Part shown: piece after piece, positions 1-64,000 of the stretch
How positions within the stretch are numbered: the first letter of the stretch is position 1
Layout: each line of letters opens with the position of its first letter
DNA from: Leptolyngbya iicbica LK
GTDB taxonomy: Bacteria; Cyanobacteriota; Cyanobacteriia; Phormidesmidales; Phormidesmidaceae
Assembly: GCF_004212215.1 (NCBI RefSeq)
Contig: NZ_QVFV01000002.1
Span: 865,525-929,524, forward strand
Direction of reading: 5' to 3'
Length of the DNA: 64,000 nt
The notes under the pieces: model-generated
What the model was told of the DNA's origin: nothing
Seen by the model: the letters and a program-made list of their open reading frames with translations, nothing else
The model's database searches: none
Made by a program: the position numbers and the translations under genes

Positions 1-1
1 A

Positions 2-361
2 CCCCCTGAGTCGATTTTGGTCATTTACGACGACATGGCGCTGCCCTTGGGCAAACTGCGACTCCGCCCCAATGGCTCAGCGGGGGGCCACAACGGCATG
101 AAATCTCTCATTGCCCATCTCAATACCCAGGAATTTAAGCGGCTGCGGGTGGGCATTGGTTCTACTCAGCAGAATGGCGATCGCGATCGGGCGGTCGTCG
201 CCCACGTGCTCGGCAAGTTTGCTCCCGATGAAAAACCCTTGGTTAATACCGCCTTAGACTGGGCAGTAGAAGCGGTAGAAACCTTGGTGCAGCAGGGAAC
301 CGAAGCCACGATGAGTAAATTTAATGGCCGCTCAGCTCTGCCAGAAACGGAATTGCGCTAA
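2..361 (+). CDS. pth: Peptidyl-tRNA hydrolase, 5' end missing
   Basis: Pth cleaves the ester bond of peptidyl-tRNAs released by drop-off so that the tRNA can be reused; it is a cytosolic monomer. The reading frame is open at the left edge of the window, so the N-terminal part with the catalytic His is absent. What remains shows the family block VIYDDMALPLGKLR, which holds the catalytic Asp, then the glycine-rich GSAGGHNGMKS segment and the RLRVGIG strand, and ends at a normal C-terminus with a TAA stop. Nothing suggests a damaged gene; it is cut only by the window. It is convergent with the DUF1825 gene. Confidence 0.95.
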   Translation, partial: PPESILVIYDDMALPLGKLRLRPNGSAGGHNGMKSLIAHLNTQEFKRLRVGIGSTQQNGDRDRAVVAHVLGKFAPDEKPLVNTALDWAVEAVETLVQQGTEATMSKFNGRSALPETELR

Positions 362-545
362 CCCCTGACAAAAGACGCTATCTACCTTTGAAGCAGATAG
401 TGACCTCCAGATGATGCGGATAAGTGCGGGTTTAGTTGATCCACTCCACACAAGGTTATGGGCAAGCCTTTAAAGCGAATTCTCCCCGTTGGTTGGAGAC
501 TCACTGCCAGTTGAGAACCTGAAGCAAACCTTATAAGAAGGGCTC

Positions 546-566
546 GAAGCAGCTGGTAACTGCTTC
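546..566. terminator. Stem-loop between pth and the DUF1825 gene
   Basis: Perfect 7-bp inverted repeat GAAGCAG (546-552) / CTGCTTC (560-566) with a 7-nt loop. It overlaps the stop codon of the minus-strand DUF1825 gene and lies about 185 bp past pth, so it could terminate from both sides. No U-tract follows on either strand, so a terminator role is only suggested by position. Confidence 0.3.
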
Positions 567-885
567 AATATTCGCCAATTTCGGACTTCATGCGCTCCAA
601 AGTCAAGTGCATTTGGTCAAACATTTGCTGCGGGGTCATGCCAGCTTGACTGAGCTGCGTCTTGAGCTGTTCCACAGTCATTTTTGCCATGAAATCGTCA
701 GATAGCTCAAAGCGCTTCATAAAAATGCGATAGCGCTCCAGGACATCTTCCATTTGCTGGATGTAAAGCTTTTTGCCTTCCCGGTCAAACTTGCCGTAGC
801 GACCGCCCATTTCTACCAAGTTTTGATAGTCCTGAAACAAGGACATCGCTTCCTGCTGAACAATCTCAGAGTCAAAAATTCCCAT
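565..885 (-). CDS. DUF1825 family protein
   Basis: A 106-residue, highly charged, all-helical protein without signal peptide or membrane segment. It matches the DUF1825 family, a small protein conserved across cyanobacteria whose function is not established. The N-terminus MGIFDSEIVQQEA and the block ELSDDFMAKMTVEQLK are recognisable. A GTG codon lies directly upstream in frame at 888, but the ATG at 885 gives the usual family N-terminus and was chosen. The gene stands alone between convergent pth and the minus-strand J-domain gene, with about 200 bp on each side. Confidence 0.85.
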   Translation of the reverse strand: MGIFDSEIVQQEAMSLFQDYQNLVEMGGRYGKFDREGKKLYIQQMEDVLERYRIFMKRFELSDDFMAKMTVEQLKTQLSQAGMTPQQMFDQMHLTLERMKSEIGEY

Positions 886-1085
886 CACACTTATCTAAAT
901 TAAGTATTTGAACAAGCGAGCAACCTCAACGGTTTCATCACCAATGTTGAGAAGCACTAGCTCGATGCTGTCAACCGTCACACCCATGTTTGCTGGACGT
1001 CGTGAAAGCAGCTTAGAGGATGATTGCAGACAGCAATATTATGACTTTAAGAGACACTGAAACCTTCAGCAAAGGGTAGAAAACC

Positions 1086-2069
1086 CTACTTCTTAACCCG
1101 TTTGGCAGAAAACATGCTGAACAAACCGCCCTTTTTGCCCTGCCCATTAGAGTTAGCGGGACGCTTGTCGTGGCCGTTAGTGCTCGCAGCATGGCCGTTG
1201 TTCGCTGTGGTGGGCGTTGCCATGGCAATATCTAGCTGCTTGGCGTACTTCTGAGCAATACGATTTTGGGCGTCTAGTTTGAGGGCTTGGCGAATATGGA
1301 CTTTGGCCATCCCGTTCATTTTTTGTAAGAGATAAGCTTGGCCCAACATGGTGTGGTAATTGCTGTTAGTCGGATCAATGCGGACAGCGTCGCGTAATTC
1401 CTGCACAGCCTCGGCATAAGCTTTGCTCGCAATATAAGTTTTGGCTCGCGCCACGTGGCGTTGACCGTAATCAACTTGAGTTTTTTCCTGCGGTTGAGCA
1501 GCTGTTGGCTGAGCTGCCACAGGACTAGAGGCCGCAGGCTGGCTCGTCGCTGACATCAGCCCAGTCCGCTTTTCGCGAATGACCGGATCGCCCATCTTGC
1601 GTCGCAAATACACCAGGTTTAGTTCTGCGATCGCATCGGTTTGGGCGGCGAAATTTTCTGTCGATGAATATTGCTCATCCGAGAGTTCCGTCAGGGCCTT
1701 CTCATAAAAGAGATCAACCTCGGCTTCATCAACATGCAGTAGCTGTTTTGCCTGAGCGACTTGGGTGGTCAGTTTATTTTCTCGAGTGAGGCGCCGAACC
1801 TTAAACCGCAGCGTCGCCAATACTTCGGCACGCCCTTTATCTTGCTTGAGACGTTGATATGCCGGATTGACGAGGCGGGTAAGTACACTGTTTGCAAATT
1901 CACGCGCGGCTTCTTCGGCTCCGATTTGTTGGTCGGGGTGCAGTCGTTTGGCAACCTGGCGATATCGCTTGGCAATGCGTCGCTCGTCTGCCGTGACTGC
2001 CACACCCAAAATGGCGTAAGGATCGGAGAACTGTTTAAGCCAATCAGGAGAGAAAGCCGGAGATGTCAT
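1086..2069 (-). CDS. J-domain protein with C-terminal TPR repeats
   Basis: The N-terminus is a J domain (about residues 12-75): the HPD motif that stimulates Hsp70/DnaK ATPase is at about residues 44-46, within RLHPDQ, and is preceded by the basic helix RRIAKRYRQVAK. There is no Gly/Phe region or zinc-binding region, so this is a type III J protein rather than DnaJ itself. After a helical segment and an Ala/Gln/Pro-rich linker, residues about 200-275 form two TPR-like helical pairs, and the tail is rich in Asn, Gly and Lys. The likely role is delivering clients bound by the TPRs to DnaK. The ATG at 2069 was preferred to an in-frame TTG at 2093; neither has a clear Shine-Dalgarno sequence. The gene is divergent from the TM2 gene. 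Confidence 0.8.
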   Translation of the reverse strand: MTSPAFSPDWLKQFSDPYAILGVAVTADERRIAKRYRQVAKRLHPDQQIGAEEAAREFANSVLTRLVNPAYQRLKQDKGRAEVLATLRFKVRRLTRENKLTTQVAQAKQLLHVDEAEVDLFYEKALTELSDEQYSSTENFAAQTDAIAELNLVYLRRKMGDPVIREKRTGLMSATSQPAASSPVAAQPTAAQPQEKTQVDYGQRHVARAKTYIASKAYAEAVQELRDAVRIDPTNSNYHTMLGQAYLLQKMNGMAKVHIRQALKLDAQNRIAQKYAKQLDIAMATPTTANNGHAASTNGHDKRPANSNGQGKKGGLFSMFSAKRVKK

Positions 2070-2536
2070 GCAAACCGTACAAAAAGGGGGCAATTAAAGG
2101 GGCAAAATGTCTACAGGGGATAGGCAAAGTTGCCGACGAACAGGGCACTAAGCTTGAATTCTCTAGCATTGACTAGAGTAACGCTTTGAGTGAGCGATGT
2201 TGGCTTTTATAAGCCGTTCATGAAGAAGTTACTGCCGTTAGTTAAAGGATATTTAGGCGCTTGAGCATCAGCGCGATTGGCGACCAATCATCGCAATCTC
2301 AGAGGTGTGAAAAATATCCAGTCTTGCCCCGACAGTAACAGACCCCGACAGTAACAGACCCCGACAGTAACAGACCCCGACAGTAACAGAGATTTTGCCC
2401 CGTTGTGACGAGGCTCTTACCCATCACGAGGAGGGCGGTGGCCGATCATCACCGCTGGGGAAAACGGATTCAGGGACAAAACCTCAACTCATTCTTCTTG
2501 CGCTAAAGTAGGCTGACAGGAAGGTTTGAGGTCGGC
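2070..2536. other. Divergent intergenic region with tandem repeat
   Basis: 467 bp between the divergent J-domain and TM2 genes. It must carry both promoters, but no clear -35/-10 pair was found. It contains the four-copy 16-bp repeat listed separately and a short stem-loop, GGCTT TTAT AAGCC, at 2202-2215. No coding potential was recognised. Confidence 0.6.
2327..2390. repeat. Four perfect tandem copies of a 16-bp unit
   Basis: The unit CCCCGACAGTAACAGA occurs four times head to tail without mismatch: 2327-2342, 2343-2358, 2359-2374 and 2375-2390. A 16-bp period is not that of the heptamer repeats common in cyanobacteria, and there are no spacers, so it is not a CRISPR array. It lies in the spacer between two divergent genes, about 150 bp upstream of the TM2-gene start. 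Perfect identity points to recent expansion by slippage, or to selection as an array of protein-binding sites. Confidence 0.95.
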
Positions 2537-2950
2537 ATGGTTGGTCAGTTGAAGACACCACCCCCGGTCAGCGGTAAAGCGCAGTCACCCCAGCAGTGGA
2601 AAATTGCGGCTGCTTTAGCCTTTGCTGGAGCGCTGAGTCCTTTGCCTGTCCCGATTTCGGGACTGCACAAGTTTTATTTGAGACAGCCCGTTTGGGGCAG
2701 CATTTATCTGTTACTCGGGTGGACGGGCATTCCTCGGATTGCTTGTGCCGTGGAAGGGGTCTGGCTACTCGTGCGATCGCAGCATGGCAGCCCGACTGGC
2801 GATACAGTTTACGAAAGTGTGGCAGTCTCAGAACAGACCCAGGCGATCGCCACAGCCCTGCGTGAGTTGGAAAAACTGCGCCAAGAGGGGCTCATTTCTG
2901 AACAAGAGTTTGAGCAAAATCGTCGCACCTTGCTGACGAAGCTGAGTTAA
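2537..2950 (+). CDS. TM2-domain membrane protein with C-terminal SHOCT motif
   Basis: A 137-residue small membrane protein. Residues about 23-78 form a TM2 domain: a hydrophobic helix, a short polar turn with ISGLHKFYLRQPVWG, and a second hydrophobic helix ending AVEGVWLL. The C-terminal 30 residues, with LEKLRQEGLISEQEFEQ, are a SHOCT-type motif, a short helical hairpin found at the ends of many bacterial proteins and thought to mediate oligomerisation. TM2 proteins have no agreed biochemical role. The helix-hairpin-helix gene follows after 26 bp on the same strand, so the two are probably co-transcribed. Confidence 0.75.
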   Translation: MVGQLKTPPPVSGKAQSPQQWKIAAALAFAGALSPLPVPISGLHKFYLRQPVWGSIYLLLGWTGIPRIACAVEGVWLLVRSQHGSPTGDTVYESVAVSEQTQAIATALRELEKLRQEGLISEQEFEQNRRTLLTKLS

Positions 2951-2976
2951 TTGTTTTTCCTGCCAGCGCTGTTCCT

Positions 2977-3537
2977 ATGAGTCGCTTTTCACCATCGTCT
3001 CAGTCGCCTCGTCAACGGCTCAAGCGCTGGGCTAACCAGTTTCATCCATTGAAAGCCAAGTTGCAGCGCGATCCGATGCTGCGCCTAGAGACCGTAACGG
3101 ACTTGGCAATCGCTGCTGACCTCGGGGTCCGCATTGATGCCAACCAGGCCACCGTTGACGACTGGTTGCGACTGCCAGGCTTATCAATTCATCAGGCTCG
3201 CACCTTGGTCACGCTGAGCCATAGCGGCGTGGTGTTTTACTCAGTAGATGATGTGGCCGCAGCGCTTGGCTTAGCGGCATCACAGTTGGCCGCGCTAGAG
3301 CCCATCTTGCAATTTTGTTACTACGATGCGGCGAGTCCCATAGCCACGCTGCCGCCCTCGTTGAATCAGGCGACGATCGCGCAATTGCTGGCCTTACCCG
3401 GTATGTCCAGTCCCATGGCCGAACGTATCTTAAACGAACGCCAGCGATCGCCATTTACTAATTGGAGCGACGTGCACCATCGCCTACGACTCACCGCCGC
3501 CCAAACCAGCCAGTGGATGCATTACCTTCGGATTTGA
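2977..3537 (+). CDS. Helix-hairpin-helix protein, ComEA-like
   Basis: A 186-residue soluble protein with two helix-hairpin-helix modules. The first is around residues 50-85 with RLPGLSIHQARTLVTL, the second around 128-165 with LLALPGMSSPMAERILNE and the preceding Asn typical of ComEA repeats. These modules normally bind DNA without sequence specificity. Unlike ComEA there is no N-terminal membrane anchor; the N-terminus is basic and Ser/Arg-rich. The role is therefore probably DNA-related but undefined. It ends 15 bp from the convergent mrdA stop codon. Confidence 0.7.
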   Translation: MSRFSPSSQSPRQRLKRWANQFHPLKAKLQRDPMLRLETVTDLAIAADLGVRIDANQATVDDWLRLPGLSIHQARTLVTLSHSGVVFYSVDDVAAALGLAASQLAALEPILQFCYYDAASPIATLPPSLNQATIAQLLALPGMSSPMAERILNERQRSPFTNWSDVHHRLRLTAAQTSQWMHYLRI

Positions 3538-3538
3538 G

Positions 3539-3571
3539 CAAGGGTCTGGCAATTATTTTTGCCAGTCCTTG
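3539..3571. terminator. Bidirectional stem-loop between the HhH gene and mrdA
   Basis: Inverted repeat made of CTGGCAA (3546-3552) and TTGCCAG (3559-3565), extended by outer arms CAAGG (3539-3543) and CCTTG (3567-3571) across a small internal loop. It spans the narrow gap between two convergent genes, and one arm encodes the last codons of mrdA, so the stop codon lies in the loop. A T-run is present only in the loop. Its position makes a shared terminator likely, though unproven. Confidence 0.45.
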
Positions 3572-5340
3572 TAGTAGGCTTCAAGCATCTGTTTCACCAT
3601 CGGGGCGGCGACCGAGCCACCGCCGCCGCCAGAGTTTTCGCCGAAAGCCACGATCAAAATTTCTGGATCATCGGCGGGTGCGTAGGCCCCAAACCAGGTG
3701 TGGTTTTCAAAGGGATCGGCCTCTGCTGTGCCGGTTTTTCCGGCGATCGGCGGCAGATTCGGCAAATTCAACGCTTGAGCCGTTCCCCCTGAAATCACTT
3801 GTCGCAAACCATCTTGCAAAATTTTGACGGTCTCAGGCTGTAGACCCATCGGTTCACGCCAGTCATCGGGGGTGCGACTGTCTTTGAGTAAATGGGGCGT
3901 CACCATATAGCCGCCATTGGCCGGTACCGCAAACATCACGGCTACTTGTAGCGGCGAGGTTTGCAAATAACCCTGACCAATCGACATGTTAATGGTGTCA
4001 CCCACAAACCACTGGTAACCAATGACATCACGCTTCCAAGCATCATCTGGCACCAAACCGGGACTTTCTTCAGCCCCTAGCTCAATGCCGGTTTTGCTAC
4101 CAAAGCCAAACCGTCGGGTCCATTGGATCAGCGTTTCTCCACCAATGCGGCGACCCACTTGATAGAAAAAGGTGTCGCTACTCATCGCCATGGCCCCTCG
4201 GAATCCCAGCGGCCCAAAGCCGACATTGTTCCAGTCATGAAAGGCGATGCCGCCAATCGTAATAGCACCGTAGGTGGGCAAAATCGTTTCGTGGGCAAAG
4301 GCGCCCGATTCAATTCCCGCAGCGGTGGTAACAATTTTGAACGTGCTAGCAGGCGGAAACCCTTGCAGTGCCCGGTTGACAAAGGGATATCGCTGCCCCT
4401 GCAGTTGCGCCCACTGGGCATCAGTAATGTTGGTGGTAAAAATGTTGGGGTCAAAGGCTGGACGACTCACCATGGCCAGGATTTCGCCTGATTTTGGTTC
4501 GATCGCCACGATCGCTCCCTGCCGATCCCCCAGGGCCTGTTCGGCCAGCTTTTGCACCTCAAGATCAATGGTGAGTTGGACATCGTTGCCCGAAACGGCG
4601 GGCTTATCCCCTAATACGCTGATGACCCGACCAGAGCTATCAACTTCAACCTGTTGTCCCCCCCATTCGCCCTGCAGCATCGACTCAAAAGCGGCCTCAG
4701 ACCCCATTTGGCCAATGATGTCGCCGAGTCGATAGTCAGCATATTTGGGACTATCCAATTCCTCTTGAGTAATCTCGCCGGTATAGCCCAAAACGTGAGC
4801 AGCCAGGTCGCCGTTGGGATAGTTGCGCACGGCTTCTGCTTCGAGACGGACACCGGGTAGCTCTTGGCTAAATTCAGCGATCGCCGTGGCCTGGGCCGGA
4901 CTGATCCCCCGAGCAATGGTAATAGCCTCAATGGATTCGTAACCCGCTTGTTCAAGCCGTTGTTGAATGTCTTCCGGCGGCACCTTGAGAATGTCCGAGA
5001 GGCGGGCAATCACCGTAGGCCACTCAGACTTGGGCAGGGCGATCGGCCAGATGGAAATCGCGTGGGACAATCGGCTACTGGCGAGAATCTTGCCATTACG
5101 ATCGAGCAAAGCCCCCCGCGCCGGACGCTTGGGGACTAAACGAATGCGGTTAGTATCGGCCCGTTGGCGGTTAAGCGGGCCTTCGACCAGCTGTAACTGC
5201 GCCAGCCGTGTACCCACTGCGCCAAAGAGCACACCCGTCACAGCCAGCATCACCACCACCGCCTGAAAGTGCTTGCCAACGGTGCGATCGCTCTCTTTAC
5301 CAAGTCGTAATTGAAACCGAGAAGGAAACTCTAGCGTCAT
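3553..5340 (-). CDS. mrdA: Penicillin-binding protein 2, peptidoglycan transpeptidase
   Basis: A class B penicillin-binding protein of 595 residues that cross-links peptidoglycan in the periplasm during lateral wall growth, working with the RodA glycosyltransferase. There is one N-terminal membrane anchor (about residues 25-47), then the PBP dimerisation region beginning with the RPARGALLDRNGKILA block, then the transpeptidase domain. Catalytic motifs are present: STFK with nucleophile Ser at about 332, the SSD motif in MAMSSDTFFYQ, and KTGTAE with Lys at about 535. No rodA or mreBCD lies in the window. The gene is divergent from the pot operon across 451 bp. Confidence 0.93.
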   Translation of the reverse strand: MTLEFPSRFQLRLGKESDRTVGKHFQAVVVMLAVTGVLFGAVGTRLAQLQLVEGPLNRQRADTNRIRLVPKRPARGALLDRNGKILASSRLSHAISIWPIALPKSEWPTVIARLSDILKVPPEDIQQRLEQAGYESIEAITIARGISPAQATAIAEFSQELPGVRLEAEAVRNYPNGDLAAHVLGYTGEITQEELDSPKYADYRLGDIIGQMGSEAAFESMLQGEWGGQQVEVDSSGRVISVLGDKPAVSGNDVQLTIDLEVQKLAEQALGDRQGAIVAIEPKSGEILAMVSRPAFDPNIFTTNITDAQWAQLQGQRYPFVNRALQGFPPASTFKIVTTAAGIESGAFAHETILPTYGAITIGGIAFHDWNNVGFGPLGFRGAMAMSSDTFFYQVGRRIGGETLIQWTRRFGFGSKTGIELGAEESPGLVPDDAWKRDVIGYQWFVGDTINMSIGQGYLQTSPLQVAVMFAVPANGGYMVTPHLLKDSRTPDDWREPMGLQPETVKILQDGLRQVISGGTAQALNLPNLPPIAGKTGTAEADPFENHTWFGAYAPADDPEILIVAFGENSGGGGGSVAAPMVKQMLEAYYKDWQK

Positions 5341-5791
5341 CGTTTAGTGCTCGCCATGTCGGGCCAGAGATGCTATGTGACATCTCAACTAGGATAGCGG
5401 GCGATTCTCTGTTTTAGGAGGACTCCCTGGCTAATCGGCAGACAAAAATTTTCGCAGGTTGGTTGCCTCAATGCTCAGAACAACTGGCCATACCGTCGTC
5501 GTTGCTTTCCGCATGTTTCAGCAGTGGGTCAGGCTGAGCCATCAATCTCGGACTAATCGCTTTCGGAATAGCCCCCTCTAGACAGACCAAATACTGCGCC
5601 TTTTTGCTCAATCCTCTGGCGTCTTGTGTCTACTGCATGCGGCTATTCAGAGAAAACTTTGTCAAACTTCCTCTAACTGCCTTATAACAGTTTCAAACCA
5701 CATGTCATGATGCTGTCTGAGAATTCACCGGGCATTCTGATATCGAGCCATACTTATCGGCAACTCTACTGCTGTTCAGGGAATCACCTTC
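5341..5791. other. Divergent intergenic region, mrdA / potA
   Basis: 451 bp without a convincing gene. It should hold promoters for mrdA (leftward) and for the polyamine operon (rightward). The only candidate recognised is the sigma-70-like pair at 5659-5688, listed separately. The rest shows no repeat or RNA motif that I recognise. Confidence 0.5.
5659..5688 (+). promoter_or_regulatory. Candidate sigma-70-type promoter for potADBC
   Basis: TTGTCA (5659-5664) and TATAAC (5683-5688) are separated by 18 bp, close to the consensus spacing, and lie about 100 bp upstream of the potA start. The assignment rests on pattern only. Confidence 0.35.
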
Positions 5792-6916
5792 ATGTCACAG
5801 ACAGTTTCTCCCGCGATGTCTCAATCTTCCAACCAGCGAGTGGCCGATGTCGAACTTTGTCAGGTATCAAAGTCTTTTGGGGAAGAAATTGCTGTCAACA
5901 CGATCGATTTGACGATTCAAGAAGGCGAATTCTTTAGCATTTTGGGGCCTTCTGGCTGTGGTAAAACGACGACTCTGCGCCTAATTGCGGGCTTCGAACA
6001 GCCCACCACTGGCAAAGTTGTCATTCAAGGGCGCGATATGAACCGGACTCCGGCTCATCGACGTTCCGTCAATACGGTGTTTCAAAGCTATGCCCTCTTT
6101 AACCATATGACCGTCAAAGACAACATTGCCTTCGGTCTACGGATCAAAAAGATGGGGCGATCGCAGGTGCAGCAGCGGGTCACCGATGCCCTCCGCCTGG
6201 TCAAAATGGAAGCCTTTGGCAACCGCTATCCCGCGCAATTGTCAGGCGGGCAAAAACAACGGGTCGCCCTCGCTCGCGCTTTGGTCAACCGTCCCGCTGT
6301 CATGTTGCTCGATGAACCCCTGGGGGCCCTTGACCTCAAACTGCGCAAAGAAATGCAGGTTGAACTGAGCAACCTCCACCAGCAACTGGGCATCACCTTT
6401 GTCATGGTGACCCACGATCAAGAAGAGGCCCTTTCCCTGTCTGACCGCATTGCCGTCATGAATGATGGCAACATCGAACAAATTGGCTCACCCAAAGAAA
6501 TTTACGATCATCCCACCACGCCCTTTGTGGCCGACTTTATTGGCGACACCAATCTGCTGAAAGGTACCGTAGCCTTTGCCGACAAGCACATGCTGCAAAT
6601 CAAAACACCGGAAGGCACCACGGTCTTGGCCCAACCCTCGGACAATATCCCCGCTGACCTTAAAACGGCAGTCGTGAGTGTGCGGCCAGAAAAAATCCAC
6701 CTCAGTCAAGAACCGCCGCCGGATGAAGGAAACTGCTATTCTGGCTACGTCAAACATGTCATGTATCTAGGGACGCATCTGCATTGTGTGGTGCAGCTCC
6801 AAACAGGAGAATGTCTCACCGTTATGCAGCCTAACCGGACGGGCCTCTCTTGGGCCTCAGCAACGCCGGTTTATGTCTCTTGGATGCCTGCCGATTGTCT
6901 TGCACTTGCTGCTTGA
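5792..6916 (+). CDS. potA: Spermidine/putrescine ABC transporter ATPase PotA
   Basis: The ATP-binding subunit of a polyamine importer, 374 residues, cytosolic face of the membrane. Walker A GPSGCGKTT is at about residues 52-60; the Q-loop region VFQSYALFNHMTV, the signature LSGGQKQRVALARAL and Walker B LLDEPLGALD follow in order. The C-terminal 110 residues form the TOBE regulatory domain typical of PotA-type ATPases. It is the first gene of the operon potA-potD-potB-potC; 112 bp separate it from potD. Substrate assignment rests on the full gene set and sequence type; related ATPases also serve thiamine or iron importers, but the PotB/C/D neighbours favour polyamines. Confidence 0.9.
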   Translation: MSQTVSPAMSQSSNQRVADVELCQVSKSFGEEIAVNTIDLTIQEGEFFSILGPSGCGKTTTLRLIAGFEQPTTGKVVIQGRDMNRTPAHRRSVNTVFQSYALFNHMTVKDNIAFGLRIKKMGRSQVQQRVTDALRLVKMEAFGNRYPAQLSGGQKQRVALARALVNRPAVMLLDEPLGALDLKLRKEMQVELSNLHQQLGITFVMVTHDQEEALSLSDRIAVMNDGNIEQIGSPKEIYDHPTTPFVADFIGDTNLLKGTVAFADKHMLQIKTPEGTTVLAQPSDNIPADLKTAVVSVRPEKIHLSQEPPPDEGNCYSGYVKHVMYLGTHLHCVVQLQTGECLTVMQPNRTGLSWASATPVYVSWMPADCLALAA

Positions 6917-7028
6917 CGGAACTTTTGATCGGGCAAAGTGTTGTCCGTTAAACAAAGTTAAGGGTCGCGATTTAATAGTGTTTTAGGTCATACCCCCAAG
7001 CCGTTTAATTTATGTGAGGAATTCTGCT

Positions 7029-8201
7029 ATGCCCCGCAAGCGCTCTCTCTACTTGCCCTCGTCGTCGCGACGCCTTGGTGCGACTCGCCGACGGTTTTTA
7101 CAGGGGTCAGCAGCCGCGATCGCTGGCGTCACGTTGGCTAACTGCCGTCAAAATATCGCTGACCAAGCGACTCCTGAAGCAGACCCGGCTGCGACCACTC
7201 CTGAAGGCGGCGGTGCCAGCGGCGGTGACAGTGGTGTTCTGCATGTTTACACCTGGGCTGACTACACCAACGACGAAATGGTCAATGCCTTTACCGAGCA
7301 GACTGGCATTGAGGTCATTGTCGATATCTATGACTCAAATGAAACGATGCTAGCCAAGATGCAGGCTGGTGGGGGCGATGCTTACAGCATCATTTACCCC
7401 TCAGACTACATGGTGCAGCAGATGATCGAGCTGAATATGCTCACTAAGCTTGAAAAAGAACGCATCAGCGGCATCGAAAACATCTTTGATAAGTGGCAAG
7501 ATCCCGTATACGACCCGGGCAACAGCTTTAGTGTGCCCTTTGCCTGGGGCACCACCGGGCTGCTTTACAACACCGACATCATTACCGACACGCCGACCGA
7601 TTGGGACTATCTCTGGGAAAACAGTTCAGCCTTGTCGAAACGGATGACCTTGCTGGACGACGTGCGCGAAACCATGGGCATGGTGCTCAAGTCCCTGGGG
7701 TATTCCTATAACTCCACCGATCCGGCGGAAATTGAAGAGGCTTACGAGCGGCTGATCGAAATCAAGCCTGACCTGGCTTCCTTCATGTCCTTTGGCTTTG
7801 AGGATGGCTTGCTAAGTGGTGACTTAGCGGTAGTGATGGCCTACTCGGTGGATGCCCTATCCAGCATTGCCGAAGACGAGACGCTGAACTACATCATTCC
7901 GGAGAGCGGGTCTTCTGTGTGGACGGATACGCTGGTGATTCCGACCACGGCGCCCAACGTCGACGCGGCTTACGAGTGGATCAACTTCAACTTGCAGCCT
8001 GAGATCGCTCAACTCAACACGGAGACGCTGTTTAACGCGACCCCGAATCAGGTAGCCTTCGAAAATCTGTCGGACGAGTTCAAAAACGACGAAAAACTCT
8101 TCCCGCCCGAAGATCTGCTGGCCAAGTGTGAAGGCATCGCCCCTGTAGGAGACGCCTCCTCGATTTATGACGAGTTTTGGACTCGCGCTACGAGCGCTTA
8201 G
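7029..8201 (+). CDS. potD: Polyamine-binding protein PotD, Tat signal
   Basis: The extracytoplasmic solute-binding protein of the polyamine importer, 390 residues from the ATG at 7029, which has a GAGGA Shine-Dalgarno sequence 8 nt upstream; an in-frame GTG at 7014 was rejected. The N-terminus carries a twin-arginine motif RRRFLQG (about residues 20-26), a hydrophobic stretch and a Cys at 39 in a lipobox-like LANC. It is therefore probably exported folded by Tat and possibly lipid-anchored. A Gly/Ala/Thr-rich linker follows, then the periplasmic binding fold starting at LHVYTWADYTNDEMV, characteristic of the PotD family. PotB starts 11 bp after its stop codon. Confidence 0.88.
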   Translation: MPRKRSLYLPSSSRRLGATRRRFLQGSAAAIAGVTLANCRQNIADQATPEADPAATTPEGGGASGGDSGVLHVYTWADYTNDEMVNAFTEQTGIEVIVDIYDSNETMLAKMQAGGGDAYSIIYPSDYMVQQMIELNMLTKLEKERISGIENIFDKWQDPVYDPGNSFSVPFAWGTTGLLYNTDIITDTPTDWDYLWENSSALSKRMTLLDDVRETMGMVLKSLGYSYNSTDPAEIEEAYERLIEIKPDLASFMSFGFEDGLLSGDLAVVMAYSVDALSSIAEDETLNYIIPESGSSVWTDTLVIPTTAPNVDAAYEWINFNLQPEIAQLNTETLFNATPNQVAFENLSDEFKNDEKLFPPEDLLAKCEGIAPVGDASSIYDEFWTRATSA

Positions 8202-8212
8202 GAATCTAGGTT

Positions 8213-9163
8213 ATGAGTGCATCTCTGAGCAAGAACCCATTTCAAGGCTTAGGTGCCACCATTCGCCATCGGCTTAACCAGTTGTTGGGGCCGATCGCAT
8301 TGTTGGGGCCAGCCGGAATTTGGCTCTTGCTCTTTTTGGTGCTACCGACCCTGCTGATTCTCGACATCAGCTTGGTGCCGGGTTTCCGGCCTGAAGATGT
8401 GGGCGGCTCTTTCGGCCTGGGCAACTATTTCCAGGTGTTTAATCCGTTTGATCCCAGCTTTGATCCGGTTTATCTCCAGGTCATCTGGCGATCGATTTAC
8501 TATGCCACTGTCTCCACCGTGGCTTGCCTGGTACTGGGGTTTCCGGTCGCTTACTGGCTGGCGATCATGGCGCCTCGCCGCTGGCGTAACTTTTTGGTGG
8601 TGGCGTTCATTTTGCCCCTATGGACGTCATCACTGTTACGCTCCTACGCCTGGATTAGCATCTTGCGCCCCACAGGCTTACTAAACACGTTTATTACCTG
8701 GCTGAGTGGGTTTATTCCCGGCGTTGATCTCCCCACTCAGAGCTGGCTGTATTCCTCAGCGGCAGTATTTGTGGGATTAACCTACAACTTCCTGCCTTAC
8801 ATGGTGCTCATTTTGTACGCCTCGCTAGAAAAACTCGACATTTCACTGTTAGAAGCCGCCGCTGATTTAGGGGCGAATCCCCGCGAGGTTTTTTGGAAGG
8901 TGACGGTACCGCAGACGCTACCGGGCATTGCCGCCGGTTGTTTGCTGGTTTTTATCACCAGCATGGGCGATTTTGTGGTCCCCACATTGCTGGGGGGCGC
9001 GTCCAGCATGACCATTTCTCGCCTGATTTATAACCAGTTTTTAGGCATTACTCGCAACTGGGGACTCGGGTCGGCATTGAGTATGGTTTTGATTTTGGCC
9101 GTGAGTTTGGCGATCGCCCTCTTGCTGAAATATGGCGATCGCGATTCAGTACAGGAAACGTAG
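8213..9163 (+). CDS. potB: Polyamine ABC transporter permease PotB
   Basis: An inner-membrane permease subunit of 316 residues with about six transmembrane helices. The EAA loop that contacts the ATPase is visible as EAAADLGANPREVFWKVTVPQTLPGI (about residues 220-245). The long periplasmic segment after the first helix, around FGLGNYFQVFN, is typical of PotB. It lies 11 bp after potD and 12 bp before potC, so the three are translated from one transcript. Confidence 0.9.
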   Translation: MSASLSKNPFQGLGATIRHRLNQLLGPIALLGPAGIWLLLFLVLPTLLILDISLVPGFRPEDVGGSFGLGNYFQVFNPFDPSFDPVYLQVIWRSIYYATVSTVACLVLGFPVAYWLAIMAPRRWRNFLVVAFILPLWTSSLLRSYAWISILRPTGLLNTFITWLSGFIPGVDLPTQSWLYSSAAVFVGLTYNFLPYMVLILYASLEKLDISLLEAAADLGANPREVFWKVTVPQTLPGIAAGCLLVFITSMGDFVVPTLLGGASSMTISRLIYNQFLGITRNWGLGSALSMVLILAVSLAIALLLKYGDRDSVQET

Positions 9164-9175
9164 GGGAACAAGCGC

Positions 9176-9982
9176 ATGTCATTGCTACGCCGACTGAACC
9201 TACCTAAAACCTGGCAAGGGTGGCTGACAGTCGCTCTCTTTGGATTTATGTACGGCCCGATTGTGGTGTTGGGCATTTACAGCTTTAATGACTCGCGGCG
9301 CTACACGTCCGTTTGGCAAGGGTTCAGCCTGCGGTGGTATGAAAGTTTGTTTCAAGATGCGCGAATTTTTCGCGCGCTGCAAGACACCTTGTTCGTCGCC
9401 ATCATGGCGGTGGCGATTTCCTCGGTGCTAGGCACGCTGATGGCGATCGGCCTCTCCAAATACTACTTTCCTGGCAAGGGCGTCTACCGGGGCGTGTCAT
9501 ATCTGCCGCTGATTGTGCCCGACATTTCGATTGCCGTGGCCACCCTCGTCTTTCTCGCTTCAATGGCCATTCCCCTGAGTATTTGGACGATTGTGGCCGC
9601 GCACATGGTGTTTTGTCTGGCCTACATTGCCGTGGTCGTCTCTAGTCGGCTGGGCAGTCTCGACCCCAATTTAGAAGAAGCAGCGCTGGATTTAGGGGCC
9701 ACCCCGACCCAAGCTTTAATTAAAGTACTCTTACCGCAGCTCATGCCTGCGATCGTGGCTGGCTGCCTGTTAGCCTTTGTCCTCAGCATTGATGATTTGC
9801 TGATTTCCAGCTTCACCGCCGGAGGGGGAGCCAATCCCCTACCGCTCGAAATTTTCAGTCGCATTCGCAATGGGGTTAAACCTGACATGAATGCGCTGAG
9901 TGTCTTGCTGATTTTGGCCTCGGGCATGATTGCCGCCTTGGCAGAATACTTGCGTTACAAAAGCTCTACCTTAGAGCGGTAG
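9176..9982 (+). CDS. potC: Polyamine ABC transporter permease PotC
   Basis: The second permease subunit, 268 residues, about six transmembrane helices. Family marks are the N-terminal YGPIVVLGIYSFNDSRR, the RWYESLFQD segment and the EAA loop EEAALDLGATPTQALIKVLLPQLMP. Together with PotB it forms the membrane channel of the importer. It is the last gene of the operon. A weak stem-loop (AGGCG/CGCCT, 10003-10015) lies shortly after the stop codon but has no T-run. Confidence 0.9.
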   Translation: MSLLRRLNLPKTWQGWLTVALFGFMYGPIVVLGIYSFNDSRRYTSVWQGFSLRWYESLFQDARIFRALQDTLFVAIMAVAISSVLGTLMAIGLSKYYFPGKGVYRGVSYLPLIVPDISIAVATLVFLASMAIPLSIWTIVAAHMVFCLAYIAVVVSSRLGSLDPNLEEAALDLGATPTQALIKVLLPQLMPAIVAGCLLAFVLSIDDLLISSFTAGGGANPLPLEIFSRIRNGVKPDMNALSVLLILASGMIAALAEYLRYKSSTLER

Positions 9983-10068
9983 TCAGGTTCGATGCAGTGA
10001 TGAGGCGATGCGCCTGAAAAAGTTGCTGAAATCTCGTAATTTTGAGCAGAAACGTCTAGCATGAAAGG

Positions 10069-11322
10069 GTGAAAAAGACCCATCGTTCTCTAATTTCTTT
10101 GCAGGCAGGTCGCTGGTTCAAACTCATTGGAGGAGCCAGTTATCAACATCTTCCTGCTATTCGCAATTTGGCCCTGGCTTATACTCTTGCAGGTGCTGAT
10201 TGCATCGATGTCGCTGCTGATCCTGCTGTGGTTAGCGCGGTTAAAGAGTCGTTTCACGTCATTTCGCAGCTGCCGAGAATTCTTGAAGGCACGAAATTTC
10301 TTGGCAGCAGAATTCCCTCCGAACTGCCATTGCTCATGGTGAGCTTTAGCGATGGCGAAGATCCGCATTTTCGGAAAGCGCAATTTGATCCCACTCGCTG
10401 TCCTGCCGACTGTTCGCGGCCCTGTGAAGCCATTTGTCCAGCCGCTGCGATCGCCTTCACCCCAGCAACGGCAGGTGTCATTGAAGAACGTTGCTATGGT
10501 TGCGGTCGGTGTTTACCCGTTTGTCCCATTCAGCAGATTGCCACAGTGACACGGGCGACCGCTCCAGAAGCGATCGCGGCCACTTTGCTAGAGCAAGTAG
10601 ATGCGATCGAAATTCATACTCAAGTGGGGCGTTATGACTCATTCATGACGCTGTGGGCGACCCTGCAACCCCATCTGCACCACTTGTCGGTTATCTCCAT
10701 TAGCTGTCCTGAGCAAGCCGGAGCGATCGACTATTTGTGGCAGCTTTACGAAGCCATTCAGCCGCTGCCGCTGCCCCTGATCTGGCAAACCGATGGCCGC
10801 CCGATGAGTGGCGACATTGGCCGCGGCACAACGCATACCACACTGCGCTATGCCAGACGGATGCTGCAATCGGGACCCCCTGGCTACGTGCAGCTAGCCG
10901 GGGGCACCAATGCCCATACCGCCGAAAAATTGCCAGCCCTGGCGCTGGAGCAGGGCTCAGAGCGAGCGGCGAGCGCCGCCGGGCCGATGACGGCTCCCGC
11001 TTTACGACCGACTTTGGGCGGAGTGGCTTTTGGGAGTTTTGCCCGGCGGCTATTAAGTCCGCTGTTAGAGGACGAGGCAACTGTCCCCCGGTTTGGTTCT
11101 GCTGTTGATCGTGATGAGAGGCCATCGTGTGATGATTCAGAGTCCCTGGCGAGTTCGATGTTGTGGCTACGGCAAGCGGTGCAGCTGGCCACCAGCCTAG
11201 TGGCTCCCATCAAAGGAGTCCCGAGTGCCGCATTGACCTGGCCGGCTAACCCAGAGGGCGATCGCGCCCATGGGCTAGCACCCCCTACGGAACCGCGACC
11301 GTATTCCCCAGTCATTGAGTAG
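10069..11322 (+). CDS. ldpA: Iron-sulfur protein LdpA, circadian light-input factor
   Basis: The sequence matches LdpA, which in Synechococcus senses cellular redox state through Fe-S clusters and adjusts circadian period to light intensity. Two ferredoxin-like cysteine clusters are visible: CPADCSRPCEAICP (about residues 107-120) and CYGCGRCLPVCP (about 138-149). The N-terminal region YQHLPAIRNLALAYTLAGAD and the C-terminal LdpA domain including PPGYVQLAGGTNAHT follow the family. The start is a GTG codon; the ATG at 10061 is out of frame. At 417 residues it is somewhat long, with a low-complexity segment around 330-365. The R3H ATPase gene begins 16 bp downstream, suggesting co-transcription. 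Confidence 0.85.
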   Translation: MKKTHRSLISLQAGRWFKLIGGASYQHLPAIRNLALAYTLAGADCIDVAADPAVVSAVKESFHVISQLPRILEGTKFLGSRIPSELPLLMVSFSDGEDPHFRKAQFDPTRCPADCSRPCEAICPAAAIAFTPATAGVIEERCYGCGRCLPVCPIQQIATVTRATAPEAIAATLLEQVDAIEIHTQVGRYDSFMTLWATLQPHLHHLSVISISCPEQAGAIDYLWQLYEAIQPLPLPLIWQTDGRPMSGDIGRGTTHTTLRYARRMLQSGPPGYVQLAGGTNAHTAEKLPALALEQGSERAASAAGPMTAPALRPTLGGVAFGSFARRLLSPLLEDEATVPRFGSAVDRDERPSCDDSESLASSMLWLRQAVQLATSLVAPIKGVPSAALTWPANPEGDRAHGLAPPTEPRPYSPVIE

Positions 11323-11338
11323 AGTTTTTTGTTAGGCT

Positions 11339-13171
11339 ATGGCCCTTTACGACGATCCCCAGTCCGTTGAGTCTGCCCCTGTTGATCCCACTCCCGCTGG
11401 CCACCCGGAGACGGCTCAGTCCGCCGTTTACGATGACCTGCAAGCCCTGCTGGCCGTGTTGCCACCCGAGACCGCCGCGCAAATTCAGCGTCACCAGCAA
11501 GCCGATCAGCTCATCGAAGTCATTCTGGATTTGGGGCGACGCCCTGAAGCCCGATTTTTGTCCGGGTCGGAATATCTCTCAGAGCAAGTCGTGTCTAAAG
11601 ACGATTTGCAACACTGCGTCGATCGCGTCGGGTATTTTGGCGGTGACAACCGGGCTGGCATTGAAAAGACCTTGCACCGGATCAGTGCCATTCGCAACCG
11701 TTCTGGCGATGTGATTGGCCTCACCTGCCGCGTCGGACGAGCGGTTTTTGGCACCATTGGCTTGATTCAAGACTTGGTCGAGCGCGGCCAATCCATTTTG
11801 ATGTTGGGGCGTCCTGGCGTGGGCAAAACCACGGCCCTGCGGGAAATCGCTCGGGTATTGGCCGACGACCTCGATCGCCGCGTCGTGATTATCGATACCT
11901 CCAACGAGATTGCGGGGGATGGCGACATTCCGCATCCGGCGATCGGGCGAGCGCGGCGGATGCAGGTGGCCAAGCCAGAACTGCAACACCAGGTGATGAT
12001 TGAAGCGGTGGAAAACCACATGCCCGAGGTCATCGTGATTGATGAAATCGGCACGGAATTGGAAGCCACAGCCGCACGCACCATTGCCGAGCGCGGCGTG
12101 CAGCTCGTCGGCACCGCCCACGGCAACCAGCTCGAAAACTTGATGAAAAACCCGACGCTGTCGGACCTCGTGGGGGGCATCCAGTCCGTCACCTTGGGGG
12201 ATGATGAAGCCCGACGCCGGGGCAGCCAAAAGAGCGTGCTGGAACGGAAAGCGCCCCCCACCTTTGACATTGCGGTGGAAATGCTGGAACGGCAACGCTG
12301 GGTCATTCACGAAGATGTAGCCGTGACAGTGGACTCACTGCTGCGGGGACGACAACCTGCGACGCAAACTCGCAGCGTCAACGAAGCAGGCGAGGTAGTG
12401 GTCACCCATGAGGCCGCCAAAGTTAAGGCCTCGCCCCTCAAAGGCCGATTGCCTGGCAAAGCCCAAAGGCAGGCAGGCGGTTGGCGAGCATCGGGCCGCA
12501 TGACGCCGCCCCAAGGGGGCACAGTAGAGCAGTTGCCGGTGACGGCTGAGCAGCAAAGCTTTGAGGCGATGCTCGATCGCTCGCTGAACGAAGATGAAAT
12601 GGTCTATGCGGCAGCAGGAGAATCCTTGGCGCTCGCACCTGAGCCCACCGTTGGCCCCAACGGCGAAGATATTTTGCGAGTGTATTCCTACGGCATCAGC
12701 AAGCATCATCTGGACCAGGTGATTGCCACGCTGCGGTTGCCCGTCGTGCTCACCAAAGATTTGGATAGTGCGGATGCGGTGCTGGCCTTGCGATCGCACG
12801 TCAAACACCACTCCAAACTGCGCCACATCGCGAAGGTGCGCGAGTTGCCCATTCACACCGTTAAGTCCAACAGTATGCCGCAGATTGTGCGGACGTTACA
12901 GCGCATGTTGGATATCGACGACGGCAACGTTCGCGCCATGCCCAATCTCAGCCTGTTTTCGCCCAACGAAGACGCCGACGAGCTAGAAGCCCTGGAAGAG
13001 GCGCGCCTCGCGGTGGAACAAATTGTGATTCCTAAGGGTCAACCCGTGGAATTGCTACCGCGATCGGCCCGTATCCGCAAAATGCAGCACGAATTGGCCG
13101 AGCATTACCGCCTGAAGTCTTGCAGCTTTGGCGATGAACCGAATCGGCGACTGCGGATCTATCCTGCATAA
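11339..13171 (+). CDS. AAA+ ATPase with R3H domain, Ycf45 family
   Basis: A 610-residue cytosolic P-loop ATPase. Walker A GRPGVGKTT is at about residues 157-165 and Walker B with VIVIDEIGTE at about 230; this core resembles SpoIIIAA and plastid Ycf45. The C-terminus carries an R3H domain with the diagnostic Arg-x3-His in RIRKMQHELAEHY, which binds single-stranded nucleic acid. The middle (about 340-430) is basic and low in complexity and probably flexible. The family is conserved through cyanobacteria and algal plastids, but no biochemical role is established. It directly follows ldpA. Confidence 0.85.
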   Translation: MALYDDPQSVESAPVDPTPAGHPETAQSAVYDDLQALLAVLPPETAAQIQRHQQADQLIEVILDLGRRPEARFLSGSEYLSEQVVSKDDLQHCVDRVGYFGGDNRAGIEKTLHRISAIRNRSGDVIGLTCRVGRAVFGTIGLIQDLVERGQSILMLGRPGVGKTTALREIARVLADDLDRRVVIIDTSNEIAGDGDIPHPAIGRARRMQVAKPELQHQVMIEAVENHMPEVIVIDEIGTELEATAARTIAERGVQLVGTAHGNQLENLMKNPTLSDLVGGIQSVTLGDDEARRRGSQKSVLERKAPPTFDIAVEMLERQRWVIHEDVAVTVDSLLRGRQPATQTRSVNEAGEVVVTHEAAKVKASPLKGRLPGKAQRQAGGWRASGRMTPPQGGTVEQLPVTAEQQSFEAMLDRSLNEDEMVYAAAGESLALAPEPTVGPNGEDILRVYSYGISKHHLDQVIATLRLPVVLTKDLDSADAVLALRSHVKHHSKLRHIAKVRELPIHTVKSNSMPQIVRTLQRMLDIDDGNVRAMPNLSLFSPNEDADELEALEEARLAVEQIVIPKGQPVELLPRSARIRKMQHELAEHYRLKSCSFGDEPNRRLRIYPA

Positions 13172-13420
13172 GCCCGACTATGGGGAGCGGTGCGACTGGG
13201 TCATTGGAGGGCGTCCCGCCCACAGCGACATTGGCATCAATCATCTGGGGTGTAGGGCAGCAAACAGTAGTGATCAAGGCTCATCGGCGATCGCGTTCAC
13301 TAGAGCCGACAAGGGGACTGATCGCTTTAAGCTAAAATTTACGATGGACTTTTGGCCGGGGATCACTCGCGACCAAAAATTATTGACCGGCAACGAGTTG
13401 GGCATGACGGAGGCCAATTA

Positions 13421-14611
13421 ATGGTAACTTTTCGATGGTTTGCACTGGGCTTATCGAGTGCGGTGTTCGGAGTGATGGCAAGCAGTGCCGCTGCGGCGAT
13501 CGCCCCTGCCAATGCCGTCATTGAGACCGCCACATCCGGGCCACTCGTCTTCCGCCTCCCCCGGGTTGACCTTGCCCAAAGCCGCAACTCTAATCTTTCC
13601 GATGCCCAACAAGAGGCCTTGGATGACCTGCTCACCGAAGGGCAAGACAAAGTTGAGGCCGAAGACTACGATGCCGCGATCGCGCTTTATCGAGAAGCCA
13701 CGCGCATTGACCCTCGTAATGCGCGGCTATATTCGGGCATCGGCTATTTATACGTGCAGCAGGGTGAGTATGCCGCTGCGGTTGAACCCTATCAGCAAGC
13801 GATCGCGCTAGAACCGAACAACATGCCGTTTCGCTATGGTCTGGCCTATGCCTATGTGCAGCTAGCCGACTATGAAAATGCGATCGCGATCTACGAAGAA
13901 ATCACCACCCTCGCGCCCTCAGAAGCGGATGCCTATCTGGGGTTAGGCAATATCTTCATCACCCTCGAAGACTACGATGCTGCGTTGAGCACGTATGAAC
14001 GCCTGGCGAGTCGTGCCCCTGGTAATGCCAGTGCTTACGAGGCGCTGGGAACCCTGTACCTGATTCGAGAAGATTACGTTGCGGCGCAATCCGCCTTTGA
14101 ACGCGCTGTACGAGCCGATGGGAGACGCAGTGAGCCACACGTGGGTTTAGCCGAAACGCAAATCGCACTGGGCAACTCGCGGGCCGCTTTTGAAAATCTG
14201 GAAACAGCCGTCAGACTCGATCGCAATAATGCTCAAGCCAATTTTCTACTTGGCGAACTGTCGATGGAAATTGGCGATGAAACCGCTGCTTACACCTACT
14301 ATCGACGGGCCGTTGATGCTAATCCAGACTTGATTCCGGCTCAGGCTGCGGTTGGCGCTTTTCATCTGAGAGAAGGGGTCTATTTACAGGCAATTAGAGC
14401 TTATCGCCAAGTTCTTCGCGCCTTCCCCAATAACCCTGGAGCGCATTACAACTTGGGACTAGCGCTCTGGGCTGAAGGGCTAGAAAAACAAGCCATATCG
14501 TCGATCAATCTGGCTCGTCGCCTTTATGAAGCCAATGAAGACTTTGATTCAGTAGAACGGGTAGATGAATTACTAGAGCTGTGGAATGCCTCTGAAGTAG
14601 AAACCCCATAA
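13421..14611 (+). CDS. Secreted tetratricopeptide-repeat protein
   Basis: A 396-residue protein starting at the ATG at 13421, which has a GGAGG ribosome-binding site about 8 nt upstream; an in-frame upstream start at 13352 was rejected. Residues 1-27 form a Sec signal peptide ending in a run of alanines. From about residue 60 to 370 there are roughly nine 34-residue TPR units, for example YDAAIALYREATRIDPRNA. It is probably a periplasmic or envelope protein-protein scaffold, but partners are unknown. A strong inverted repeat follows 20 bp after the stop codon. Confidence 0.8.
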   Translation: MVTFRWFALGLSSAVFGVMASSAAAAIAPANAVIETATSGPLVFRLPRVDLAQSRNSNLSDAQQEALDDLLTEGQDKVEAEDYDAAIALYREATRIDPRNARLYSGIGYLYVQQGEYAAAVEPYQQAIALEPNNMPFRYGLAYAYVQLADYENAIAIYEEITTLAPSEADAYLGLGNIFITLEDYDAALSTYERLASRAPGNASAYEALGTLYLIREDYVAAQSAFERAVRADGRRSEPHVGLAETQIALGNSRAAFENLETAVRLDRNNAQANFLLGELSMEIGDETAAYTYYRRAVDANPDLIPAQAAVGAFHLREGVYLQAIRAYRQVLRAFPNNPGAHYNLGLALWAEGLEKQAISSINLARRLYEANEDFDSVERVDELLELWNASEVETP

Positions 14612-14630
14612 GGCATCGGTGAGAAAACCA

Positions 14631-14671
14631 TCATCCATTGGTACGCGGTGAATGCGTGAACCAATGGATGA
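14631..14671. terminator. Perfect 12-bp inverted repeat, likely bidirectional terminator
   Basis: TCATCCATTGGT (14631-14642) and ACCAATGGATGA (14660-14671) are exact reverse complements, with an inner stem ACGC (14643-14646) / GCGT (14654-14657). It lies between the convergent TPR and SLC13 genes. On the minus strand it is followed by TGGTTTTC; on the plus strand there is no T-run. Confidence 0.5.
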
Positions 14672-14743
14672 CAACACTGCTCGGCTAGCATGACTACTTT
14701 TACGCTGCGCATCTCCTTAAGCAGAGACCTCGTAAATCAGCTT

Positions 14744-16654
14744 TTAGAAGGGGTAGATATGCGGTGCCAAAAATACGGTGATGCCCCAAAACAGCAGGTT
14801 TAGAGGAATACCGATGCGCATGAAATCGGTGAATTTGTATCCCCCGGGACCGTACACCATCAAATTCGTTTGATAGCCAATTGGCGTGGAGAAACTAGCC
14901 GAAGCCGCAATCATAATTGCAATGACAAACGGCATATAACTGACGCCGAGGCCCTGAGCGACCGACAACGCAATGGGAAACATCAGAGCAGCGGCGGCAT
15001 TGTTCGTAATCATTTCTGTGAGCAGCGTCGTGATGCCGTAAATGACGGCAAGAGCTACTAGCGGTTGGCTACCAGCAATACCTAAAAAACTGGCCGCGAT
15101 CGCTTCGGCAGCCCCGGTCACTTGCATCGCCTCACTAATGCCCAAAGCGGCCCCAATGACCAGCAATACTGACCATTCAATACTTTGCAGCGCTCGAGTG
15201 GGCGCACAGCAGCCAGTGATCAGCATTAACATCGCCGCCAACACAGCCGCTTTCAACATGCTGAGCCAGCCGACTCCAGCTAGTACCACCATCAGCAATA
15301 AAATCAGCAGCGCAATGGGCGCTTTTTCGTGGCGTAGTGGCTCCGAGTCTGGCAAGTCACTGACTAAATAAAAGTCATTCGAGATGCGTTGCCGTTCAAT
15401 AAAGCGAGGATGCGTTTCGAGTAAGAGGGTATCGCCAGGTCGCAGCCGAATATCACCGACTTTGCCCTGCACGCGATCGCCATTGCGAGCCACCGCCAAC
15501 ACCACCGCATCGTATCGAGAGCGAAATTGCCCTTCGCGAATCGTTTTGCCCACGAGTGAGCAGGTATGAGATACCACCGCTTCGATCAACCGACGCTCGG
15601 TGCGGGGCGTATCGAGCTTAAAGACCTGATCGGTCGCAGGAGACAAGCCGCGTAGCCGTTGCAAATCCAAAATCGAATCGACGATGCCAACAAAGACCAA
15701 CTGATCATTTTCCCGCAGCAGCTCACGCGGGCTCACCGCAGGCAGAATTTGCTGCCCCCGAGCGATTTCAGCCAGATACAGTCCTGGCAAGTGGCGCAAC
15801 CCGGCTTGCTCGACGGTTTTGCCCGCCAGGGGACTGCGCGGGGCCACCACCATTTCCACCGTGTATTGCCGCACATCACTCAAATCACCCATCGCTGGTT
15901 TGCGATTCGGCAGGAGCCAACGCTGCCCAAAGAAGAGGAAGCATAATCCCGCGATCGCACAGGGCAACCCCACGGGCGTCAGATCAAAAATTCGCAAACC
16001 AGGATGGTCAGTCGCCTCGACCAACAAGCCACTGACCACTAAATTGGTGCTGGTCCCAATCAAGGTGCAAAGCCCCCCAAAAATCGATGCATAGCTGAGG
16101 GGAATCATCAACTTTGAGGGACTGATGCGCAATTTGCGACACCAGTCATTCACCACGGGAATAAACATCGCCACGACGGGCGTGTTATTTAAAAAAGCGC
16201 TGAGCACCATAATCGGCACAGTCAGGCGCACAAAGGTGGTCGTGCGGCGTTTGGGCAGGCCGAGCAATTGTTGAGAAATCCAGGCTAGGGCACCCGTTTG
16301 CTGCAATCCGGTCACGACAAAATACAGCACCGCCACCGTGACCATGCCGTCATTGCTGAACCCCTGCAGCGCCTCGGCGGTAGTCAGGACGCCGCTCACA
16401 TACAGCACCGCCACCGCACCTAAAAATACAATCTCAGCGGGCAGTGCCGTAATGGCATTGAGCACAAACGCTAAGGCCGTCACTAATAAGGTCAGCCAAC
16501 CTGGCCAGCCCAAACTCATCAACGGCGCATCGGTCGCGAGATACTGCAAGGCCGCGATCGCCAGTCCCAGCAACAACCCCAGCGCAACGCAAATCAAGAT
16601 CTGCCGCTGTCGTCGTTGCGTCCACCAATACCGAAAAGTTTGTTCTAGCTGCAT
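14744..16654 (-). CDS. SLC13-family anion permease with two TrkA-C domains
   Basis: A 636-residue inner-membrane transporter of the divalent anion/Na+ symporter (SLC13) superfamily. About five to six hydrophobic segments come first, then a cytosolic insertion (about residues 250-420) with two TrkA-C/RCK-C domains, shown by the glycine-rich blocks RSPLAGKTVEQAGL and SLVGKTIREGQF, then further transmembrane helices. The motif FLNNTPVVAMFIPV near residue 155 and the later TEMITNNAAAALMFPIA are SLC13 signatures. Relatives carry sulfate or dicarboxylates, so the substrate cannot be fixed here. The ATG at 16654 was chosen over an in-frame TTG at 16669. Confidence 0.82.
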   Translation of the reverse strand: MQLEQTFRYWWTQRRQRQILICVALGLLLGLAIAALQYLATDAPLMSLGWPGWLTLLVTALAFVLNAITALPAEIVFLGAVAVLYVSGVLTTAEALQGFSNDGMVTVAVLYFVVTGLQQTGALAWISQQLLGLPKRRTTTFVRLTVPIMVLSAFLNNTPVVAMFIPVVNDWCRKLRISPSKLMIPLSYASIFGGLCTLIGTSTNLVVSGLLVEATDHPGLRIFDLTPVGLPCAIAGLCFLFFGQRWLLPNRKPAMGDLSDVRQYTVEMVVAPRSPLAGKTVEQAGLRHLPGLYLAEIARGQQILPAVSPRELLRENDQLVFVGIVDSILDLQRLRGLSPATDQVFKLDTPRTERRLIEAVVSHTCSLVGKTIREGQFRSRYDAVVLAVARNGDRVQGKVGDIRLRPGDTLLLETHPRFIERQRISNDFYLVSDLPDSEPLRHEKAPIALLILLLMVVLAGVGWLSMLKAAVLAAMLMLITGCCAPTRALQSIEWSVLLVIGAALGISEAMQVTGAAEAIAASFLGIAGSQPLVALAVIYGITTLLTEMITNNAAAALMFPIALSVAQGLGVSYMPFVIAIMIAASASFSTPIGYQTNLMVYGPGGYKFTDFMRIGIPLNLLFWGITVFLAPHIYPF

Positions 16655-17559
16655 GTTTGTTGGTACCAAATTCGTGGCTTGGGCGTCGCAATCACCGCAG
16701 CAAAGCAGTTATTTGATGACCGATTTCCCCTTAGAGCAACTGACTCAATCGATGGATTTCCGTCTCAATAGTGATGCCCAAAAAGCCCGTAAGACAATCA
16801 GCAATTCATGTAAATGAGTCATTGCTAATCGTATTTCAAAATCCTATCGAGTGAACTAAACAAGAAGTTTTCTTCAATTTCGCGAATAGATTGACTATTT
16901 GGGAATGGGGCTCAGAGCCAGTGCTGAGACTGGCATTGCTAAAGCCTCTTTCACATTGCCGGTACCAGCATCGGGAATTTGATTTTGAACAATCTGTGAA
17001 GTTGTCAAAGTCGCCAGCGTTAGCGCTAGGGGTGCTGTGGAGGTTTCGCATCACGGTCAATCATGTCGGCGCTGCCGTAATGGCGATCGCCTTTGATGCA
17101 GCGATGGCGAGGCCTTGTCCAGATCCGGTTAGCCTCGTCCTCTGAATGACCGACCGCTCCAACGCCCGATCAGGATCAGTTGTTTTAGAGGGTAGCAGTT
17201 ATTCAATAATGGCCGGAGAAACTTGCCGATACTGGCTTCAATAAATGCCCTTTTTGGTACCAGATAGAACTCGAAAATAATGCCATCGGCTGTCAGATTT
17301 CCAGGTCTATCAACGGGGCAGTAGCACCTCTCAATTCTGTTTGACAAATTCCCCTTACAGGCCAGATGTCGGTTGTAAATCTCAGCTAATTTATCAAAGT
17401 TAGGATGACTTCGAGATTCATCATCGGCTCAATTTCAAATTTCGAAAGGGGCGAAAATCCATCGGCTGTCCCCACAGCCACCGATACCACCGCTCAACTC
17501 AATGACGTACCAGCAGGTATCCCGAATAAGGGTGGCGAGGACATGAGTCAGCGGGCAAG
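16655..17559. other. 905-bp stretch without a recognisable gene
   Basis: No open reading frame on either strand resembles a known family. Short frames exist (minus 17129-17347, plus 16891-17145, and a 33-codon frame ending at 16817) but they lack convincing start signals or family marks. GGTACC occurs three times (about 16662, 16970, 17255), probably by chance. The stretch may be a decayed gene or a long untranslated region; neither can be shown. Confidence 0.5.
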
Positions 17560-18903
17560 TCATTCTTCAGTCGGCGGCTCCGCTGGGGCAGCCAGCACAT
17601 CCCAAGGAATCGTGTCAGTTTCCGAAACTCGAATTGCGACTTGGGCCGCACCGACCCGGTTGAGATGACTGGGATCGGCAAAGAACAGATTTTGTCCGGG
17701 CCACTCATTCAGCAAATCAACCACCACGAAGTCACCATTTTGGGCTTCTTGCTGGAGAAACTGCTGAAACTGCTGCTCGTATGCTGAGCGCGTTTCATCC
17801 AAATAGTCGTCGCTCAGGGGCAGGTTGATAAAGATGAGAGGAATGTTGTTACTGCGGGCAAACGTCGCGATCGCTCGGGTAGAAACCGCCTGTACGCCTT
17901 CCAAATTAAAGTTCAGGTAAGCGTCGTCGTAGGCCCCGGGCACGCGCGGAAAACTCTGATAGTAGGTATCAGGATTGAACACATCATTCACGGCTAAAAA
18001 GCCGTATCCATTGATGCTGCTGACGGGCATCGCCTGGGTTTTATCGCGGGCAGTAAACCTGCTGGCATTGTCGGTGTCTAAGGTGGCGGCCAGGGGCGTC
18101 GCCGACTCAAAGGTCGGGCGATCTCCCGCTTGCACAGCGGCAAAACCGGGCGACTCTAAAATCTGGGCAAAGGTGCGATCGAAGCGGCCACTGTTGAACG
18201 AACGAGAACCCCCCGCCCAAATAATCATCTTGGGCATCTGCTCAGGAGTTAACAAATAGCGCAGAATAAAGCTCACCACCTGGGCTGTCGCGCCATTAAC
18301 CGCAAAGTTATAGACCTTGAGGTCGGTATAGCCCTGTTCGGCCAGGCGCTGCTGCAAAATCTGGGGATTGAGCCCCTGCAAAGCCCGCGAGCTACCAATA
18401 ATCAGGATATCGGGGTTATCGAAGGTGGCAATGTAGGACAGGTAGAGGGCTAACTGTTCGTCTAAGACGGGATTGCCCAAGGGCGGAAAAATCGCTAATC
18501 GCGCCGCCTCTTCAACCCGTTGCAGGGCGATCGCTTGGTTCGCTAAATATTCGCGAGTCTTGCGCTGGGCAAACAGCCACTCTGGGCTGTCAGTGGGAAT
18601 CGCTTGCAATGCCTGAATGGCCTCAGCCCACGCGGTGGCCACCGCACTCCACTCGCTCGCCGTCGTCGCTGACTGCGCCAACTGGGCCGCCGTTATTGCC
18701 GCCTCAAACGCCTGCGATAACAGCACTTTTGACGACTCTGGCGGGGGCAGTTTCGCCTCTGCCACCACGGCTTGCGACGAGGATGTCGCGGCTGACGGTT
18801 CACCCCAGGTTGAAACCGTGGCGGAACAGGCCAGCCCGGTCAAACCGCCCCACGTTAAAGCGCTCACTAAGATCCATTCCCACCGTCGTTTGCACTGATG
18901 CAT
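17560..18903 (-). CDS. DUF1574 family SGNH-like exported protein
   Basis: A 447-residue protein with an N-terminal signal sequence ending near Cys26 (LTGLAC), so it is exported and possibly a lipoprotein. After an Ala/Ser-rich helical region (about 35-150) comes the DUF1574 domain. IIGSSRALQGLNP has the Ser position of SGNH/GDSL-type hydrolases, NGATAQVV supplies the conserved Asn block, and DPSHLNRVGA near the C-terminus supplies the Asp/His pair. DUF1574 proteins are common in cyanobacteria; an acetyl- or acyl-ester hydrolase or transferase acting on envelope glycans is plausible but unproven. It lies 134 bp after the P450 gene on the same strand. Confidence 0.75.
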   Translation of the reverse strand: MHQCKRRWEWILVSALTWGGLTGLACSATVSTWGEPSAATSSSQAVVAEAKLPPPESSKVLLSQAFEAAITAAQLAQSATTASEWSAVATAWAEAIQALQAIPTDSPEWLFAQRKTREYLANQAIALQRVEEAARLAIFPPLGNPVLDEQLALYLSYIATFDNPDILIIGSSRALQGLNPQILQQRLAEQGYTDLKVYNFAVNGATAQVVSFILRYLLTPEQMPKMIIWAGGSRSFNSGRFDRTFAQILESPGFAAVQAGDRPTFESATPLAATLDTDNASRFTARDKTQAMPVSSINGYGFLAVNDVFNPDTYYQSFPRVPGAYDDAYLNFNLEGVQAVSTRAIATFARSNNIPLIFINLPLSDDYLDETRSAYEQQFQQFLQQEAQNGDFVVVDLLNEWPGQNLFFADPSHLNRVGAAQVAIRVSETDTIPWDVLAAPAEPPTEE

Positions 18904-19037
18904 GGCACTGCCCGAATAATCAGCCTGCTACTTTGTCCAGTATCAAACAAGATCTCACGAGTCGGCAGTCGAAAGTGACATTCAATGAAGCGCGATCGCA
19001 GCCTGGCTGAGAGAACCCGTCCTTTCGGCATTCGCGA

Positions 19038-20405
19038 TTAAATCGCGATGGGAGTAGGCACTGAACGAGTCCCTTGATAGACCATTTGGACGCCATCTTT
19101 CATGCCCAGGGTGATGCCCCGCCGCTCAGGTATGGCCGGGCGATCGCTCACCAGCTCAAAGTTAAAGTGCGTCAACAGCGTGCCCAGAATGATTTTCAGC
19201 TCATACATGGCGAGGGCATAGCCGATGCATCGTCGCGCCCCACCCCCAAAGGGCATAAATTCAAAGGCAGAATATTGCCGTTCAAGAAACCGCTCGGGCC
19301 GAAACTCAGAGGGTTGGGGGTACAAGTCTTCGCGGTGGTGCAGCAAATAGATGCAGCCGACTAATAGGGTACCGGGATCAATGGTGTAACCCATTAGCTC
19401 CAGGGGCTGTTGGGCGACTCGGGCAAAGGTCAGCATCGCCACCGGATAAATGCGCAGAATTTCATTGCAAAATGCCTCTAGATACGGCAATTTGGTCAGC
19501 GCCATGGGATCGTCGTTGGCCCCGGCAGTGGCAATCTCATCCCGGACTTTTTGCCGGATGTCGGGCTGATAGTGCGCCCAATGCAGCCCCCAAGCGATCG
19601 CGGTAGCCGTCGTTTCATGCCCCGCAATCAACAGCGCCATCAACTCATCGTGCAATTCTTCGTCCGACAATCCCTGACCGGCCTCATCCCGCGACATCAG
19701 GAGCAGCGAAAGTACATCTTGACGGCTGGCATCGACCGCAGCCCGGCGTTCGCGAATCTCGGCATAGAGCAACTCATCAATTTCCGCCGCGAGCCGCTCA
19801 ATTTTGGCCCCGGGGCTCCAACTGCCATAGTTCTTTCTCAAGATGGGAAAAAATACGACCGTCGAGGCCAGAGGCTTACTCACCATGTCGAGTCGTTCGG
19901 CCAATAGACTTTCGAGGCGACGGCAGCGATCGCCGTCATGCAGACCAAACACCGCTTGCAAAATCACCCGCATCGTCATTTGTTGGATCAGCGATCGGGC
20001 CTGCAAGGCTTGACCGGGCTGTAGCTCCGCCATCACCTCTAACGTGATTTGGCGAATCAGGTCGGCATACACCTTCAGCCGTTCCCCATGAAAGGGCGGC
20101 ATAATCAACTTGCGCCGTTGCCGATGTTGGTTGCCCGACAGCAGCATGACCGAGTGTTCACCCAACAGCGGCTTGAGAATCTCGTTGGTCTCACCAGGAG
20201 CGCTGATAGCGGCCCCCATATCCTGACTGAGAACCGTTTTAATCGCCTCAGGATGGTTGAGAAATACCCACTCAAACAAGCCCCAGCGGGCAAAGAATAG
20301 GTCGCCGTAACGCCGATAGTTAACCTCCATGTAGTCCAATGGCCGAAAGATCCAATTGGCTAGCTGGGCATAGGGATAGGTTTGCGTGACGGGGACGGTT
20401 TTCAT
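19038..20405 (-). CDS. Cytochrome P450, CYP110-like
   Basis: A heme-thiolate monooxygenase of 455 residues. The heme-binding motif FMPFGGGARRCIG has the ligand Cys at about 393; the oxygen-binding I-helix motif AGHETT and the K-helix ExxR (EILR) are intact, so it should be active. It lacks a clear membrane anchor but starts with a hydrophobic, Pro-rich segment. Overall it resembles CYP110, the P450 family most common in cyanobacteria, whose tested members oxidise fatty acids and terpenes. The alpha/beta-hydrolase gene 47 bp upstream on the same strand is probably co-transcribed. No ferredoxin or reductase partner is encoded nearby. Confidence 0.9.
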   Translation of the reverse strand: MKTVPVTQTYPYAQLANWIFRPLDYMEVNYRRYGDLFFARWGLFEWVFLNHPEAIKTVLSQDMGAAISAPGETNEILKPLLGEHSVMLLSGNQHRQRRKLIMPPFHGERLKVYADLIRQITLEVMAELQPGQALQARSLIQQMTMRVILQAVFGLHDGDRCRRLESLLAERLDMVSKPLASTVVFFPILRKNYGSWSPGAKIERLAAEIDELLYAEIRERRAAVDASRQDVLSLLLMSRDEAGQGLSDEELHDELMALLIAGHETTATAIAWGLHWAHYQPDIRQKVRDEIATAGANDDPMALTKLPYLEAFCNEILRIYPVAMLTFARVAQQPLELMGYTIDPGTLLVGCIYLLHHREDLYPQPSEFRPERFLERQYSAFEFMPFGGGARRCIGYALAMYELKIILGTLLTHFNFELVSDRPAIPERRGITLGMKDGVQMVYQGTRSVPTPIAI

Positions 20406-20452
20406 GAGGCGATGGAAAAAACAGCGTACCCCTAGCCTACAAGGTGCGATCG

Positions 20453-21325
20453 CTAACTGGGGTCGGCAACTGCCATTTGATTGAGGGCCGTCGCGATCGC
20501 CTGATTAAACGACTCCGGTTCCACCAGATGAGGCCAGTGATTGCCGGGAATCAGGTGAACCTGAAGCTGCATCAAATATTGGTGATAGGGGCGCGTTTGC
20601 CAGGCCATGCGGTTGAGTCCTTGCGCTGGCAAGAGCAGCGTCGTTGGGGTCGGCAATGGTGCCGTCAAGCCCGCAGATTGCAAAATGTCCTCAAATACAC
20701 CGTTGCGAGCCGCGATCGCAAACTTGCTGCGCCATTGCCCATCGGCTTGCTGCTCCATCCCAGCGTGAAAAATAGCTTGCTGCGGCTCACTCCAGCCTTG
20801 ATATTGCTTCAGTCCCTGAGCTAATGCTTGGGCTTGCTCCAGATCGGCAAACGGCCCCATCACTTTGAGAAAGGGCAACGTGCGATACAGGATGGGAAAA
20901 GTCGGGCGAAAAACGACAGACAAACGATTCACAAAAAAGGGATCGACCAGGATGAGGTGACGTAATCGTTGAGGACACTGCTGCGCCCATAACAGGGCGA
21001 CCTTAGCTGCCCAGGAATGCGCGACGACGGCCACGGTCCCTACCTGTAGCTGCTCACAAAATTGTTCCAGATCATCGGCAATGAGCCGGGCATCGTACTC
21101 CGCAGCCGGGGGCTTGCTACTGTCGCCATGTCCTCGCAAATCAGGCGCGAGGCAACGATAGCGATCGCCCAAATGCTGTGCCAAACTTTGCCAAACCAAG
21201 CTATGGTCGGCCAGACCATGCAGCAAGATCACAGGGATTCCAGTGCCTGCTTCGCGGTACGCCAGGGTCAGGTCGTCAGTTAGCGCCACCTGCTTAATCG
21301 AAAACGATGCCTGATTTGGTTGCAT
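20453..21325 (-). CDS. Alpha/beta-fold hydrolase
   Basis: A 290-residue cytosolic hydrolase. The oxyanion-hole segment VILLHGLADHSLVW is at about residues 32-45, the nucleophile elbow AHSWAAK (Ser at about 104) replaces the usual Gly-x-Ser-x-Gly, and the C-terminal GNHWPHLVEPE supplies the catalytic His. The substrate is unknown; relatives include epoxide hydrolases, esterases and haloperoxidase-like enzymes. It lies between the P450 and the MFS-HEAT genes, only 10 bp from the latter, which may hint at lipid or terpenoid processing. Confidence 0.82.
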   Translation of the reverse strand: MQPNQASFSIKQVALTDDLTLAYREAGTGIPVILLHGLADHSLVWQSLAQHLGDRYRCLAPDLRGHGDSSKPPAAEYDARLIADDLEQFCEQLQVGTVAVVAHSWAAKVALLWAQQCPQRLRHLILVDPFFVNRLSVVFRPTFPILYRTLPFLKVMGPFADLEQAQALAQGLKQYQGWSEPQQAIFHAGMEQQADGQWRSKFAIAARNGVFEDILQSAGLTAPLPTPTTLLLPAQGLNRMAWQTRPYHQYLMQLQVHLIPGNHWPHLVEPESFNQAIATALNQMAVADPS

Positions 21326-21335
21326 ACGCTGCGGC

Positions 21336-24311
21336 TCAATCCACCTGCAATTCTGCCATCAGTTGTTGTACCTGATTGCTCACCAGTTCGTTGGGGTCCT
21401 TGCGCATGAGCGGCAGCAACTCGCGCAATACGCGGGGTGAGGCCACCTGCAAATAGGACAACACCGCCTCGCGGACAAAACCCGTGGGATGTTTGAGACA
21501 GGCGACGGTATTCTCGGCGCTCAGGCTCCAGCGTTGGGCGCGGGCGAGATGGAAGCAGCAGGCCAAAGCCCAATCCGACAGAAAGTAACGCAGATCAAGG
21601 AGGTAGCGGAGGCGATCGCTGGGCCGCATCTGGCGATAAACAAACAAGTTACTTTCACGCAGCACGTCTACCTTTTCAGCCCGACTGCGACGATCCAAAA
21701 TGGTCAAAATCGCCCGCTTGCTGGGAATGTCGAGAGTGTTGTCCAAAATCTCGATGCCCCGCGCCTGGTTGGAAGCGCTGCCCCCTTGCCAACTCACTTG
21801 GGCGGCTTGAATGGCTCCCGGTGGTGAGATAAACCGCAGCAGCATAAAGATGCGCTCGATCGCGTCCTTTTGTAACTCTGTCAATGCCCGCTGCAACAGA
21901 TTGGCCTCGCGTCCAGCAGGAACACTGTCCTCTAGATCCAGCAAGGCTCCGTAGATTTGCCCCACAAACGTCAATTCCTGGTTGATCAAATCTTCGACCC
22001 CGTCCCGCCCAAACCGATCTAAAGCGGAGTCAATCCCCTGATTGCGCTTAAAGCCGGTCTCTTGCACCATCCGCAATAAAATCCGCAGCAGGGTCCGGCG
22101 AGTGCTGCCCCAACTGGTGATCAGATTTTGCAGCAGACAGTCGATCGCGGCATCACTGCCCATGTTGCCGATCGCTTGCCAGGCTTGGTTGCGCAAACTA
22201 TCAGGCCGATAAGGATCGAGTGCCACTTCTTCCAACATATCTAGCGCGTCATTACCCAGGCGGGTCAGGGCTTGGCTGGCTGCTTCCCGCGTGGATTTGT
22301 ACTGCAATGCCTTCATCAACGACGGATAGTATTCCTCCAGGTTAGTGGCGGCGATCGCCTCCAATAGCGCCCGTCGCACCCGCAAAGATTCGTCCTGCAA
22401 CAAGTTAGGAATGTAGAGTCGCAGCGATTGCAAATAATCCGCTTCGCCCAAAGCCCGACACCCCATCACCCGCTCCCGCTCGTGTTCGTTGGTCAACATT
22501 TGGCGCAGGGTATTCACGGCCTCATTCTTTTCGCGGGCATTGCCATGCTTCAACATCAGCGAAGCCGCTGTGCCCCGCACCACCGGGTCCACTTCGGCAT
22601 CTAAATAAGACTGCAAACGCCCAATATCAGGGCTGTCATCCGTAATCCAGATGTATCGCAGCGCCAGCGCTAAAATTTCCGGGGGTTGCTCAGTCTTGAG
22701 CAGTTGCCGCACTGTCTCCGCATACTCCCGTCCCGGATACTCCAACATCGCCTCTAGACTCTGCTTCCGGAGGGACAGAGGCAACGCCATTAAGCGTGGG
22801 GCCAGCACCTCGCCCACACTTCGCGGATCAAGTTCAGAAAGCAGTTCAATACAGGAGCGCTTTTCCGCCTCCGAACCAGGCTTTTCTAACTGTTCGACAA
22901 AGGCTTTGCGCAACGCCCGCAGGTTGGCCTCACTCCCGCTGAGCAATCCCCGCTGTGCACTTTTGACCAGCAGCTCTAAATATTGCGATCGCAAAAACAA
23001 GATCGCAATCAGCCAGACAACCGCGAGGAAGGCGATCACCCCTAAAAAGAATTGTGCCTGCAACAGTTGGCTTTCAAAGCCAAGGAAATTGGCCCAGGCA
23101 ATCACAAACAGAATGAAGACGCCTGTGCCCCCCATTGCCAGCGGCTCGGCAATGCCCCCCACCAGGGATTGAAAGAGAGTCCGCTCACTATCCGGAATTG
23201 GTTGAAACAAGACCGGGCGCGTACTGGCGACCAGGGTGTAGCGCAGCCACTCATCGAAAAATTTCAAGACCACGAGCCCCAGAAATAGGGCCGTCCCCCC
23301 CAAAAGACCGGGAAAGCCGCCAATCATGGTCATCAAACTGAGGCCGATGATGACCACGGGCAACAGCGACAGCACTGCAAATACCCCCTGACGTTCAATC
23401 AGGCGACTCGACGTGAACCATTGAGTCAACAGTTCGATCAGCCCCAACAGGCCGCTAAAAATGCCCAAAAAAGCCGCGATTTCATCGACTTCCAGATTCA
23501 GTTCGAGCTGGGTCAGGTATTCAAACTCGATCAAATACATGACGATTTGGGCCAGCACAAAGAAGCTGAACAACATCACCACGTACTGGCGAATGGTGCC
23601 GCGCGATCGCTGCGCTTTGTGGTCGTCTTGGGCGGCCTCGGCCTGTCGCTGCAAGGAATCTGGGAAAGCGTGAGAATATTTGCGGCTAATCAGCCACAGC
23701 ACCCCAGAGCCCGCCATCATGATCAGAAATGCCAGCACCAGCACGTTTTGCAAACCGACAAAGCTGACGAGAAAAAACACCGAAAACCCACTCAGCACAT
23801 CGGCCACCAAGTTGCCGCTACTGACGAGGGGAAAGGTGCGCTTGATTTCTCGAATATTGAAGAGCTGATTAGCCGTTATCGAAACGTTGAGGTCATTGAG
23901 CCCATAAATGGCTTCCATCCACAAGCGCATCCCGAAAATGGTCAGCGGCAACACCGACGCAAAGGCCAAGCCCCAGCGAAACAGCAGCACGGGCACCGCC
24001 ATCAACACGGCAATGACCACAATCACCCAGCGCAGCGGCAAAAACTTTTGCAACCAGGAGTAGACGACGCTGAGGCCAAACCCGACTCCGGCGCTAAAGA
24101 TGTAGATCCACGGCAGCGAGTCAGGACCATACTCATCCAAAAACAGGGCGGCCGAGCTAACCTCTAACCACAAAATCCCCATGGAAGTCGCGGTGTAAAA
24201 CGCGAACATCAAAAAAGTGCGCTCGACTTCATTAGGGCGCAGGTTAATGACTCGCAGCACCTGCTGCTGCCATTGCGGCAGGGATGGAGAAGCAGTCCGG
24301 CTCGATTGCAT
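21336..24311 (-). CDS. MFS-type membrane protein fused to HEAT repeats
   Basis: A 991-residue fusion. Residues about 20-435 contain around eleven to twelve hydrophobic helices and resemble the major-facilitator / Npt nucleotide-transporter-like proteins of cyanobacteria, beginning with the conserved LRPNEVERTFLMFAFY. From about 445 to the end there are helical HEAT-like repeats, recognisable as recurring Leu/Ala-rich pairs such as VRRALLEAIAATNLEEYYPSL. The HEAT part is predicted to be cytosolic and could be a docking or regulatory scaffold. No function is established and Npt-type nucleotide transport should not be assumed. It is 54 bp from infC and 10 bp from the hydrolase gene, on the same strand. 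Confidence 0.8.
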   Translation of the reverse strand: MQSSRTASPSLPQWQQQVLRVINLRPNEVERTFLMFAFYTATSMGILWLEVSSAALFLDEYGPDSLPWIYIFSAGVGFGLSVVYSWLQKFLPLRWVIVVIAVLMAVPVLLFRWGLAFASVLPLTIFGMRLWMEAIYGLNDLNVSITANQLFNIREIKRTFPLVSSGNLVADVLSGFSVFFLVSFVGLQNVLVLAFLIMMAGSGVLWLISRKYSHAFPDSLQRQAEAAQDDHKAQRSRGTIRQYVVMLFSFFVLAQIVMYLIEFEYLTQLELNLEVDEIAAFLGIFSGLLGLIELLTQWFTSSRLIERQGVFAVLSLLPVVIIGLSLMTMIGGFPGLLGGTALFLGLVVLKFFDEWLRYTLVASTRPVLFQPIPDSERTLFQSLVGGIAEPLAMGGTGVFILFVIAWANFLGFESQLLQAQFFLGVIAFLAVVWLIAILFLRSQYLELLVKSAQRGLLSGSEANLRALRKAFVEQLEKPGSEAEKRSCIELLSELDPRSVGEVLAPRLMALPLSLRKQSLEAMLEYPGREYAETVRQLLKTEQPPEILALALRYIWITDDSPDIGRLQSYLDAEVDPVVRGTAASLMLKHGNAREKNEAVNTLRQMLTNEHERERVMGCRALGEADYLQSLRLYIPNLLQDESLRVRRALLEAIAATNLEEYYPSLMKALQYKSTREAASQALTRLGNDALDMLEEVALDPYRPDSLRNQAWQAIGNMGSDAAIDCLLQNLITSWGSTRRTLLRILLRMVQETGFKRNQGIDSALDRFGRDGVEDLINQELTFVGQIYGALLDLEDSVPAGREANLLQRALTELQKDAIERIFMLLRFISPPGAIQAAQVSWQGGSASNQARGIEILDNTLDIPSKRAILTILDRRSRAEKVDVLRESNLFVYRQMRPSDRLRYLLDLRYFLSDWALACCFHLARAQRWSLSAENTVACLKHPTGFVREAVLSYLQVASPRVLRELLPLMRKDPNELVSNQVQQLMAELQVD

Positions 24312-24352
24312 ACGCTAGACGCAGGAAACAGTCTGAGTGCGATCGCCATTCG

Positions 24353-24374
24353 AGTGGCTAAACCACTATTTTTT
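24353..24374 (+). terminator. Plus-strand terminator-like hairpin over the infC 3' end
   Basis: AGTGG (24353-24357), loop CTAAA, CCACT (24363-24367) followed by ATTTTTT on the plus strand. The T-run corresponds to the last lysine codons of infC, so it may be coincidental. If real, it would stop antisense transcription entering infC rather than terminate infC. Confidence 0.25.
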
Positions 24375-24890
24375 CGGCGATAACAGCATCATCATATTGC
24401 GACCTTCCCGTTTTGGCGCTTGCTGCATCTCAGCAACTTCGTCCAAATCATCAGCCATGCGGCGCAGCAGCTTTTCCGCCAAGTCAGAATGCTGGATCTC
24501 ACGCCCCCGAAACATTACGGTGGCTTTGACTTTGTCGCCAGACTTTAAAAAGCGATGGGCATTTTTGACGCGCACGTTGTAGTCATGATCGTCAATCTTG
24601 TAACGCATCTTCACTTCTTTGACTTCGGCGTTATGCTGGCGCTTTTTCGCTTCGCGGGCGCGCTTTTCTTGCTCAAACTTGTACTTGCCGTAGTTAATGA
24701 TGCGGCAAACAGGAGGAGTGGCTTTATCACTGACTAATACCAGATCCAAATCCTGCTCTTCGGCCATTCGTAGCGCTTCGCTCGGAGCCATAATGCCCAG
24801 CTGATCGCCATCGGCGCCAATCAGGCGAATTTCAGGAAAACGGATATTCTCGTTAATGGGTGGAACGTTTCGAGGATTTCGGCTTCGCAT
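24366..24890 (-). CDS. infC: Translation initiation factor IF-3
   Basis: IF-3 binds the 30S subunit, prevents premature 50S joining and checks the start codon-anticodon match. The N-domain with [20 protein letters not shown], the Lys-rich linker EKRARE, and the C-domain with [16 protein letters not shown] and ending [12 protein letters not shown] are all typical. The ATG at 24890 gives 174 residues; an in-frame TTG at 24899 would add three. Neither has an obvious Shine-Dalgarno sequence, in keeping with the unusual start signals often used for infC autoregulation. The usual partners rpmI and rplT are not next to it. It heads the minus-strand series that runs to the DUF1574 gene. Confidence 0.95.
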
Positions 24891-25380
24891 GCGCGGCAAA
24901 GAATAAAAAAGAGAACAGAAGTCGTGAACTCAAAATTGATCGTTCTATAGCCTAATCGCTGTCTTTGATTTCGTCTAGAGGGAAAATTTTTCCTGACGCC
25001 ATCAATCCCAGCACTCGAGGGCAGCAACATCTTTACCGATATTAAGGGCCGAGTCGAAATCTGCCCATCTATTCATTGCGAAGTCCGACAAAATATTTAC
25101 ATATGCAACGTCGCTGACGGCTGACGTCAGATGTCGGATTGCAGTGCTGCTGGCGATCGCGGCACCGGTGGGCGGTCTGGTGCGGCGGGTGAATCTTTGA
25201 GGGGCTGGCTCCATCCAGCGTTCCACCAATCGTTAGCCCTCGACGAGATCGCTGACGGCTAGAGCCGCCGATTGATAAAACCTGTCAATTTCCGCTTAAC
25301 AAAAGGCTGCCGTCAGGCTAGGATCATCTCCTGTCTTAGCAACGCTACCGGGCTGTAGCAGCGGGTTTGTCGCCAACATC
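24891..25380. other. Divergent intergenic region, infC / ilvH
   Basis: 490 bp upstream of two divergent housekeeping genes. It must contain both promoters, and possibly an infC leader, but none could be assigned. No tRNA, ribosomal-protein leader or attenuator peptide was recognised. Confidence 0.5.
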
Positions 25381-25902
25381 ATGAAACATACATTGTCAGT
25401 TTTAGTCGAAGACGAGGCGGGTGTTTTGACTCGCATTGCGGGGTTGTTTGCTCGACGTGGCTTCAACATTGAGAGTTTGGCAGTCGGCCCGGCTGAGCAA
25501 ATGGGCGTCTCGCGCATCACGATGATGGTGCCCGGCGACGATCAAATCATTGAGCAAATTACTAAGCAGCTCTACAAGCTCATCAATGTCCTCAAGGTGC
25601 AAGACATCACTGAGGTGCCCTGTGTCGAGCGGGAATTGATGCTCATCAAGGTCAACGCCACGAGTGCCAATCGCTCAGAAATTTTGGAGTTGGTGCAGAT
25701 CTTTCGGGCGCGAGTCGTGGATGTTTCAGAAGATTCCCTCACGGTTGAGGTGGTGGGCGATCCCGGCAAGATGGTGGCGATCGTTCAGGTGCTCAGTCGC
25801 TTTGGCCTGCGAGAAATCGCGCGTACGGGCAAGATTGCCCTGACCCGTGAGTCAGGGGTCAATACGGAATACCTCAAGTCTTTGCAAAGCAAATTGCAGT
25901 AG
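25381..25902 (+). CDS. ilvH: Acetolactate synthase small (regulatory) subunit
   Basis: The regulatory subunit of acetohydroxyacid synthase, the first common enzyme of valine, leucine and isoleucine synthesis. It confers feedback inhibition by valine on the catalytic IlvB subunit. It has 173 residues, the usual length. The N-terminal ACT domain begins [23 protein letters not shown] and is followed by the characteristic [13 protein letters not shown]; the C-terminal domain carries [14 protein letters not shown]. It is monocistronic and 23 bp from the convergent methyltransferase gene. Confidence 0.95.
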
Positions 25903-25925
25903 CGATCGCCCCTCGACCATCCCGC

Positions 25926-27131
25926 TCACATCAGCGGCGGCAGGGTCAACCCTTTCAGCGTTTTCTGCTCCAGGGTTTCCAGTCCCTTGCCTTGAATCAA
26001 CACGTTAAATTTGCCGACCCCCAGCGGATTCATCAGCTGATGCAGCGCCTCCCGTCGTTGCAGCGCGTATCGCACCGCTTGCGGGTCAGACGCTTCCATT
26101 TGCATGAGTTGATTTAAGCGATCGCCCAAGCCCAGCGCCATCAAAAACAGTTCTTGCGGCACCTGGCCCAGATTGCTCAGGCCGACGCGATCTCCCTGCA
26201 GTTCTAACGCAGTGAAATCGACATGAGCGGTGATGTCTTGCTGGCCAATGTTAATCAGTGGGTCGTTGTGGTGCGCGTGCTGGTAATAGCATTGCAGCGT
26301 GCCTTGCGATCGCGCGGGACTGTAATAACGCTCGGCGGTATACCCATAATCAATCGTCAACACATAACCGCGATGGAGTTTGGTCGCCACTTCCTTTAAC
26401 CAGTCCAGAGCCGCCAGGTTGACTTCGGTAGTGTAACCGTCGGGATAGGTTGGCTGGCTGGGAACCACACCGACCCAGTCGAAATAGGAACTGAGCGCTG
26501 GTTGCGATAATGGCCCTAAGACCAGCGAAAATGGCGGCTTAGCGCCCTCACGATGGGTGACGTACTGCTCTTGCCAGCCGTCGGCAGTGAGCGTTACCCG
26601 ATGCACCGGCAGCGCATCCACCAGCTCATTGGAAAAGCAGCAGCCAGTGACCGACTCCGCTGGAAGGTCCGCCAGCTCGCGCCAATCAATGGGCACAGAA
26701 GCTGCTTGCCACCGCACCAATCGGGTTTGCTGGACTTGTCGCAGTGCGGCGGATGTCTCGACTAAGGTGTAGTGAACAGCCGCAAAACAGTCCCAATATT
26801 GCCGCTGTAAATAAGCCAGGATGGTATCAGCTAGCAATCCCTGGCCCGGCCCCATTTCCACTAAGTGAAAGGGATGAGGTCGGCCCAGATGGTGCCACAT
26901 TTCTACCAGTTGCTCGGCCAGCAGTTCGCCAAAATCTGGCCCCAGGTGCACCGAGGTAGCAAAGTCGCCCTCCATGCCCAAGGGCTCAGCCTGACTAGTG
27001 TAGTAACCGTAGTCAGGCTGATAGAGCGCCAGGGCCATGAAGTCAGCAAAAGGAATCTGCTGTTGGGGCGATCGCTGAATGCGATCGCGAATCACCGCAC
27101 ACAGTTCTGGCTTCCCCAGAGACACGGGCAT
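25926..27131 (-). CDS. SAM-dependent methyltransferase, MidA/NDUFAF7 family
   Basis: A 401-residue class I methyltransferase of the DUF185 family, to which mitochondrial NDUFAF7 (arginine methylation of a complex I subunit) belongs. The family start PFADFMALALYQPDYGYY, the SAM-binding motif LVEMGPGQGLLADTIL (about residues 92-107), the FSNELVDALPVHR block and DYGYTAERYY are clear. In a cyanobacterium a role in assembly of the NDH-1 complex is possible by homology but not shown. The ATG at 27131 was preferred to a GTG six bases upstream. It lies 9 bp after the TPR gene, so the two are probably co-transcribed. Confidence 0.85.
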   Translation of the reverse strand: MPVSLGKPELCAVIRDRIQRSPQQQIPFADFMALALYQPDYGYYTSQAEPLGMEGDFATSVHLGPDFGELLAEQLVEMWHHLGRPHPFHLVEMGPGQGLLADTILAYLQRQYWDCFAAVHYTLVETSAALRQVQQTRLVRWQAASVPIDWRELADLPAESVTGCCFSNELVDALPVHRVTLTADGWQEQYVTHREGAKPPFSLVLGPLSQPALSSYFDWVGVVPSQPTYPDGYTTEVNLAALDWLKEVATKLHRGYVLTIDYGYTAERYYSPARSQGTLQCYYQHAHHNDPLINIGQQDITAHVDFTALELQGDRVGLSNLGQVPQELFLMALGLGDRLNQLMQMEASDPQAVRYALQRREALHQLMNPLGVGKFNVLIQGKGLETLEQKTLKGLTLPPLM

Positions 27132-27140
27132 CGCCACAGT

Positions 27141-27989
27141 CTAAAGCTGGGCCAAGACAGCTTGGACGTCTGGATAACTAAAAAAGGCGTCCGTATCCGC
27201 GATCAACTTGGGTCCCCACAGGTTGTCGATCAAAAACTGCATATCGGCATAGCGACTGTCTTTTTCCAGAGCCGGAATGCCAATCTCTAGCGCTGCGTCG
27301 ACATCCCCTTGGGCAAACTTAGCGACCGCGATCGCCAATTCGGGTTCCGGTTCCATGGGCGCAATTTCGAGAGATTCTTCCCAGCGACCAATCGCCGATT
27401 CCACCTTGCCCTGCTCGTACTCGACCAGGCCGATATTGTTGACCGACGGCCAAAACTCCGGGTCTAGCCCGACCGACCGCTCATATTGCGCGATCGCAGT
27501 GTCAAACTCATTCAGCTTGAAATAGGTATTGCCCAAGTCAAACAGCGCGCCCGGATTGTCAGGGTCAATGGCTAAGCCCGATTCTAGAAAGTCCGATGCT
27601 TTTTCGTAGTTGCCCTTACGAAAATGGGCCGTTCCCAACGCAAACAGCACCGCCGTGTTGTCAGACTCTAAAATCTTGGCCCGGCTGAGCGCCGCGATCG
27701 CAGCGTCAAATTCTTCAACTTGTAGATAGAGGCTGCCTAATAACCCCCAGACAGCGGCGCTAGTGGGCACCAGTTGCGAGGCCAGTTGCGCCTGGGCTAA
27801 AGCCAACTCATATTGCTGAAGCTGGGCTAATTGTGCTGCTTCTTGGGCTAAGGCCAGCCCCTGATCTTCTAAGCGTTCAGCGTCGAGGGGCAACACGTAG
27901 GGTAAAAGTGCTTGCGCTCGAACGGGAGCCGCTATCGTCCAGAGCCCAATCGCCGTCAATGCAGAAAGTAAAGATGTCCGTATTAGCAC
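27141..27989 (-). CDS. Secreted TPR protein
   Basis: Translation probably begins at a GTG at 27989, preceded by AAGGA with 6-nt spacing; a farther in-frame GTG at 28010 lacks such a site. The resulting 282 residues open with a Sec signal peptide (cleavage near PVRAQA), followed by about five to six TPR units, for example FDAAIAALSRAKILESDNTAV and YEKASDFLESGLAIDPDN. It is likely an envelope or periplasmic scaffold. It precedes the MidA-type methyltransferase with 9 bp between; a functional link is unknown. Confidence 0.75.
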   Translation of the reverse strand: MLIRTSLLSALTAIGLWTIAAPVRAQALLPYVLPLDAERLEDQGLALAQEAAQLAQLQQYELALAQAQLASQLVPTSAAVWGLLGSLYLQVEEFDAAIAALSRAKILESDNTAVLFALGTAHFRKGNYEKASDFLESGLAIDPDNPGALFDLGNTYFKLNEFDTAIAQYERSVGLDPEFWPSVNNIGLVEYEQGKVESAIGRWEESLEIAPMEPEPELAIAVAKFAQGDVDAALEIGIPALEKDSRYADMQFLIDNLWGPKLIADTDAFFSYPDVQAVLAQL

Positions 27990-28118
27990 AACAAGTCCTT
28001 GAATTCGCACGTAGCGCTAGCCATTTGTCAGCTTAGCTTATTCAACTAAATTCGCTGGTGTTGCCATCAAACTACCACTCAGAGGCACTTAAGGATGGCG
28101 AAACAGCGATCGCCCCCC

Positions 28119-28880
28119 CTAATCCAGCAGCAAATCAGCCACATTGGCATAAATCTGGGTCAACGGATGATCCGGGAAACGGAGACTAAAAATGTCACTG
28201 CTCCCCAACTGCATCATTTCCTCTGTGAGTGGCACTATCGACGCGACCGAAGCGCCGTAAGTTTCTTCGACTTCCTGCTTCAAAGCAACGAAATCAAACG
28301 ACGACAAGGCCTTATTGACCAGCAACAGCATCTTTGGCACTTCTAAGCGCCGGGCAATATCGACAGTAACGGCAGTGCCCTGAAAATCTTGGCGATCAGG
28401 CCGCAAAATCAACAACAATACATCCGAAATGGTAATTGACAGCAGCGTTTCCTCATTCAATCCCGGATGGGTATCGATAAATAAGTAGTCCAAGTTGAGC
28501 TGCTGAATTAACCCCTGAAAACCGTCGTTCAGTAGCCCAACGTCATAACCTTCGCGGAGTACCCGAGCAATCTCCCCGGCCTTCAAGCTAGACGGAATCA
28601 AGTAAATCGCGCTGTTACTGCCACCCTGACCTTGAAGTTTATGGGTCACGTCGTAGGCCGCATCTTCAACGGCGCAGCGTCCCCACAGGTAATCATTCAA
28701 TGCCAAATTCATGTCGCTTTCATCAAAGCCAAATAGCACATGAATCCCAGGAGACTGAATGTCAGTATCCACAATGCCAACCCGCTTGCCGGTGCGGGCT
28801 ACGGTGGCTGCTAGATTTGCTGTTGTATTTGACTTGCCGGTGCCTCCTCGAAAGGAGTGGACAGACACCACTTTGACCAT
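28119..28880 (-). CDS. MinD/ParA-like ATPase with altered P-loop
   Basis: A 253-residue P-loop ATPase of the MinD/ParA class. The loop reads FRGGTGKSNTT (about residues 10-20): the ATP-binding Lys16 is present, but the signature lysine that normally starts the KGG motif is Arg11. VDTDIQSPGIHVLFG is the switch I region with its Asp, and FIDTHPGLNEETL is the Walker B/switch II segment. There is no amphipathic C-terminal membrane helix of the MinD kind. Such ATPases position proteins or organelles; the cargo is unknown and no MinE, ParB or other partner is nearby. Confidence 0.8.
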   Translation of the reverse strand: MVKVVSVHSFRGGTGKSNTTANLAATVARTGKRVGIVDTDIQSPGIHVLFGFDESDMNLALNDYLWGRCAVEDAAYDVTHKLQGQGGSNSAIYLIPSSLKAGEIARVLREGYDVGLLNDGFQGLIQQLNLDYLFIDTHPGLNEETLLSITISDVLLLILRPDRQDFQGTAVTVDIARRLEVPKMLLLVNKALSSFDFVALKQEVEETYGASVASIVPLTEEMMQLGSSDIFSLRFPDHPLTQIYANVADLLLD

Positions 28881-29353
28881 ATGTCTACCTTCCAGGGTTA
28901 TCGCGCTGCTTGATCTTCGCTCAAAAGCTTAAGCATACCGGGACTCGCAGCAATGACGCCTCAGTGTTATTGAAGCTTACCGTGTTTAATCCACGTCACA
29001 TCGCCGCAGATGTGCCAGTTGTGTCTGTGATAAGTGTATGGGAAAGCTTCGATTTATCTCAAAAAAATCAATGCCACAGGCCAGAACAAGGGTGCAACAC
29101 TCTGCTGAACCAACGGCTTGATGATGTGCCGCCTAGCGTTTAAGGCATACCGGGTTAGCGGTAATACCAGGTCGGGACAACTCAAAGCCGAGTCCCTATG
29201 GAGTACATCGTTGAGCAACTCAGGAAAGAGTCTTGAAGTGATGAACTCAAGCGTTGCGCCAGTCCCTCAGACAGCTTCACAATGGCGAGATTCCCAAAAT
29301 GGGCTTAGGCCAAAAACCACCGACAAGGGATACGTACTCCTAATTCTCAAACA
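28881..29353. other. Intergenic stretch upstream of the MinD-like gene
   Basis: 473 bp between two minus-strand genes. Short frames on the plus strand lack family resemblance. No RNA gene, repeat or terminator with a T-run was recognised. It should contain the promoter of the MinD-like gene. Confidence 0.5.
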
Positions 29354-29656
29354 TTACGCATCGTCATCAGTCGTGTTTTCAGAATTGCCTTCGTAAAGGG
29401 CATCTAGCTGCTCGCGGGCGTCTTCGAGGGAAATCGATTTCATGACTAGCAGCGGCTCGTCCAACACACGTCCAGTTTCGTCCAACATTTCCGGATGCGG
29501 GACGGAGCGCTGGCCAGCATTCTCAGGAGCACTGCCAAAGCCTCGGTTGCTCGTACGACGGGTGTCAGTACCAAACATGATGATGTTGCGGATCAAGTTA
29601 CTGACAGCCAACACCGATAAAACTGCGAATGCAATGATGTAGATAGCGTGCAGCAT
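29354..29656 (-). CDS. DUF2973 family membrane protein
   Basis: A 100-residue protein with one N-terminal transmembrane helix (about residues 2-22, starting MLHAIYIIAFAVLSVLAVSNL) and a hydrophilic, acidic tail. It matches the cyanobacterial DUF2973 family of unknown function. The ATG at 29656 places the membrane helix at the extreme N-terminus as in relatives; an in-frame TTG at 29692 was rejected. The DUF2605 gene lies upstream on the same strand, a pairing seen in other cyanobacteria. Confidence 0.8.
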   Translation of the reverse strand: MLHAIYIIAFAVLSVLAVSNLIRNIIMFGTDTRRTSNRGFGSAPENAGQRSVPHPEMLDETGRVLDEPLLVMKSISLEDAREQLDALYEGNSENTTDDDA

Positions 29657-29852
29657 GGTTTCTGTGACGTGGCTCCTAAAGGCTTGAATCAAGGGGGACC
29701 AATACCCGCATGGTCGCAGATGTTTGATCGCCTTTGTTTAGTGTATCGAAGGTCGAGGGTGATTTTCAGGCGATCGCCTAAAACCTTGACGCTCATCATT
29801 GCTTGTCGAGTCATCCGCAACAGACTCTCGCGGTCTTGGTCAATACCATCAA

Positions 29853-30194
29853 TTAATCTGAGTCTGTATTGTCTGTAGTGTGTTGGCGAATGTAGCGTGA
29901 TGTTTGCCAGCACTTATTCACCAGTCGGTGCCACTGCCCGACGACAGCCATATCGACACCAGCATGGCCATCTGTAGCTAGCAGCAGCGTTTTTGCGGTA
30001 GCGACGGCTTGTTGTGCCGTGGAAACCTCTTGTTCTAGCGCTTGGCGATCGCTCTCGGGCAAACAATCCGCTTGGGCAGAATTCAGTAGTGTTTGAGTTT
30101 CACCAAACCAATATTGAAAATCTTCCAACAAGGGTTCTAAAACCGCTTGGACAATGGGTTGCTCGGGTTGATTTGAAGGCTCAGTGGCTGACAT
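29853..30194 (-). CDS. DUF2605 family protein
   Basis: A 113-residue, soluble, helical protein of the cyanobacterial DUF2605 family. The conserved core is VLEPLLEDFQYWFGETQTLL (about residues 16-35), and the C-terminal half has VGQWHRLVNKCWQTSRYIRQH. The function is unknown. It is followed, 196 bp downstream on the same strand, by the DUF2973 membrane protein; the recurrent pairing suggests a common complex, for example a soluble partner of a membrane anchor, but this is inference. Confidence 0.8.
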   Translation of the reverse strand: MSATEPSNQPEQPIVQAVLEPLLEDFQYWFGETQTLLNSAQADCLPESDRQALEQEVSTAQQAVATAKTLLLATDGHAGVDMAVVGQWHRLVNKCWQTSRYIRQHTTDNTDSD

Positions 30195-30243
30195 TGTGAC
30201 GGGTGGCTTCCATGCATCTCTTGTCTGTCAGCGTAACAAGGTT

Positions 30244-30489
30244 TTACCGTTGACTGCTTTGCTGCTCTTGCAGTGATTGCCATCCTGCCTGCCAGGCATG
30301 GCGATTTTTCAAGCCCTTGGCGTTGATCCAAAATCGGACGTCAGGATCACAGGCTGCCACCATCTCGGCGAACACCATGCCCTGCTCATTTTTGCGCGTT
30401 ACAACCTGAAAATGTCGCCATCCGAAAGTCTTTTCTTGGGCTGTCCATTTCGACCCTATGAGGTGCGGAAACTTTTGCTTTTTGGCCAT
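30244..30489 (-). CDS. Trp-rich small protein, TIGR02450 type
   Basis: An 81-residue basic protein with five tryptophans in conserved positions: LIGSKWTA, GWRHFQV, RFWINAKGL, HAWQAGWQ. This matches the TIGR02450 Trp-rich conserved hypothetical family found in cyanobacteria and some proteobacteria. No function is known. It is a separate gene on the same strand as DUF2605, 49 bp upstream of it. Confidence 0.8.
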   Translation of the reverse strand: MAKKQKFPHLIGSKWTAQEKTFGWRHFQVVTRKNEQGMVFAEMVAACDPDVRFWINAKGLKNRHAWQAGWQSLQEQQSSQR

Positions 30490-30682
30490 CGGTTATCCTG
30501 CCCGGTTGTCTGCGATCGCGCCACTCTGGTTCCAAAATACCAGCGTTCAGGACTGCCTAGCATGTCAGTAACGTAGTCGAAGGGGTGGATTCCTCAGGTC
30601 CGACGCTGATGTATCAACAGCTGTCCAACACAATAAAAGGCGTTAAACGTTAGGCGGCGGCGCTAAGCCCCAAGGGAGCGTC

Positions 30683-31438
30683 ATGTATTTTATCGGGGTT
30701 GATTTGGGTTGGCAGTCTGGCGGCAGTGGCGTTTGTCTACTGCAAGCGGAGGACGATAACCTCCAGCTACTGAGTTTTCATCATTGCGACAGCCGCGCGG
30801 CGGTGCTGGCGCTACTCGATGAGCTGATCGCGCCGACAGCACCCGCCCTGATTGCGGTTGATGCTCCGACGTTGATTCCCAACCAGACGGGGATGCGCGA
30901 GTGCGATCGCCTGGCCCACCGATATTTTGGCAAGTATGACGCCGGCTGTTATCCCGCCAATCGGAGTCGCCCCTTTGCTCCGGCCCTACTGGAATTTGGT
31001 CTAGAGTTGGAATCTCGGGGCTTCGTGCACGCGCCACAGATCATCCCCCAGCAAGCTGGCCGCTACCAAATTGAGTTGTTTCCTCACCCGGCCACGATTC
31101 ACCTATTTCGGCTCGCCAAGATTTTGAAATACAAAAAAGGACGTATTGCTGAGCGCCGACAAGCCCTCGCGCAACTGCGGACCCTGCAATTAGACTCATT
31201 TCCCCAGCTCACGCCGAGTCTACCGCTGCAAGACCATGATCTCCCCACACTGCCCTCTGGGGGCAAAGCGCTCAAGGCCGTCGAAGATCAACTAGACAGC
31301 TTGACCTGTGCCTATGCGGGCGCCCATTGGTGGTGGTGGGGCTTAGCGCGTAACTGGGTCATGGGGGATGCTGCCGGTGGCTATATCGTCGTGCCAGCCC
31401 CCTATCCTGACCAAGTGGCCCCTCACCTTGATCAGTAA
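30683..31438 (+). CDS. DUF429 family protein
   Basis: A 251-residue protein of the DUF429 family, which has an RNase H-like fold: the start YFIGVDLGWQSGGSGVCLL supplies the first Asp, IAVDAPTLIPN the second, and RECDRLAHRYFGKY and IELFPHPATIHLF are family blocks. The biochemical activity is unknown; the fold suggests nuclease or nucleotide-related chemistry. GGGAG lies 5 nt ahead of the ATG. It is convergent with the glutathione transferase gene. Confidence 0.8.
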   Translation: MYFIGVDLGWQSGGSGVCLLQAEDDNLQLLSFHHCDSRAAVLALLDELIAPTAPALIAVDAPTLIPNQTGMRECDRLAHRYFGKYDAGCYPANRSRPFAPALLEFGLELESRGFVHAPQIIPQQAGRYQIELFPHPATIHLFRLAKILKYKKGRIAERRQALAQLRTLQLDSFPQLTPSLPLQDHDLPTLPSGGKALKAVEDQLDSLTCAYAGAHWWWWGLARNWVMGDAAGGYIVVPAPYPDQVAPHLDQ

Positions 31439-31457
31439 ACTTCTGGGCTGGCCAAGA

Positions 31458-32663
31458 TTAAACCGGGGCAAACTCCACTGGGTTTTGGTCGCGACGATGC
31501 CGTACGGGAATGGCTGGCCCCTGCTGATCACCCACCAGCGCAGCGGTATGTTCCAACGACGCCCGTAGTCGCTTGGCTGCATAGATTGACATGTCGCGGG
31601 GCACATTGATGCGATCGCGTAAATATCGCAAACCCACATCCGTCCCCTTTGGAGGTGGACAAGTTTCCCCCGTCATTAAATGCGTCAGGGCACAGCGCAG
31701 CGCCTCATCCAACGGCTGATCGCGCACTGGATTTACCCGAATAATATTGACCCGGTGCTGCAAAACCCGTTGTAACGCCTCTGCCCGCGATGTTTCCGGT
31801 TCTGGATAGCGAACATCGGGTAAGCCGAGCCAAGGCCCCTGGTCAACCTGCTGCTGATTGCGCCGCGCCTCGGGCGTGCCGTTTTCATAACAGCCGCCCA
31901 TTTGCGGGGGCAAATCGTGAACATGGGTATGAAAATCGCTCTGGGTGCCGCGATAGGTCAAACGACTTTCCAAACCATCAAACCAATCTGACAGGCGGGG
32001 ATTGACCTCCCGCAAAGAATAGCCTTTGTAGTAGTAAAGACTGGCGTTCATCCGCTCAACGTAGGGCACAAAAATAATGTCAGCGGCACTGAACGTATCG
32101 AGAAAAAATGGCCCCGGTGTCTGACTCAAGGCGGCCTCGACGTCTTCGACAACGCGCAAGAACTGCTCGCGGTGATAATCGTCTTCGCGCTGCGATCGCG
32201 CCGGATAACACAGCCAGCTACACCAGGCCCGAAACAGCAACCGTTCCAGCTTACGCAGTGGCATCACTTGTGGATCTCGCAGACTCCACTCCAAAGGGCC
32301 AAAGGCTTGCTCCAAGGCCAATAAAATATCGTCGCTCTCGGTAATTAACTGGCCATCCAGTTCCAGCGCGGGCAACATCCCCGAAGGCACCTTACGCTTG
32401 TACCAGGCTTCTTTTTGGCCATAGCAAAACATCGTGATTTTTTCGATGCGGTAAGGAATCCGCTTTTCTTCCAGCCAGAGCCAAACCTTTTGACAATAGG
32501 GACACCAGGCATGATTATCGCGATACAAAGTGACCCGTACATCCGCTTCAGCCTGGCCAAATAGCCGGAGTTTGGATTGGGCGTTGGTCGGCCCATTCAC
32601 GCGATCGATCGTAAAGTCAGTCAGCGATTCAAGGTCTTGCCAGTTCAAGCACTGCGTCGTCAT
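31458..32663 (-). CDS. Glutathione S-transferase family protein
   Basis: A 401-residue protein with an N-terminal thioredoxin-like domain containing [14 protein letters not shown] (a CxxC at about residues 54-57, as in glutaredoxin-like and Omega-type GSTs) followed by a C-terminal helical domain with [19 protein letters not shown]. It is much longer than typical 200-230-residue GSTs because of an extra C-terminal segment of about 130 residues; long forms are known in cyanobacteria and plants. It is likely a glutathione-dependent reductase or transferase; the substrate is unknown. Confidence 0.8.
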
Positions 32664-32806
32664 AAATTCAGCCTGGATAACGATATGTCTACTCCTGTAC
32701 TCAATTTAACGCCTCATCAGAGTGCTCTTGAAATAGCGGACAGGCTTAGTCCCTCGATGCGGTTAGCTGGCTGAAAAAACTAAGCGGCGCAGTGAACGGC
32801 CCTGAT

Positions 32807-34408
32807 TCACGACTGGGACGAAGGCAAACGGCCGGTGGAGCGATCGCCAGCCTCACAAGCCACCCGAAACAGCCCCCCTGGCACCGGCAAGGCTTCAGGC
32901 AGACAGGCAAACTGCGCGAGTAATTGCTCAGTGGGTTCAAAGAGCAATACGGTTTGGCCCGCTGTCGGTACCTGAGGTAACTCTGGAGATTGTGTAATCA
33001 CCCACGTCGTCTCTGGAGCCAGGTAATAGCTGAGGGAAATCACATTTCCAAGGGTTGTTTCGTGCGCCTGAGTCAGGACGGTCGGCTGCGGCCACTCATT
33101 AATCGCCGCTGCGATAGTACGGTTGTGATAGTTAAATCCTTTGCTCCACCAAGCCGGGGCCTGCAGAATCGCCCACGAGCTGGTGAGCCCCAACCCTAGG
33201 AGCAATGCGACTCCCCACAGCACTGCCCGACGCCGGTATTGATATTGCAACCCCAACCAACCGGCCATGGCCACGAGGCAGCCAATGAGCGCTGGCATAA
33301 AGTAGCGCGTATTTCTCGACAGCACACTCCCCCGCACCCAATCGCCCCCAAGGATGCAGACGGTGGGCACTAACACCAGCGTGAGCACCAACACGCTTGA
33401 CTCTTTAGATAAGGAGCGCAGCAAGGACAACAATATGCCCAGCAATAGCAGCACAAACAAAGGCGGCACTAGCCACGAATAAGGATGCTCTAACGGCAAA
33501 TTGGGATCAAAAAATACAGCGGTGAAGTGCAATCCCCAGAGCTTGACCAGCACGTCTAGGGGATAGCTGACGACGGTCGTCCAGTCGGTGGCTGATTGCC
33601 ACTGCTGTCGATTGAGCGCCATCACCAGCAACCACGGCATAAATAAGAGTCCAGCCGCCGCGATCGCTAATACGAATCTATGCCTTTGCCGTTGGGACAG
33701 TACCAATAGGCCGTATATCCCATGAGCCATCACAATCGTGAGGGACAGCACTGAAGTATAAAACGTGAGGCTAAGGCAAACTGCATAGGTGCCCCAAGCT
33801 CGCCAGCGTTGCAACCGCACCGCCCGCCGTAAGGCCCAAGTCGCGAGCACGGTAACCAACGTCCACAAAGCGTACTGTCGAGCTTCTTGGGCGTAGAGTA
33901 AGTGTACTGGCGAAACCGCAAACAGCAGGGGCGCAAGAATTGCGGCTTCGCGGATAGCAAAAAGTTCCCAGGCGAGACCCGGCAAGGCTAGAAAGGTCAC
34001 CGTACTGATCAGTGCAGACAGGCTGCGAAAAGCGGTCACAGAGGTACCAAAAACTTTGACCCACACCCAGCCGAGCAAATAAAACAACGGTGGATGTTCC
34101 GGATGGTCGATGAGCGATCGCCAGGTATCGGCAAAGGTACTGCCTGGGGCAAAGGTCTGGTATTGCAAGATTGCTGAGGCCGCGATCGGCTCTCCGGTAA
34201 AGAGTTGCGCCGCAACTTGGTCGCCCAGATGTCCGGTCACCCGCAAAGCCGTAAAGACCTCGTCATGCCAGAACACCATCTGGTCTAATCGCAGCCATCG
34301 CAAGCCAATTCCCAATAAAAGACAAAGTGAGATCGCCCATAACCAGGGCAATCTCACTTCGCTGAATCGCTGAGTTAGCCTACGCGAAAGAATAGCCAAA
34401 CTTTCCAA
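32807..34408 (-). CDS. GT39-family membrane glycosyltransferase
   Basis: An integral membrane protein of up to 533 residues with about eleven hydrophobic helices and the catalytic FWHDEVF motif in the first external loop (about residues 45-51), as in PMT/ArnT-type lipid-linked sugar transferases. HPEHPPLFYLLGWVW is a second family block. The Tyr-rich EARQYALW region also fits. It probably transfers a sugar from a polyprenyl phosphate to a glycan, lipid or protein at the periplasmic side. The outermost start is a TTG that overlaps the upstream gene by 29 bp; a GTG at 34357 would remove the overlap, and neither has a clear ribosome-binding site. Confidence 0.78.
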   Translation of the reverse strand: MESLAILSRRLTQRFSEVRLPWLWAISLCLLLGIGLRWLRLDQMVFWHDEVFTALRVTGHLGDQVAAQLFTGEPIAASAILQYQTFAPGSTFADTWRSLIDHPEHPPLFYLLGWVWVKVFGTSVTAFRSLSALISTVTFLALPGLAWELFAIREAAILAPLLFAVSPVHLLYAQEARQYALWTLVTVLATWALRRAVRLQRWRAWGTYAVCLSLTFYTSVLSLTIVMAHGIYGLLVLSQRQRHRFVLAIAAAGLLFMPWLLVMALNRQQWQSATDWTTVVSYPLDVLVKLWGLHFTAVFFDPNLPLEHPYSWLVPPLFVLLLLGILLSLLRSLSKESSVLVLTLVLVPTVCILGGDWVRGSVLSRNTRYFMPALIGCLVAMAGWLGLQYQYRRRAVLWGVALLLGLGLTSSWAILQAPAWWSKGFNYHNRTIAAAINEWPQPTVLTQAHETTLGNVISLSYYLAPETTWVITQSPELPQVPTAGQTVLLFEPTEQLLAQFACLPEALPVPGGLFRVACEAGDRSTGRLPSSQS

Positions 34409-35636
34409 AATTGGTCAGTAGGGCAATGTTCGTATGCTCTAGCGTATTGACCAGCCAGGGCACTTCTTTGCAAACACACTTTTCATGATGGTTAAACAAC
34501 ACCGTCAAGCGATTTTCTAGCCAGGGCTTGACGGCGGAGCAAAACAACACCACCCGCAGCAGTAATCCAACAGTCAATGTCTGACCCGCATCATGGAGCA
34601 ACTGCCAAAACCGCCGGAAAACCGGCTGTTGACGGCCTTGAACAACTAAAAAGTTCAACAGCTTTTGGCAAGTGGTAATCACGATAAAGTCAGTCAGCCG
34701 CTGATCATCAAAGTCGCTTAGCGTCTCGCGGAGATATTGCCGGAGCGATCGCCGAAAATGATTATTCACATAACGAGGATCAGCGTCTGCCAATGGCGAC
34801 AGCAGGTACTCCAAAAACTCTTCCTTAAAATCTCGGAAAGAGCGCACCGTTTTGCTGTAAGTGCGAAACATCTGAGCCAAGTCGCGATGGCTGCGGTTGC
34901 CTTCGACCTTGCCAGTGTAATAACTGAGGGCTTGGGCAAACTCATCCGAGGGCAGTTGCGTCGGATTTGGGACAGTCTTGCTGACCCCACGCTTTTGCTG
35001 GTCACAATAACGCGCGAGTTGCACCCCTAACTTGGTCTCCGCTTCTTGGCGCAACTGACCAACCTGATTTTTCTGCTGCTGGTCGCTGTCTTTGGTCAAC
35101 AAACTGCTGTCATACAAAAAGGGATAGCGCTTGAGCTGTTTACCGACTGGCTGCTCATCCATCGCGACGGTAGCCCCTTCGTCTGGGACGTCAATCAAAT
35201 TAGCAAACCGTCGCAGTGCATCATATTGTTCAGTCTGTGTAAACAGACGGCTCAGCTTACGAATTGTCTGGGTTTCCGCCATCGCGGCTGGAGTTGTTGG
35301 CACCTGCTCAAACATTTGCACCAGAGCTGGCACCGCCCAGTGATTGCGCGGCTCCGTTGACCAGGGATTCGCCAAGGTGTAGCTACAGCGGTTCAGCGTG
35401 TACTTAAACTCCCGTTCCGCATAAGGGCGATGGGCTAGCTCCACCACAATTTCCCAAATCGTTTCGTCCGGGCAGTAGTCCGCCTGGATGAACAATTGAT
35501 GAAACTGTTGCAAAACGGTGTCAGCATCTTGCTGCTGACGACAGTGCTGCAAAAAACCGTAAAGGCGGTTTTCAAGCTCGGCAGTGGAGGCGTTTTGGTG
35601 GCTAGACCACGATTCGTAGGAATCCATAGGGCTCAT
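34380..35636 (-). CDS. Unrecognised 418-residue protein
   Basis: I do not recognise a family. The protein is soluble, Gln- and Arg-rich and mostly helical, without signal peptide or hydrophobic segment; the last residues FGKFGYSFA are relatively hydrophobic. Blocks such as DFIVITTCQKLLNFLVVQGRQ and YVNNHFRRSLRQYLRETL look like conserved helices. It lies upstream of and possibly overlaps the GT39 gene, which suggests co-expression. Clean codon use and length make it a real gene. A 15-bp direct repeat lies 60-90 bp upstream of its start. Confidence 0.7.
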   Translation of the reverse strand: MSPMDSYESWSSHQNASTAELENRLYGFLQHCRQQQDADTVLQQFHQLFIQADYCPDETIWEIVVELAHRPYAEREFKYTLNRCSYTLANPWSTEPRNHWAVPALVQMFEQVPTTPAAMAETQTIRKLSRLFTQTEQYDALRRFANLIDVPDEGATVAMDEQPVGKQLKRYPFLYDSSLLTKDSDQQQKNQVGQLRQEAETKLGVQLARYCDQQKRGVSKTVPNPTQLPSDEFAQALSYYTGKVEGNRSHRDLAQMFRTYSKTVRSFRDFKEEFLEYLLSPLADADPRYVNNHFRRSLRQYLRETLSDFDDQRLTDFIVITTCQKLLNFLVVQGRQQPVFRRFWQLLHDAGQTLTVGLLLRVVLFCSAVKPWLENRLTVLFNHHEKCVCKEVPWLVNTLEHTNIALLTNFGKFGYSFA

Positions 35637-35694
35637 GCTGGCAGACTACCCAATTCGGCGACAGGGACAGCGATCAAGCGATTCGTTAAAACTG

Positions 35695-35726
35695 CAATTG
35701 AGTTAATTATCCAATTGAGTTAATTA
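35695..35726. repeat. Direct repeat, two 15-bp copies at 17-bp period
   Basis: CAATTGAGTTAATTA occurs at 35695-35709 and again at 35712-35726. It lies 59-90 bp upstream of the start of the minus-strand 418-residue protein gene, where an activator or repressor could bind. The AT-rich unit contains the palindrome TTAATTAA at the right edge. Confidence 0.7.
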
Positions 35727-35896
35727 ATTGATGGATGCGTTGAATGCACCTTACCCGCAAAACCTCTAATCAACAGAGCCATGCGGACACTTTTCAGGCT
35801 GTCTCCTCCCAATCATATCCCCAAGACCGATGTACGTCTTCTGCTTACGGCTAAAGCCGACTCTAGAACTGTGCAATCACGATTGCAAAAAAGCAC

Positions 35897-35919
35897 AAAA
35901 AAAGGGGGCAAATGCCCCC
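35897..35919 (-). terminator. Rho-independent terminator of cpcG
   Basis: GGGGGCA / TGCCCCC stem (35904-35910 and 35913-35919 on the plus strand) followed on the minus strand by seven Ts. It lies about 35 bp after the cpcG stop codon and has the classic GC-stem plus U-tract form. Confidence 0.85.
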
Positions 35920-35952
35920 AAAACGAGTTCCCTTGAAGCAAATCTAAAACGC

Positions 35953-36714
35953 TTAAGATGCTACCTGACGGTAAGGCACCGTGGTGGCGATATTGATATC
36001 AGCCGTGGTTACCCGAGCCGGAGCTTTGGAGTTGGGCTGAATCTTGCGAGCCATATCCAAAAACAGCTGGGGGTTGCCTGCACTGGGGCGCTTGTCCTGG
36101 GGGACGAAGCGACGCACCTGAGACTGCCAAATAGACTGAGGGAAGCCGAGAATGGAGCGGTAGTATTCGTCGTAGCGGGGCAACTTCAAGTTGGTGGGCA
36201 TTTCGCCTTCTTCGCGGCTCGCTAATACGCGACGGCGTTGGTAAGGCACGGTATTAAAGCCGAAGTTGCTGATGTACTCTTCGCTATCGAGCAACTCATC
36301 AACGAATCCTTGAATCCCTTTGGTGGCAACGACAATAGACCAAGCGATCTTTTCGCGCTCACTGTAAACGCGGCGACCTAAAACGCGCTCTACACAGTGC
36401 TCAACAAAGCGATAGTTATTGTTCTTTTCATAAAAGCTGTTGTAAAAGGTCTTTGACAACAGCAGACCCCGGATGAAATCACGGACATTGATTTGCCCAT
36501 TACGCAACTGGGACTCTAAGAAGGCTTCGCGATCCCACTTAAAGGCATGAAAGAAAATCTGACGATAAGCTGCCTCAATCAAGGCATCCATATCAGTAGC
36601 GTCTAAGAGGTCGTCGGTGCTAAAAGTGCGTGCTTGCTCGTCACCGCCAACGTCGTACCCTTCGACACGCGGGTTTTGACTGGAAGGGGAATAATTCAAC
36701 AATGGAAGCGCCAC
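35953..36714 (-). CDS. cpcG: Phycobilisome rod-core linker CpcG
   Basis: The linker that attaches phycocyanin rods to the allophycocyanin core of the phycobilisome on the cytosolic thylakoid face. The 253 residues comprise an N-terminal phycobilisome linker domain (about 10-185) with the blocks [18 protein letters not shown] and [20 protein letters not shown], and a C-terminal segment that binds the core, ending [10 protein letters not shown]. There is no hydrophobic C-terminal helix, so it is the CpcG1 type rather than the membrane-associated CpcG2/CpcL type. Translation starts at GTG, giving the family N-terminus MALPLLNY; GGAGA lies 7 nt upstream. A strong terminator follows. Confidence 0.95.
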
Positions 36715-36883
36715 GTCTGAATCTCCGATATCTGAGAGTTTTTTACAATCGTTATTGCCAATAATAGGGGATGGTGGTCAGGCACTCTGGCAATCCTGAG
36801 GAAATCATCACAGAGCTTAACATTCCACCGAAGCTATACGGGGCATCGATTTCAAGACTCTGTGGTGGCTGCATGAGACGCTG

Positions 36884-36914
36884 AAAAGGGCCACATCTGA
36901 GGAGAAGATGGGCC
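36884..36914 (-). terminator. Likely terminator of cpcS
   Basis: On the minus strand, GGCCCATCT pairs with AGATGTGGCC (one bulged base) around a 7-nt loop, followed by CTTTTC. Plus-strand limits of the stem are 36889-36914. It lies 25 bp after the cpcS stop codon and before the cpcG promoter region. Confidence 0.6.
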
Positions 36915-36939
36915 GAAGTTGATGTTTGGCAATGTTTCT

Positions 36940-37545
36940 TTACCAGCCGAGGACAGAATATTGCGCGGCGGGAATGGCGATCGCTTCGGGCGCAACGTCT
37001 CCGCTCGGAACCGTACTGGACTCATCGGGAACATCCATCCGAGTTTCGACACAAAATGAGGCGGTGTTCGATAAGCCAATGACTGTGCTGGTGCGGATGC
37101 GAGTCGTCGCATTGGGAAACCAAAACCGCTCGACCGAGCTCATCGTGGAATAGTCGGTCGTTAATACAAGGCCATCCTGGTCATCTACCTGATAGCGACC
37201 CACCACGGGGGAAGTTTCTGCATAGCCCTTTTCGCGCAGTAGTTGGCCGGATTGGGCAGAGTCGGTATCGGGGACCAAGACGAGCACGGTGGCGCCCTCT
37301 TGGGTCTGCCCCTCCTCATCCCACTGCATAGAACCTTGCCAACTCACCGCTGCACCCCCGATCGCGCGGGCGGGGTCAACGTCATGCATTTGGCAGATTT
37401 CCACCACTTTGGAGTCCGTAGCTGGCAAAACAGAAGCGTTAATTTCGAGCTGCCCCAGTTCGGTACGACGCATCGCAAGATGGTGGGTCGTGCGCTGAGA
37501 AATCCAGCGACCTTCACTCATCTGAAAAAAATCCATCGCTTCCAT
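36940..37545 (-). CDS. cpcS: Phycobiliprotein lyase, CpcS family
   Basis: A lipocalin-like lyase that attaches phycocyanobilin to a cysteine (equivalent of beta-Cys84) of phycocyanin and allophycocyanin subunits. The 201 residues begin MEAMDFFQMSEGRWISQRTTHH, the family hallmark, and include the WFPNATTRIRTS strand and the FCVETRMD block. The ATG at 37545 was chosen because it gives the conserved N-terminus; a longer frame upstream is not part of the family. It lies 225 bp upstream of cpcG on the same strand with its own likely terminator, so the two genes may be separately transcribed. Confidence 0.9.
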   Translation of the reverse strand: MEAMDFFQMSEGRWISQRTTHHLAMRRTELGQLEINASVLPATDSKVVEICQMHDVDPARAIGGAAVSWQGSMQWDEEGQTQEGATVLVLVPDTDSAQSGQLLREKGYAETSPVVGRYQVDDQDGLVLTTDYSTMSSVERFWFPNATTRIRTSTVIGLSNTASFCVETRMDVPDESSTVPSGDVAPEAIAIPAAQYSVLGW

Positions 37546-37627
37546 AACTAAAGTCCGTCGTGAGTAACATGCAGTTGAGAGTTGTATCGATATTGTAAAG
37601 GGGAGCGTGTGAGGAGTTGGCAGAATC

Positions 37628-39550
37628 GTGAAGAATTTCCATCGATCAATCTGGCGGCGATCGCTGCGCCGACGCCTGGCATGGAGCCTTGTGGGCCTGC
37701 TCTTGGGTCTGGGGTGTTGGGCGATCGCGCCGCCAGTCACGGCCCAAAGTGAGGCTGATGCGCCGCCCCCACCAACGGCAGCGCCGACTGAGGCCAATTC
37801 ACCAACCAGTGAGGGCGGCTCCCTAATGGTGCCCAACGCTCAAAACCCGGTGATTAATCCGCTGAAAACCTGGACGCCTTATCAAATCCGGGAGCTTTTT
37901 GCGGAGAACGACAATCAAGCATCGGATACCGCTGCCATTCATTTAGATGGCCGCACCTTATTCGAGGTAGCGGCTCCCATCAGCGAGGAGGATACGCTCA
38001 ATGCCCTCGAGCGGGCGTCGGCGATTGAAACTGAATTAGAGCGAATGGCCGCAGAGTTTTTGCGTACGGGTAATCCAGACACATTAGAGGTTTATTACGA
38101 GGTGGATGAAGAAAGTAATCAACCGGTCATTTACGTCAATGGCCAAATGCTGATGACGGTGACCTATCTGGACGCCCGGATTAACGGGATCAACAGCTTA
38201 ACGCTACGGGCTCAACAAATTGTGCGGTCGGTTGAAACAGCGCTTCTCCAATACCACCAAGAGCGCCAGTCGGCCTTTCTATGGCAGCAGGTGCGCTGGA
38301 CCCTGGCAACTTTGCTCATCACCCTGCTGGCGAGTTTTGCCATTAGTCATTTCGCGCGTCAGCTGAGTGTGCAGCGGCAGGCGCTAAAGCAAGGGAACTC
38401 GTTGGCGGGGCGATCGCCGACTCCAGAGAACCTGGCACTGGCGTCGTCGGGCCAGGTGAATCACATGCGCACAACCCTATTGACAAAGCAGCGGATTAAC
38501 AGTCTTGGGATTGTCCGCGATGGGCTCAAAATTGTCCAGATATTTTTGTGGATTACGAGTGGGCTGGTGGTGTTAGGGTTTTTCCCTTACACCCGTTGGC
38601 TACAGCCGCTGATCGTGGATTTAATGCGGTTGCCGGTGCGCTTGGTGTTAGCCGGTGTGGTGGCCTATGTCGTGATTCAGTTAGCCAGTCTGTGGATTGA
38701 TCGACTCTTTTTAATATTTCAAGGACGCACCGAAGTGCATTTGGAGCGATCGCAGCGCTTGATTTTGCGCCTGTCTACCTTTTCTCAAGTGATTAAGGGC
38801 GTGGTTGCGGTGGTCATTGTCGGCATTACCACTCTAGTCATTTTGAGCTGGCTGGGCGTGCGCATCGGCCCCCTGGTGGCCGGTGCCGGTTTAATTGGTT
38901 TTGCCATCTCATTTGCCTCCCAGAGCCTGATCAAAGACATCATCAACGGCTTTTTGGTGTTGGTTGAAGATCAGTATGGCGTGGGTGATGTCATTACCGT
39001 GGGCGCGATGTCGGGCTTTGTCGAAACCATGAACCTGCGCATCACCCAACTGCGGGCCACCGATGGCCAACTCATTACCATTCCCAACAGCCAAATCAAT
39101 ATTGTGCAGAACTTATCGAAGGAGTGGTCACGGGTAGATTTGATGATTCCGGTGGGGTTGACCGCCGACATTAATCAGGCCCTCCAATTAGTGGAAGATG
39201 AAGCGACTTTGATGCAACGGGATGAGATTTGGGGATCGTTGATTTTAGAGCCGCCGTTGTTATTGGGGGTGGATGACCTGAACCACGCCGGGGCCACCAT
39301 TCGCATTTGGATCAAGACGCAGCCGCTGAAGCAGTGGGATGTGGCGCGAGAATATCGCCGCCGCCTAAAATTGGCGTTTGAAGCCGCCCAGATTCCCCTG
39401 GGGATCCCGCAGCAAGTGGTGCAGGTGTCCGGGCCGTATGCGCTCAGTCGGTTTGCCCACAACGGGCTGCATGGTCAGGAGGAGATTGAGGCGATCGCCC
39501 CAGCGCCAGCCCCACCCACCGGTTCACTGAATGTCACCCCAGATGTGTAA
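37628..39550 (+). CDS. Small-conductance mechanosensitive channel, MscS family
   Basis: A 640-residue membrane channel. A signal peptide (about residues 1-38) is followed by a Pro/Ala-rich region and a periplasmic domain, then about five transmembrane helices. The pore helix and MscS core appear as VAGAGLIGFAISFASQSLIKD (about 417-437), then VEDQYGVGDVITVG, the beta domain with LRITQLRATDGQLITIPNSQI and the cytosolic alpha/beta domain. It opens on membrane tension at hypo-osmotic shock. The GTG start has GAGGAG about 10 nt upstream. The alpha/beta hydrolase gene follows after 27 bp. Confidence 0.88.
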   Translation: MKNFHRSIWRRSLRRRLAWSLVGLLLGLGCWAIAPPVTAQSEADAPPPPTAAPTEANSPTSEGGSLMVPNAQNPVINPLKTWTPYQIRELFAENDNQASDTAAIHLDGRTLFEVAAPISEEDTLNALERASAIETELERMAAEFLRTGNPDTLEVYYEVDEESNQPVIYVNGQMLMTVTYLDARINGINSLTLRAQQIVRSVETALLQYHQERQSAFLWQQVRWTLATLLITLLASFAISHFARQLSVQRQALKQGNSLAGRSPTPENLALASSGQVNHMRTTLLTKQRINSLGIVRDGLKIVQIFLWITSGLVVLGFFPYTRWLQPLIVDLMRLPVRLVLAGVVAYVVIQLASLWIDRLFLIFQGRTEVHLERSQRLILRLSTFSQVIKGVVAVVIVGITTLVILSWLGVRIGPLVAGAGLIGFAISFASQSLIKDIINGFLVLVEDQYGVGDVITVGAMSGFVETMNLRITQLRATDGQLITIPNSQINIVQNLSKEWSRVDLMIPVGLTADINQALQLVEDEATLMQRDEIWGSLILEPPLLLGVDDLNHAGATIRIWIKTQPLKQWDVAREYRRRLKLAFEAAQIPLGIPQQVVQVSGPYALSRFAHNGLHGQEEIEAIAPAPAPPTGSLNVTPDV

Positions 39551-39577
39551 TTTACTGGCGATCGCTGAGGAGCCCTG

Positions 39578-40531
39578 ATGTCGCTATCCCCTGCTCAGAC
39601 TACCCCCGTCGCGATCGCCCAACACCGCTATTGGTATTGGCGGGGTTGGCGCATTCGTTATCTGGTGATGCCCGCGCGATCGCCCCAGGCGGAGTTGCCA
39701 CCACTCCTGTTGCTCCACGGGTTTGGGTCGAGCTTAGACCAGTGGCGCGACAACCTACCCGAGTTGGCACAACATCGCACGGTGTATGCGTTGGACCTGT
39801 TGGGATTTGGGGATTCTCAAAAGGCAGCCACCATCTTTAACACCGATTTGTGGAGTGACCAAGTACAGGCATTTTGGCAAACCTGGATCGGCCAACCCGT
39901 TGCCCTGATCGGTCACTCTTTGGGCGCTTTGGTGGCCTTGCATACAGCAGTTAAGACACCCGACATGGTGGAACGAGCCGTCTTGCTCACCTTGCCCGCC
40001 GCCCGCGAAGAGCTGCTCTCTGGGTGGATTGAGTCCCTTTCTCGCGGGGCCGAACGGTTGTTTTCGACGCCATTACTGATCCGCCCCATTTTCCAGATCT
40101 TTCGCCGCCCGGGAGTAATTCGAGGCGCCTTACGGGGAATTTATCAGCAGCGCGATCGCGTGGATGAGGCATTGGTGCAGCAATTTGTGCAACCAACGGC
40201 AGACCGGGGTGCAGCCCGCACGTTGTGTTACTTAGTGCGATCGCGGACCGAAATCCAATTCACCCCCGAAACCAAACAGTTGGTCCCCCAGCTCACGATG
40301 CCCACCCTGCTGCTGTGGGGCGACGCGGATCGGGTGATTCCCCTGTCTTGGGGACGACAACTCGCCCCCCTGAATCCACAACTCACCTTACAGGTTGTCC
40401 CTAACCTGGGGCACTGTGCCTATGACGAAGATCCAGCGCTGATCAACCGACTCATCCTGGTTTGGTTGGCTGAATCGCCAGAGTCATCCTCAACGGCTGT
40501 TGACTCTACCGACTCAGAGCATCGCAGCTAA
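39578..40531 (+). CDS. Alpha/beta-fold hydrolase
   Basis: A 317-residue hydrolase with all usual marks: oxyanion-hole segment LLLLHGFGSSLDQWRDN, nucleophile elbow GHSLG (about residues 111-115), acid segment LLLWGDADRVIP, and catalytic His in PNLGHCAYDEDP. The start follows an AGGAG site. The substrate cannot be inferred. It is downstream of mscS on the same strand and convergent with the Ser/Thr kinase gene. Confidence 0.82.
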   Translation: MSLSPAQTTPVAIAQHRYWYWRGWRIRYLVMPARSPQAELPPLLLLHGFGSSLDQWRDNLPELAQHRTVYALDLLGFGDSQKAATIFNTDLWSDQVQAFWQTWIGQPVALIGHSLGALVALHTAVKTPDMVERAVLLTLPAAREELLSGWIESLSRGAERLFSTPLLIRPIFQIFRRPGVIRGALRGIYQQRDRVDEALVQQFVQPTADRGAARTLCYLVRSRTEIQFTPETKQLVPQLTMPTLLLWGDADRVIPLSWGRQLAPLNPQLTLQVVPNLGHCAYDEDPALINRLILVWLAESPESSSTAVDSTDSEHRS

Positions 40532-40542
40532 TCCTTCGGGCA

Positions 40543-41673
40543 TCAAAAATTGCGATGGGGAGATGCCGAACTGGTGTTCATCGAAAATCCGGTATTGGGG
40601 AAAGTCTGGGAATCGGCCTTGTGATGGCGAGTGCGCCAGCGGCGAATCGCGATCGCCTGCCGTTGAATCGGCGTTAAATAGCCCTCTACTGACGTCAGCT
40701 CTGGATCTTCTGGCTCAACAGCTGACCTCGTTCTCGGCTGATAGCTAAGCCCGGGAGCCAAGTCATCAAAATGCTCCTCTAGCAGCAGCGCCCGCATCAG
40801 ATCTTCCACCGATTCATACCGGTCCACCACATCGGGGCACAACATTTTGGTCAACACGGTCGCGAAGTGCTCACTCACAGCCACCAAGTGCCGCCACAAA
40901 ATCGCCCCCGTTTTGGGATCAGAGTCAAACTCGATGGGGGTTTTACCCGTCAGCAAAAAGAGGCAGGTCATGCCCAGGGCGTAAATATCGCTGGCATACG
41001 TCGGGCGCAAAGCTTGCTGCTCTGGCGGCGCAAACCCTGGGGTCCCCACAAACTGAGTAATCGGAATTTGATAACCGCCATCGCCCAAATCGCCTAGGCA
41101 CTCTCGCACCGCACCAAAATCAATCAGCACCAGACGACCATCGTCGGCACAGCGAATAATGTTGGGGGGTTTGATATCACGATGGATGATTTTGCAGCGG
41201 TGAATAAATTTCACAACGGGCAAAATTTCCCGCAAAAACAGCTTCACCTCGCGCTCGCTCTGCGGCCCGTCTCGCCGGACTTCCCGGGTCAAAACCTCAC
41301 CCGGCACATATTCCTGCACTAAGTAAAAGCCGTCGTTGATGGTGAAATAGTCCAGGAGTCGAGGAATCTGGGAATGGCTGCCGACTTTGGCTAAGACTTT
41401 GGCCTCTTTGCGAAAGCGTCGTTTGGCTCGCTCTAGCGACAGGGGATTACTAACCTTAGGACAGAGCTGCTTGATCACACAAAGGGGACTGCCCGGAATG
41501 CCGCCGTCTTGAGCCAGATAGGTGACCCCAAAGCCCCCCGCTGCCAGCACTTTCACAATGCGGTACCGCTCCCGAAACATGTGTCCCGGTTTGTGGAGCT
41601 GACGGCGACGCGAAGAACGTCGACCAGCGCCTCGATAATCCGATAATTGAAGCGGTGAATTCTGAGTAGTCAT
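40543..41673 (-). CDS. Hanks-type serine/threonine protein kinase
   Basis: A 376-residue soluble kinase starting at the ATG at 41673 (an in-frame TTG lies 12 bases upstream). The glycine-rich loop LAAGGFGVTY (about residues 44-53), catalytic Lys in CVIKQLC, HRDIKPPN with catalytic Asp at about 166 and DFG at about 185-187 are intact, so it should be active. APE is present as FAPPEQQ. There is no transmembrane segment or C-terminal PASTA or WD40 repeat; the tail is Arg-rich and low in complexity. It is the third gene of a minus-strand group with a response regulator and histidine kinase, 49 bp downstream of the latter. Confidence 0.88.
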   Translation of the reverse strand: MTTQNSPLQLSDYRGAGRRSSRRRQLHKPGHMFRERYRIVKVLAAGGFGVTYLAQDGGIPGSPLCVIKQLCPKVSNPLSLERAKRRFRKEAKVLAKVGSHSQIPRLLDYFTINDGFYLVQEYVPGEVLTREVRRDGPQSEREVKLFLREILPVVKFIHRCKIIHRDIKPPNIIRCADDGRLVLIDFGAVRECLGDLGDGGYQIPITQFVGTPGFAPPEQQALRPTYASDIYALGMTCLFLLTGKTPIEFDSDPKTGAILWRHLVAVSEHFATVLTKMLCPDVVDRYESVEDLMRALLLEEHFDDLAPGLSYQPRTRSAVEPEDPELTSVEGYLTPIQRQAIAIRRWRTRHHKADSQTFPNTGFSMNTSSASPHRNF

Positions 41674-41722
41674 CGGAGTGGCCAAGGTGTCTGGGTCATC
41701 TCACCGTGTAGACTTTCACAGA

Positions 41723-42871
41723 TTACACGGTTTCTTCCTGTCGTGGGGGATGCGGAGCGGTTGGCGGGGTCGTGGCTGAGGCGATGGGCAAATTAAACCG
41801 AAAGATGCTGCCCTGACCGATCGCGCTTTCTACCTCAATATGCCCGCCGTGCAGCCCGATCAAACGGCGACAAATGGTAAGCCCAATGCCCGTACCGCCA
41901 GAGACGCGATCGCGGGAGCGATCGGCCCGCCAAAAGCGATCGAACACATGGGGCACATCTTCGGGGGCAATGCCCGGCCCGGTGTCTTCGACGGCCACCC
42001 ACAGTTGCTTGGCATCTTTCCAAGCGCGCACCCTCACAGTTCCCTCCTGAGTATGACGTAAGGCATTGCCCAAAAGATTCACCATGACCTGCTCAATGCG
42101 TTCGGCATCGGCCTGCGCCAGCGGCAGCTTAGACGGAACATCGAGCTGAAGCTGGACGGGCGCGTCGGGTAATTGTTGATCGGCAAATCGACGCACTACA
42201 TAATTCAATAGTTCTAGCAGGTCTGTCGGCTGGGGATGAATCGGCAAATAGCCGGACTCGAGCTGCGACAGTTCCTGCAGGTCGTTGACCAGTCGCTGCA
42301 ACCGTTGAGTCTCCCGTGCGAGACGTTCATAAACGATGGGATCGGGGGCGATCGTGCCGTCGGCCATGCCCTCTAAATAGCCCTTGAGAATCGTCAGCGG
42401 CGTGCGGAGCTCGTGGGACAGGTCACTCACTAAATCCCGCCGTCGCTGCTCCACACTTTGAATGTCAGCCGCCATGTGATTCACGCTGTGAGCCAGGCGC
42501 GTCAGTTCCAAGATTTCGTATTCCGGCAGCCGCCGATCTAAATCACCGGCGGCAAATGCCCCCGTGATTTCCTCCATTTCCAGCAGTGGTTCGATAATCC
42601 GTTTAGACATCCAATAGCTCAGGGAACTGGCCGAAATGCCCCCCACCAAAGCGGCCCATAACAGGCCCCGACCTAACGCAAACTGAAACACATCGACTAA
42701 CTGCCCCTGAAGCTGAGCAGCCCGAAAGTTGCCGATTTCGACTCGTCGTAGTCGCACCACAAAAAGTCGTGGAGAGTACAACCAGCCGACAGTGGCCAGG
42801 GTCAGCATGCCAATCGCCAGCACGATGAGCTGAGCACGAAAGAGGCGACTGCGTAGGCTAGGTTTACTCAT
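41723..42871 (-). CDS. Sensor histidine kinase
   Basis: A 382-residue membrane-bound sensor kinase. Two transmembrane helices (about residues 12-34 and 63-87) flank a short periplasmic segment, followed by HAMP, then HisKA with phospho-acceptor His in SDLSHELRTPLT (about residue 156), and the ATPase domain with N-box NLLGNALRH, G1 DTGPGI and G2 GTGIGL. It partners the OmpR-type regulator just upstream: the two genes overlap by four bases (ATGA), implying coupled translation. The small periplasmic domain gives no clue to the signal. Confidence 0.9.
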   Translation of the reverse strand: MSKPSLRSRLFRAQLIVLAIGMLTLATVGWLYSPRLFVVRLRRVEIGNFRAAQLQGQLVDVFQFALGRGLLWAALVGGISASSLSYWMSKRIIEPLLEMEEITGAFAAGDLDRRLPEYEILELTRLAHSVNHMAADIQSVEQRRRDLVSDLSHELRTPLTILKGYLEGMADGTIAPDPIVYERLARETQRLQRLVNDLQELSQLESGYLPIHPQPTDLLELLNYVVRRFADQQLPDAPVQLQLDVPSKLPLAQADAERIEQVMVNLLGNALRHTQEGTVRVRAWKDAKQLWVAVEDTGPGIAPEDVPHVFDRFWRADRSRDRVSGGTGIGLTICRRLIGLHGGHIEVESAIGQGSIFRFNLPIASATTPPTAPHPPRQEETV

Positions 42872-43581
42872 ACAACATCCGGCTCGTCTTCAAATTTGTA
42901 GCCCACGCCAATCACCGTTTTGATGAAAGTGGGTTGGGCGGGATCGGGCTCTACTTTTTTGCGCAGGCGAGCGACATGGGCATCCACAATGCGTTCATCG
43001 CCGTAAAAGTCATCGCCCCAAAGCTTGTCAATTAATTGCGGTCGTGTCCACACCCGCCCCGGATAGCTGACAAATGTTGCCAAGAGGTCAAATTCCAGCG
43101 TCGTGAGGGAAAGGGTTTCTGGCGCTTGATCGGGCTGCGATCGCACCGCTTCTCGCTGTTGGGGATCAATTTGAAAATGGGGACTTTGTAACTGCGGTGA
43201 CTGCCCCCCCTGCCGGAGACTGCGACGGAGCAGCGCCCGCACTCGGGCCACCAATTCCCTCGGGCTAAAGGGCTTCACCAAATAGTCATCAGCGCCCGTA
43301 GAGAGGCCGATGATGCGATCAAGTTCTTCGCCCTTCGCGGTCACCATCATTATGTAAGGATCTTTTTCGCCGGGCTGTTGGCGAATGCGGGCACACACCT
43401 CTAAACCATCGAGGCCCGGCAACATCAGATCTAACACCACCACATCGGGTTGAATCGTTTGCGCCATCTGAACAGCCTGGTCGCCCCGGTGACAGAGATG
43501 GACTGTGAACCCCTCTTTTTCCAGATATAGCTGGATGAGATGGGCAATTTCTCGTTCATCTTCGACAACCAGAATGTCCAT
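42868..43581 (-). CDS. OmpR-family response regulator
   Basis: A 237-residue DNA-binding response regulator. The receiver domain has the acidic pair in VVEDERE, the phospho-acceptor Asp at about 51 in VVVLDLMLPG, the Thr in MVTAKGE and the Lys in LVKPFSP. The C-terminal winged-helix domain (about 135-232) carries LTTLEFDLLATFVSYPGRVWTRPQL and ERIVDAHVARLRKKV. It heads the group with the histidine kinase and the Ser/Thr kinase. It cannot be matched with confidence to a named cyanobacterial regulator. Confidence 0.9.
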   Translation of the reverse strand: MDILVVEDEREIAHLIQLYLEKEGFTVHLCHRGDQAVQMAQTIQPDVVVLDLMLPGLDGLEVCARIRQQPGEKDPYIMMVTAKGEELDRIIGLSTGADDYLVKPFSPRELVARVRALLRRSLRQGGQSPQLQSPHFQIDPQQREAVRSQPDQAPETLSLTTLEFDLLATFVSYPGRVWTRPQLIDKLWGDDFYGDERIVDAHVARLRKKVEPDPAQPTFIKTVIGVGYKFEDEPDVV

Positions 43582-43693
43582 AAGCGTGCTTCAGACCAAA
43601 ATCAGTCGCAGAGGGAAGGATGGAGGGGAGGGTGGATACAGCCATCGACGGCGTAACCTAGCCCTATGCTAAAGGGCAGATGTCAATCTGTGG

Positions 43694-44269
43694 ATGAGGA
43701 TGCCCAAACTGCCCCCCAAGGACTATGTGGAGTCGGTCGATTGGCCGCAGACGGTGACGCTACAGCCCATTGGCTGGGTGCGATCGCCTTACACTGAACG
43801 CCACGGTACGCCCCGCCAATCGCAGCTCTCGCACCCACCTGCCGACTATGAACCGGCGATCGCTCGCATTGAGCTTTTTGAGGAGGTCGTCCCCGCGATC
43901 GCCCTCAAAGATTTGGCTGGGTTTGACTACCTTTGGGTGATTGCCTGGCTGCATTTAAACCAAAATTGGAATCCGACGGTGATGCCACCGCGCGGGCCAC
44001 GAGTCCGCCGGGGCACTTTAGCGACTCGGGCTCCCCATCGCCCCAATCCCCTGGGGCTCAGCGCTACCCGCATTCTCAATGTTGAAGGTAACGTGATTGA
44101 AGTTGCCGGCATTGATTTTTTAGACCGCACGCCCGTACTGGATATCAAGCCTTACGTGCCCTACTGCGATGCTTTTCCCCAGGCTAAGGCAGGCTATGTG
44201 GATGAGGCCGAAGCGGCGATCGCGGCGGAAACGGACATCTTTGGTCAGGCCGGTCATCCCCTCAAATAA
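43694..44269 (+). CDS. trmO: tRNA N6-threonylcarbamoyladenosine methyltransferase TrmO
   Basis: TrmO (formerly TsaA/YaeB) uses S-adenosylmethionine to methylate t6A37 in some tRNAs. The single beta-barrel domain is recognised by LQPIGWVRSPYTERHGTPRQ, the central GTLATRAPHRPNPLGLS and LDRTPVLDIKPYVPYCD. The 191-residue length fits a TrmO lacking the C-terminal domain of the E. coli protein. A second ATG two codons downstream (43700) is an alternative start. It is divergent from the response regulator operon. Confidence 0.85.
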   Translation: MRMPKLPPKDYVESVDWPQTVTLQPIGWVRSPYTERHGTPRQSQLSHPPADYEPAIARIELFEEVVPAIALKDLAGFDYLWVIAWLHLNQNWNPTVMPPRGPRVRRGTLATRAPHRPNPLGLSATRILNVEGNVIEVAGIDFLDRTPVLDIKPYVPYCDAFPQAKAGYVDEAEAAIAAETDIFGQAGHPLK

Positions 44270-44397
44270 CCGCGATATTTCAACTAAAGTCATTGAATTT
44301 CTCAATCGGCTTTCGCGAAAAGAGGCAATGCCTACAGTTCAATCCCAGTGTTCTGTGATTGGATAGCTGAGCCAAACATCGAAAAAGGAACCGAGTA

Positions 44398-44844
44398 GTG
44401 AATCGACGTGAGTTTGCCAATTGGTTAGGGGTGGGGGCTTTAGCGAGTTCGCTGCCGATCGCGATCGCCGCCTGTCAGGGCGACACGGCAGACGCGCCGA
44501 CGGATGCCCCCGCCGACACCGCAGCGACGGTTGAAGGAGATGGCTTTGCAGCGATTGGGACGGTTGCCGACCTGGATGCCGCCGGGTTCCTGGCTAACGT
44601 GCGGTTTCAGGGATCCCGAGTCCTGGTGATTCGTGATCCGGCCAATGCGGACGCGGTAATCGCGTTCAACGCTGTGTGTCCCCATGCGGCCTGCACCGTG
44701 GAATGGGGCGAAGAGACCCTGGTTTGCCCATGTCATGACTCGTTTTTCAACTTCGATGGCACAGTGGCCTCTGGGCCGGCTGCCGAACCGTTGGCACAGT
44801 TTGAGGCCAAAATCGAAGGCGATCAGGTTTTAGTCAAAGTTTGA
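44398..44844 (+). CDS. Rieske [2Fe-2S] lipoprotein
   Basis: A 148-residue Rieske protein with a high-potential-type site: CPHAAC (Cys94, His96, Cys99) and CPCH (Cys110, Cys112, His113), giving the two Cys and two His ligands plus the disulfide pair Cys99-Cys112 of cytochrome bc1/b6f-type Rieske proteins. The N-terminus has NRREFANWLG, a Tat-like twin-arginine motif, a hydrophobic stretch and a lipobox ending IAAC26. It is therefore probably a Tat-exported lipoprotein. An Asp/Pro/Thr/Ala linker follows. It is not PetC: the usual transmembrane anchor is missing and petA is absent here. The GTG start has AAGGAA 8 nt upstream. The electron partner is unknown. Confidence 0.85.
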   Translation: MNRREFANWLGVGALASSLPIAIAACQGDTADAPTDAPADTAATVEGDGFAAIGTVADLDAAGFLANVRFQGSRVLVIRDPANADAVIAFNAVCPHAACTVEWGEETLVCPCHDSFFNFDGTVASGPAAEPLAQFEAKIEGDQVLVKV

Positions 44845-44849
44845 CCCCG

Positions 44850-46325
44850 TTAAAACTGGCGGCTCCATTCCTTTGGCCAGCGCTCGACCACCACCTTAGT
44901 TTGGGTGAAAAACTCGACCGCATGGTGGCTTTGCCCGTGCAAATCACCAAAGAAGCTGTCCTTCCAACCGCTAAAGGGGAAAAAGGCCATGGGGGCAGCT
45001 ACGCCGATATTGATGCCAATATTGCCCGCTTCGGCCTCGGAACGAAACTTACGGGCAGCGGCACCGCTATTGGTGAAGAGGCAAGCCATATTGCCCCACG
45101 GACTGCGGTTGACTAGCGCGATCGCCTCCTCGACGGTCTCGACGTGCATCAGTCCCAACACGGGGCCAAAGATTTCGGTGCTGGCGATTGTGCCGTCAGG
45201 CGGCACACCTTGCAAAATGGTGGGTTTCACAAAACTCCCGTTTGCCAGCCCCGCAATTTGTGGCTGGCGGCCATCTACCAGCACTTGTGCGCCCTCATCG
45301 GCCCCTTGCTGAATCAGCGCCTCTATGCGATCGCGGCTCTGAGCGGTGATGACTGGCCCCATTTGGACGTTGGCCTCCAGGCCATTGCCGGTGATGCGTT
45401 GCGCCGCCGCATCGGCGATCGCCTCGGTGAACGGCTGCTTTGCCTCCCCCACCGTCACCGCCAACGAGGCGGCGAGACATCGCTGCCCCGCACAGCCAAA
45501 GGCACTATCAGCGGCGATGCGCGTCGTCATCTCCATATCGGCATCGGGCAGCACAATGATGGGATTCTTAGCCCCTCCCTGACACTGCACTCGTTTGCCG
45601 TGGGTAGCCGCCTGCGCGTAAATGTAACGGGCGACCGGCGAAGACCCCACAAAGCTAATGGCGCGAATATCGGGATGCTGCAAAATTGCATCGACTGTTT
45701 CCTTTGCGCCGTTAACCAGATTCAGCACCCCGGCGGGAAAGTCCGCCTGATCAATGAGTTCAAAAATTTTCTGCATGGTCAACGGCACCTTTTCTGACGG
45801 CTTGACCAGATAGGTGTTGCCGCAGGCGATCGCATAGGGCATGAACCAAAACGGAATCATCGCGGGAAAGTTAAAGGGCGCGATCGCCGCCGCCACCCCC
45901 AGCGGTTGCCGAATCATAAACTCATCAATGCCGCGAGCAATATCTTCTGAAAACGTGCCCTGCATAGCGGTAGGAATGCCGCAGGCCACCTCGACATTCT
46001 CGATCGCCCGCTGCAACTCTCCCCGCGACTCCTTCAAGGTTTTGCCACATTCCTGAGTAATCAAGCGGGCCAGCTCATCGGCATGCGCTTCCAACAATCC
46101 TTTGAGGCGAAATAAAGGCTGCACCCGCTCCACTGCTGGCACCCGTCGCCAGGCCAAAAACGCTTGGGCCGCAGCGGCGGTCGCTTGATTGACTTCATCG
46201 CCAGGAGAAAGCGGCACTTCGGCCAGCACTTGCGCCGTTGCGGGATTATGGACGGGGAGGCGATCGCTCGCGCTCGAAAGCCGCCATTCCCCGTTGATGT
46301 AGTTTTTGAGTACAGCGTTAGACAT
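44850..46325 (-). CDS. mmsA: CoA-acylating methylmalonate-semialdehyde dehydrogenase
   Basis: An aldehyde dehydrogenase-fold enzyme of 491 residues from the ATG at 46325 (AGGAA 8 nt upstream). Family marks are the start LKNYINGEW, the NAD-binding region with [11 protein letters not shown] and [13 protein letters not shown], and the active-site [10 protein letters not shown], typical of MmsA/IolA, which converts methylmalonate semialdehyde to propionyl-CoA in valine or inositol breakdown. No other genes of those pathways are nearby, so the physiological aldehyde is uncertain. Its stop codon lies 5 bp from that of the convergent Rieske gene. Confidence 0.85.
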
Positions 46326-46620
46326 CGCTAGATTCCTGATCACCCTTCCATAGTGAATCATAGGTCGCCCCAGTGACCTGGATCAGACACGGGTTAGGGG
46401 TTGAGTCAGAAACGGCAGTTCCCTGTCTGCAAATCCTTTTACTGGCCGCACCGCTTGTCGTCAGGCTCTGGTTGGCCCCGATCATCCATTCCCAACAATG
46501 AATGGGCTGAGCACAGCGAACACATTTGGCACCCATTTCCCAACATAAAATTTGCCCTGGAAGCCGTCCGCTTCACAGGGCAGAAATCTTAGGCAGCGAT
46601 CAATTGCAACGAAAGCTGAC

Positions 46621-46863
46621 TTAACCCGCAGGCGGCGTCAACCAACCGGCACTTAAAACCACCGTTAACCCCATAAAGAGGGCGGTCAACGTCCAGGTGA
46701 CCCGGTTCAAAGTGGTTTCAGCGCTTTTGGTACTGGTAAACAGTTGCGCCTGTCCACCCAGGGCTCCTAAGCCGTCCCCTTTAGGACTGTGCAGTAGCAC
46801 CAGTACAGACAGACCGATCGCTGATACGGTCCACACTACTTGAAGGATCGAAACTACAGTCAT
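46621..46863 (-). CDS. secG: Preprotein translocase subunit SecG
   Basis: An 80-residue inner/thylakoid membrane protein with two transmembrane helices (about 5-22 and 51-74) joined by a polar loop with the conserved HSPKGDGLGALGG. SecG assists SecYEG-SecA protein translocation. It lies 114 bp after gpmI on the same strand, an arrangement common in bacteria. Confidence 0.9.
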   Translation of the reverse strand: MTVVSILQVVWTVSAIGLSVLVLLHSPKGDGLGALGGQAQLFTSTKSAETTLNRVTWTLTALFMGLTVVLSAGWLTPPAG

Positions 46864-46977
46864 AGGGTAATTGCGCCAAAAATTCAGACTTAAAAACTGC
46901 CGTTCTGCCGAGCGGCCATTTGCTCAATCATTTTAGCCTGCCAGGGAGATTTGCCCAAGCCGTTGCCGGGGCGATCG

Positions 46978-48576
46978 CTAGAGCCCCACATGCACCGGAG
47001 TCCGATTGGGTCGCAAGTCCACAGATGAATTGAGCAACATAGAGCGCCCGGTCATCTCTTGGGGCTGAGGAATATTCAGAATATCCAAAATCGTCGGCGC
47101 GATGTCAGACAAGCGACCATCGGAGCGCAGTTCGACCTCGGTACCATGCCCCGGAATCTTGAGCCCTTCGCCCTCCACCAGAATGAAGGGCACCGGGTTA
47201 GTCGTGTGAGCCGTCCAAGGTTTGTGGTTTTCATCCCACATGTATTCAGCGTTGCCGTGGTCAGCGGTAATAATGGCCGTGCCGCCCGCTTGGCTAATGC
47301 CCTCTAACAGCCGACCGAGTTCAGTGTCTACCGTCTGCAACGCCGTCACCGTAGCGTCCAAATTGCCCGTGTGGCCGACCATGTCGGGATTCGCATAGTT
47401 GATCACAATCAGCGAATAGATGCCTTTTTCAATCGCCGCGAGGGCGGTATTGGTTACCAAAGCCGCCGACATGGGGGGCGCTTTATCGTAGGTCGCCACT
47501 TGAGGACTGGGAATCAACTCTCGGTCTTCCCCTGCCAAGGGCTCTTCTAACCCACCGTTGAAGAAGTAGGTGACGTGGGCATACTTCTCGGTTTCGGCGG
47601 TGCGGAATTGCTTTAGCCCTTCGTCAGCAATGACTTCGCCCAAAATGCGATTCAGGTTTTGGGGCGGAAAGGCCACCTGCGCCGTCAACTGCGAGTCGTA
47701 CTGGGTCATTGTGACGAAGCTCAGCGACTCAATCTGCGATCGCTCAAACCCGTCAAACTTGTTATCCAAAAAGGCGTGGGTCAACTGTCGCGCCCGGTCA
47801 GGACGGAAGTTGAAAAATAGCACACCATCGCCCGCTTCAACTGCTCCAGGGGCGATGCGCACGGGCTCCATAAATTCGTCAGTAATTTCGTTGGCATAGG
47901 CCGCCTGCATGACCTCTACCGCAGTGCGGCCATCACCGTCACCATCCGTCACCATCACGTCGTAGGCTTTTTTAATGCGATCCCAACGGCGATCGCGATC
48001 CATCGCGTAATAGCGACCACTGAGGGTCACGATGCGACCGACGCCGTGCTGCTCAGTAAAGTCTTGAATGGCTTGCACCGAACGATAACCATCCGTGGGT
48101 TTGGTATCGCGACCGTCAGTAATGACATGAATGCAAACTTCGGCAATATCCTGAGCCTTCGCCATTTCTAGCAGGCCCAATAGATGATTGAGATGAGAAT
48201 GCACACCGCCGTCGGAGCAAAGCCCCACGAGATGGAGCTTGCTGTTGCGGTAGCGGACGGTTTGGCACAACTCAAGAATGGCTTCGTTTTCTTGGATGCT
48301 GCCGTCTTCAATGGCGTCGGAAATTCTCACGAGTTCTTGGGGCACCACCCGACCCGCTCCAATATTGAGGTGCCCAACCTCTGAGTTCCCCATTTGCCCT
48401 TCGGGTAGACCAACGTCTTTGCCCGATGTCCGAATCAGGGTGTGAGGATAGGCGTGCCAGAGGCTGTCCATCACCGGAGTTTCCGCGACAGTCACAGCGT
48501 TGCCATCAGCGTCTTCTCGATATCCCCAACCGTCGAGGATAATGAGCACCATTGGTGGGATTGGCGCTTGAGTCAT
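46978..48576 (-). CDS. gpmI: 2,3-bisphosphoglycerate-independent phosphoglycerate mutase
   Basis: The Mn2+-dependent glycolytic enzyme interconverting 3- and 2-phosphoglycerate; 532 residues from the ATG at 48576 (a TTG seven codons upstream was rejected). VLIILDGWGYRED supplies the first metal Asp and MGNSEVGHLNIGAGR the nucleophilic Ser that carries the phosphate; INYANPDMVGHTG and TADHGNAE supply further metal ligands. It is upstream of secG on the same strand. An extended -10 box lies 44 bp upstream. Confidence 0.95.
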   Translation of the reverse strand: MTQAPIPPMVLIILDGWGYREDADGNAVTVAETPVMDSLWHAYPHTLIRTSGKDVGLPEGQMGNSEVGHLNIGAGRVVPQELVRISDAIEDGSIQENEAILELCQTVRYRNSKLHLVGLCSDGGVHSHLNHLLGLLEMAKAQDIAEVCIHVITDGRDTKPTDGYRSVQAIQDFTEQHGVGRIVTLSGRYYAMDRDRRWDRIKKAYDVMVTDGDGDGRTAVEVMQAAYANEITDEFMEPVRIAPGAVEAGDGVLFFNFRPDRARQLTHAFLDNKFDGFERSQIESLSFVTMTQYDSQLTAQVAFPPQNLNRILGEVIADEGLKQFRTAETEKYAHVTYFFNGGLEEPLAGEDRELIPSPQVATYDKAPPMSAALVTNTALAAIEKGIYSLIVINYANPDMVGHTGNLDATVTALQTVDTELGRLLEGISQAGGTAIITADHGNAEYMWDENHKPWTAHTTNPVPFILVEGEGLKIPGHGTEVELRSDGRLSDIAPTILDILNIPQPQEMTGRSMLLNSSVDLRPNRTPVHVGL

Positions 48577-49118
48577 TGGCTTATAGGGTTCCTGCAACTA
48601 CTAGACAATTTCCGAGGGAATCATACCATCAGTTTTTTAGGTATAGCCTCTCGAAAAAATAAGCAATTTTTATGTTTACAACAAAAAACAACAGTGCTTT
48701 TGCGAATTTGCATCTTATTTTTCAGAGCTTATCAGCTCTTGCCTAATTTGCAAGCAGGGCTAACTCTTAGAAACGGACAATGAGCCTGATTTAGAAGCAG
48801 TTTTAGTCAACTTTATTCACGCATTCTCAGGAAAACCCTGTCGAGAAAGAAAAACTTAGGGACAGTGATTTTTGTTCGCATTTTTGAGCAAAATATCGCA
48901 GAAATCTCCAGGTTATGGCCGCTTGGCAGGCATTTGCCACGTGGCCATTTCAGGTGAGCAGGACTTGTGGTCAGTCTAGAGTTGATAGTTCACGATCTCG
49001 CTCTTTCCCGTTGCGACGCTACTCGACAGGAGCTCCGACAGGGTTCAGCCGCTTCAGCAAAATGCTTAGTGATTCAGACTTGCCGATCTGTTGCGGAGAA
49101 AATGCCTGACTTGATGCT
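48577..49118. other. AT-rich intergenic stretch upstream of gpmI
   Basis: 542 bp between gpmI and the 164-residue protein gene, both on the minus strand. The left half is clearly AT-rich with runs of A and T (48650-48720). It carries a candidate gpmI promoter. Nothing else was recognised; no tRNA or RNA motif was seen. Confidence 0.5.
48620..48628 (-). promoter_or_regulatory. Candidate extended -10 box of gpmI
   Basis: On the minus strand TGGTATGAT, i.e. TATGAT preceded by the extended -10 TG dinucleotide. It lies 44 bp upstream of the gpmI ATG. No good -35 element is visible, which is usual for extended -10 promoters. Confidence 0.3.
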
Positions 49119-49613
49119 TCATCCAGCGTTTGGGCCATCGGGGGGCAATGACTGCCGGGTGATCGTCCTAAATGTGGTCTCAATGCCGCCCTCGTCGCCA
49201 AATTCACAATATTCGGTGATGCGAATGCGCATCCCGATTTTCAAGAAGCCGTCATTTTGCGGGTGGGGGAGTTGGAGAGTCGCCACCCGCATCGGAGTCG
49301 CCGATCGCGCTGGTTGCCGCTGAATAAAATGCATGAGTCGAGATCGCCATGTTGACCGGGGAGGAGGTGGAACATACGAGGTCATGGTGGGGTAGCAGCC
49401 TGCCAGTTCGACATCGCCCCCTGGATCACCGCTAGGGCTAGGCGTCATGTGGGTCACGCGCAGATCCAGCAAATAATAAGCGGGACACTCGCGATCGCCC
49501 CCCAATGTACCGGACATCATCGGTTGTGCGGGTGATCGAGTAGCCCCGAACCATTGCAAACGCTGAATTTCACCTTCGATATCCCAAGGCCCGACGGGCG
49601 CAGAGGCTGCCAT
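49119..49613 (-). CDS. Unrecognised 164-residue protein
   Basis: A soluble protein with no signal peptide or membrane segment; Pro-rich around residues 75-85 (YVPPPPRST). I do not recognise a family. The block VATLQLPHPQNDGFLKIGMRIRITEYCEFGDE looks like conserved beta strands. Codon use and length support a real gene, but it could be lineage-specific. It is divergent from the TAXI gene. Confidence 0.5.
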   Translation of the reverse strand: MAASAPVGPWDIEGEIQRLQWFGATRSPAQPMMSGTLGGDRECPAYYLLDLRVTHMTPSPSGDPGGDVELAGCYPTMTSYVPPPPRSTWRSRLMHFIQRQPARSATPMRVATLQLPHPQNDGFLKIGMRIRITEYCEFGDEGGIETTFRTITRQSLPPDGPNAG

Positions 49614-49771
49614 CTCAACTCGGGGACTCCATAATTTATCGGTTGCAGTCTAGGCTGCCCTGATATCGGCGATCGCTGTCATCAGTTCAGACGCGAACCC
49701 CAAAGCACCGGGAACGAGCACGGACTTCCGGTAGCATCAACTTAACCGGATCGCCTGCAAGGGTAATGACT

Positions 49772-51082
49772 ATGTTGAATCATCGTGTCACCTTGATCGT
49801 CGTCTTGCTGAGCGTTGTGGGAGCGCTGGGCTTTGGGCTCAAAACCTGGCGAGAGCGGAGTCGGGTGTATGAGTTGGTGCTAGCTTCCGGTAGTCAAACC
49901 GGAGAGTATTACGCCTTTAGTGAAGCCTTTGCCGCAGTCGTCGAGCAAAATCATCCTCACATTCGCATTGAAGTGATTGCCACAGAGGGCTCAGCGGACA
50001 ATATGACGCGCCTGCGAGACAACACCGCACAGTTGGCTCTGGTGCAGAGTGATACACCCGTCGAGCGCCCCGTGCGGGCGATCGCCCGACTGTTTCCCGA
50101 AATGTTTCATCTCTTGGTACGTCAAGACGCCAACATTCAAACCGTGGGCGACCTGCGCGATCGCCGCATTGCCCTGATGCCCGAAGGCAGCGGTTCGTAC
50201 GCCCTATTTTGGCCATTGGTCGAGCATTACAACTTGAGTGAGGCCGATTTTCAAGCGCTGCCCCAAGCCCCAGAAACCGCCTACGAGTCATTACTGGCGG
50301 GAGACGTCGATGCGCTATTTCGGGTAATCACCCTGGGCAACCCGTCAATGAAGGCAGTGCTGCAAAATGATGCGATCGCCCTGTTAGCCATTGACCAAGT
50401 CGAAGCGTTGCAACTGGCACTGCCCTATTTAGAAGCGCAAACGATTCCCAAGGGCACCTACGATGGGGGCCGCCCGCTGCCGCGTCAAGATTTGCCAGTC
50501 GTCGGTGTGAATGCCTTGCTGGTCATCCACGAAAACTTGCCAGATGAGGTGGCCCACGCCCTGACCGAAACGCTCTATACCCACCGCAATGAGTTAGTTA
50601 GCCGCTACCCCCGCGCCGCGCTGATTCGGCTACCGAGTTCGGGCAACGATTTAGGACTGCCGCTACATCCAGGGGCTCAAGCCTTTTACGATCGCGACCA
50701 ACCAGAATTCATCGTCGAATATGCCGAACCCATTGGCCTACTCATTTCGGTCTCAGTGTTATTAGCGTCGAGTCTTTGGCAATTTCGCATTTGGCTAAAG
50801 GGGCGGCAAAAAAATCGCGCTGACTACTACAACATTGAACTGTTGGATTTGATCGACCAAATCAACCAAACCCCAAATGCTGAAACGCTTGAAGACCTGC
50901 GCCAGCAACTATTCAAGATGTTGCGCGATGTCGTCTCAGACCTGGACAACGACTTGATTTCTGCCGACTCTTTTGAGTCGTTTACCTTTCCCTGGGAAAT
51001 TGCCCTCAACAGCTTGCGCTATCAGGAAGCCACCCTGCTGAAGCGGCTTCCCTCGACCGACGTTCCGACCCACCAGCCTTAA
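49772..51082 (+). CDS. TAXI-family substrate-binding protein with C-terminal anchor
   Basis: A TRAP-transporter-associated extracytoplasmic immunogenic (TAXI) solute-binding protein. The start at 49772 has AAGGG 8 nt upstream; an in-frame ATG at 49766 adds two residues. An N-terminal membrane helix (about 6-24) leads to the binding domain with LASGSQTGEYYAFSEAFA and VIATEGSADNMTRLRD. Unlike classical TAXI proteins it has a second transmembrane helix (about 322-342, PIGLLISVSVLLASSLWQF) followed by about 90 charged, helical, presumably cytosolic residues. No TRAP permease genes are nearby, so it may act as a sensor or as part of an orphan transporter. Confidence 0.82.
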   Translation: MLNHRVTLIVVLLSVVGALGFGLKTWRERSRVYELVLASGSQTGEYYAFSEAFAAVVEQNHPHIRIEVIATEGSADNMTRLRDNTAQLALVQSDTPVERPVRAIARLFPEMFHLLVRQDANIQTVGDLRDRRIALMPEGSGSYALFWPLVEHYNLSEADFQALPQAPETAYESLLAGDVDALFRVITLGNPSMKAVLQNDAIALLAIDQVEALQLALPYLEAQTIPKGTYDGGRPLPRQDLPVVGVNALLVIHENLPDEVAHALTETLYTHRNELVSRYPRAALIRLPSSGNDLGLPLHPGAQAFYDRDQPEFIVEYAEPIGLLISVSVLLASSLWQFRIWLKGRQKNRADYYNIELLDLIDQINQTPNAETLEDLRQQLFKMLRDVVSDLDNDLISADSFESFTFPWEIALNSLRYQEATLLKRLPSTDVPTHQP

Positions 51083-51144
51083 AGCCAGAACAGGCCAAGT
51101 CAAGGAGGCTGTAGCAGCAAATCCTGTTTACAGCCCCCCAATCT

Positions 51145-51172
51145 GTAAGGGCGAACGGCTGTTCGCCTCTAC
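51145..51172. repeat. Dispersed palindromic repeat, GGGCGAAC-type
   Basis: GTAAGGGCGAAC (51145-51156), loop GGCT, GTTCGCCTCTAC (51161-51172): a 12-bp hairpin with two mismatches. It closely resembles a palindrome seen repeatedly in intergenic regions of cyanobacteria and other bacteria (GTAGGGGCGAACGG...). It lies between the 3' ends of two convergent genes and may act as a transcription terminator or a mobile mini-element. Confidence 0.65.
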
Positions 51173-51268
51173 GAGATGCCTATTTTGATCAGTTTTTTGG
51201 GAATTCGGATTCGCTATGACGACGATTTTGGAGAGTTGGATTCACCCAAGATCATGGAATGATGGCAT

Positions 51269-51700
51269 CTACAGATCTAGGAGGGTAGAGGCATTGTTGT
51301 AATAACGCGCCCAGTATTGGGCATCAGGCCGCCATTCCCACTGGCTGCGGGTGACGGCAACTTCCATCACGGGCAGCGCGAGACCTTGATTTTCGCCCAC
51401 CATCGTGAGCACCACCTCCGAAGTCAGGGGATCAGCGTCAAAACTGCGCTGAATACCCGCGCGGGCGATCGCTTCACACCGCCGCAAAAAAGTGTCGTAA
51501 CTTTCGCCCTGGTCACGGGTGAGAAACAGCGTCACTCTGGCGGTGTAAGCCTGAGCCACGAGTGGAGTACTGACCACGGTGGCAAGGGCGATCGCGGTAA
51601 TGCTGCCCAGCTTGATAAAGCGCCCACGGGACGCAAGACACCCTACCAACAGGTGTCGGCAGTTCGACATTAAGGTTCGACGCCAAGCTTGCATGATCAT
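51269..51700 (-). CDS. Unrecognised secreted protein
   Basis: A 143-residue protein with a long, basic N-region and a hydrophobic segment (about residues 30-50, ending TPLVAQAYT) that fits a Sec signal peptide. The mature part has about 90 residues with blocks such as RVTLFLTRDQGESYDTFLRRCE and SQWEWRPDAQYWARYYN. No family recognised. The start at 51700 has an AGGGAG site 5-6 nt upstream; MSNCRHLL at 51670 is an alternative. The gene appears intact. Confidence 0.6.
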   Translation of the reverse strand: MIMQAWRRTLMSNCRHLLVGCLASRGRFIKLGSITAIALATVVSTPLVAQAYTARVTLFLTRDQGESYDTFLRRCEAIARAGIQRSFDADPLTSEVVLTMVGENQGLALPVMEVAVTRSQWEWRPDAQYWARYYNNASTLLDL

Positions 51701-52093
51701 GAGTTCTCCCTGCGCGGCAATAAAGAAAAGGCTGATGCAGCGCCGCCCAAAGCGCCTTAAATTTAGCGACTGTCCGAAATCCCGTCAATGCTTATCGGGT
51801 CAAAATTATTTTTTTGTCTTAATCTTTGGCGGTGACAGCGCCGAAACTGAGACTCGCCGCTAGAATGGGCATCGTCTCAGCTCGTCTGGGGCTAAACCTG
51901 AGTGCTGGCCAGTGCTGTGTCAGCCAGTGTAGCCCCGCTCTCTATGCTCTGGACGCTAGTTCCAGGCGCGCTAGCTCCCTGTTCAAGGGGACGGCGACAG
52001 CAGAGACGCCTCAAGCGATCGCACAGTGGGCAATCGGCATGAGGTGCTGGGGCGATCGCACTGTTCGTAACGAGTCAAGGTGAAGGGCAAGTC
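51701..52093. other. Divergent intergenic region upstream of the caspase-fold gene
   Basis: 393 bp between the divergent secreted-protein and pseudo-caspase genes. It contains two HIP1 octamers near 52017 and 52053 and an AT-rich segment near 51800-51820. No promoter could be assigned with confidence, and no gene or RNA was recognised. Confidence 0.45.
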
Positions 52094-54091
52094 ATGGCAA
52101 ATCAATGGGCTCTCCTCATCGGCATTAACCAGTACAAAGCGCTGCAACCGTTGATGTACGCGCAGCCTGACGCCGTGGGACTTCGCAACTTTTTGGTCGA
52201 CGAGTTAGGGGTGCCAGTCAATCACTGCACCTTATTGACCGATGTCTCAGCGGCCATTGAGCCCCACGCCTATATGCCGTTGCGCCAAGAGATTGAGCAT
52301 CAGCTGGAAACGCTCTGCCGCGACCAAGTGCAACCTGGCGATTTGCTCTGGGTCTTTTTTAGCGGCTGCGGGCTGACAGAAGCCGGACAAGACTATTGGA
52401 TGACGCTGGATGCAGAACCAACGAATTTGTCAGAAACCGCGATTCCGGTGTCGCAAATTTTCAAGATTTTGAGTCAGGCCCAGACCGACCAGATTGTCTT
52501 GGCGATGGATATGAATCGGAGTCAGGGCGCGGTTGGTCATCGCGATATTGGCACTCAGACCCTCACCCTGGCGAAAGACTATGGCATCACGACCTTCTTG
52601 TCCTGTCAGCCGGAGCAGTTTTCTCACGAGACGATGTATGTGAAACACGGTCTCTTTACCAAAGCCATGCTTGAGGGGTTGCGGTATCACGGCTGTGTCA
52701 CGGCCTCACAACTGGGTGAATACTTGGCCAGCCGCGTCCCCGAACTCTGCGAACACCACTGTCGCCCTCCGCAAAATCCGGTGATGGTCGTGCCGCAAAC
52801 GCAAAAATTCATGATGGTGGTGCCCGCTGACGGCCTCGCCAACCTTTCACCAACGGAAAATTTGACGGCGATCGATGAGGCGACGCTGGCCACTGTCCCG
52901 GCCAACAACAATGTGCCGCCGGTATCGCCCGTCTCACCTGCATATGCCAGTGAGGACACTTCGCCCGCCGATGATGAGCCGCTCCCCCTCCAGTCTCAAC
53001 CGTCTCCGGAGCCCTCGCCATCCAGCATTGAGCGGGTGACCGCTGTGCAAGATGACTCGTCAGACACGGCTAGCGGGATGAGTGGCCTCTGGAAGTGGGG
53101 GGCATTGGCAGCCGCCATTGCATTTTTGGCAGGGGTGTTTTTCCGGTTTCAACCCATCCTCTTTGGCGAAGGCGAACAGACGGCCAGCGACACCCCCGCC
53201 GACGTGGTGGGCGACGATCCCGAGGGAGCTGGTGGACCAGACGGGGAAGCCGTACCTGAGGACGGCACCGCTCCGGCAGACGCTCCCCCAGCGGCAGAAA
53301 ATGACGCGGCCGCACCGACTGAAGCTCCGCCTGAACAAGAAGACCCGATTGAGCGGGGTAATACGGCCCTGCAACGCGCCGAGGAAGCCCTTGAGGCCCA
53401 ACGCTATGGCGAGGCGCGGGCGTGGCTCGAGCAAGTACCTCCTGAGGTGCAAAACAATCGCTATCAAGACCTGCTGCAATCGGCCAATAGTGAAGTCGCG
53501 GAGGCGGCGGTACGGAACCAAACCATTCTCAGCAATGCCCGTCAGGTTTTACAGCCCACATCGGCGTCGATGTTTAATGACGCGATTGAGCAAGCCCGAC
53601 AGGTCCCGCCTGAAGATCCTTACTATGAGCAGGCCCAAGCCGATATTAAACGGTGGGGACGGGTCATTCTCGATTTGGCCGAAGGGCGCGCCGCCAGTGG
53701 CAATATTGTGGGCGCGATCGCAGCCGCACGCCTCGTTCCTGAAGATCAGCCCGAACTCACCACCCTGGCCGCCCAACGCATCCAAAGCTGGGAGCAACAG
53801 ATCGCCAACCAGGAACTCATTCAACAAACCCAAAATTCGCTACAGCCGGGACAGGCCAGCAGCTATAACGATGCCGTCCGCACCCTGGAGCAAATTGAAC
53901 CCGGTCAACCGGGCTATGAGGATGCCCGAGCTCGCATGCAGCAATGGGGACAGGATATTCTCGCGATCGCTCGCGCTCGGGCGGCCCAGGGCGACCTTGG
54001 CGGCGCGATCGGGGCCGCTCGACTCGTCCCCGAAAGCACGGATGCCTACGCGGCAGCCCAGGAAGAGATCCAACGCTGGCAAGCCCAGTAA
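52094..54091 (+). CDS. Caspase-fold protein without catalytic dyad, membrane-spanning, with C-terminal helical repeats
   Basis: A 665-residue protein. Residues 1-235 form a peptidase C14 (caspase/orthocaspase) p20-like domain: WALLIGINQYK, HCTLLTD, LLWVFFSGCG and YWMTLDAEP follow family order. The catalytic His of the usual SGHG is Cys92, and the catalytic Cys of the usual D-x-C-x-S-G is Asn141 (MDMNRSQG), so it is predicted to lack proteolytic activity. After an acidic Pro/Ser-rich linker comes one transmembrane helix (about 332-351), a second acidic linker, then helical repeats: a unit of about 95 residues occurs twice (about 478-570 and 574-665) with the shared pattern A(I/V)..A..V...... 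and ILxLAExRAAxGxIxGAIxAARLVPE. The sequence ends cleanly at a TAA stop codon. Confidence 0.8.
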   Translation: MANQWALLIGINQYKALQPLMYAQPDAVGLRNFLVDELGVPVNHCTLLTDVSAAIEPHAYMPLRQEIEHQLETLCRDQVQPGDLLWVFFSGCGLTEAGQDYWMTLDAEPTNLSETAIPVSQIFKILSQAQTDQIVLAMDMNRSQGAVGHRDIGTQTLTLAKDYGITTFLSCQPEQFSHETMYVKHGLFTKAMLEGLRYHGCVTASQLGEYLASRVPELCEHHCRPPQNPVMVVPQTQKFMMVVPADGLANLSPTENLTAIDEATLATVPANNNVPPVSPVSPAYASEDTSPADDEPLPLQSQPSPEPSPSSIERVTAVQDDSSDTASGMSGLWKWGALAAAIAFLAGVFFRFQPILFGEGEQTASDTPADVVGDDPEGAGGPDGEAVPEDGTAPADAPPAAENDAAAPTEAPPEQEDPIERGNTALQRAEEALEAQRYGEARAWLEQVPPEVQNNRYQDLLQSANSEVAEAAVRNQTILSNARQVLQPTSASMFNDAIEQARQVPPEDPYYEQAQADIKRWGRVILDLAEGRAASGNIVGAIAAARLVPEDQPELTTLAAQRIQSWEQQIANQELIQQTQNSLQPGQASSYNDAVRTLEQIEPGQPGYEDARARMQQWGQDILAIARARAAQGDLGGAIGAARLVPESTDAYAAAQEEIQRWQAQ

Positions 54092-54492
54092 AGGCGCGGC
54101 ATGACAACGACAGGCCCATTCCGGCCAGTAGCGGGTAGATGAGTGTTGCCAGCGTCGCTGGTTCAGCGCTGGCACTGGGTTGATTCGGCCAGTGATCCAT
54201 TCAAGCGGCGTTGGGCAAAGTCTCAAAGAGCAAGATTACAGGCGATCGCTGACTCGTGCACAAAAAGCAGCATCGGGCCTGAGGCCCAGCTCGAATCACA
54301 GTAAACGCCGCCCTGGATTGACTTGAATCAATCCATCCGGGATTTCACATTTATAAAAACGCTAATAACCAGTAAAATTTGAGTAACTGATGTTCTTCCA
54401 CCGACAAACCGCCAATCGCGGGGCGCAATATCGGTAGGATGGATCTTGATTTCGAGCGCTGCTCTGTTGACGCACAACATAGGTATCTGGAC
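54092..54492. other. Intergenic region with three stem-loops
   Basis: 401 bp between the caspase-fold and transketolase-like genes. Inverted repeats: GCCAGCG/CGCTGGC (54148-54154, 54167-54173), GGGCC/GGCCC (54275-54279, 54283-54287) and GGATTGA/TCAATCC (54315-54321, 54328-54334). The first is a possible terminator of the upstream gene; the last lies in the probable promoter region of the next gene, upstream of an AT-rich segment with TATAAA (54352-54357). Roles are unproven. Confidence 0.5.
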
Positions 54493-56700
54493 ATGACCGC
54501 AGTCACTTCTAAGCCAACGGCCCCTGCATTTTGCGATGGCATTCAGCTTTTTGCTGATGCGCTCCCGGATTTTGACACCTACGGCAAAACGCCCGCCATT
54601 GGTGAGGGACAGGCTGCGATCGCTTCCCCTACGGACGCCGCGGCAGTGTATCAAACCATGTTGGCGGCGGATGCTTTGCGGTATCTCACGTTGCAGGTGA
54701 CGGCGAGCAAACAGTCAGGGCACCCCGGCGGCTTTGCCAGTATCGCTGACGGCATTGCGGCGCTGACCATGCTAGGCCATAAAAATATCGTGACGGAAGT
54801 CGGTCATCACGCTCCTGGCTTTTACAGCACCGTGTTTCTCGATCGCTCCCTGGAAGCGATGGGCATTGAGACCGTGCAGCAGATGTGCGATCGCTTCCGT
54901 GAGACCCACGGGTTGTTGGGCCACCTGTCCGGTCAGATTCCCGGCTTGCTGAGTCCCGCTGGTCCCTTAGGCCAAGGCCAGCACTTCGCGATGGCGGGGG
55001 CCAAGCTGCACCCTGGCGTCCTCTTTCCCGTCACCATTGGCGACGGCGGGCTGGGCGAACCCTACATCATGAGCAGCTTTGGCCACTTCCACACGGCCTA
55101 TCCCCAAGTCACCAACTTCTTGCCGGTGTTGGTGTGGAACGGCTATTCCCAAGAGCACCACAGCATGGTGTCCACCCAGTCCAACGAGACGATGATCGCT
55201 TATTGGCGAGCCAATGGGTTTAAAGAAGTCATCTTGGTGGATGCCAAAGATTTCGACGATGCCAATCAGCCGGGTGCTTACGTCGACAGCACCGCTTTTT
55301 CGCAACAGCAGCGCTTGGCCTTTACTCAAGCCGTGCTCGAAGCGACCGATAAAGCAGCCAAGTCGGCCCTAGGCGGCACGCTGACCGTCCTGATTATCAA
55401 GCAGCTTAAGGGCGCAGGCGTTCACAAGCGGGGGGCAAAATCCCACAACTTGTATCCGGGCGATAGCCTCGACAAAGACTACATTGTGGAGGCGCTCAAG
55501 GCACGGGCTTTGACGCCTGGTGCGTGGGATTTGGTGCGCACTAACTTGGTGCGATCGAATGGCGGGCCAAACTCCACTACAGCGGTGACGGAATCTGTCC
55601 TGGCCTTGCCCGATTTAGGGACTCTGCCACTACAAGAATTTGCCGTGGGCGGTGATAAGCAAGTCGCCACCACCGCCATGGGGGTACTGGTGGGCCACGT
55701 CGGTCAGCAAGATCCGCAATTCATCGTGACCAATGCTGACGGCAACGCCGCTTCGGGGATCAACAACATCAACCAGGCGCTCAAAATCATTCACCCGACG
55801 ACGGATGAAACCTATTTTCAGCAGCCTCAGGGCCAGGTATACGAGCCGCTGAGCGAAGATGCCTGTGCTGGATTAGCGGCGGCTCAGGCCCTATTTGGGG
55901 CGCGATCGCTCTGGTGCTCTTACGAATCGTTTGCCATCAATGGCCTGCCCATTTGGCAAACCGTCACCCAGGCCATGGCGGAACTGCGCCGTCCGACGCC
56001 CTCGACCATTACCCTCTTTACCGCAGGGGCGCTAGAGCAGGGTCGCAACGGCTGGACCCACCAACGCCCCGAGATCGAAAACTATTTCGCGGGCATGATG
56101 CGCAATGGCAACATCTTCCCGCTGTTCCCCATTGACGCCAACAGCATCCAGGCTTGCTACGAGTGGGCGCTAGGCACCTTTAACAAAGGCATCACGATCA
56201 CCGCCAGCAAATCACCGCTGCCGGTGCGGACGACTCTGGCCCAAACCCGCACCGCCTTGGAGAAAGGTGCCATTGAACTCAGCTCAACGAGCGGCAGCAA
56301 AACGGTGGTCTTTGCGGTGATTGGCGATATGACGCTGATTCCAGTCTTGGAAGCCGCCGAACAGCTCACCGCTGCGGGCATGGGCGTTCGCGTGGTCTCG
56401 GTCGTGAGTCCGCGACAGCTCTATCGACCCAATGACGTGGCTTGGGATAGCGTCTCTGAGCCCGATGGTAACTTCCTCAGCGATGCCGAATTCGCCGAGT
56501 TGTTTGACGGCGATGCCTTAATTGGCGTTACGGGCGGTTCTTCTGCCATGTTGGAGCCGATTATGTTGCGCAGCAATACGCCCCGCGACACCTTTGCCTG
56601 GAAGCGCGGTGAAACTGCTGCCAGCGCGGCCCAGGTCATGGCCATCAACGGCATTACGGCGGAAAACTTTGTTAGCCGCGCCAAGGAATTGCTGGGGTAA
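54493..56700 (+). CDS. Thiamine-diphosphate enzyme, transketolase/phosphoketolase-like
   Basis: A 735-residue enzyme of the transketolase superfamily. SGHPGGFASIADG near residue 70 and GDGGLGEP plus the Asn of VWNGYS (ThDP/Mg2+ site, about 180-220) form the N-terminal half. The C-terminal half has phosphoketolase-like features, such as EQGRNGWTHQRPEIENYF and PIDANSIQACYEW. It is shorter than canonical phosphoketolase (about 800) and longer than transketolase (about 660), with distinct motifs, and should not be equated with either. It may cleave a sugar phosphate or a related ketose. The ATG at 54493 was chosen; an in-frame ATG 18 codons upstream (54439) is an alternative. The gene stands alone. 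Confidence 0.78.
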   Translation: MTAVTSKPTAPAFCDGIQLFADALPDFDTYGKTPAIGEGQAAIASPTDAAAVYQTMLAADALRYLTLQVTASKQSGHPGGFASIADGIAALTMLGHKNIVTEVGHHAPGFYSTVFLDRSLEAMGIETVQQMCDRFRETHGLLGHLSGQIPGLLSPAGPLGQGQHFAMAGAKLHPGVLFPVTIGDGGLGEPYIMSSFGHFHTAYPQVTNFLPVLVWNGYSQEHHSMVSTQSNETMIAYWRANGFKEVILVDAKDFDDANQPGAYVDSTAFSQQQRLAFTQAVLEATDKAAKSALGGTLTVLIIKQLKGAGVHKRGAKSHNLYPGDSLDKDYIVEALKARALTPGAWDLVRTNLVRSNGGPNSTTAVTESVLALPDLGTLPLQEFAVGGDKQVATTAMGVLVGHVGQQDPQFIVTNADGNAASGINNINQALKIIHPTTDETYFQQPQGQVYEPLSEDACAGLAAAQALFGARSLWCSYESFAINGLPIWQTVTQAMAELRRPTPSTITLFTAGALEQGRNGWTHQRPEIENYFAGMMRNGNIFPLFPIDANSIQACYEWALGTFNKGITITASKSPLPVRTTLAQTRTALEKGAIELSSTSGSKTVVFAVIGDMTLIPVLEAAEQLTAAGMGVRVVSVVSPRQLYRPNDVAWDSVSEPDGNFLSDAEFAELFDGDALIGVTGGSSAMLEPIMLRSNTPRDTFAWKRGETAASAAQVMAINGITAENFVSRAKELLG

Positions 56701-56893
56701 GCGACGATTGGATCACTTGGTTTAGCCAGCGTTGCTGTCGGGGCGAATGACCACTCGTCCCGACTCTGCTGCGATCGCAGTCAGCCTCACCTAAGGACGC
56801 TGTTGCTTACCCAGAGCAGACAAAATCCTGATCGGTCGCCGAGAGCGATCGCCTGGGTGAGACAATGTATTCGTTGCAACCCAAAATTTCAGA

Positions 56894-57451
56894 ATGAAGC
56901 ATCCTCTAATTGCCCTCTGCCTGACCGTCTTGCTGTGGCTAGGGCTGGCTCAACCCAGTTGGGCAGCGCTCCAAGAAGACATTGATCTCCTGAAAGAGAC
57001 CAAAGACTGTCCTGTTTGCATTTTGGATGAAGCCGACTTAAGCGGTCTGGATTTGAGCGGCGCCAACCTCAAAATCGCCACCCTGACCGATGCCAACCTG
57101 AGTGGAGCAAATCTCTCGAAGGTCGATTTCATGCTGGCGTTTATGGATAACGCTAACCTCAGCGGGGCTAACCTCCAGGGAGCTCAGATGAATGGCACGC
57201 AGTTAGCCAACGCTAACTTCTCCGGGGCGGATTTACGCGGATCTGATTTGTCTCAGGCCAACATGTTAGATGCTGATCTGTCGGATGCCAATTTGGAAGG
57301 TGCGGTACTGTTGGCGGTCAAATTAGGGCAGGCCAATCTCAAGGGCGCAAATCTTAAAGACGCCAATCTGCGGGGGGTCAACCGTAGCATGGCGCTGTTT
57401 TGTAATACGGTGATGCCGGATGGTTCTCTGGCCAACCGCGACTGTGAATAA
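56894..57451 (+). CDS. Secreted pentapeptide-repeat protein
   Basis: A 185-residue protein with a signal peptide (about residues 1-24, ending SWAAL) and about 20 consecutive pentapeptide units of the A(D/N)LxG type, for example ANLSG, ADLRG and ANLKG, which fold into a right-handed quadrilateral beta helix. A CPVC pair at about 40-43 and a Cys near the C-terminus could form a disulfide. Cyanobacteria have many such proteins; function is rarely known. Its export suggests a periplasmic or thylakoid-lumen location. Confidence 0.85.
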   Translation: MKHPLIALCLTVLLWLGLAQPSWAALQEDIDLLKETKDCPVCILDEADLSGLDLSGANLKIATLTDANLSGANLSKVDFMLAFMDNANLSGANLQGAQMNGTQLANANFSGADLRGSDLSQANMLDADLSDANLEGAVLLAVKLGQANLKGANLKDANLRGVNRSMALFCNTVMPDGSLANRDCE

Positions 57452-57632
57452 TCGTCGCCCTTAACCATGGGCCACGTAATGGCAGTGCCGTTCCACTATC
57501 GCGCAGTGGAGATCGCTCAAGCGGCGGCTGAATCCTGATTGACGCTTGCTTGGCCCCAGCACCAGCGCACCAGTTCTAAGATGGATGAATCGAAGACGTT
57601 CCATACCCCCAGAGGCACGAGGGATTGCAGCC

Positions 57633-59348
57633 ATGACCACGACTCAACCGCGCGATGTGCAAACACTCACCATCGCCGCTGATACTGAAGTGATGCGATC
57701 GCGCAGTTGGCAGCGACTCCGCTTCGAAATCGAATATGCCTTGGAACGGGGCACCACCTCGAATAGCTATCTAATTCGGGGCAATCGCCTGGCGCTCATC
57801 GACTTTCCCGGCGAGTCCTTTACCGAAAGCTTTGTGGCGACGCTCGAACAGCAGATCGATCCCGCCCAGTTGGACTACATTATCCTGGGGCACATCAATC
57901 CCAACCGTGCCAAAACCCTACAAGTCCTGTTGGAAAAGGCACCCAACGCCACCATCGTCTGTTCCAATCCTGCCGCCAAAGCGTTAGAAGATTTACTGGA
58001 AAGTCAGACCTCCAACATTCAGGTCGTGAAAGGGGGCGAAGCCGAAATTGACCTGGGAAAAGGTCATCAACTCCGGTTTTTGCCCGTGCCGACCCCCCGC
58101 TGGCCCGAAGGGTTGTGGGTTTATGACGAATACACGCAGGTGCTTTTTAGCAATAAGTTTTTTGGCATGCATCTCTGTGACGATGCTGTCTATGACTTGA
58201 GCTGGCAAGACTTGCTGAGCGATCGCCGCCACTACTACGACTGCCTCATGGCCCCCAATGCCCGCCAAGTCAGTGTCGCCCTCGAAAAGCTGGAATCGCT
58301 GACGGTGCGGATGTTTGCACCGGTGCATGGTCCCGCTGTTCGCTACCACACTCGCGACTTACTCCAGGCCTATCAAACCTGGAGTCAGCAGCAAAAAGGA
58401 AAAGAGCTTTCCGTCGCGTTGATTTACGCCTCGGCTTACGGCAATACCGCCACCATTGCCCAAACGCTGGCCCACGGCATCACCAAAGCGGGTGTCGCAG
58501 TGGAGTCCATCAACGCGGAACAGACCGCTCCTGAAGAAATCAAGGCAGCACTCGAAAAATCTGCCGGGTTCCTCATCGGTTCACCCACCCTCGGGGGACA
58601 CGCCCCCACCCAGATTCAAACAGCCTTGGGGATCATTCTTTCCACGGCTTCGAAGACCCAGTTAGCCGGCGTATTTGGCTCATTTGGCTGGAGTGGGGAA
58701 GCGATCGACCTACTGGAGAACAAGCTCAAAGACGGCGGCTACAGCCTGGCCTTTGATCCGATTCGCGTTAAGTTCAAGCCCACCGAATCGACCCTGCAAT
58801 ATTGCGAAGAAGTGGGTACGGACTTCGCTCAAGCGCTCAAAAAAGTGAAGCGTGCCAAGGCCCCCCGCACCCCCGCCACCTCAGTCGAACAAGCCGTGGG
58901 TCGCCTGGTGGGTTCCCTCTGCGTCGTCACCACCCGCAAAGGTGACGCTAGCAGCGCGATGTTGGCATCTTGGGTGTCACAAGCGACCTTCACCCCTCCC
59001 GGCTTCACCGTCGCCGTGGCCAAAGACCGGGCCATTGAGTCCCTGCTATATCCAGGCAATCCCTTTGTGCTCAACATTTTGGCAGAGGGCAGCCACCTTG
59101 GCCCGATGAAGCATTTTTTGAAACCCTTTGGCCCCGGAGAAGACCGCTTTGCAGGCATTGAAATTCAGGATGCCGAGAATGGCTGTCCCGTCATACAGGA
59201 TGCGATCGCCTTCCTGGAATGCGAAGTTGCTAATCGAATGGAGTGCGGGGATCACTGGGTCGTCTATGCCACCATTCAAAATGGCGAGGTGCTCAAGCCT
59301 GACGCGAAAACCGCCGTCCACTTCCGCAAAACCGGGACGCACTACTAA
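57633..59348 (+). CDS. flv1: Flavodiiron protein, Flv1 type
   Basis: A 571-residue C-terminally extended flavodiiron protein. Order: metallo-beta-lactamase-like diiron domain, flavodoxin domain with IYASAYGNTATIAQ (about 275), and a flavin reductase domain (about 420-571). In canonical members (Flv3, Flv4) the diiron motif is HxExDH; here it is His87-x-Asn89-x-Asn91-Arg92, a substitution pattern typical of Flv1. Flv1 works with Flv3 in light-dependent reduction of O2 to water, protecting photosystem I; no flv3 is in this window. The ATG at 57633 fits the family length. Confidence 0.85.
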   Translation: MTTTQPRDVQTLTIAADTEVMRSRSWQRLRFEIEYALERGTTSNSYLIRGNRLALIDFPGESFTESFVATLEQQIDPAQLDYIILGHINPNRAKTLQVLLEKAPNATIVCSNPAAKALEDLLESQTSNIQVVKGGEAEIDLGKGHQLRFLPVPTPRWPEGLWVYDEYTQVLFSNKFFGMHLCDDAVYDLSWQDLLSDRRHYYDCLMAPNARQVSVALEKLESLTVRMFAPVHGPAVRYHTRDLLQAYQTWSQQQKGKELSVALIYASAYGNTATIAQTLAHGITKAGVAVESINAEQTAPEEIKAALEKSAGFLIGSPTLGGHAPTQIQTALGIILSTASKTQLAGVFGSFGWSGEAIDLLENKLKDGGYSLAFDPIRVKFKPTESTLQYCEEVGTDFAQALKKVKRAKAPRTPATSVEQAVGRLVGSLCVVTTRKGDASSAMLASWVSQATFTPPGFTVAVAKDRAIESLLYPGNPFVLNILAEGSHLGPMKHFLKPFGPGEDRFAGIEIQDAENGCPVIQDAIAFLECEVANRMECGDHWVVYATIQNGEVLKPDAKTAVHFRKTGTHY

Positions 59349-59431
59349 TGGTCTGACCACTGACCAGTACAATATCTCCAAGATCGCAACTCAGCGCGAT
59401 TTCAATTTTGTAAGGGTGATGATCAGCAGTC

Positions 59432-60460
59432 ATGGAGCGAGCGAAATCTGAGCAGCCATCGTTTCAAGTAGGGATTGTGTTAGCTGCCTACAATTGCGAT
59501 CGCACCTACTTTAAACAGCAGCTTGAATCTATCAAGCTCCAAACCTTTTCAAATTGGATTTGCCTCATCACCGATGATGGTTCTGCGCCTGACATTCAAG
59601 ACTTTATTCGCACCGAAATTGCTGACGATGCGCGGTTTATTTACTACGTTCAACCGCAAAATTTAGGCGCTTATCATAACTTTGAATCTGGCATTGAATA
59701 TTTTAGCGATCGCCCGGAGATCACCCATCTGGCATTTTCCGATCAGGACGATATTTGGCATCCTGAAAAGCTCGAAACTCTACTCCGTGAAATTGAATCC
59801 CAAGATGCCCTACTGGCACACTCTGATTTAGAGCTCATTGATAGTCAGGGGCAGCTGCTCCATTCGTCCGTTTGGGACTACGAAAAACGCTGTCCTGAAA
59901 ACCTGAACTCGAAATTGCTGTTGCTGCGCAACTCTGTCACCGGATGCACTGTCATGATTCGGCGAATCTTAATTCCCGATCTGTTGCCATTCCCTAAGCA
60001 ACATAGTTCAACCGCCTGGTATCACGACCACTGGATGGCTCTTGTAGCCTCCCATCGAGGTAACATTGCCCATCTCCGGCAGCCTTTAGTTCAGTATCGG
60101 CAACATGGCGATAACGTTGTCGGAGCCCGAGAATTTGCAGGAACCATTCGCGTTGAACTCGAAGAATGGTTAGCTAAAAGAGGGCGTCTCACCCTCAAAA
60201 GCTACTCCATTCATGAGGCCCTGAGCCGAGCATTCTATCAGCGCTTTTATCCACCCCAAATTGCCAGTAAACTCAATCCGATTCCGGAGAACAGAATCGA
60301 TTTCGGTTGGCCAATTTTACAGCTAGGTGTTTATAGTGTTTTTAAAGGATACGGAGCCCGAGGATGTGCGCTGCGTTTATGGGTCAATAAATTTGTGCTT
60401 GACTGGTTAAAAGTCAAAGACTGGTTCTTTGAGCGAGTATTGATATTTAGCTCGAAGTGA
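59432..60460 (+). CDS. Glycosyltransferase family 2
   Basis: A 342-residue GT-A fold glycosyltransferase: VGIVLAAYN, ITDDGSAPD (nucleotide-sugar Asp) and FSDQDDIW (the DxD-like metal motif at about residues 106-108) are in order. It resembles rhamnosyltransferases of polysaccharide loci, but donor and acceptor are not determined. The downstream GT2 gene overlaps its stop codon by four bases, so the two are translationally coupled and probably act in the same glycan pathway. Confidence 0.82.
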   Translation: MERAKSEQPSFQVGIVLAAYNCDRTYFKQQLESIKLQTFSNWICLITDDGSAPDIQDFIRTEIADDARFIYYVQPQNLGAYHNFESGIEYFSDRPEITHLAFSDQDDIWHPEKLETLLREIESQDALLAHSDLELIDSQGQLLHSSVWDYEKRCPENLNSKLLLLRNSVTGCTVMIRRILIPDLLPFPKQHSSTAWYHDHWMALVASHRGNIAHLRQPLVQYRQHGDNVVGAREFAGTIRVELEEWLAKRGRLTLKSYSIHEALSRAFYQRFYPPQIASKLNPIPENRIDFGWPILQLGVYSVFKGYGARGCALRLWVNKFVLDWLKVKDWFFERVLIFSSK

Positions 60461-61287
60461 GTAATCCAAACGTTTCGATTATTATTGTCAACTACAACGG
60501 CGGCGATGTGGTCATCGATTGCCTGACGTCCATTTTTCAAAATTTGGACACTGCAAGCATTGAAGTCATCGTGGTCGATAATGATTCCCGCGATCGCAGT
60601 CCTGATTTCATTGAGCAGCAATTTCCCACAGTTAAACTATTGCGCCAGGCTAAGAATTTAGGCTTTGGTGCAGCGAATAATATTGGCGCACATCACGCTC
60701 AAGGCACGCATCTATTCCTACTCAATTCTGACACCCTCATTCAGCAAAATATTCTGCCCACTTTGGTGAATAAGCTAGAGTCTTCTCCCCGGCTGGGCAT
60801 CGTCGGGCCGCGTTTGCTGAATCCTGACGGTAGCTTCCAACTTTCAACCGCTTATGCAATCGGCTTATGGGGAGAGTGGCGCACACTGCAAGCGGTGCGA
60901 AAGTATCGTCAACCCGCCCTTCGAGCAGCTCTGGCACAGCAGTATCAGGCTGATCGGGATGTCGATATTCTGGTCGGGGCGGCGATGTTGATGCGGCGAT
61001 CGCACTTCTTCGAGATTGGCGGCTTTGACGAAAACTTTTTTATGTATTTCGAAGAGTCCGATTTGTGCCAGCGTTTTCGCAATGCTGGATATCATTTACT
61101 CTACACGCCAGACGTTGCTCTGATTCATATCGGAGGCTTTTCCGTTGCCCAAGTCGCAGGCAAAATGGCCGCCGAATATCGCCGCAGTCAGCGCTACTAC
61201 TACAAAAAGCATCGTCCCCAGTGGGAACAGTGGGTGCTGCACTGTTATCTTGCCTTCAAGCAGTGGCAACAGCGACAGCGCACCTAG
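60457..61287 (+). CDS. Glycosyltransferase family 2, WbbL-like
   Basis: A 276-residue GT2 enzyme with a GTG start inside the stop region of the preceding gene. Motifs: VSIIIVNYNGGDVV, VVDNDSRDRS, the NLGFGAANN block, LLNSDTLI and the GGFDENFFMYFEESDLCQRFRNAGY segment, characteristic of WbbL-type (dTDP-)rhamnosyltransferases. The protein is probably peripheral on the cytosolic side. The assigned donor is inference. Confidence 0.82.
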   Translation: MSNPNVSIIIVNYNGGDVVIDCLTSIFQNLDTASIEVIVVDNDSRDRSPDFIEQQFPTVKLLRQAKNLGFGAANNIGAHHAQGTHLFLLNSDTLIQQNILPTLVNKLESSPRLGIVGPRLLNPDGSFQLSTAYAIGLWGEWRTLQAVRKYRQPALRAALAQQYQADRDVDILVGAAMLMRRSHFFEIGGFDENFFMYFEESDLCQRFRNAGYHLLYTPDVALIHIGGFSVAQVAGKMAAEYRRSQRYYYKKHRPQWEQWVLHCYLAFKQWQQRQRT

Positions 61288-61412
61288 CAAGAGTCGATGA
61301 CTTTCCCCATCAAGACTCCTCAGACTGTACTAGGATGAGAGTCTAGAAGTGAACCTTAAACAGCATTTCCGTTCAGTTCTACAAACCTTTTCGGCTGGGC
61401 AATTTAGGCTTT

Positions 61413-62504
61413 ATGGGCAACACATTTGGACATCTTTTTCGCATCACCACCTTTGGCGAGTCCCATGGAGGTGCCGTAGGCGTCGTTATTGATGGATGTC
61501 CACCCCAAATTGAAATTACCCCCGAAGAGATTCAAGTAGAACTTGATCGCCGCCGTCCGGGCCAGAGTAAAATCACCACTCCTCGCAAAGAAGCCGATCG
61601 CTGCGAGATTCTGTCTGGCGTCTTTCAGGGCAAAACGTTAGGCACCCCCATCTCCATCATGGTGCGCAATAAAGACACGCGCCCCCAAGACTACAGCGAG
61701 ATGGCGACGACCTATCGCCCCTCCCACGCCGACGCGACCTATGACAGCAAATATGGCTTTCGCAACTATCAAGGGGGCGGGCGTTCATCCGCGCGGGAAA
61801 CCATTGGCCGGGTCGCCGCTGGTGCGATCGCCAAAAAAATTCTCCAGCAATACGCTGGGGTCGAAATCATTGGTTACGTCAAGCGCATCCAAGACATCGA
61901 AAGCGTCATTGACCCTGACACCGTCACCCTAGAACAGGTAGAAAGCAACATTGTCCGCTGCCCCGATGCCGAAGCGGCTCAACATATGATCGACCGCATT
62001 GAGCAGATCCGCGATCAAGGCGATTCCATCGGTGGCGTCGTCGAGTGTGTGGCTCGCCGCGTCCCTAAAGGACTCGGTTCTCCCGTGTTTGACAAGCTTG
62101 AAGCCGACCTCGCCAAAGGCGTGATGTCATTACCTGCCAGCAAGGGATTTGAACTCGGCTCTGGCTTTGCCGGCACATTGCTAACCGGCAGCCAACATAA
62201 CGACGAGTACTACACCGACGAAACAGGCAACTGGCGTACCCGCACGAACCGTTCTGGCGGCACCCAAGGCGGCATTACCAATGGTGAAAACATCATCATT
62301 CGCGCCGCATTTAAACCGACTGCGACAATTCGCAAAGCGCAAAACACCGTGACTAACGACGGCACTGCCACCGTTCTGGCAGCTCGGGGGCGGCATGATC
62401 CCTGCGTTTTGCCCCGTGCCGTACCAATGGTAGAAGCCATGATGGCTCTAGTACTTTGCGATCACCTGCTGCGGCACCATGGTCAATGTCGACTATTCAG
62501 CTAA
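61413..62504 (+). CDS. aroC: Chorismate synthase
   Basis: Converts 5-enolpyruvylshikimate 3-phosphate to chorismate using reduced FMN, the last step of the shikimate pathway to aromatic amino acids. 363 residues, the usual length. Conserved blocks: [17 protein letters not shown] (about residues 11-27), [12 protein letters not shown], the [14 protein letters not shown] motif, and [11 protein letters not shown] near 290. Likely active. It sits between glycosyltransferase and epimerase genes, but is a housekeeping gene. Confidence 0.96.
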
Positions 62505-62850
62505 AGCGAGACATAGTAGTGAAAGGCATTTGGACGATCTGCGTTCCCGCGCGCGACTGTCAACGCGGTCAGGATGGAAACAATCGGTGTAGTTTATTTT
62601 CAGGTGTCAGCTTAGTATCCAAGCCGCCCAGTATGCTCTCCACAGAGGACCCGTCGAGCAGTTCCGTGCCTGCCTACATTCCTTTTCTGGAAGGTATTTC
62701 ACCAGTAGGGAGCATCTATTTGTACACTTATCATCATGATGGCATTTTAAGTTATTCGGTCACCTTTGTGAGTGCGCACATTAGCGGCGCGATGATACCA
62801 TCCTTGGAGCAAGACCGCTTTATATACACCCGCTTTATATACAAAAGATT
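62505..62850. other. Intergenic region with a short tandem duplication
   Basis: 346 bp between aroC and the epimerase gene, becoming AT-rich to the right. A frame runs through it but shows no family resemblance and is treated as spurious. A 14-bp duplication lies immediately upstream of the next start codon (listed separately). Confidence 0.45.
62815..62843. repeat. Two 14-bp direct repeats just upstream of the epimerase start
   Basis: CCGCTTTATATACA occurs at 62815-62828 and 62830-62843, period 15 bp, ending 7 bp before the ATG at 62851. It occupies the place of a Shine-Dalgarno sequence; none is visible. TATATA in each copy could also serve as a -10-like element. Confidence 0.8.
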
Positions 62851-63846
62851 ATGACAATTCTAATTACTGGTGCAGCTGGTTTTATAGGCTTTCATGTTTC
62901 TCGAAAGCTATTAGACGCTGGACAAGAAGTTTATGGTATTGACAACCTTAATGATTACTACTCTGTACAGTTGAAGCGCGATCGCTTGGCCCAAATCACA
63001 GCCGATCCTAAGTTCACGTTCCAGAAAATAGATTTAAATGATCGTTCTGGCGTTGAAAAATTATTTAGTCAAAATTCTTTTACTCATGTCATTCATTTAG
63101 CTGCTCAAGCCGGTGTTCGCTATTCATTACAAAATCCGTATGCCTATGCAGATAGCAATCTTTCTGGCTTTCTCAATATTCTTGAAGGATGTCGTCACAG
63201 TGCTGATTTACAGCATTTGATTTTTGCGTCTTCCAGCTCAGTATATGGAGCCAATACCAAGGTACCGTTTTCAACCCAAGATGCGGTTGACCATCCAGTA
63301 TCTTTGTATGCAGCAACCAAAAAAGCAAACGAACTGATGGCCCACGCCTACAGTCATCTATACAACTTTCCAGTAACTGGATTGCGCTTCTTTACTGTCT
63401 ATGGACCATGGGGGCGTCCTGACATGGCGTACTTCAAATTCGTCGATGCGATCGCTCATGGACGCCCCATTGAGGTCTACAATCAAGGACAAATGAAGCG
63501 TGACTTTACCTACATAGACGACGTTGTTGAAGGCATAATTCGCTTGTTAGATCACTTACCCAATCAAGTTGCCACCAATAACGAGATTAATTCCAAAGCT
63601 CAGTACAAAATTTATAACATTGGCAATCATCAGCCTGTAGAGCTAATAGCTTTCATCGAAGTCATCGAAAAGGCGATGGGCAAATCAGCCAAGAAAATCA
63701 TGAAGCCTATGCAGCCAGGAGATGTCGTTGCGACTCATGCAGATATCAACGACTTAATGATAGACATTGATTTCAAGCCAGCCACCTCAGTCGAAAATGG
63801 CATTCAAAAATTCATCGAATGGTACCTCTGCTATTATAAAGAATAG
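62851..63846 (+). CDS. UDP-glucuronate 4-epimerase-like protein
   Basis: A 331-residue short-chain dehydrogenase/reductase-type epimerase. NAD-binding GAAGFIG is at residues 7-13, the Ser run in FASSSSVYG at about 126-133, and the YxxxK catalytic pair Tyr153/Lys157 in LYAATKKANE. FTVYGPWGRPDMA and DFTYIDDVVEG are typical of the CapI/LspL-type UDP-glucuronate 4-epimerases, which make UDP-galacturonate for capsule or exopolysaccharide. The gene is AT-rich relative to aroC, hinting at a transferred glycan locus. About 150 bp to the window end follow with no clear gene. Confidence 0.85.
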   Translation: MTILITGAAGFIGFHVSRKLLDAGQEVYGIDNLNDYYSVQLKRDRLAQITADPKFTFQKIDLNDRSGVEKLFSQNSFTHVIHLAAQAGVRYSLQNPYAYADSNLSGFLNILEGCRHSADLQHLIFASSSSVYGANTKVPFSTQDAVDHPVSLYAATKKANELMAHAYSHLYNFPVTGLRFFTVYGPWGRPDMAYFKFVDAIAHGRPIEVYNQGQMKRDFTYIDDVVEGIIRLLDHLPNQVATNNEINSKAQYKIYNIGNHQPVELIAFIEVIEKAMGKSAKKIMKPMQPGDVVATHADINDLMIDIDFKPATSVENGIQKFIEWYLCYYKE

Positions 63847-64000
63847 CCCTAAATCAAAACTTTCTAAAACTGAAAAGAGCGAGCGACGATGATAGAGAAG
63901 TTCAAAAAACTTGCAAGTCTCCTTAGAGGATGTTTGATAAATCGCTCAGTCAGTAAAAAAGCTCACTCGCCATAAGCTGAAGATACGAACCATCAGCCCT

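Follow-up and report, generated by a model that had tools for sequence, protein, structure and literature searches.

The 64,000-base stretch of Leptolyngbya iicbica LK DNA analysed here (the window) carries a frame of 665 codons that is open without an inner stop and ends in a stop codon (Table 1). Its product matches Pfam Peptidase_C14 over residues 4-216 (E 2.8e-14, 53.8 bits against a cut-off of 21.4), and structure prediction of the domain, proposed as a check in the initial annotation, gave a confident model of the caspase-hemoglobinase fold. The same annotation had described the intact frame and two substitutions at the active site, and translation of the window confirmed each of them: Cys92 (TGC) stands at the position of the catalytic His and Asn141 (AAT) at that of the catalytic Cys, so that the His-Cys (HC) dyad of active orthocaspases is absent. 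In HMMER alignments, FFSGCG of this pseudo-orthocaspase was paired with the catalytic-His motif FSGHG of metacaspase-1 (7qp0, 4f6o), and DMNR with DMCR of MALT1 (3v4o). Single-sequence matches to the metacaspase-1 and MALT1 structures were weak (E 0.027-1), and the family profile matched metacaspase-1 at E 1.2e-8. As regards a possible role in anti-phage defence, the generic PADLOC 'caspase' model was matched over its positions 2-130 of 453 (E 5.9e-16), and NCBIfam caspase_w_EACC1 scored 60.8 bits, below its cut-off of 140.

Table 1. Features of the pseudo-orthocaspase locus, in positions of the window
Feature	Position	Strand	Remark
Pseudo-orthocaspase CDS, 665 aa (caspase domain, linker, membrane helix, linker, alpha-helical repeat tail)	52094..54091	+	
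Caspase (p20/C14) domain, residues 1-245, catalytically substituted	52094..52828	+	
Asp26, candidate S1 pocket acid	52169..52171	+	invariant, 104/104; aligned with an Asp of metacaspase-1
Cys92, catalytic His position	52367..52369	+	Tyr in most relatives
Asp139, candidate S1 pocket acid	52508..52510	+	invariant, 104/104; two residues N-terminal of the lost Cys
Asn141, catalytic Cys position	52514..52516	+	108/111 homologs
His178-Glu179	52625..52630	+	Glu 104/104; His 94/104, against Tyr in 10/21 aligned catalytic paralogs
Disordered linker, residues 246-330	52829..53083	+	pLDDT under 50 for 256-329
Single membrane helix (predicted), residues 331-351	53084..53146	+	model helix; hydropathy peak in homologs
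Alpha-helical repeat tail (predicted), residues 418-665	53345..54088	+	pLDDT block; repeat comparison
Divergent partner gene, 143 aa	51269..51700	-	hydrophobic N-terminus; A-x-A site before YTARV
Intergenic region common to both divergent starts	51701..52093	.	blocks conserved with L005, L006

A homolog search returned 111 proteins, including the query, out of 7998 scored candidates. Asn occupied position 141 in 108 of the 111 and Tyr position 92 in 82; the dyads were YN in 81 proteins, CN in 25, and CS, FN, YS, HN and HC in one each, the HC protein being a distant outlier. The label YN names the most prominent dyad, by prevalence, and Tyr was not treated as defining. To place the protein, we used a p20 tree of 188 rows from which both dyad columns had been removed, with two HC outgroup rows, and without YS-clade rows or, by name, the sequences of PMC6426788. 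The pseudo-orthocaspase fell among YN proteins from Leptolyngbya, Nostoc and Microcoleus relatives. Cys92 marked one main branch (30 of 33 rows, SH-aLRT 100) nested in YN rows, arose separately in Moorena (L051, L056, L067) and in Phormidium tenue FACHB-886 (L079), and gave way to Tyr again in P0004 and P0016. The fewest changes on this tree were six gains or losses of the label and five changes between Tyr and Cys (three Cys origins, two returns).

By its tree position and by Asn at the Cys position, although not by the label's Tyr at the His position, the protein falls in the YN clade, and its identity as a dyad-less, conserved member of that clade is nearly certain. The tree and the dyad counts indicate that Asn141 is the older state and that Cys92 has replaced Tyr more than once; because Asn141 is clade-wide whereas Cys92 is derived and recurrent with returns, the two catalytic residues were not lost as one Cys/Asn event. 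The emphasis on the pair in the initial annotation is therefore not borne out, and the check it proposed, whether Cys92/Asn141 form a conserved clade, gave one main branch nested in YN, together with further origins and Tyr returns. The p20 domain is under strong purifying selection: of the five pairs completed, four gave a dN/dS of 0.04 and one showed no non-synonymous change at all (ten more pairs were left out). Given this selection, and since 111 such proteins were found, 108 of them with Asn141, loss of the dyad reflects neither chance nor decay, and together with the confidently predicted fold this upholds the earlier view of a retained pseudo-enzyme. The central observation is not new, in that the protein is a branch within a published clade and the CN pair itself is already in print.

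Beyond the caspase domain, the membrane segment and repeat tail noted earlier were recovered by the structure model, hydropathy and repeat comparison. The predicted tail is a block of pLDDT 82-98 from residue 421 onward, ending in two repeat units identical at 38 of 82 aligned residues. A hydropathy peak for the membrane helix was present in 107 of 110 homologs, and the tail in 145 of 148 frames of the clade versus none of 28 catalytic paralogs. In the pseudo-orthocaspase itself, TPR and ARM Pfam models remained below cut-off (ARM_TT21, 23.7 bits against 27; TPR_19, 15.9 against 25), and the precomputed domains of some relatives do include PF25058 or PF14559. Among the 107 proteins with a peak, Lys and Arg were more frequent before the helix in 38, after it in 38, and equal in 31, so flanking charge does not decide the topology. 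We did not find this clade-wide combination of membrane helix and alpha-helical repeat tail in the literature. Two observations on related frames may be added. In L163, a short caspase-domain remnant (655-870) lies upstream of a tail frame (1252-2289), a copy that seems to erode. Membrane proteins of 634-722 residues with many copies of the tail's helical repeat and no caspase domain were also seen (L054:2300-4363 on the minus strand, P0166, P0167), one of them about 3.4 kb from a pseudo-orthocaspase gene.

These features can be set against published pseudo-orthocaspases. The YN clade described by Klemencic et al. (2019; PMC6426788), in the excerpts compared here, shares a p20 domain that lacks the HC dyad, Asn in place of the catalytic Cys and the kept acidic pocket, and differs in having Tyr, not Cys, at position 92; the same excerpts give no identifiable C-terminal domain for the clade, in contrast to the tail found here. 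The CN pair is one of 16 rarer pseudo-orthocaspase motifs in PMC8283722, alongside HN and CS, and the entry there, as excerpted, ties no architecture or neighbourhood to it; the same source gives WP_010997820.1 as the YN protein of Nostoc sp. PCC 7120. Portions of PMC7475262 record one sequence with Cys replacing His and nine with Asn replacing Cys, and transmembrane domains in 25 of 98 orthocaspases. Orthocaspases with a membrane helix are therefore not new as such, although those portions link the helix neither with the YN clade nor with a repeat tail or partner gene. Another cyanobacterial pseudo-orthocaspase, SyOC of Synechocystis sp. PCC 6803, has a Tyr-Gly dyad (PMC6426788, Table 1), and excerpts of PMC7889975 report that its knock-out raised oxidative stress tolerance. 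The MALT1 paracaspase and plant metacaspases (PDB 3uo8, 6w8r) differ in the active His/Cys dyad of the native enzymes and in their other accessory domains.

According to sections of PMC6426788, YN variants are confined to cyanobacteria that are multicellular and fix nitrogen. Scoring nifH as present at E 1e-110 or better, we found it in the window's genome and in 39 of 69 carrier genomes overall, and no match in the remaining 30, including G207 of the same family as the window's genome. Three of these 30 carriers are not YN proper (G112, YS; G247, HN; G352, CN), and 27 of 63 YN genomes were without a match. The nifH-less carriers go against the published confinement to nitrogen fixers, a result that we did not find in the literature, and weaken the published hint of a role tied to multicellular nitrogen fixation.

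To describe the gene neighbourhood, we compared the window with 80 named loci (the best 80 of 293 relatives). The most widespread neighbour in this set was a small opposite-strand gene directly upstream, referred to here as the partner. It was adjacent in 42 of the 73 loci that have at least 1.2 kb upstream, one of these being a weak 27.7-bit piece. With the loci clustered at 70% p20 identity, 19 of 29 clusters had it there; the next families, counted at any place within 8 kb, reached 12 and 10 of 32. The Microcoleus-named loci among these 80 showed no such gene at the upstream place. The protein begins with a hydrophobic stretch followed by A-Y-T-x-R (A35, Y36, T37 and R39 at 90% conservation or more), which we read as a signal peptide, and it is likely secreted. 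From about residue 36 its model is confident, with a strand-helix-strand-strand core; scans of the Pfam and NCBIfam collections gave no family, and there was no clear match among solved structures. A conserved small divergent neighbour of YN pseudo-orthocaspases was not found in the literature.

Several other observations were made around this gene. Conserved blocks shared with L005 and L006 lie at 51740-51835 of the window, perhaps as shared promoter elements. The gene that often adjoins the partner is one that we take, from its motifs, to be a sulfite-oxidase-like molybdopterin oxidoreductase (L158:1308-1952, L200:4277-4900, L201:1729-2337, L204:1759-2352; 18 of 81 loci, the window and the best 80 of 293 relatives). 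L209 has two tandem partner copies (3345-4259 and 4299-5510) beside a YS-type pseudo-orthocaspase (genome G278). Upstream of the partner in the window, 49766-51082 encodes a TAXI/NMT1-type solute-binding protein with a likely membrane segment, absent from the 22 recurrent neighbour families listed. Positions 54439-56700 encode a divergent phosphoketolase-like protein of 753 residues, which exceeds the cut-offs of two XFP models (49.4 bits against 22, 36.2 against 23.7) but not that of the third, XFP_C.

Co-occurrence was evaluated in 386 cyanobacterial genomes, 383 of them at least 90% complete and at most 5% contaminated. With strict thresholds, both chosen after viewing the tables (E 1e-95 for the pseudo-orthocaspase, 1e-35 for the partner), 69 genomes had the pseudo-orthocaspase and 48 the partner: 47 had both, one the partner only, 22 the pseudo-orthocaspase only and 316 neither (Fisher p 3e-42, uncorrected for shared ancestry). 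The dyads of the 68 matches fetched were YN in 63, YS in three, and CN and HN in one each; the 69th is the window itself. The two genes were adjacent in 45 of the 48 partner genomes, and in G164 and G110 the partner lay on another contig. When the partner threshold was relaxed to 1e-8, the counts became 55 with both, 25 partner only, 14 pseudo-orthocaspase only and 292 neither; with both relaxed (1e-60, 1e-8), they were 64, 16, 16 and 290. The close partner family thus tracks the pseudo-orthocaspase, whereas weaker relatives also live without it, and since 22 of 69 carrier genomes have no strong partner, the partner is not obligatory.

In the sole partner-only genome, G027, the partner lies beside a frame of 419 residues without a caspase domain, whose protein starts with MAN and continues directly with the linker, membrane helix and tail; all five C14 matches in this genome are located elsewhere. 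Five proteins of 386-413 aa, at 66-97% identity, have the same short form, making an assembly slip unlikely. Among 56 further tail proteins, 46 had a caspase domain (45 YN, one CN) and ten did not, these being the five short-form proteins, three apparent fragments or truncations (P0124, P0146, P0164), and P0166 and P0167. Because the pair persists without the caspase domain in one lineage, it is apparently the tail, and not that domain, with which the partner is associated. A partner beside a caspase-less tail protein was not found in the literature.

The caspase domain retains candidate pocket acids. The seven proteins omitted from the alignment left 104 of 111, and Asp26, Asp139 and Glu179 were invariant in all of them; among 28 HC paralogs, Asp139 was present in 28, Asp26 in all 22 aligned and Glu at 179 in 15 of 21 aligned. 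The basic-residue pocket of MALT1 comprises D365, D462 and E500. The mapping of Glu179 to S1 is uncertain, because there is a gap at this place in the MALT1 alignment. For T. brucei MCA2, excerpts of PMC6426788 describe two Asp residues of the basic-residue pocket as conserved in pseudo-orthocaspases.

Our best explanation, to which we assign a probability of about 0.5, is that this YN-clade member, its dyad replaced, is a predicted single-pass membrane scaffold or sensor, likely working with the small, likely secreted divergent protein. The principal alternative is that the two genes are neighbours only, kept together by a shared bidirectional promoter and co-regulated without physical partnership. 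The conserved intergenic blocks suit it, as do the gap of less than 500 bases in 41 of the 42 divergent pairs (among the window and the best 80 of 293 relatives), the partner on a separate contig in two genomes, and the weaker partner relatives of G005 and G300 (L200, L201), which adjoin the sulfite-oxidase-like gene in genomes with no family match at 1e-60. The 47-to-1 co-occurrence and retention of the partner beside a tail protein that lost its caspase domain argue instead for a link between the products, which we regard as likely; mere co-regulation is somewhat improbable.

That the caspase domain acts as a decoy for, or regulator of, active orthocaspases in the same cell, by analogy with cFLIP for caspase-8, would fit the three further C14 proteins of the window's genome and the HC dyad of L001 and L002, and precedents exist in T. 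brucei MCA4 and cFLIP as told in parts of PMC6426788. The same source, as excerpted, argues against it because small unicellular cyanobacteria have only a pseudo-variant, and no C14 gene other than the family itself was noticed, by inspection, among the 22 listed neighbour families; we consider such a role improbable. Enzymatic activity kept or regained at a moved site, for example Cys171 with His178 in the loop after the fifth strand, is a still weaker candidate. His occupies position 178 in 94 of 104 family members, and Tyr does so in 10 of 21 aligned HC paralogs, so that His and Tyr look swapped between 92 and 178, mirroring the His loss at 92, and position 171 is Cys in 96 of 104. The latter is Ser in six and Ala in two, however, and HC paralogs often have Cys there too (10 of 21 aligned), so Cys171 is not a new nucleophile, and we judge the idea very improbable. 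Least probable of all is a function specific to the Cys/Asn pair, such as a redox switch at Cys92: the residue is fixed in most of one clade, but parsimony gives it three origins and two returns, and the usual state is Tyr.

The best explanation includes a mechanism, in which a membrane-anchored pseudoprotease would work through its tail with the divergent protein. The caspase domain would be cytoplasmic, since it is N-terminal and no signal peptide is evident; the tail and partner would be located, and bound to one another, in the periplasm or thylakoid lumen. With its acidic pocket retained, the domain would bind but not cut a basic-residue ligand, and partner binding outside may alter ligand binding inside. 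In a bolder version of this scheme, the two genes would encode a transmembrane receptor, with a secreted sensor on the outer helical tail controlling a cytoplasmic dead caspase that acts purely as an Arg/Lys-peptide binding domain, and with a separable tail-plus-partner core. A regulator or receptor role, as raised in the initial annotation, is possible; the bolder version is speculative and rather unlikely.

Cyanobacterial pseudo-orthocaspases have long been catalogued with few clues to their function. The divergent partner and the caspase-less tail protein direct attention away from the dead active site and towards the tail and partner. The helix, the tail and, above all, the neighbour gene without a Pfam or NCBIfam family provide the YN clade with a cellular location and with a partner that can be tested. 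Should the module be a receptor, a protease fold would have been reused as a binding domain after loss of its active site, and this would be a bacterial receptor built on a pseudocaspase.
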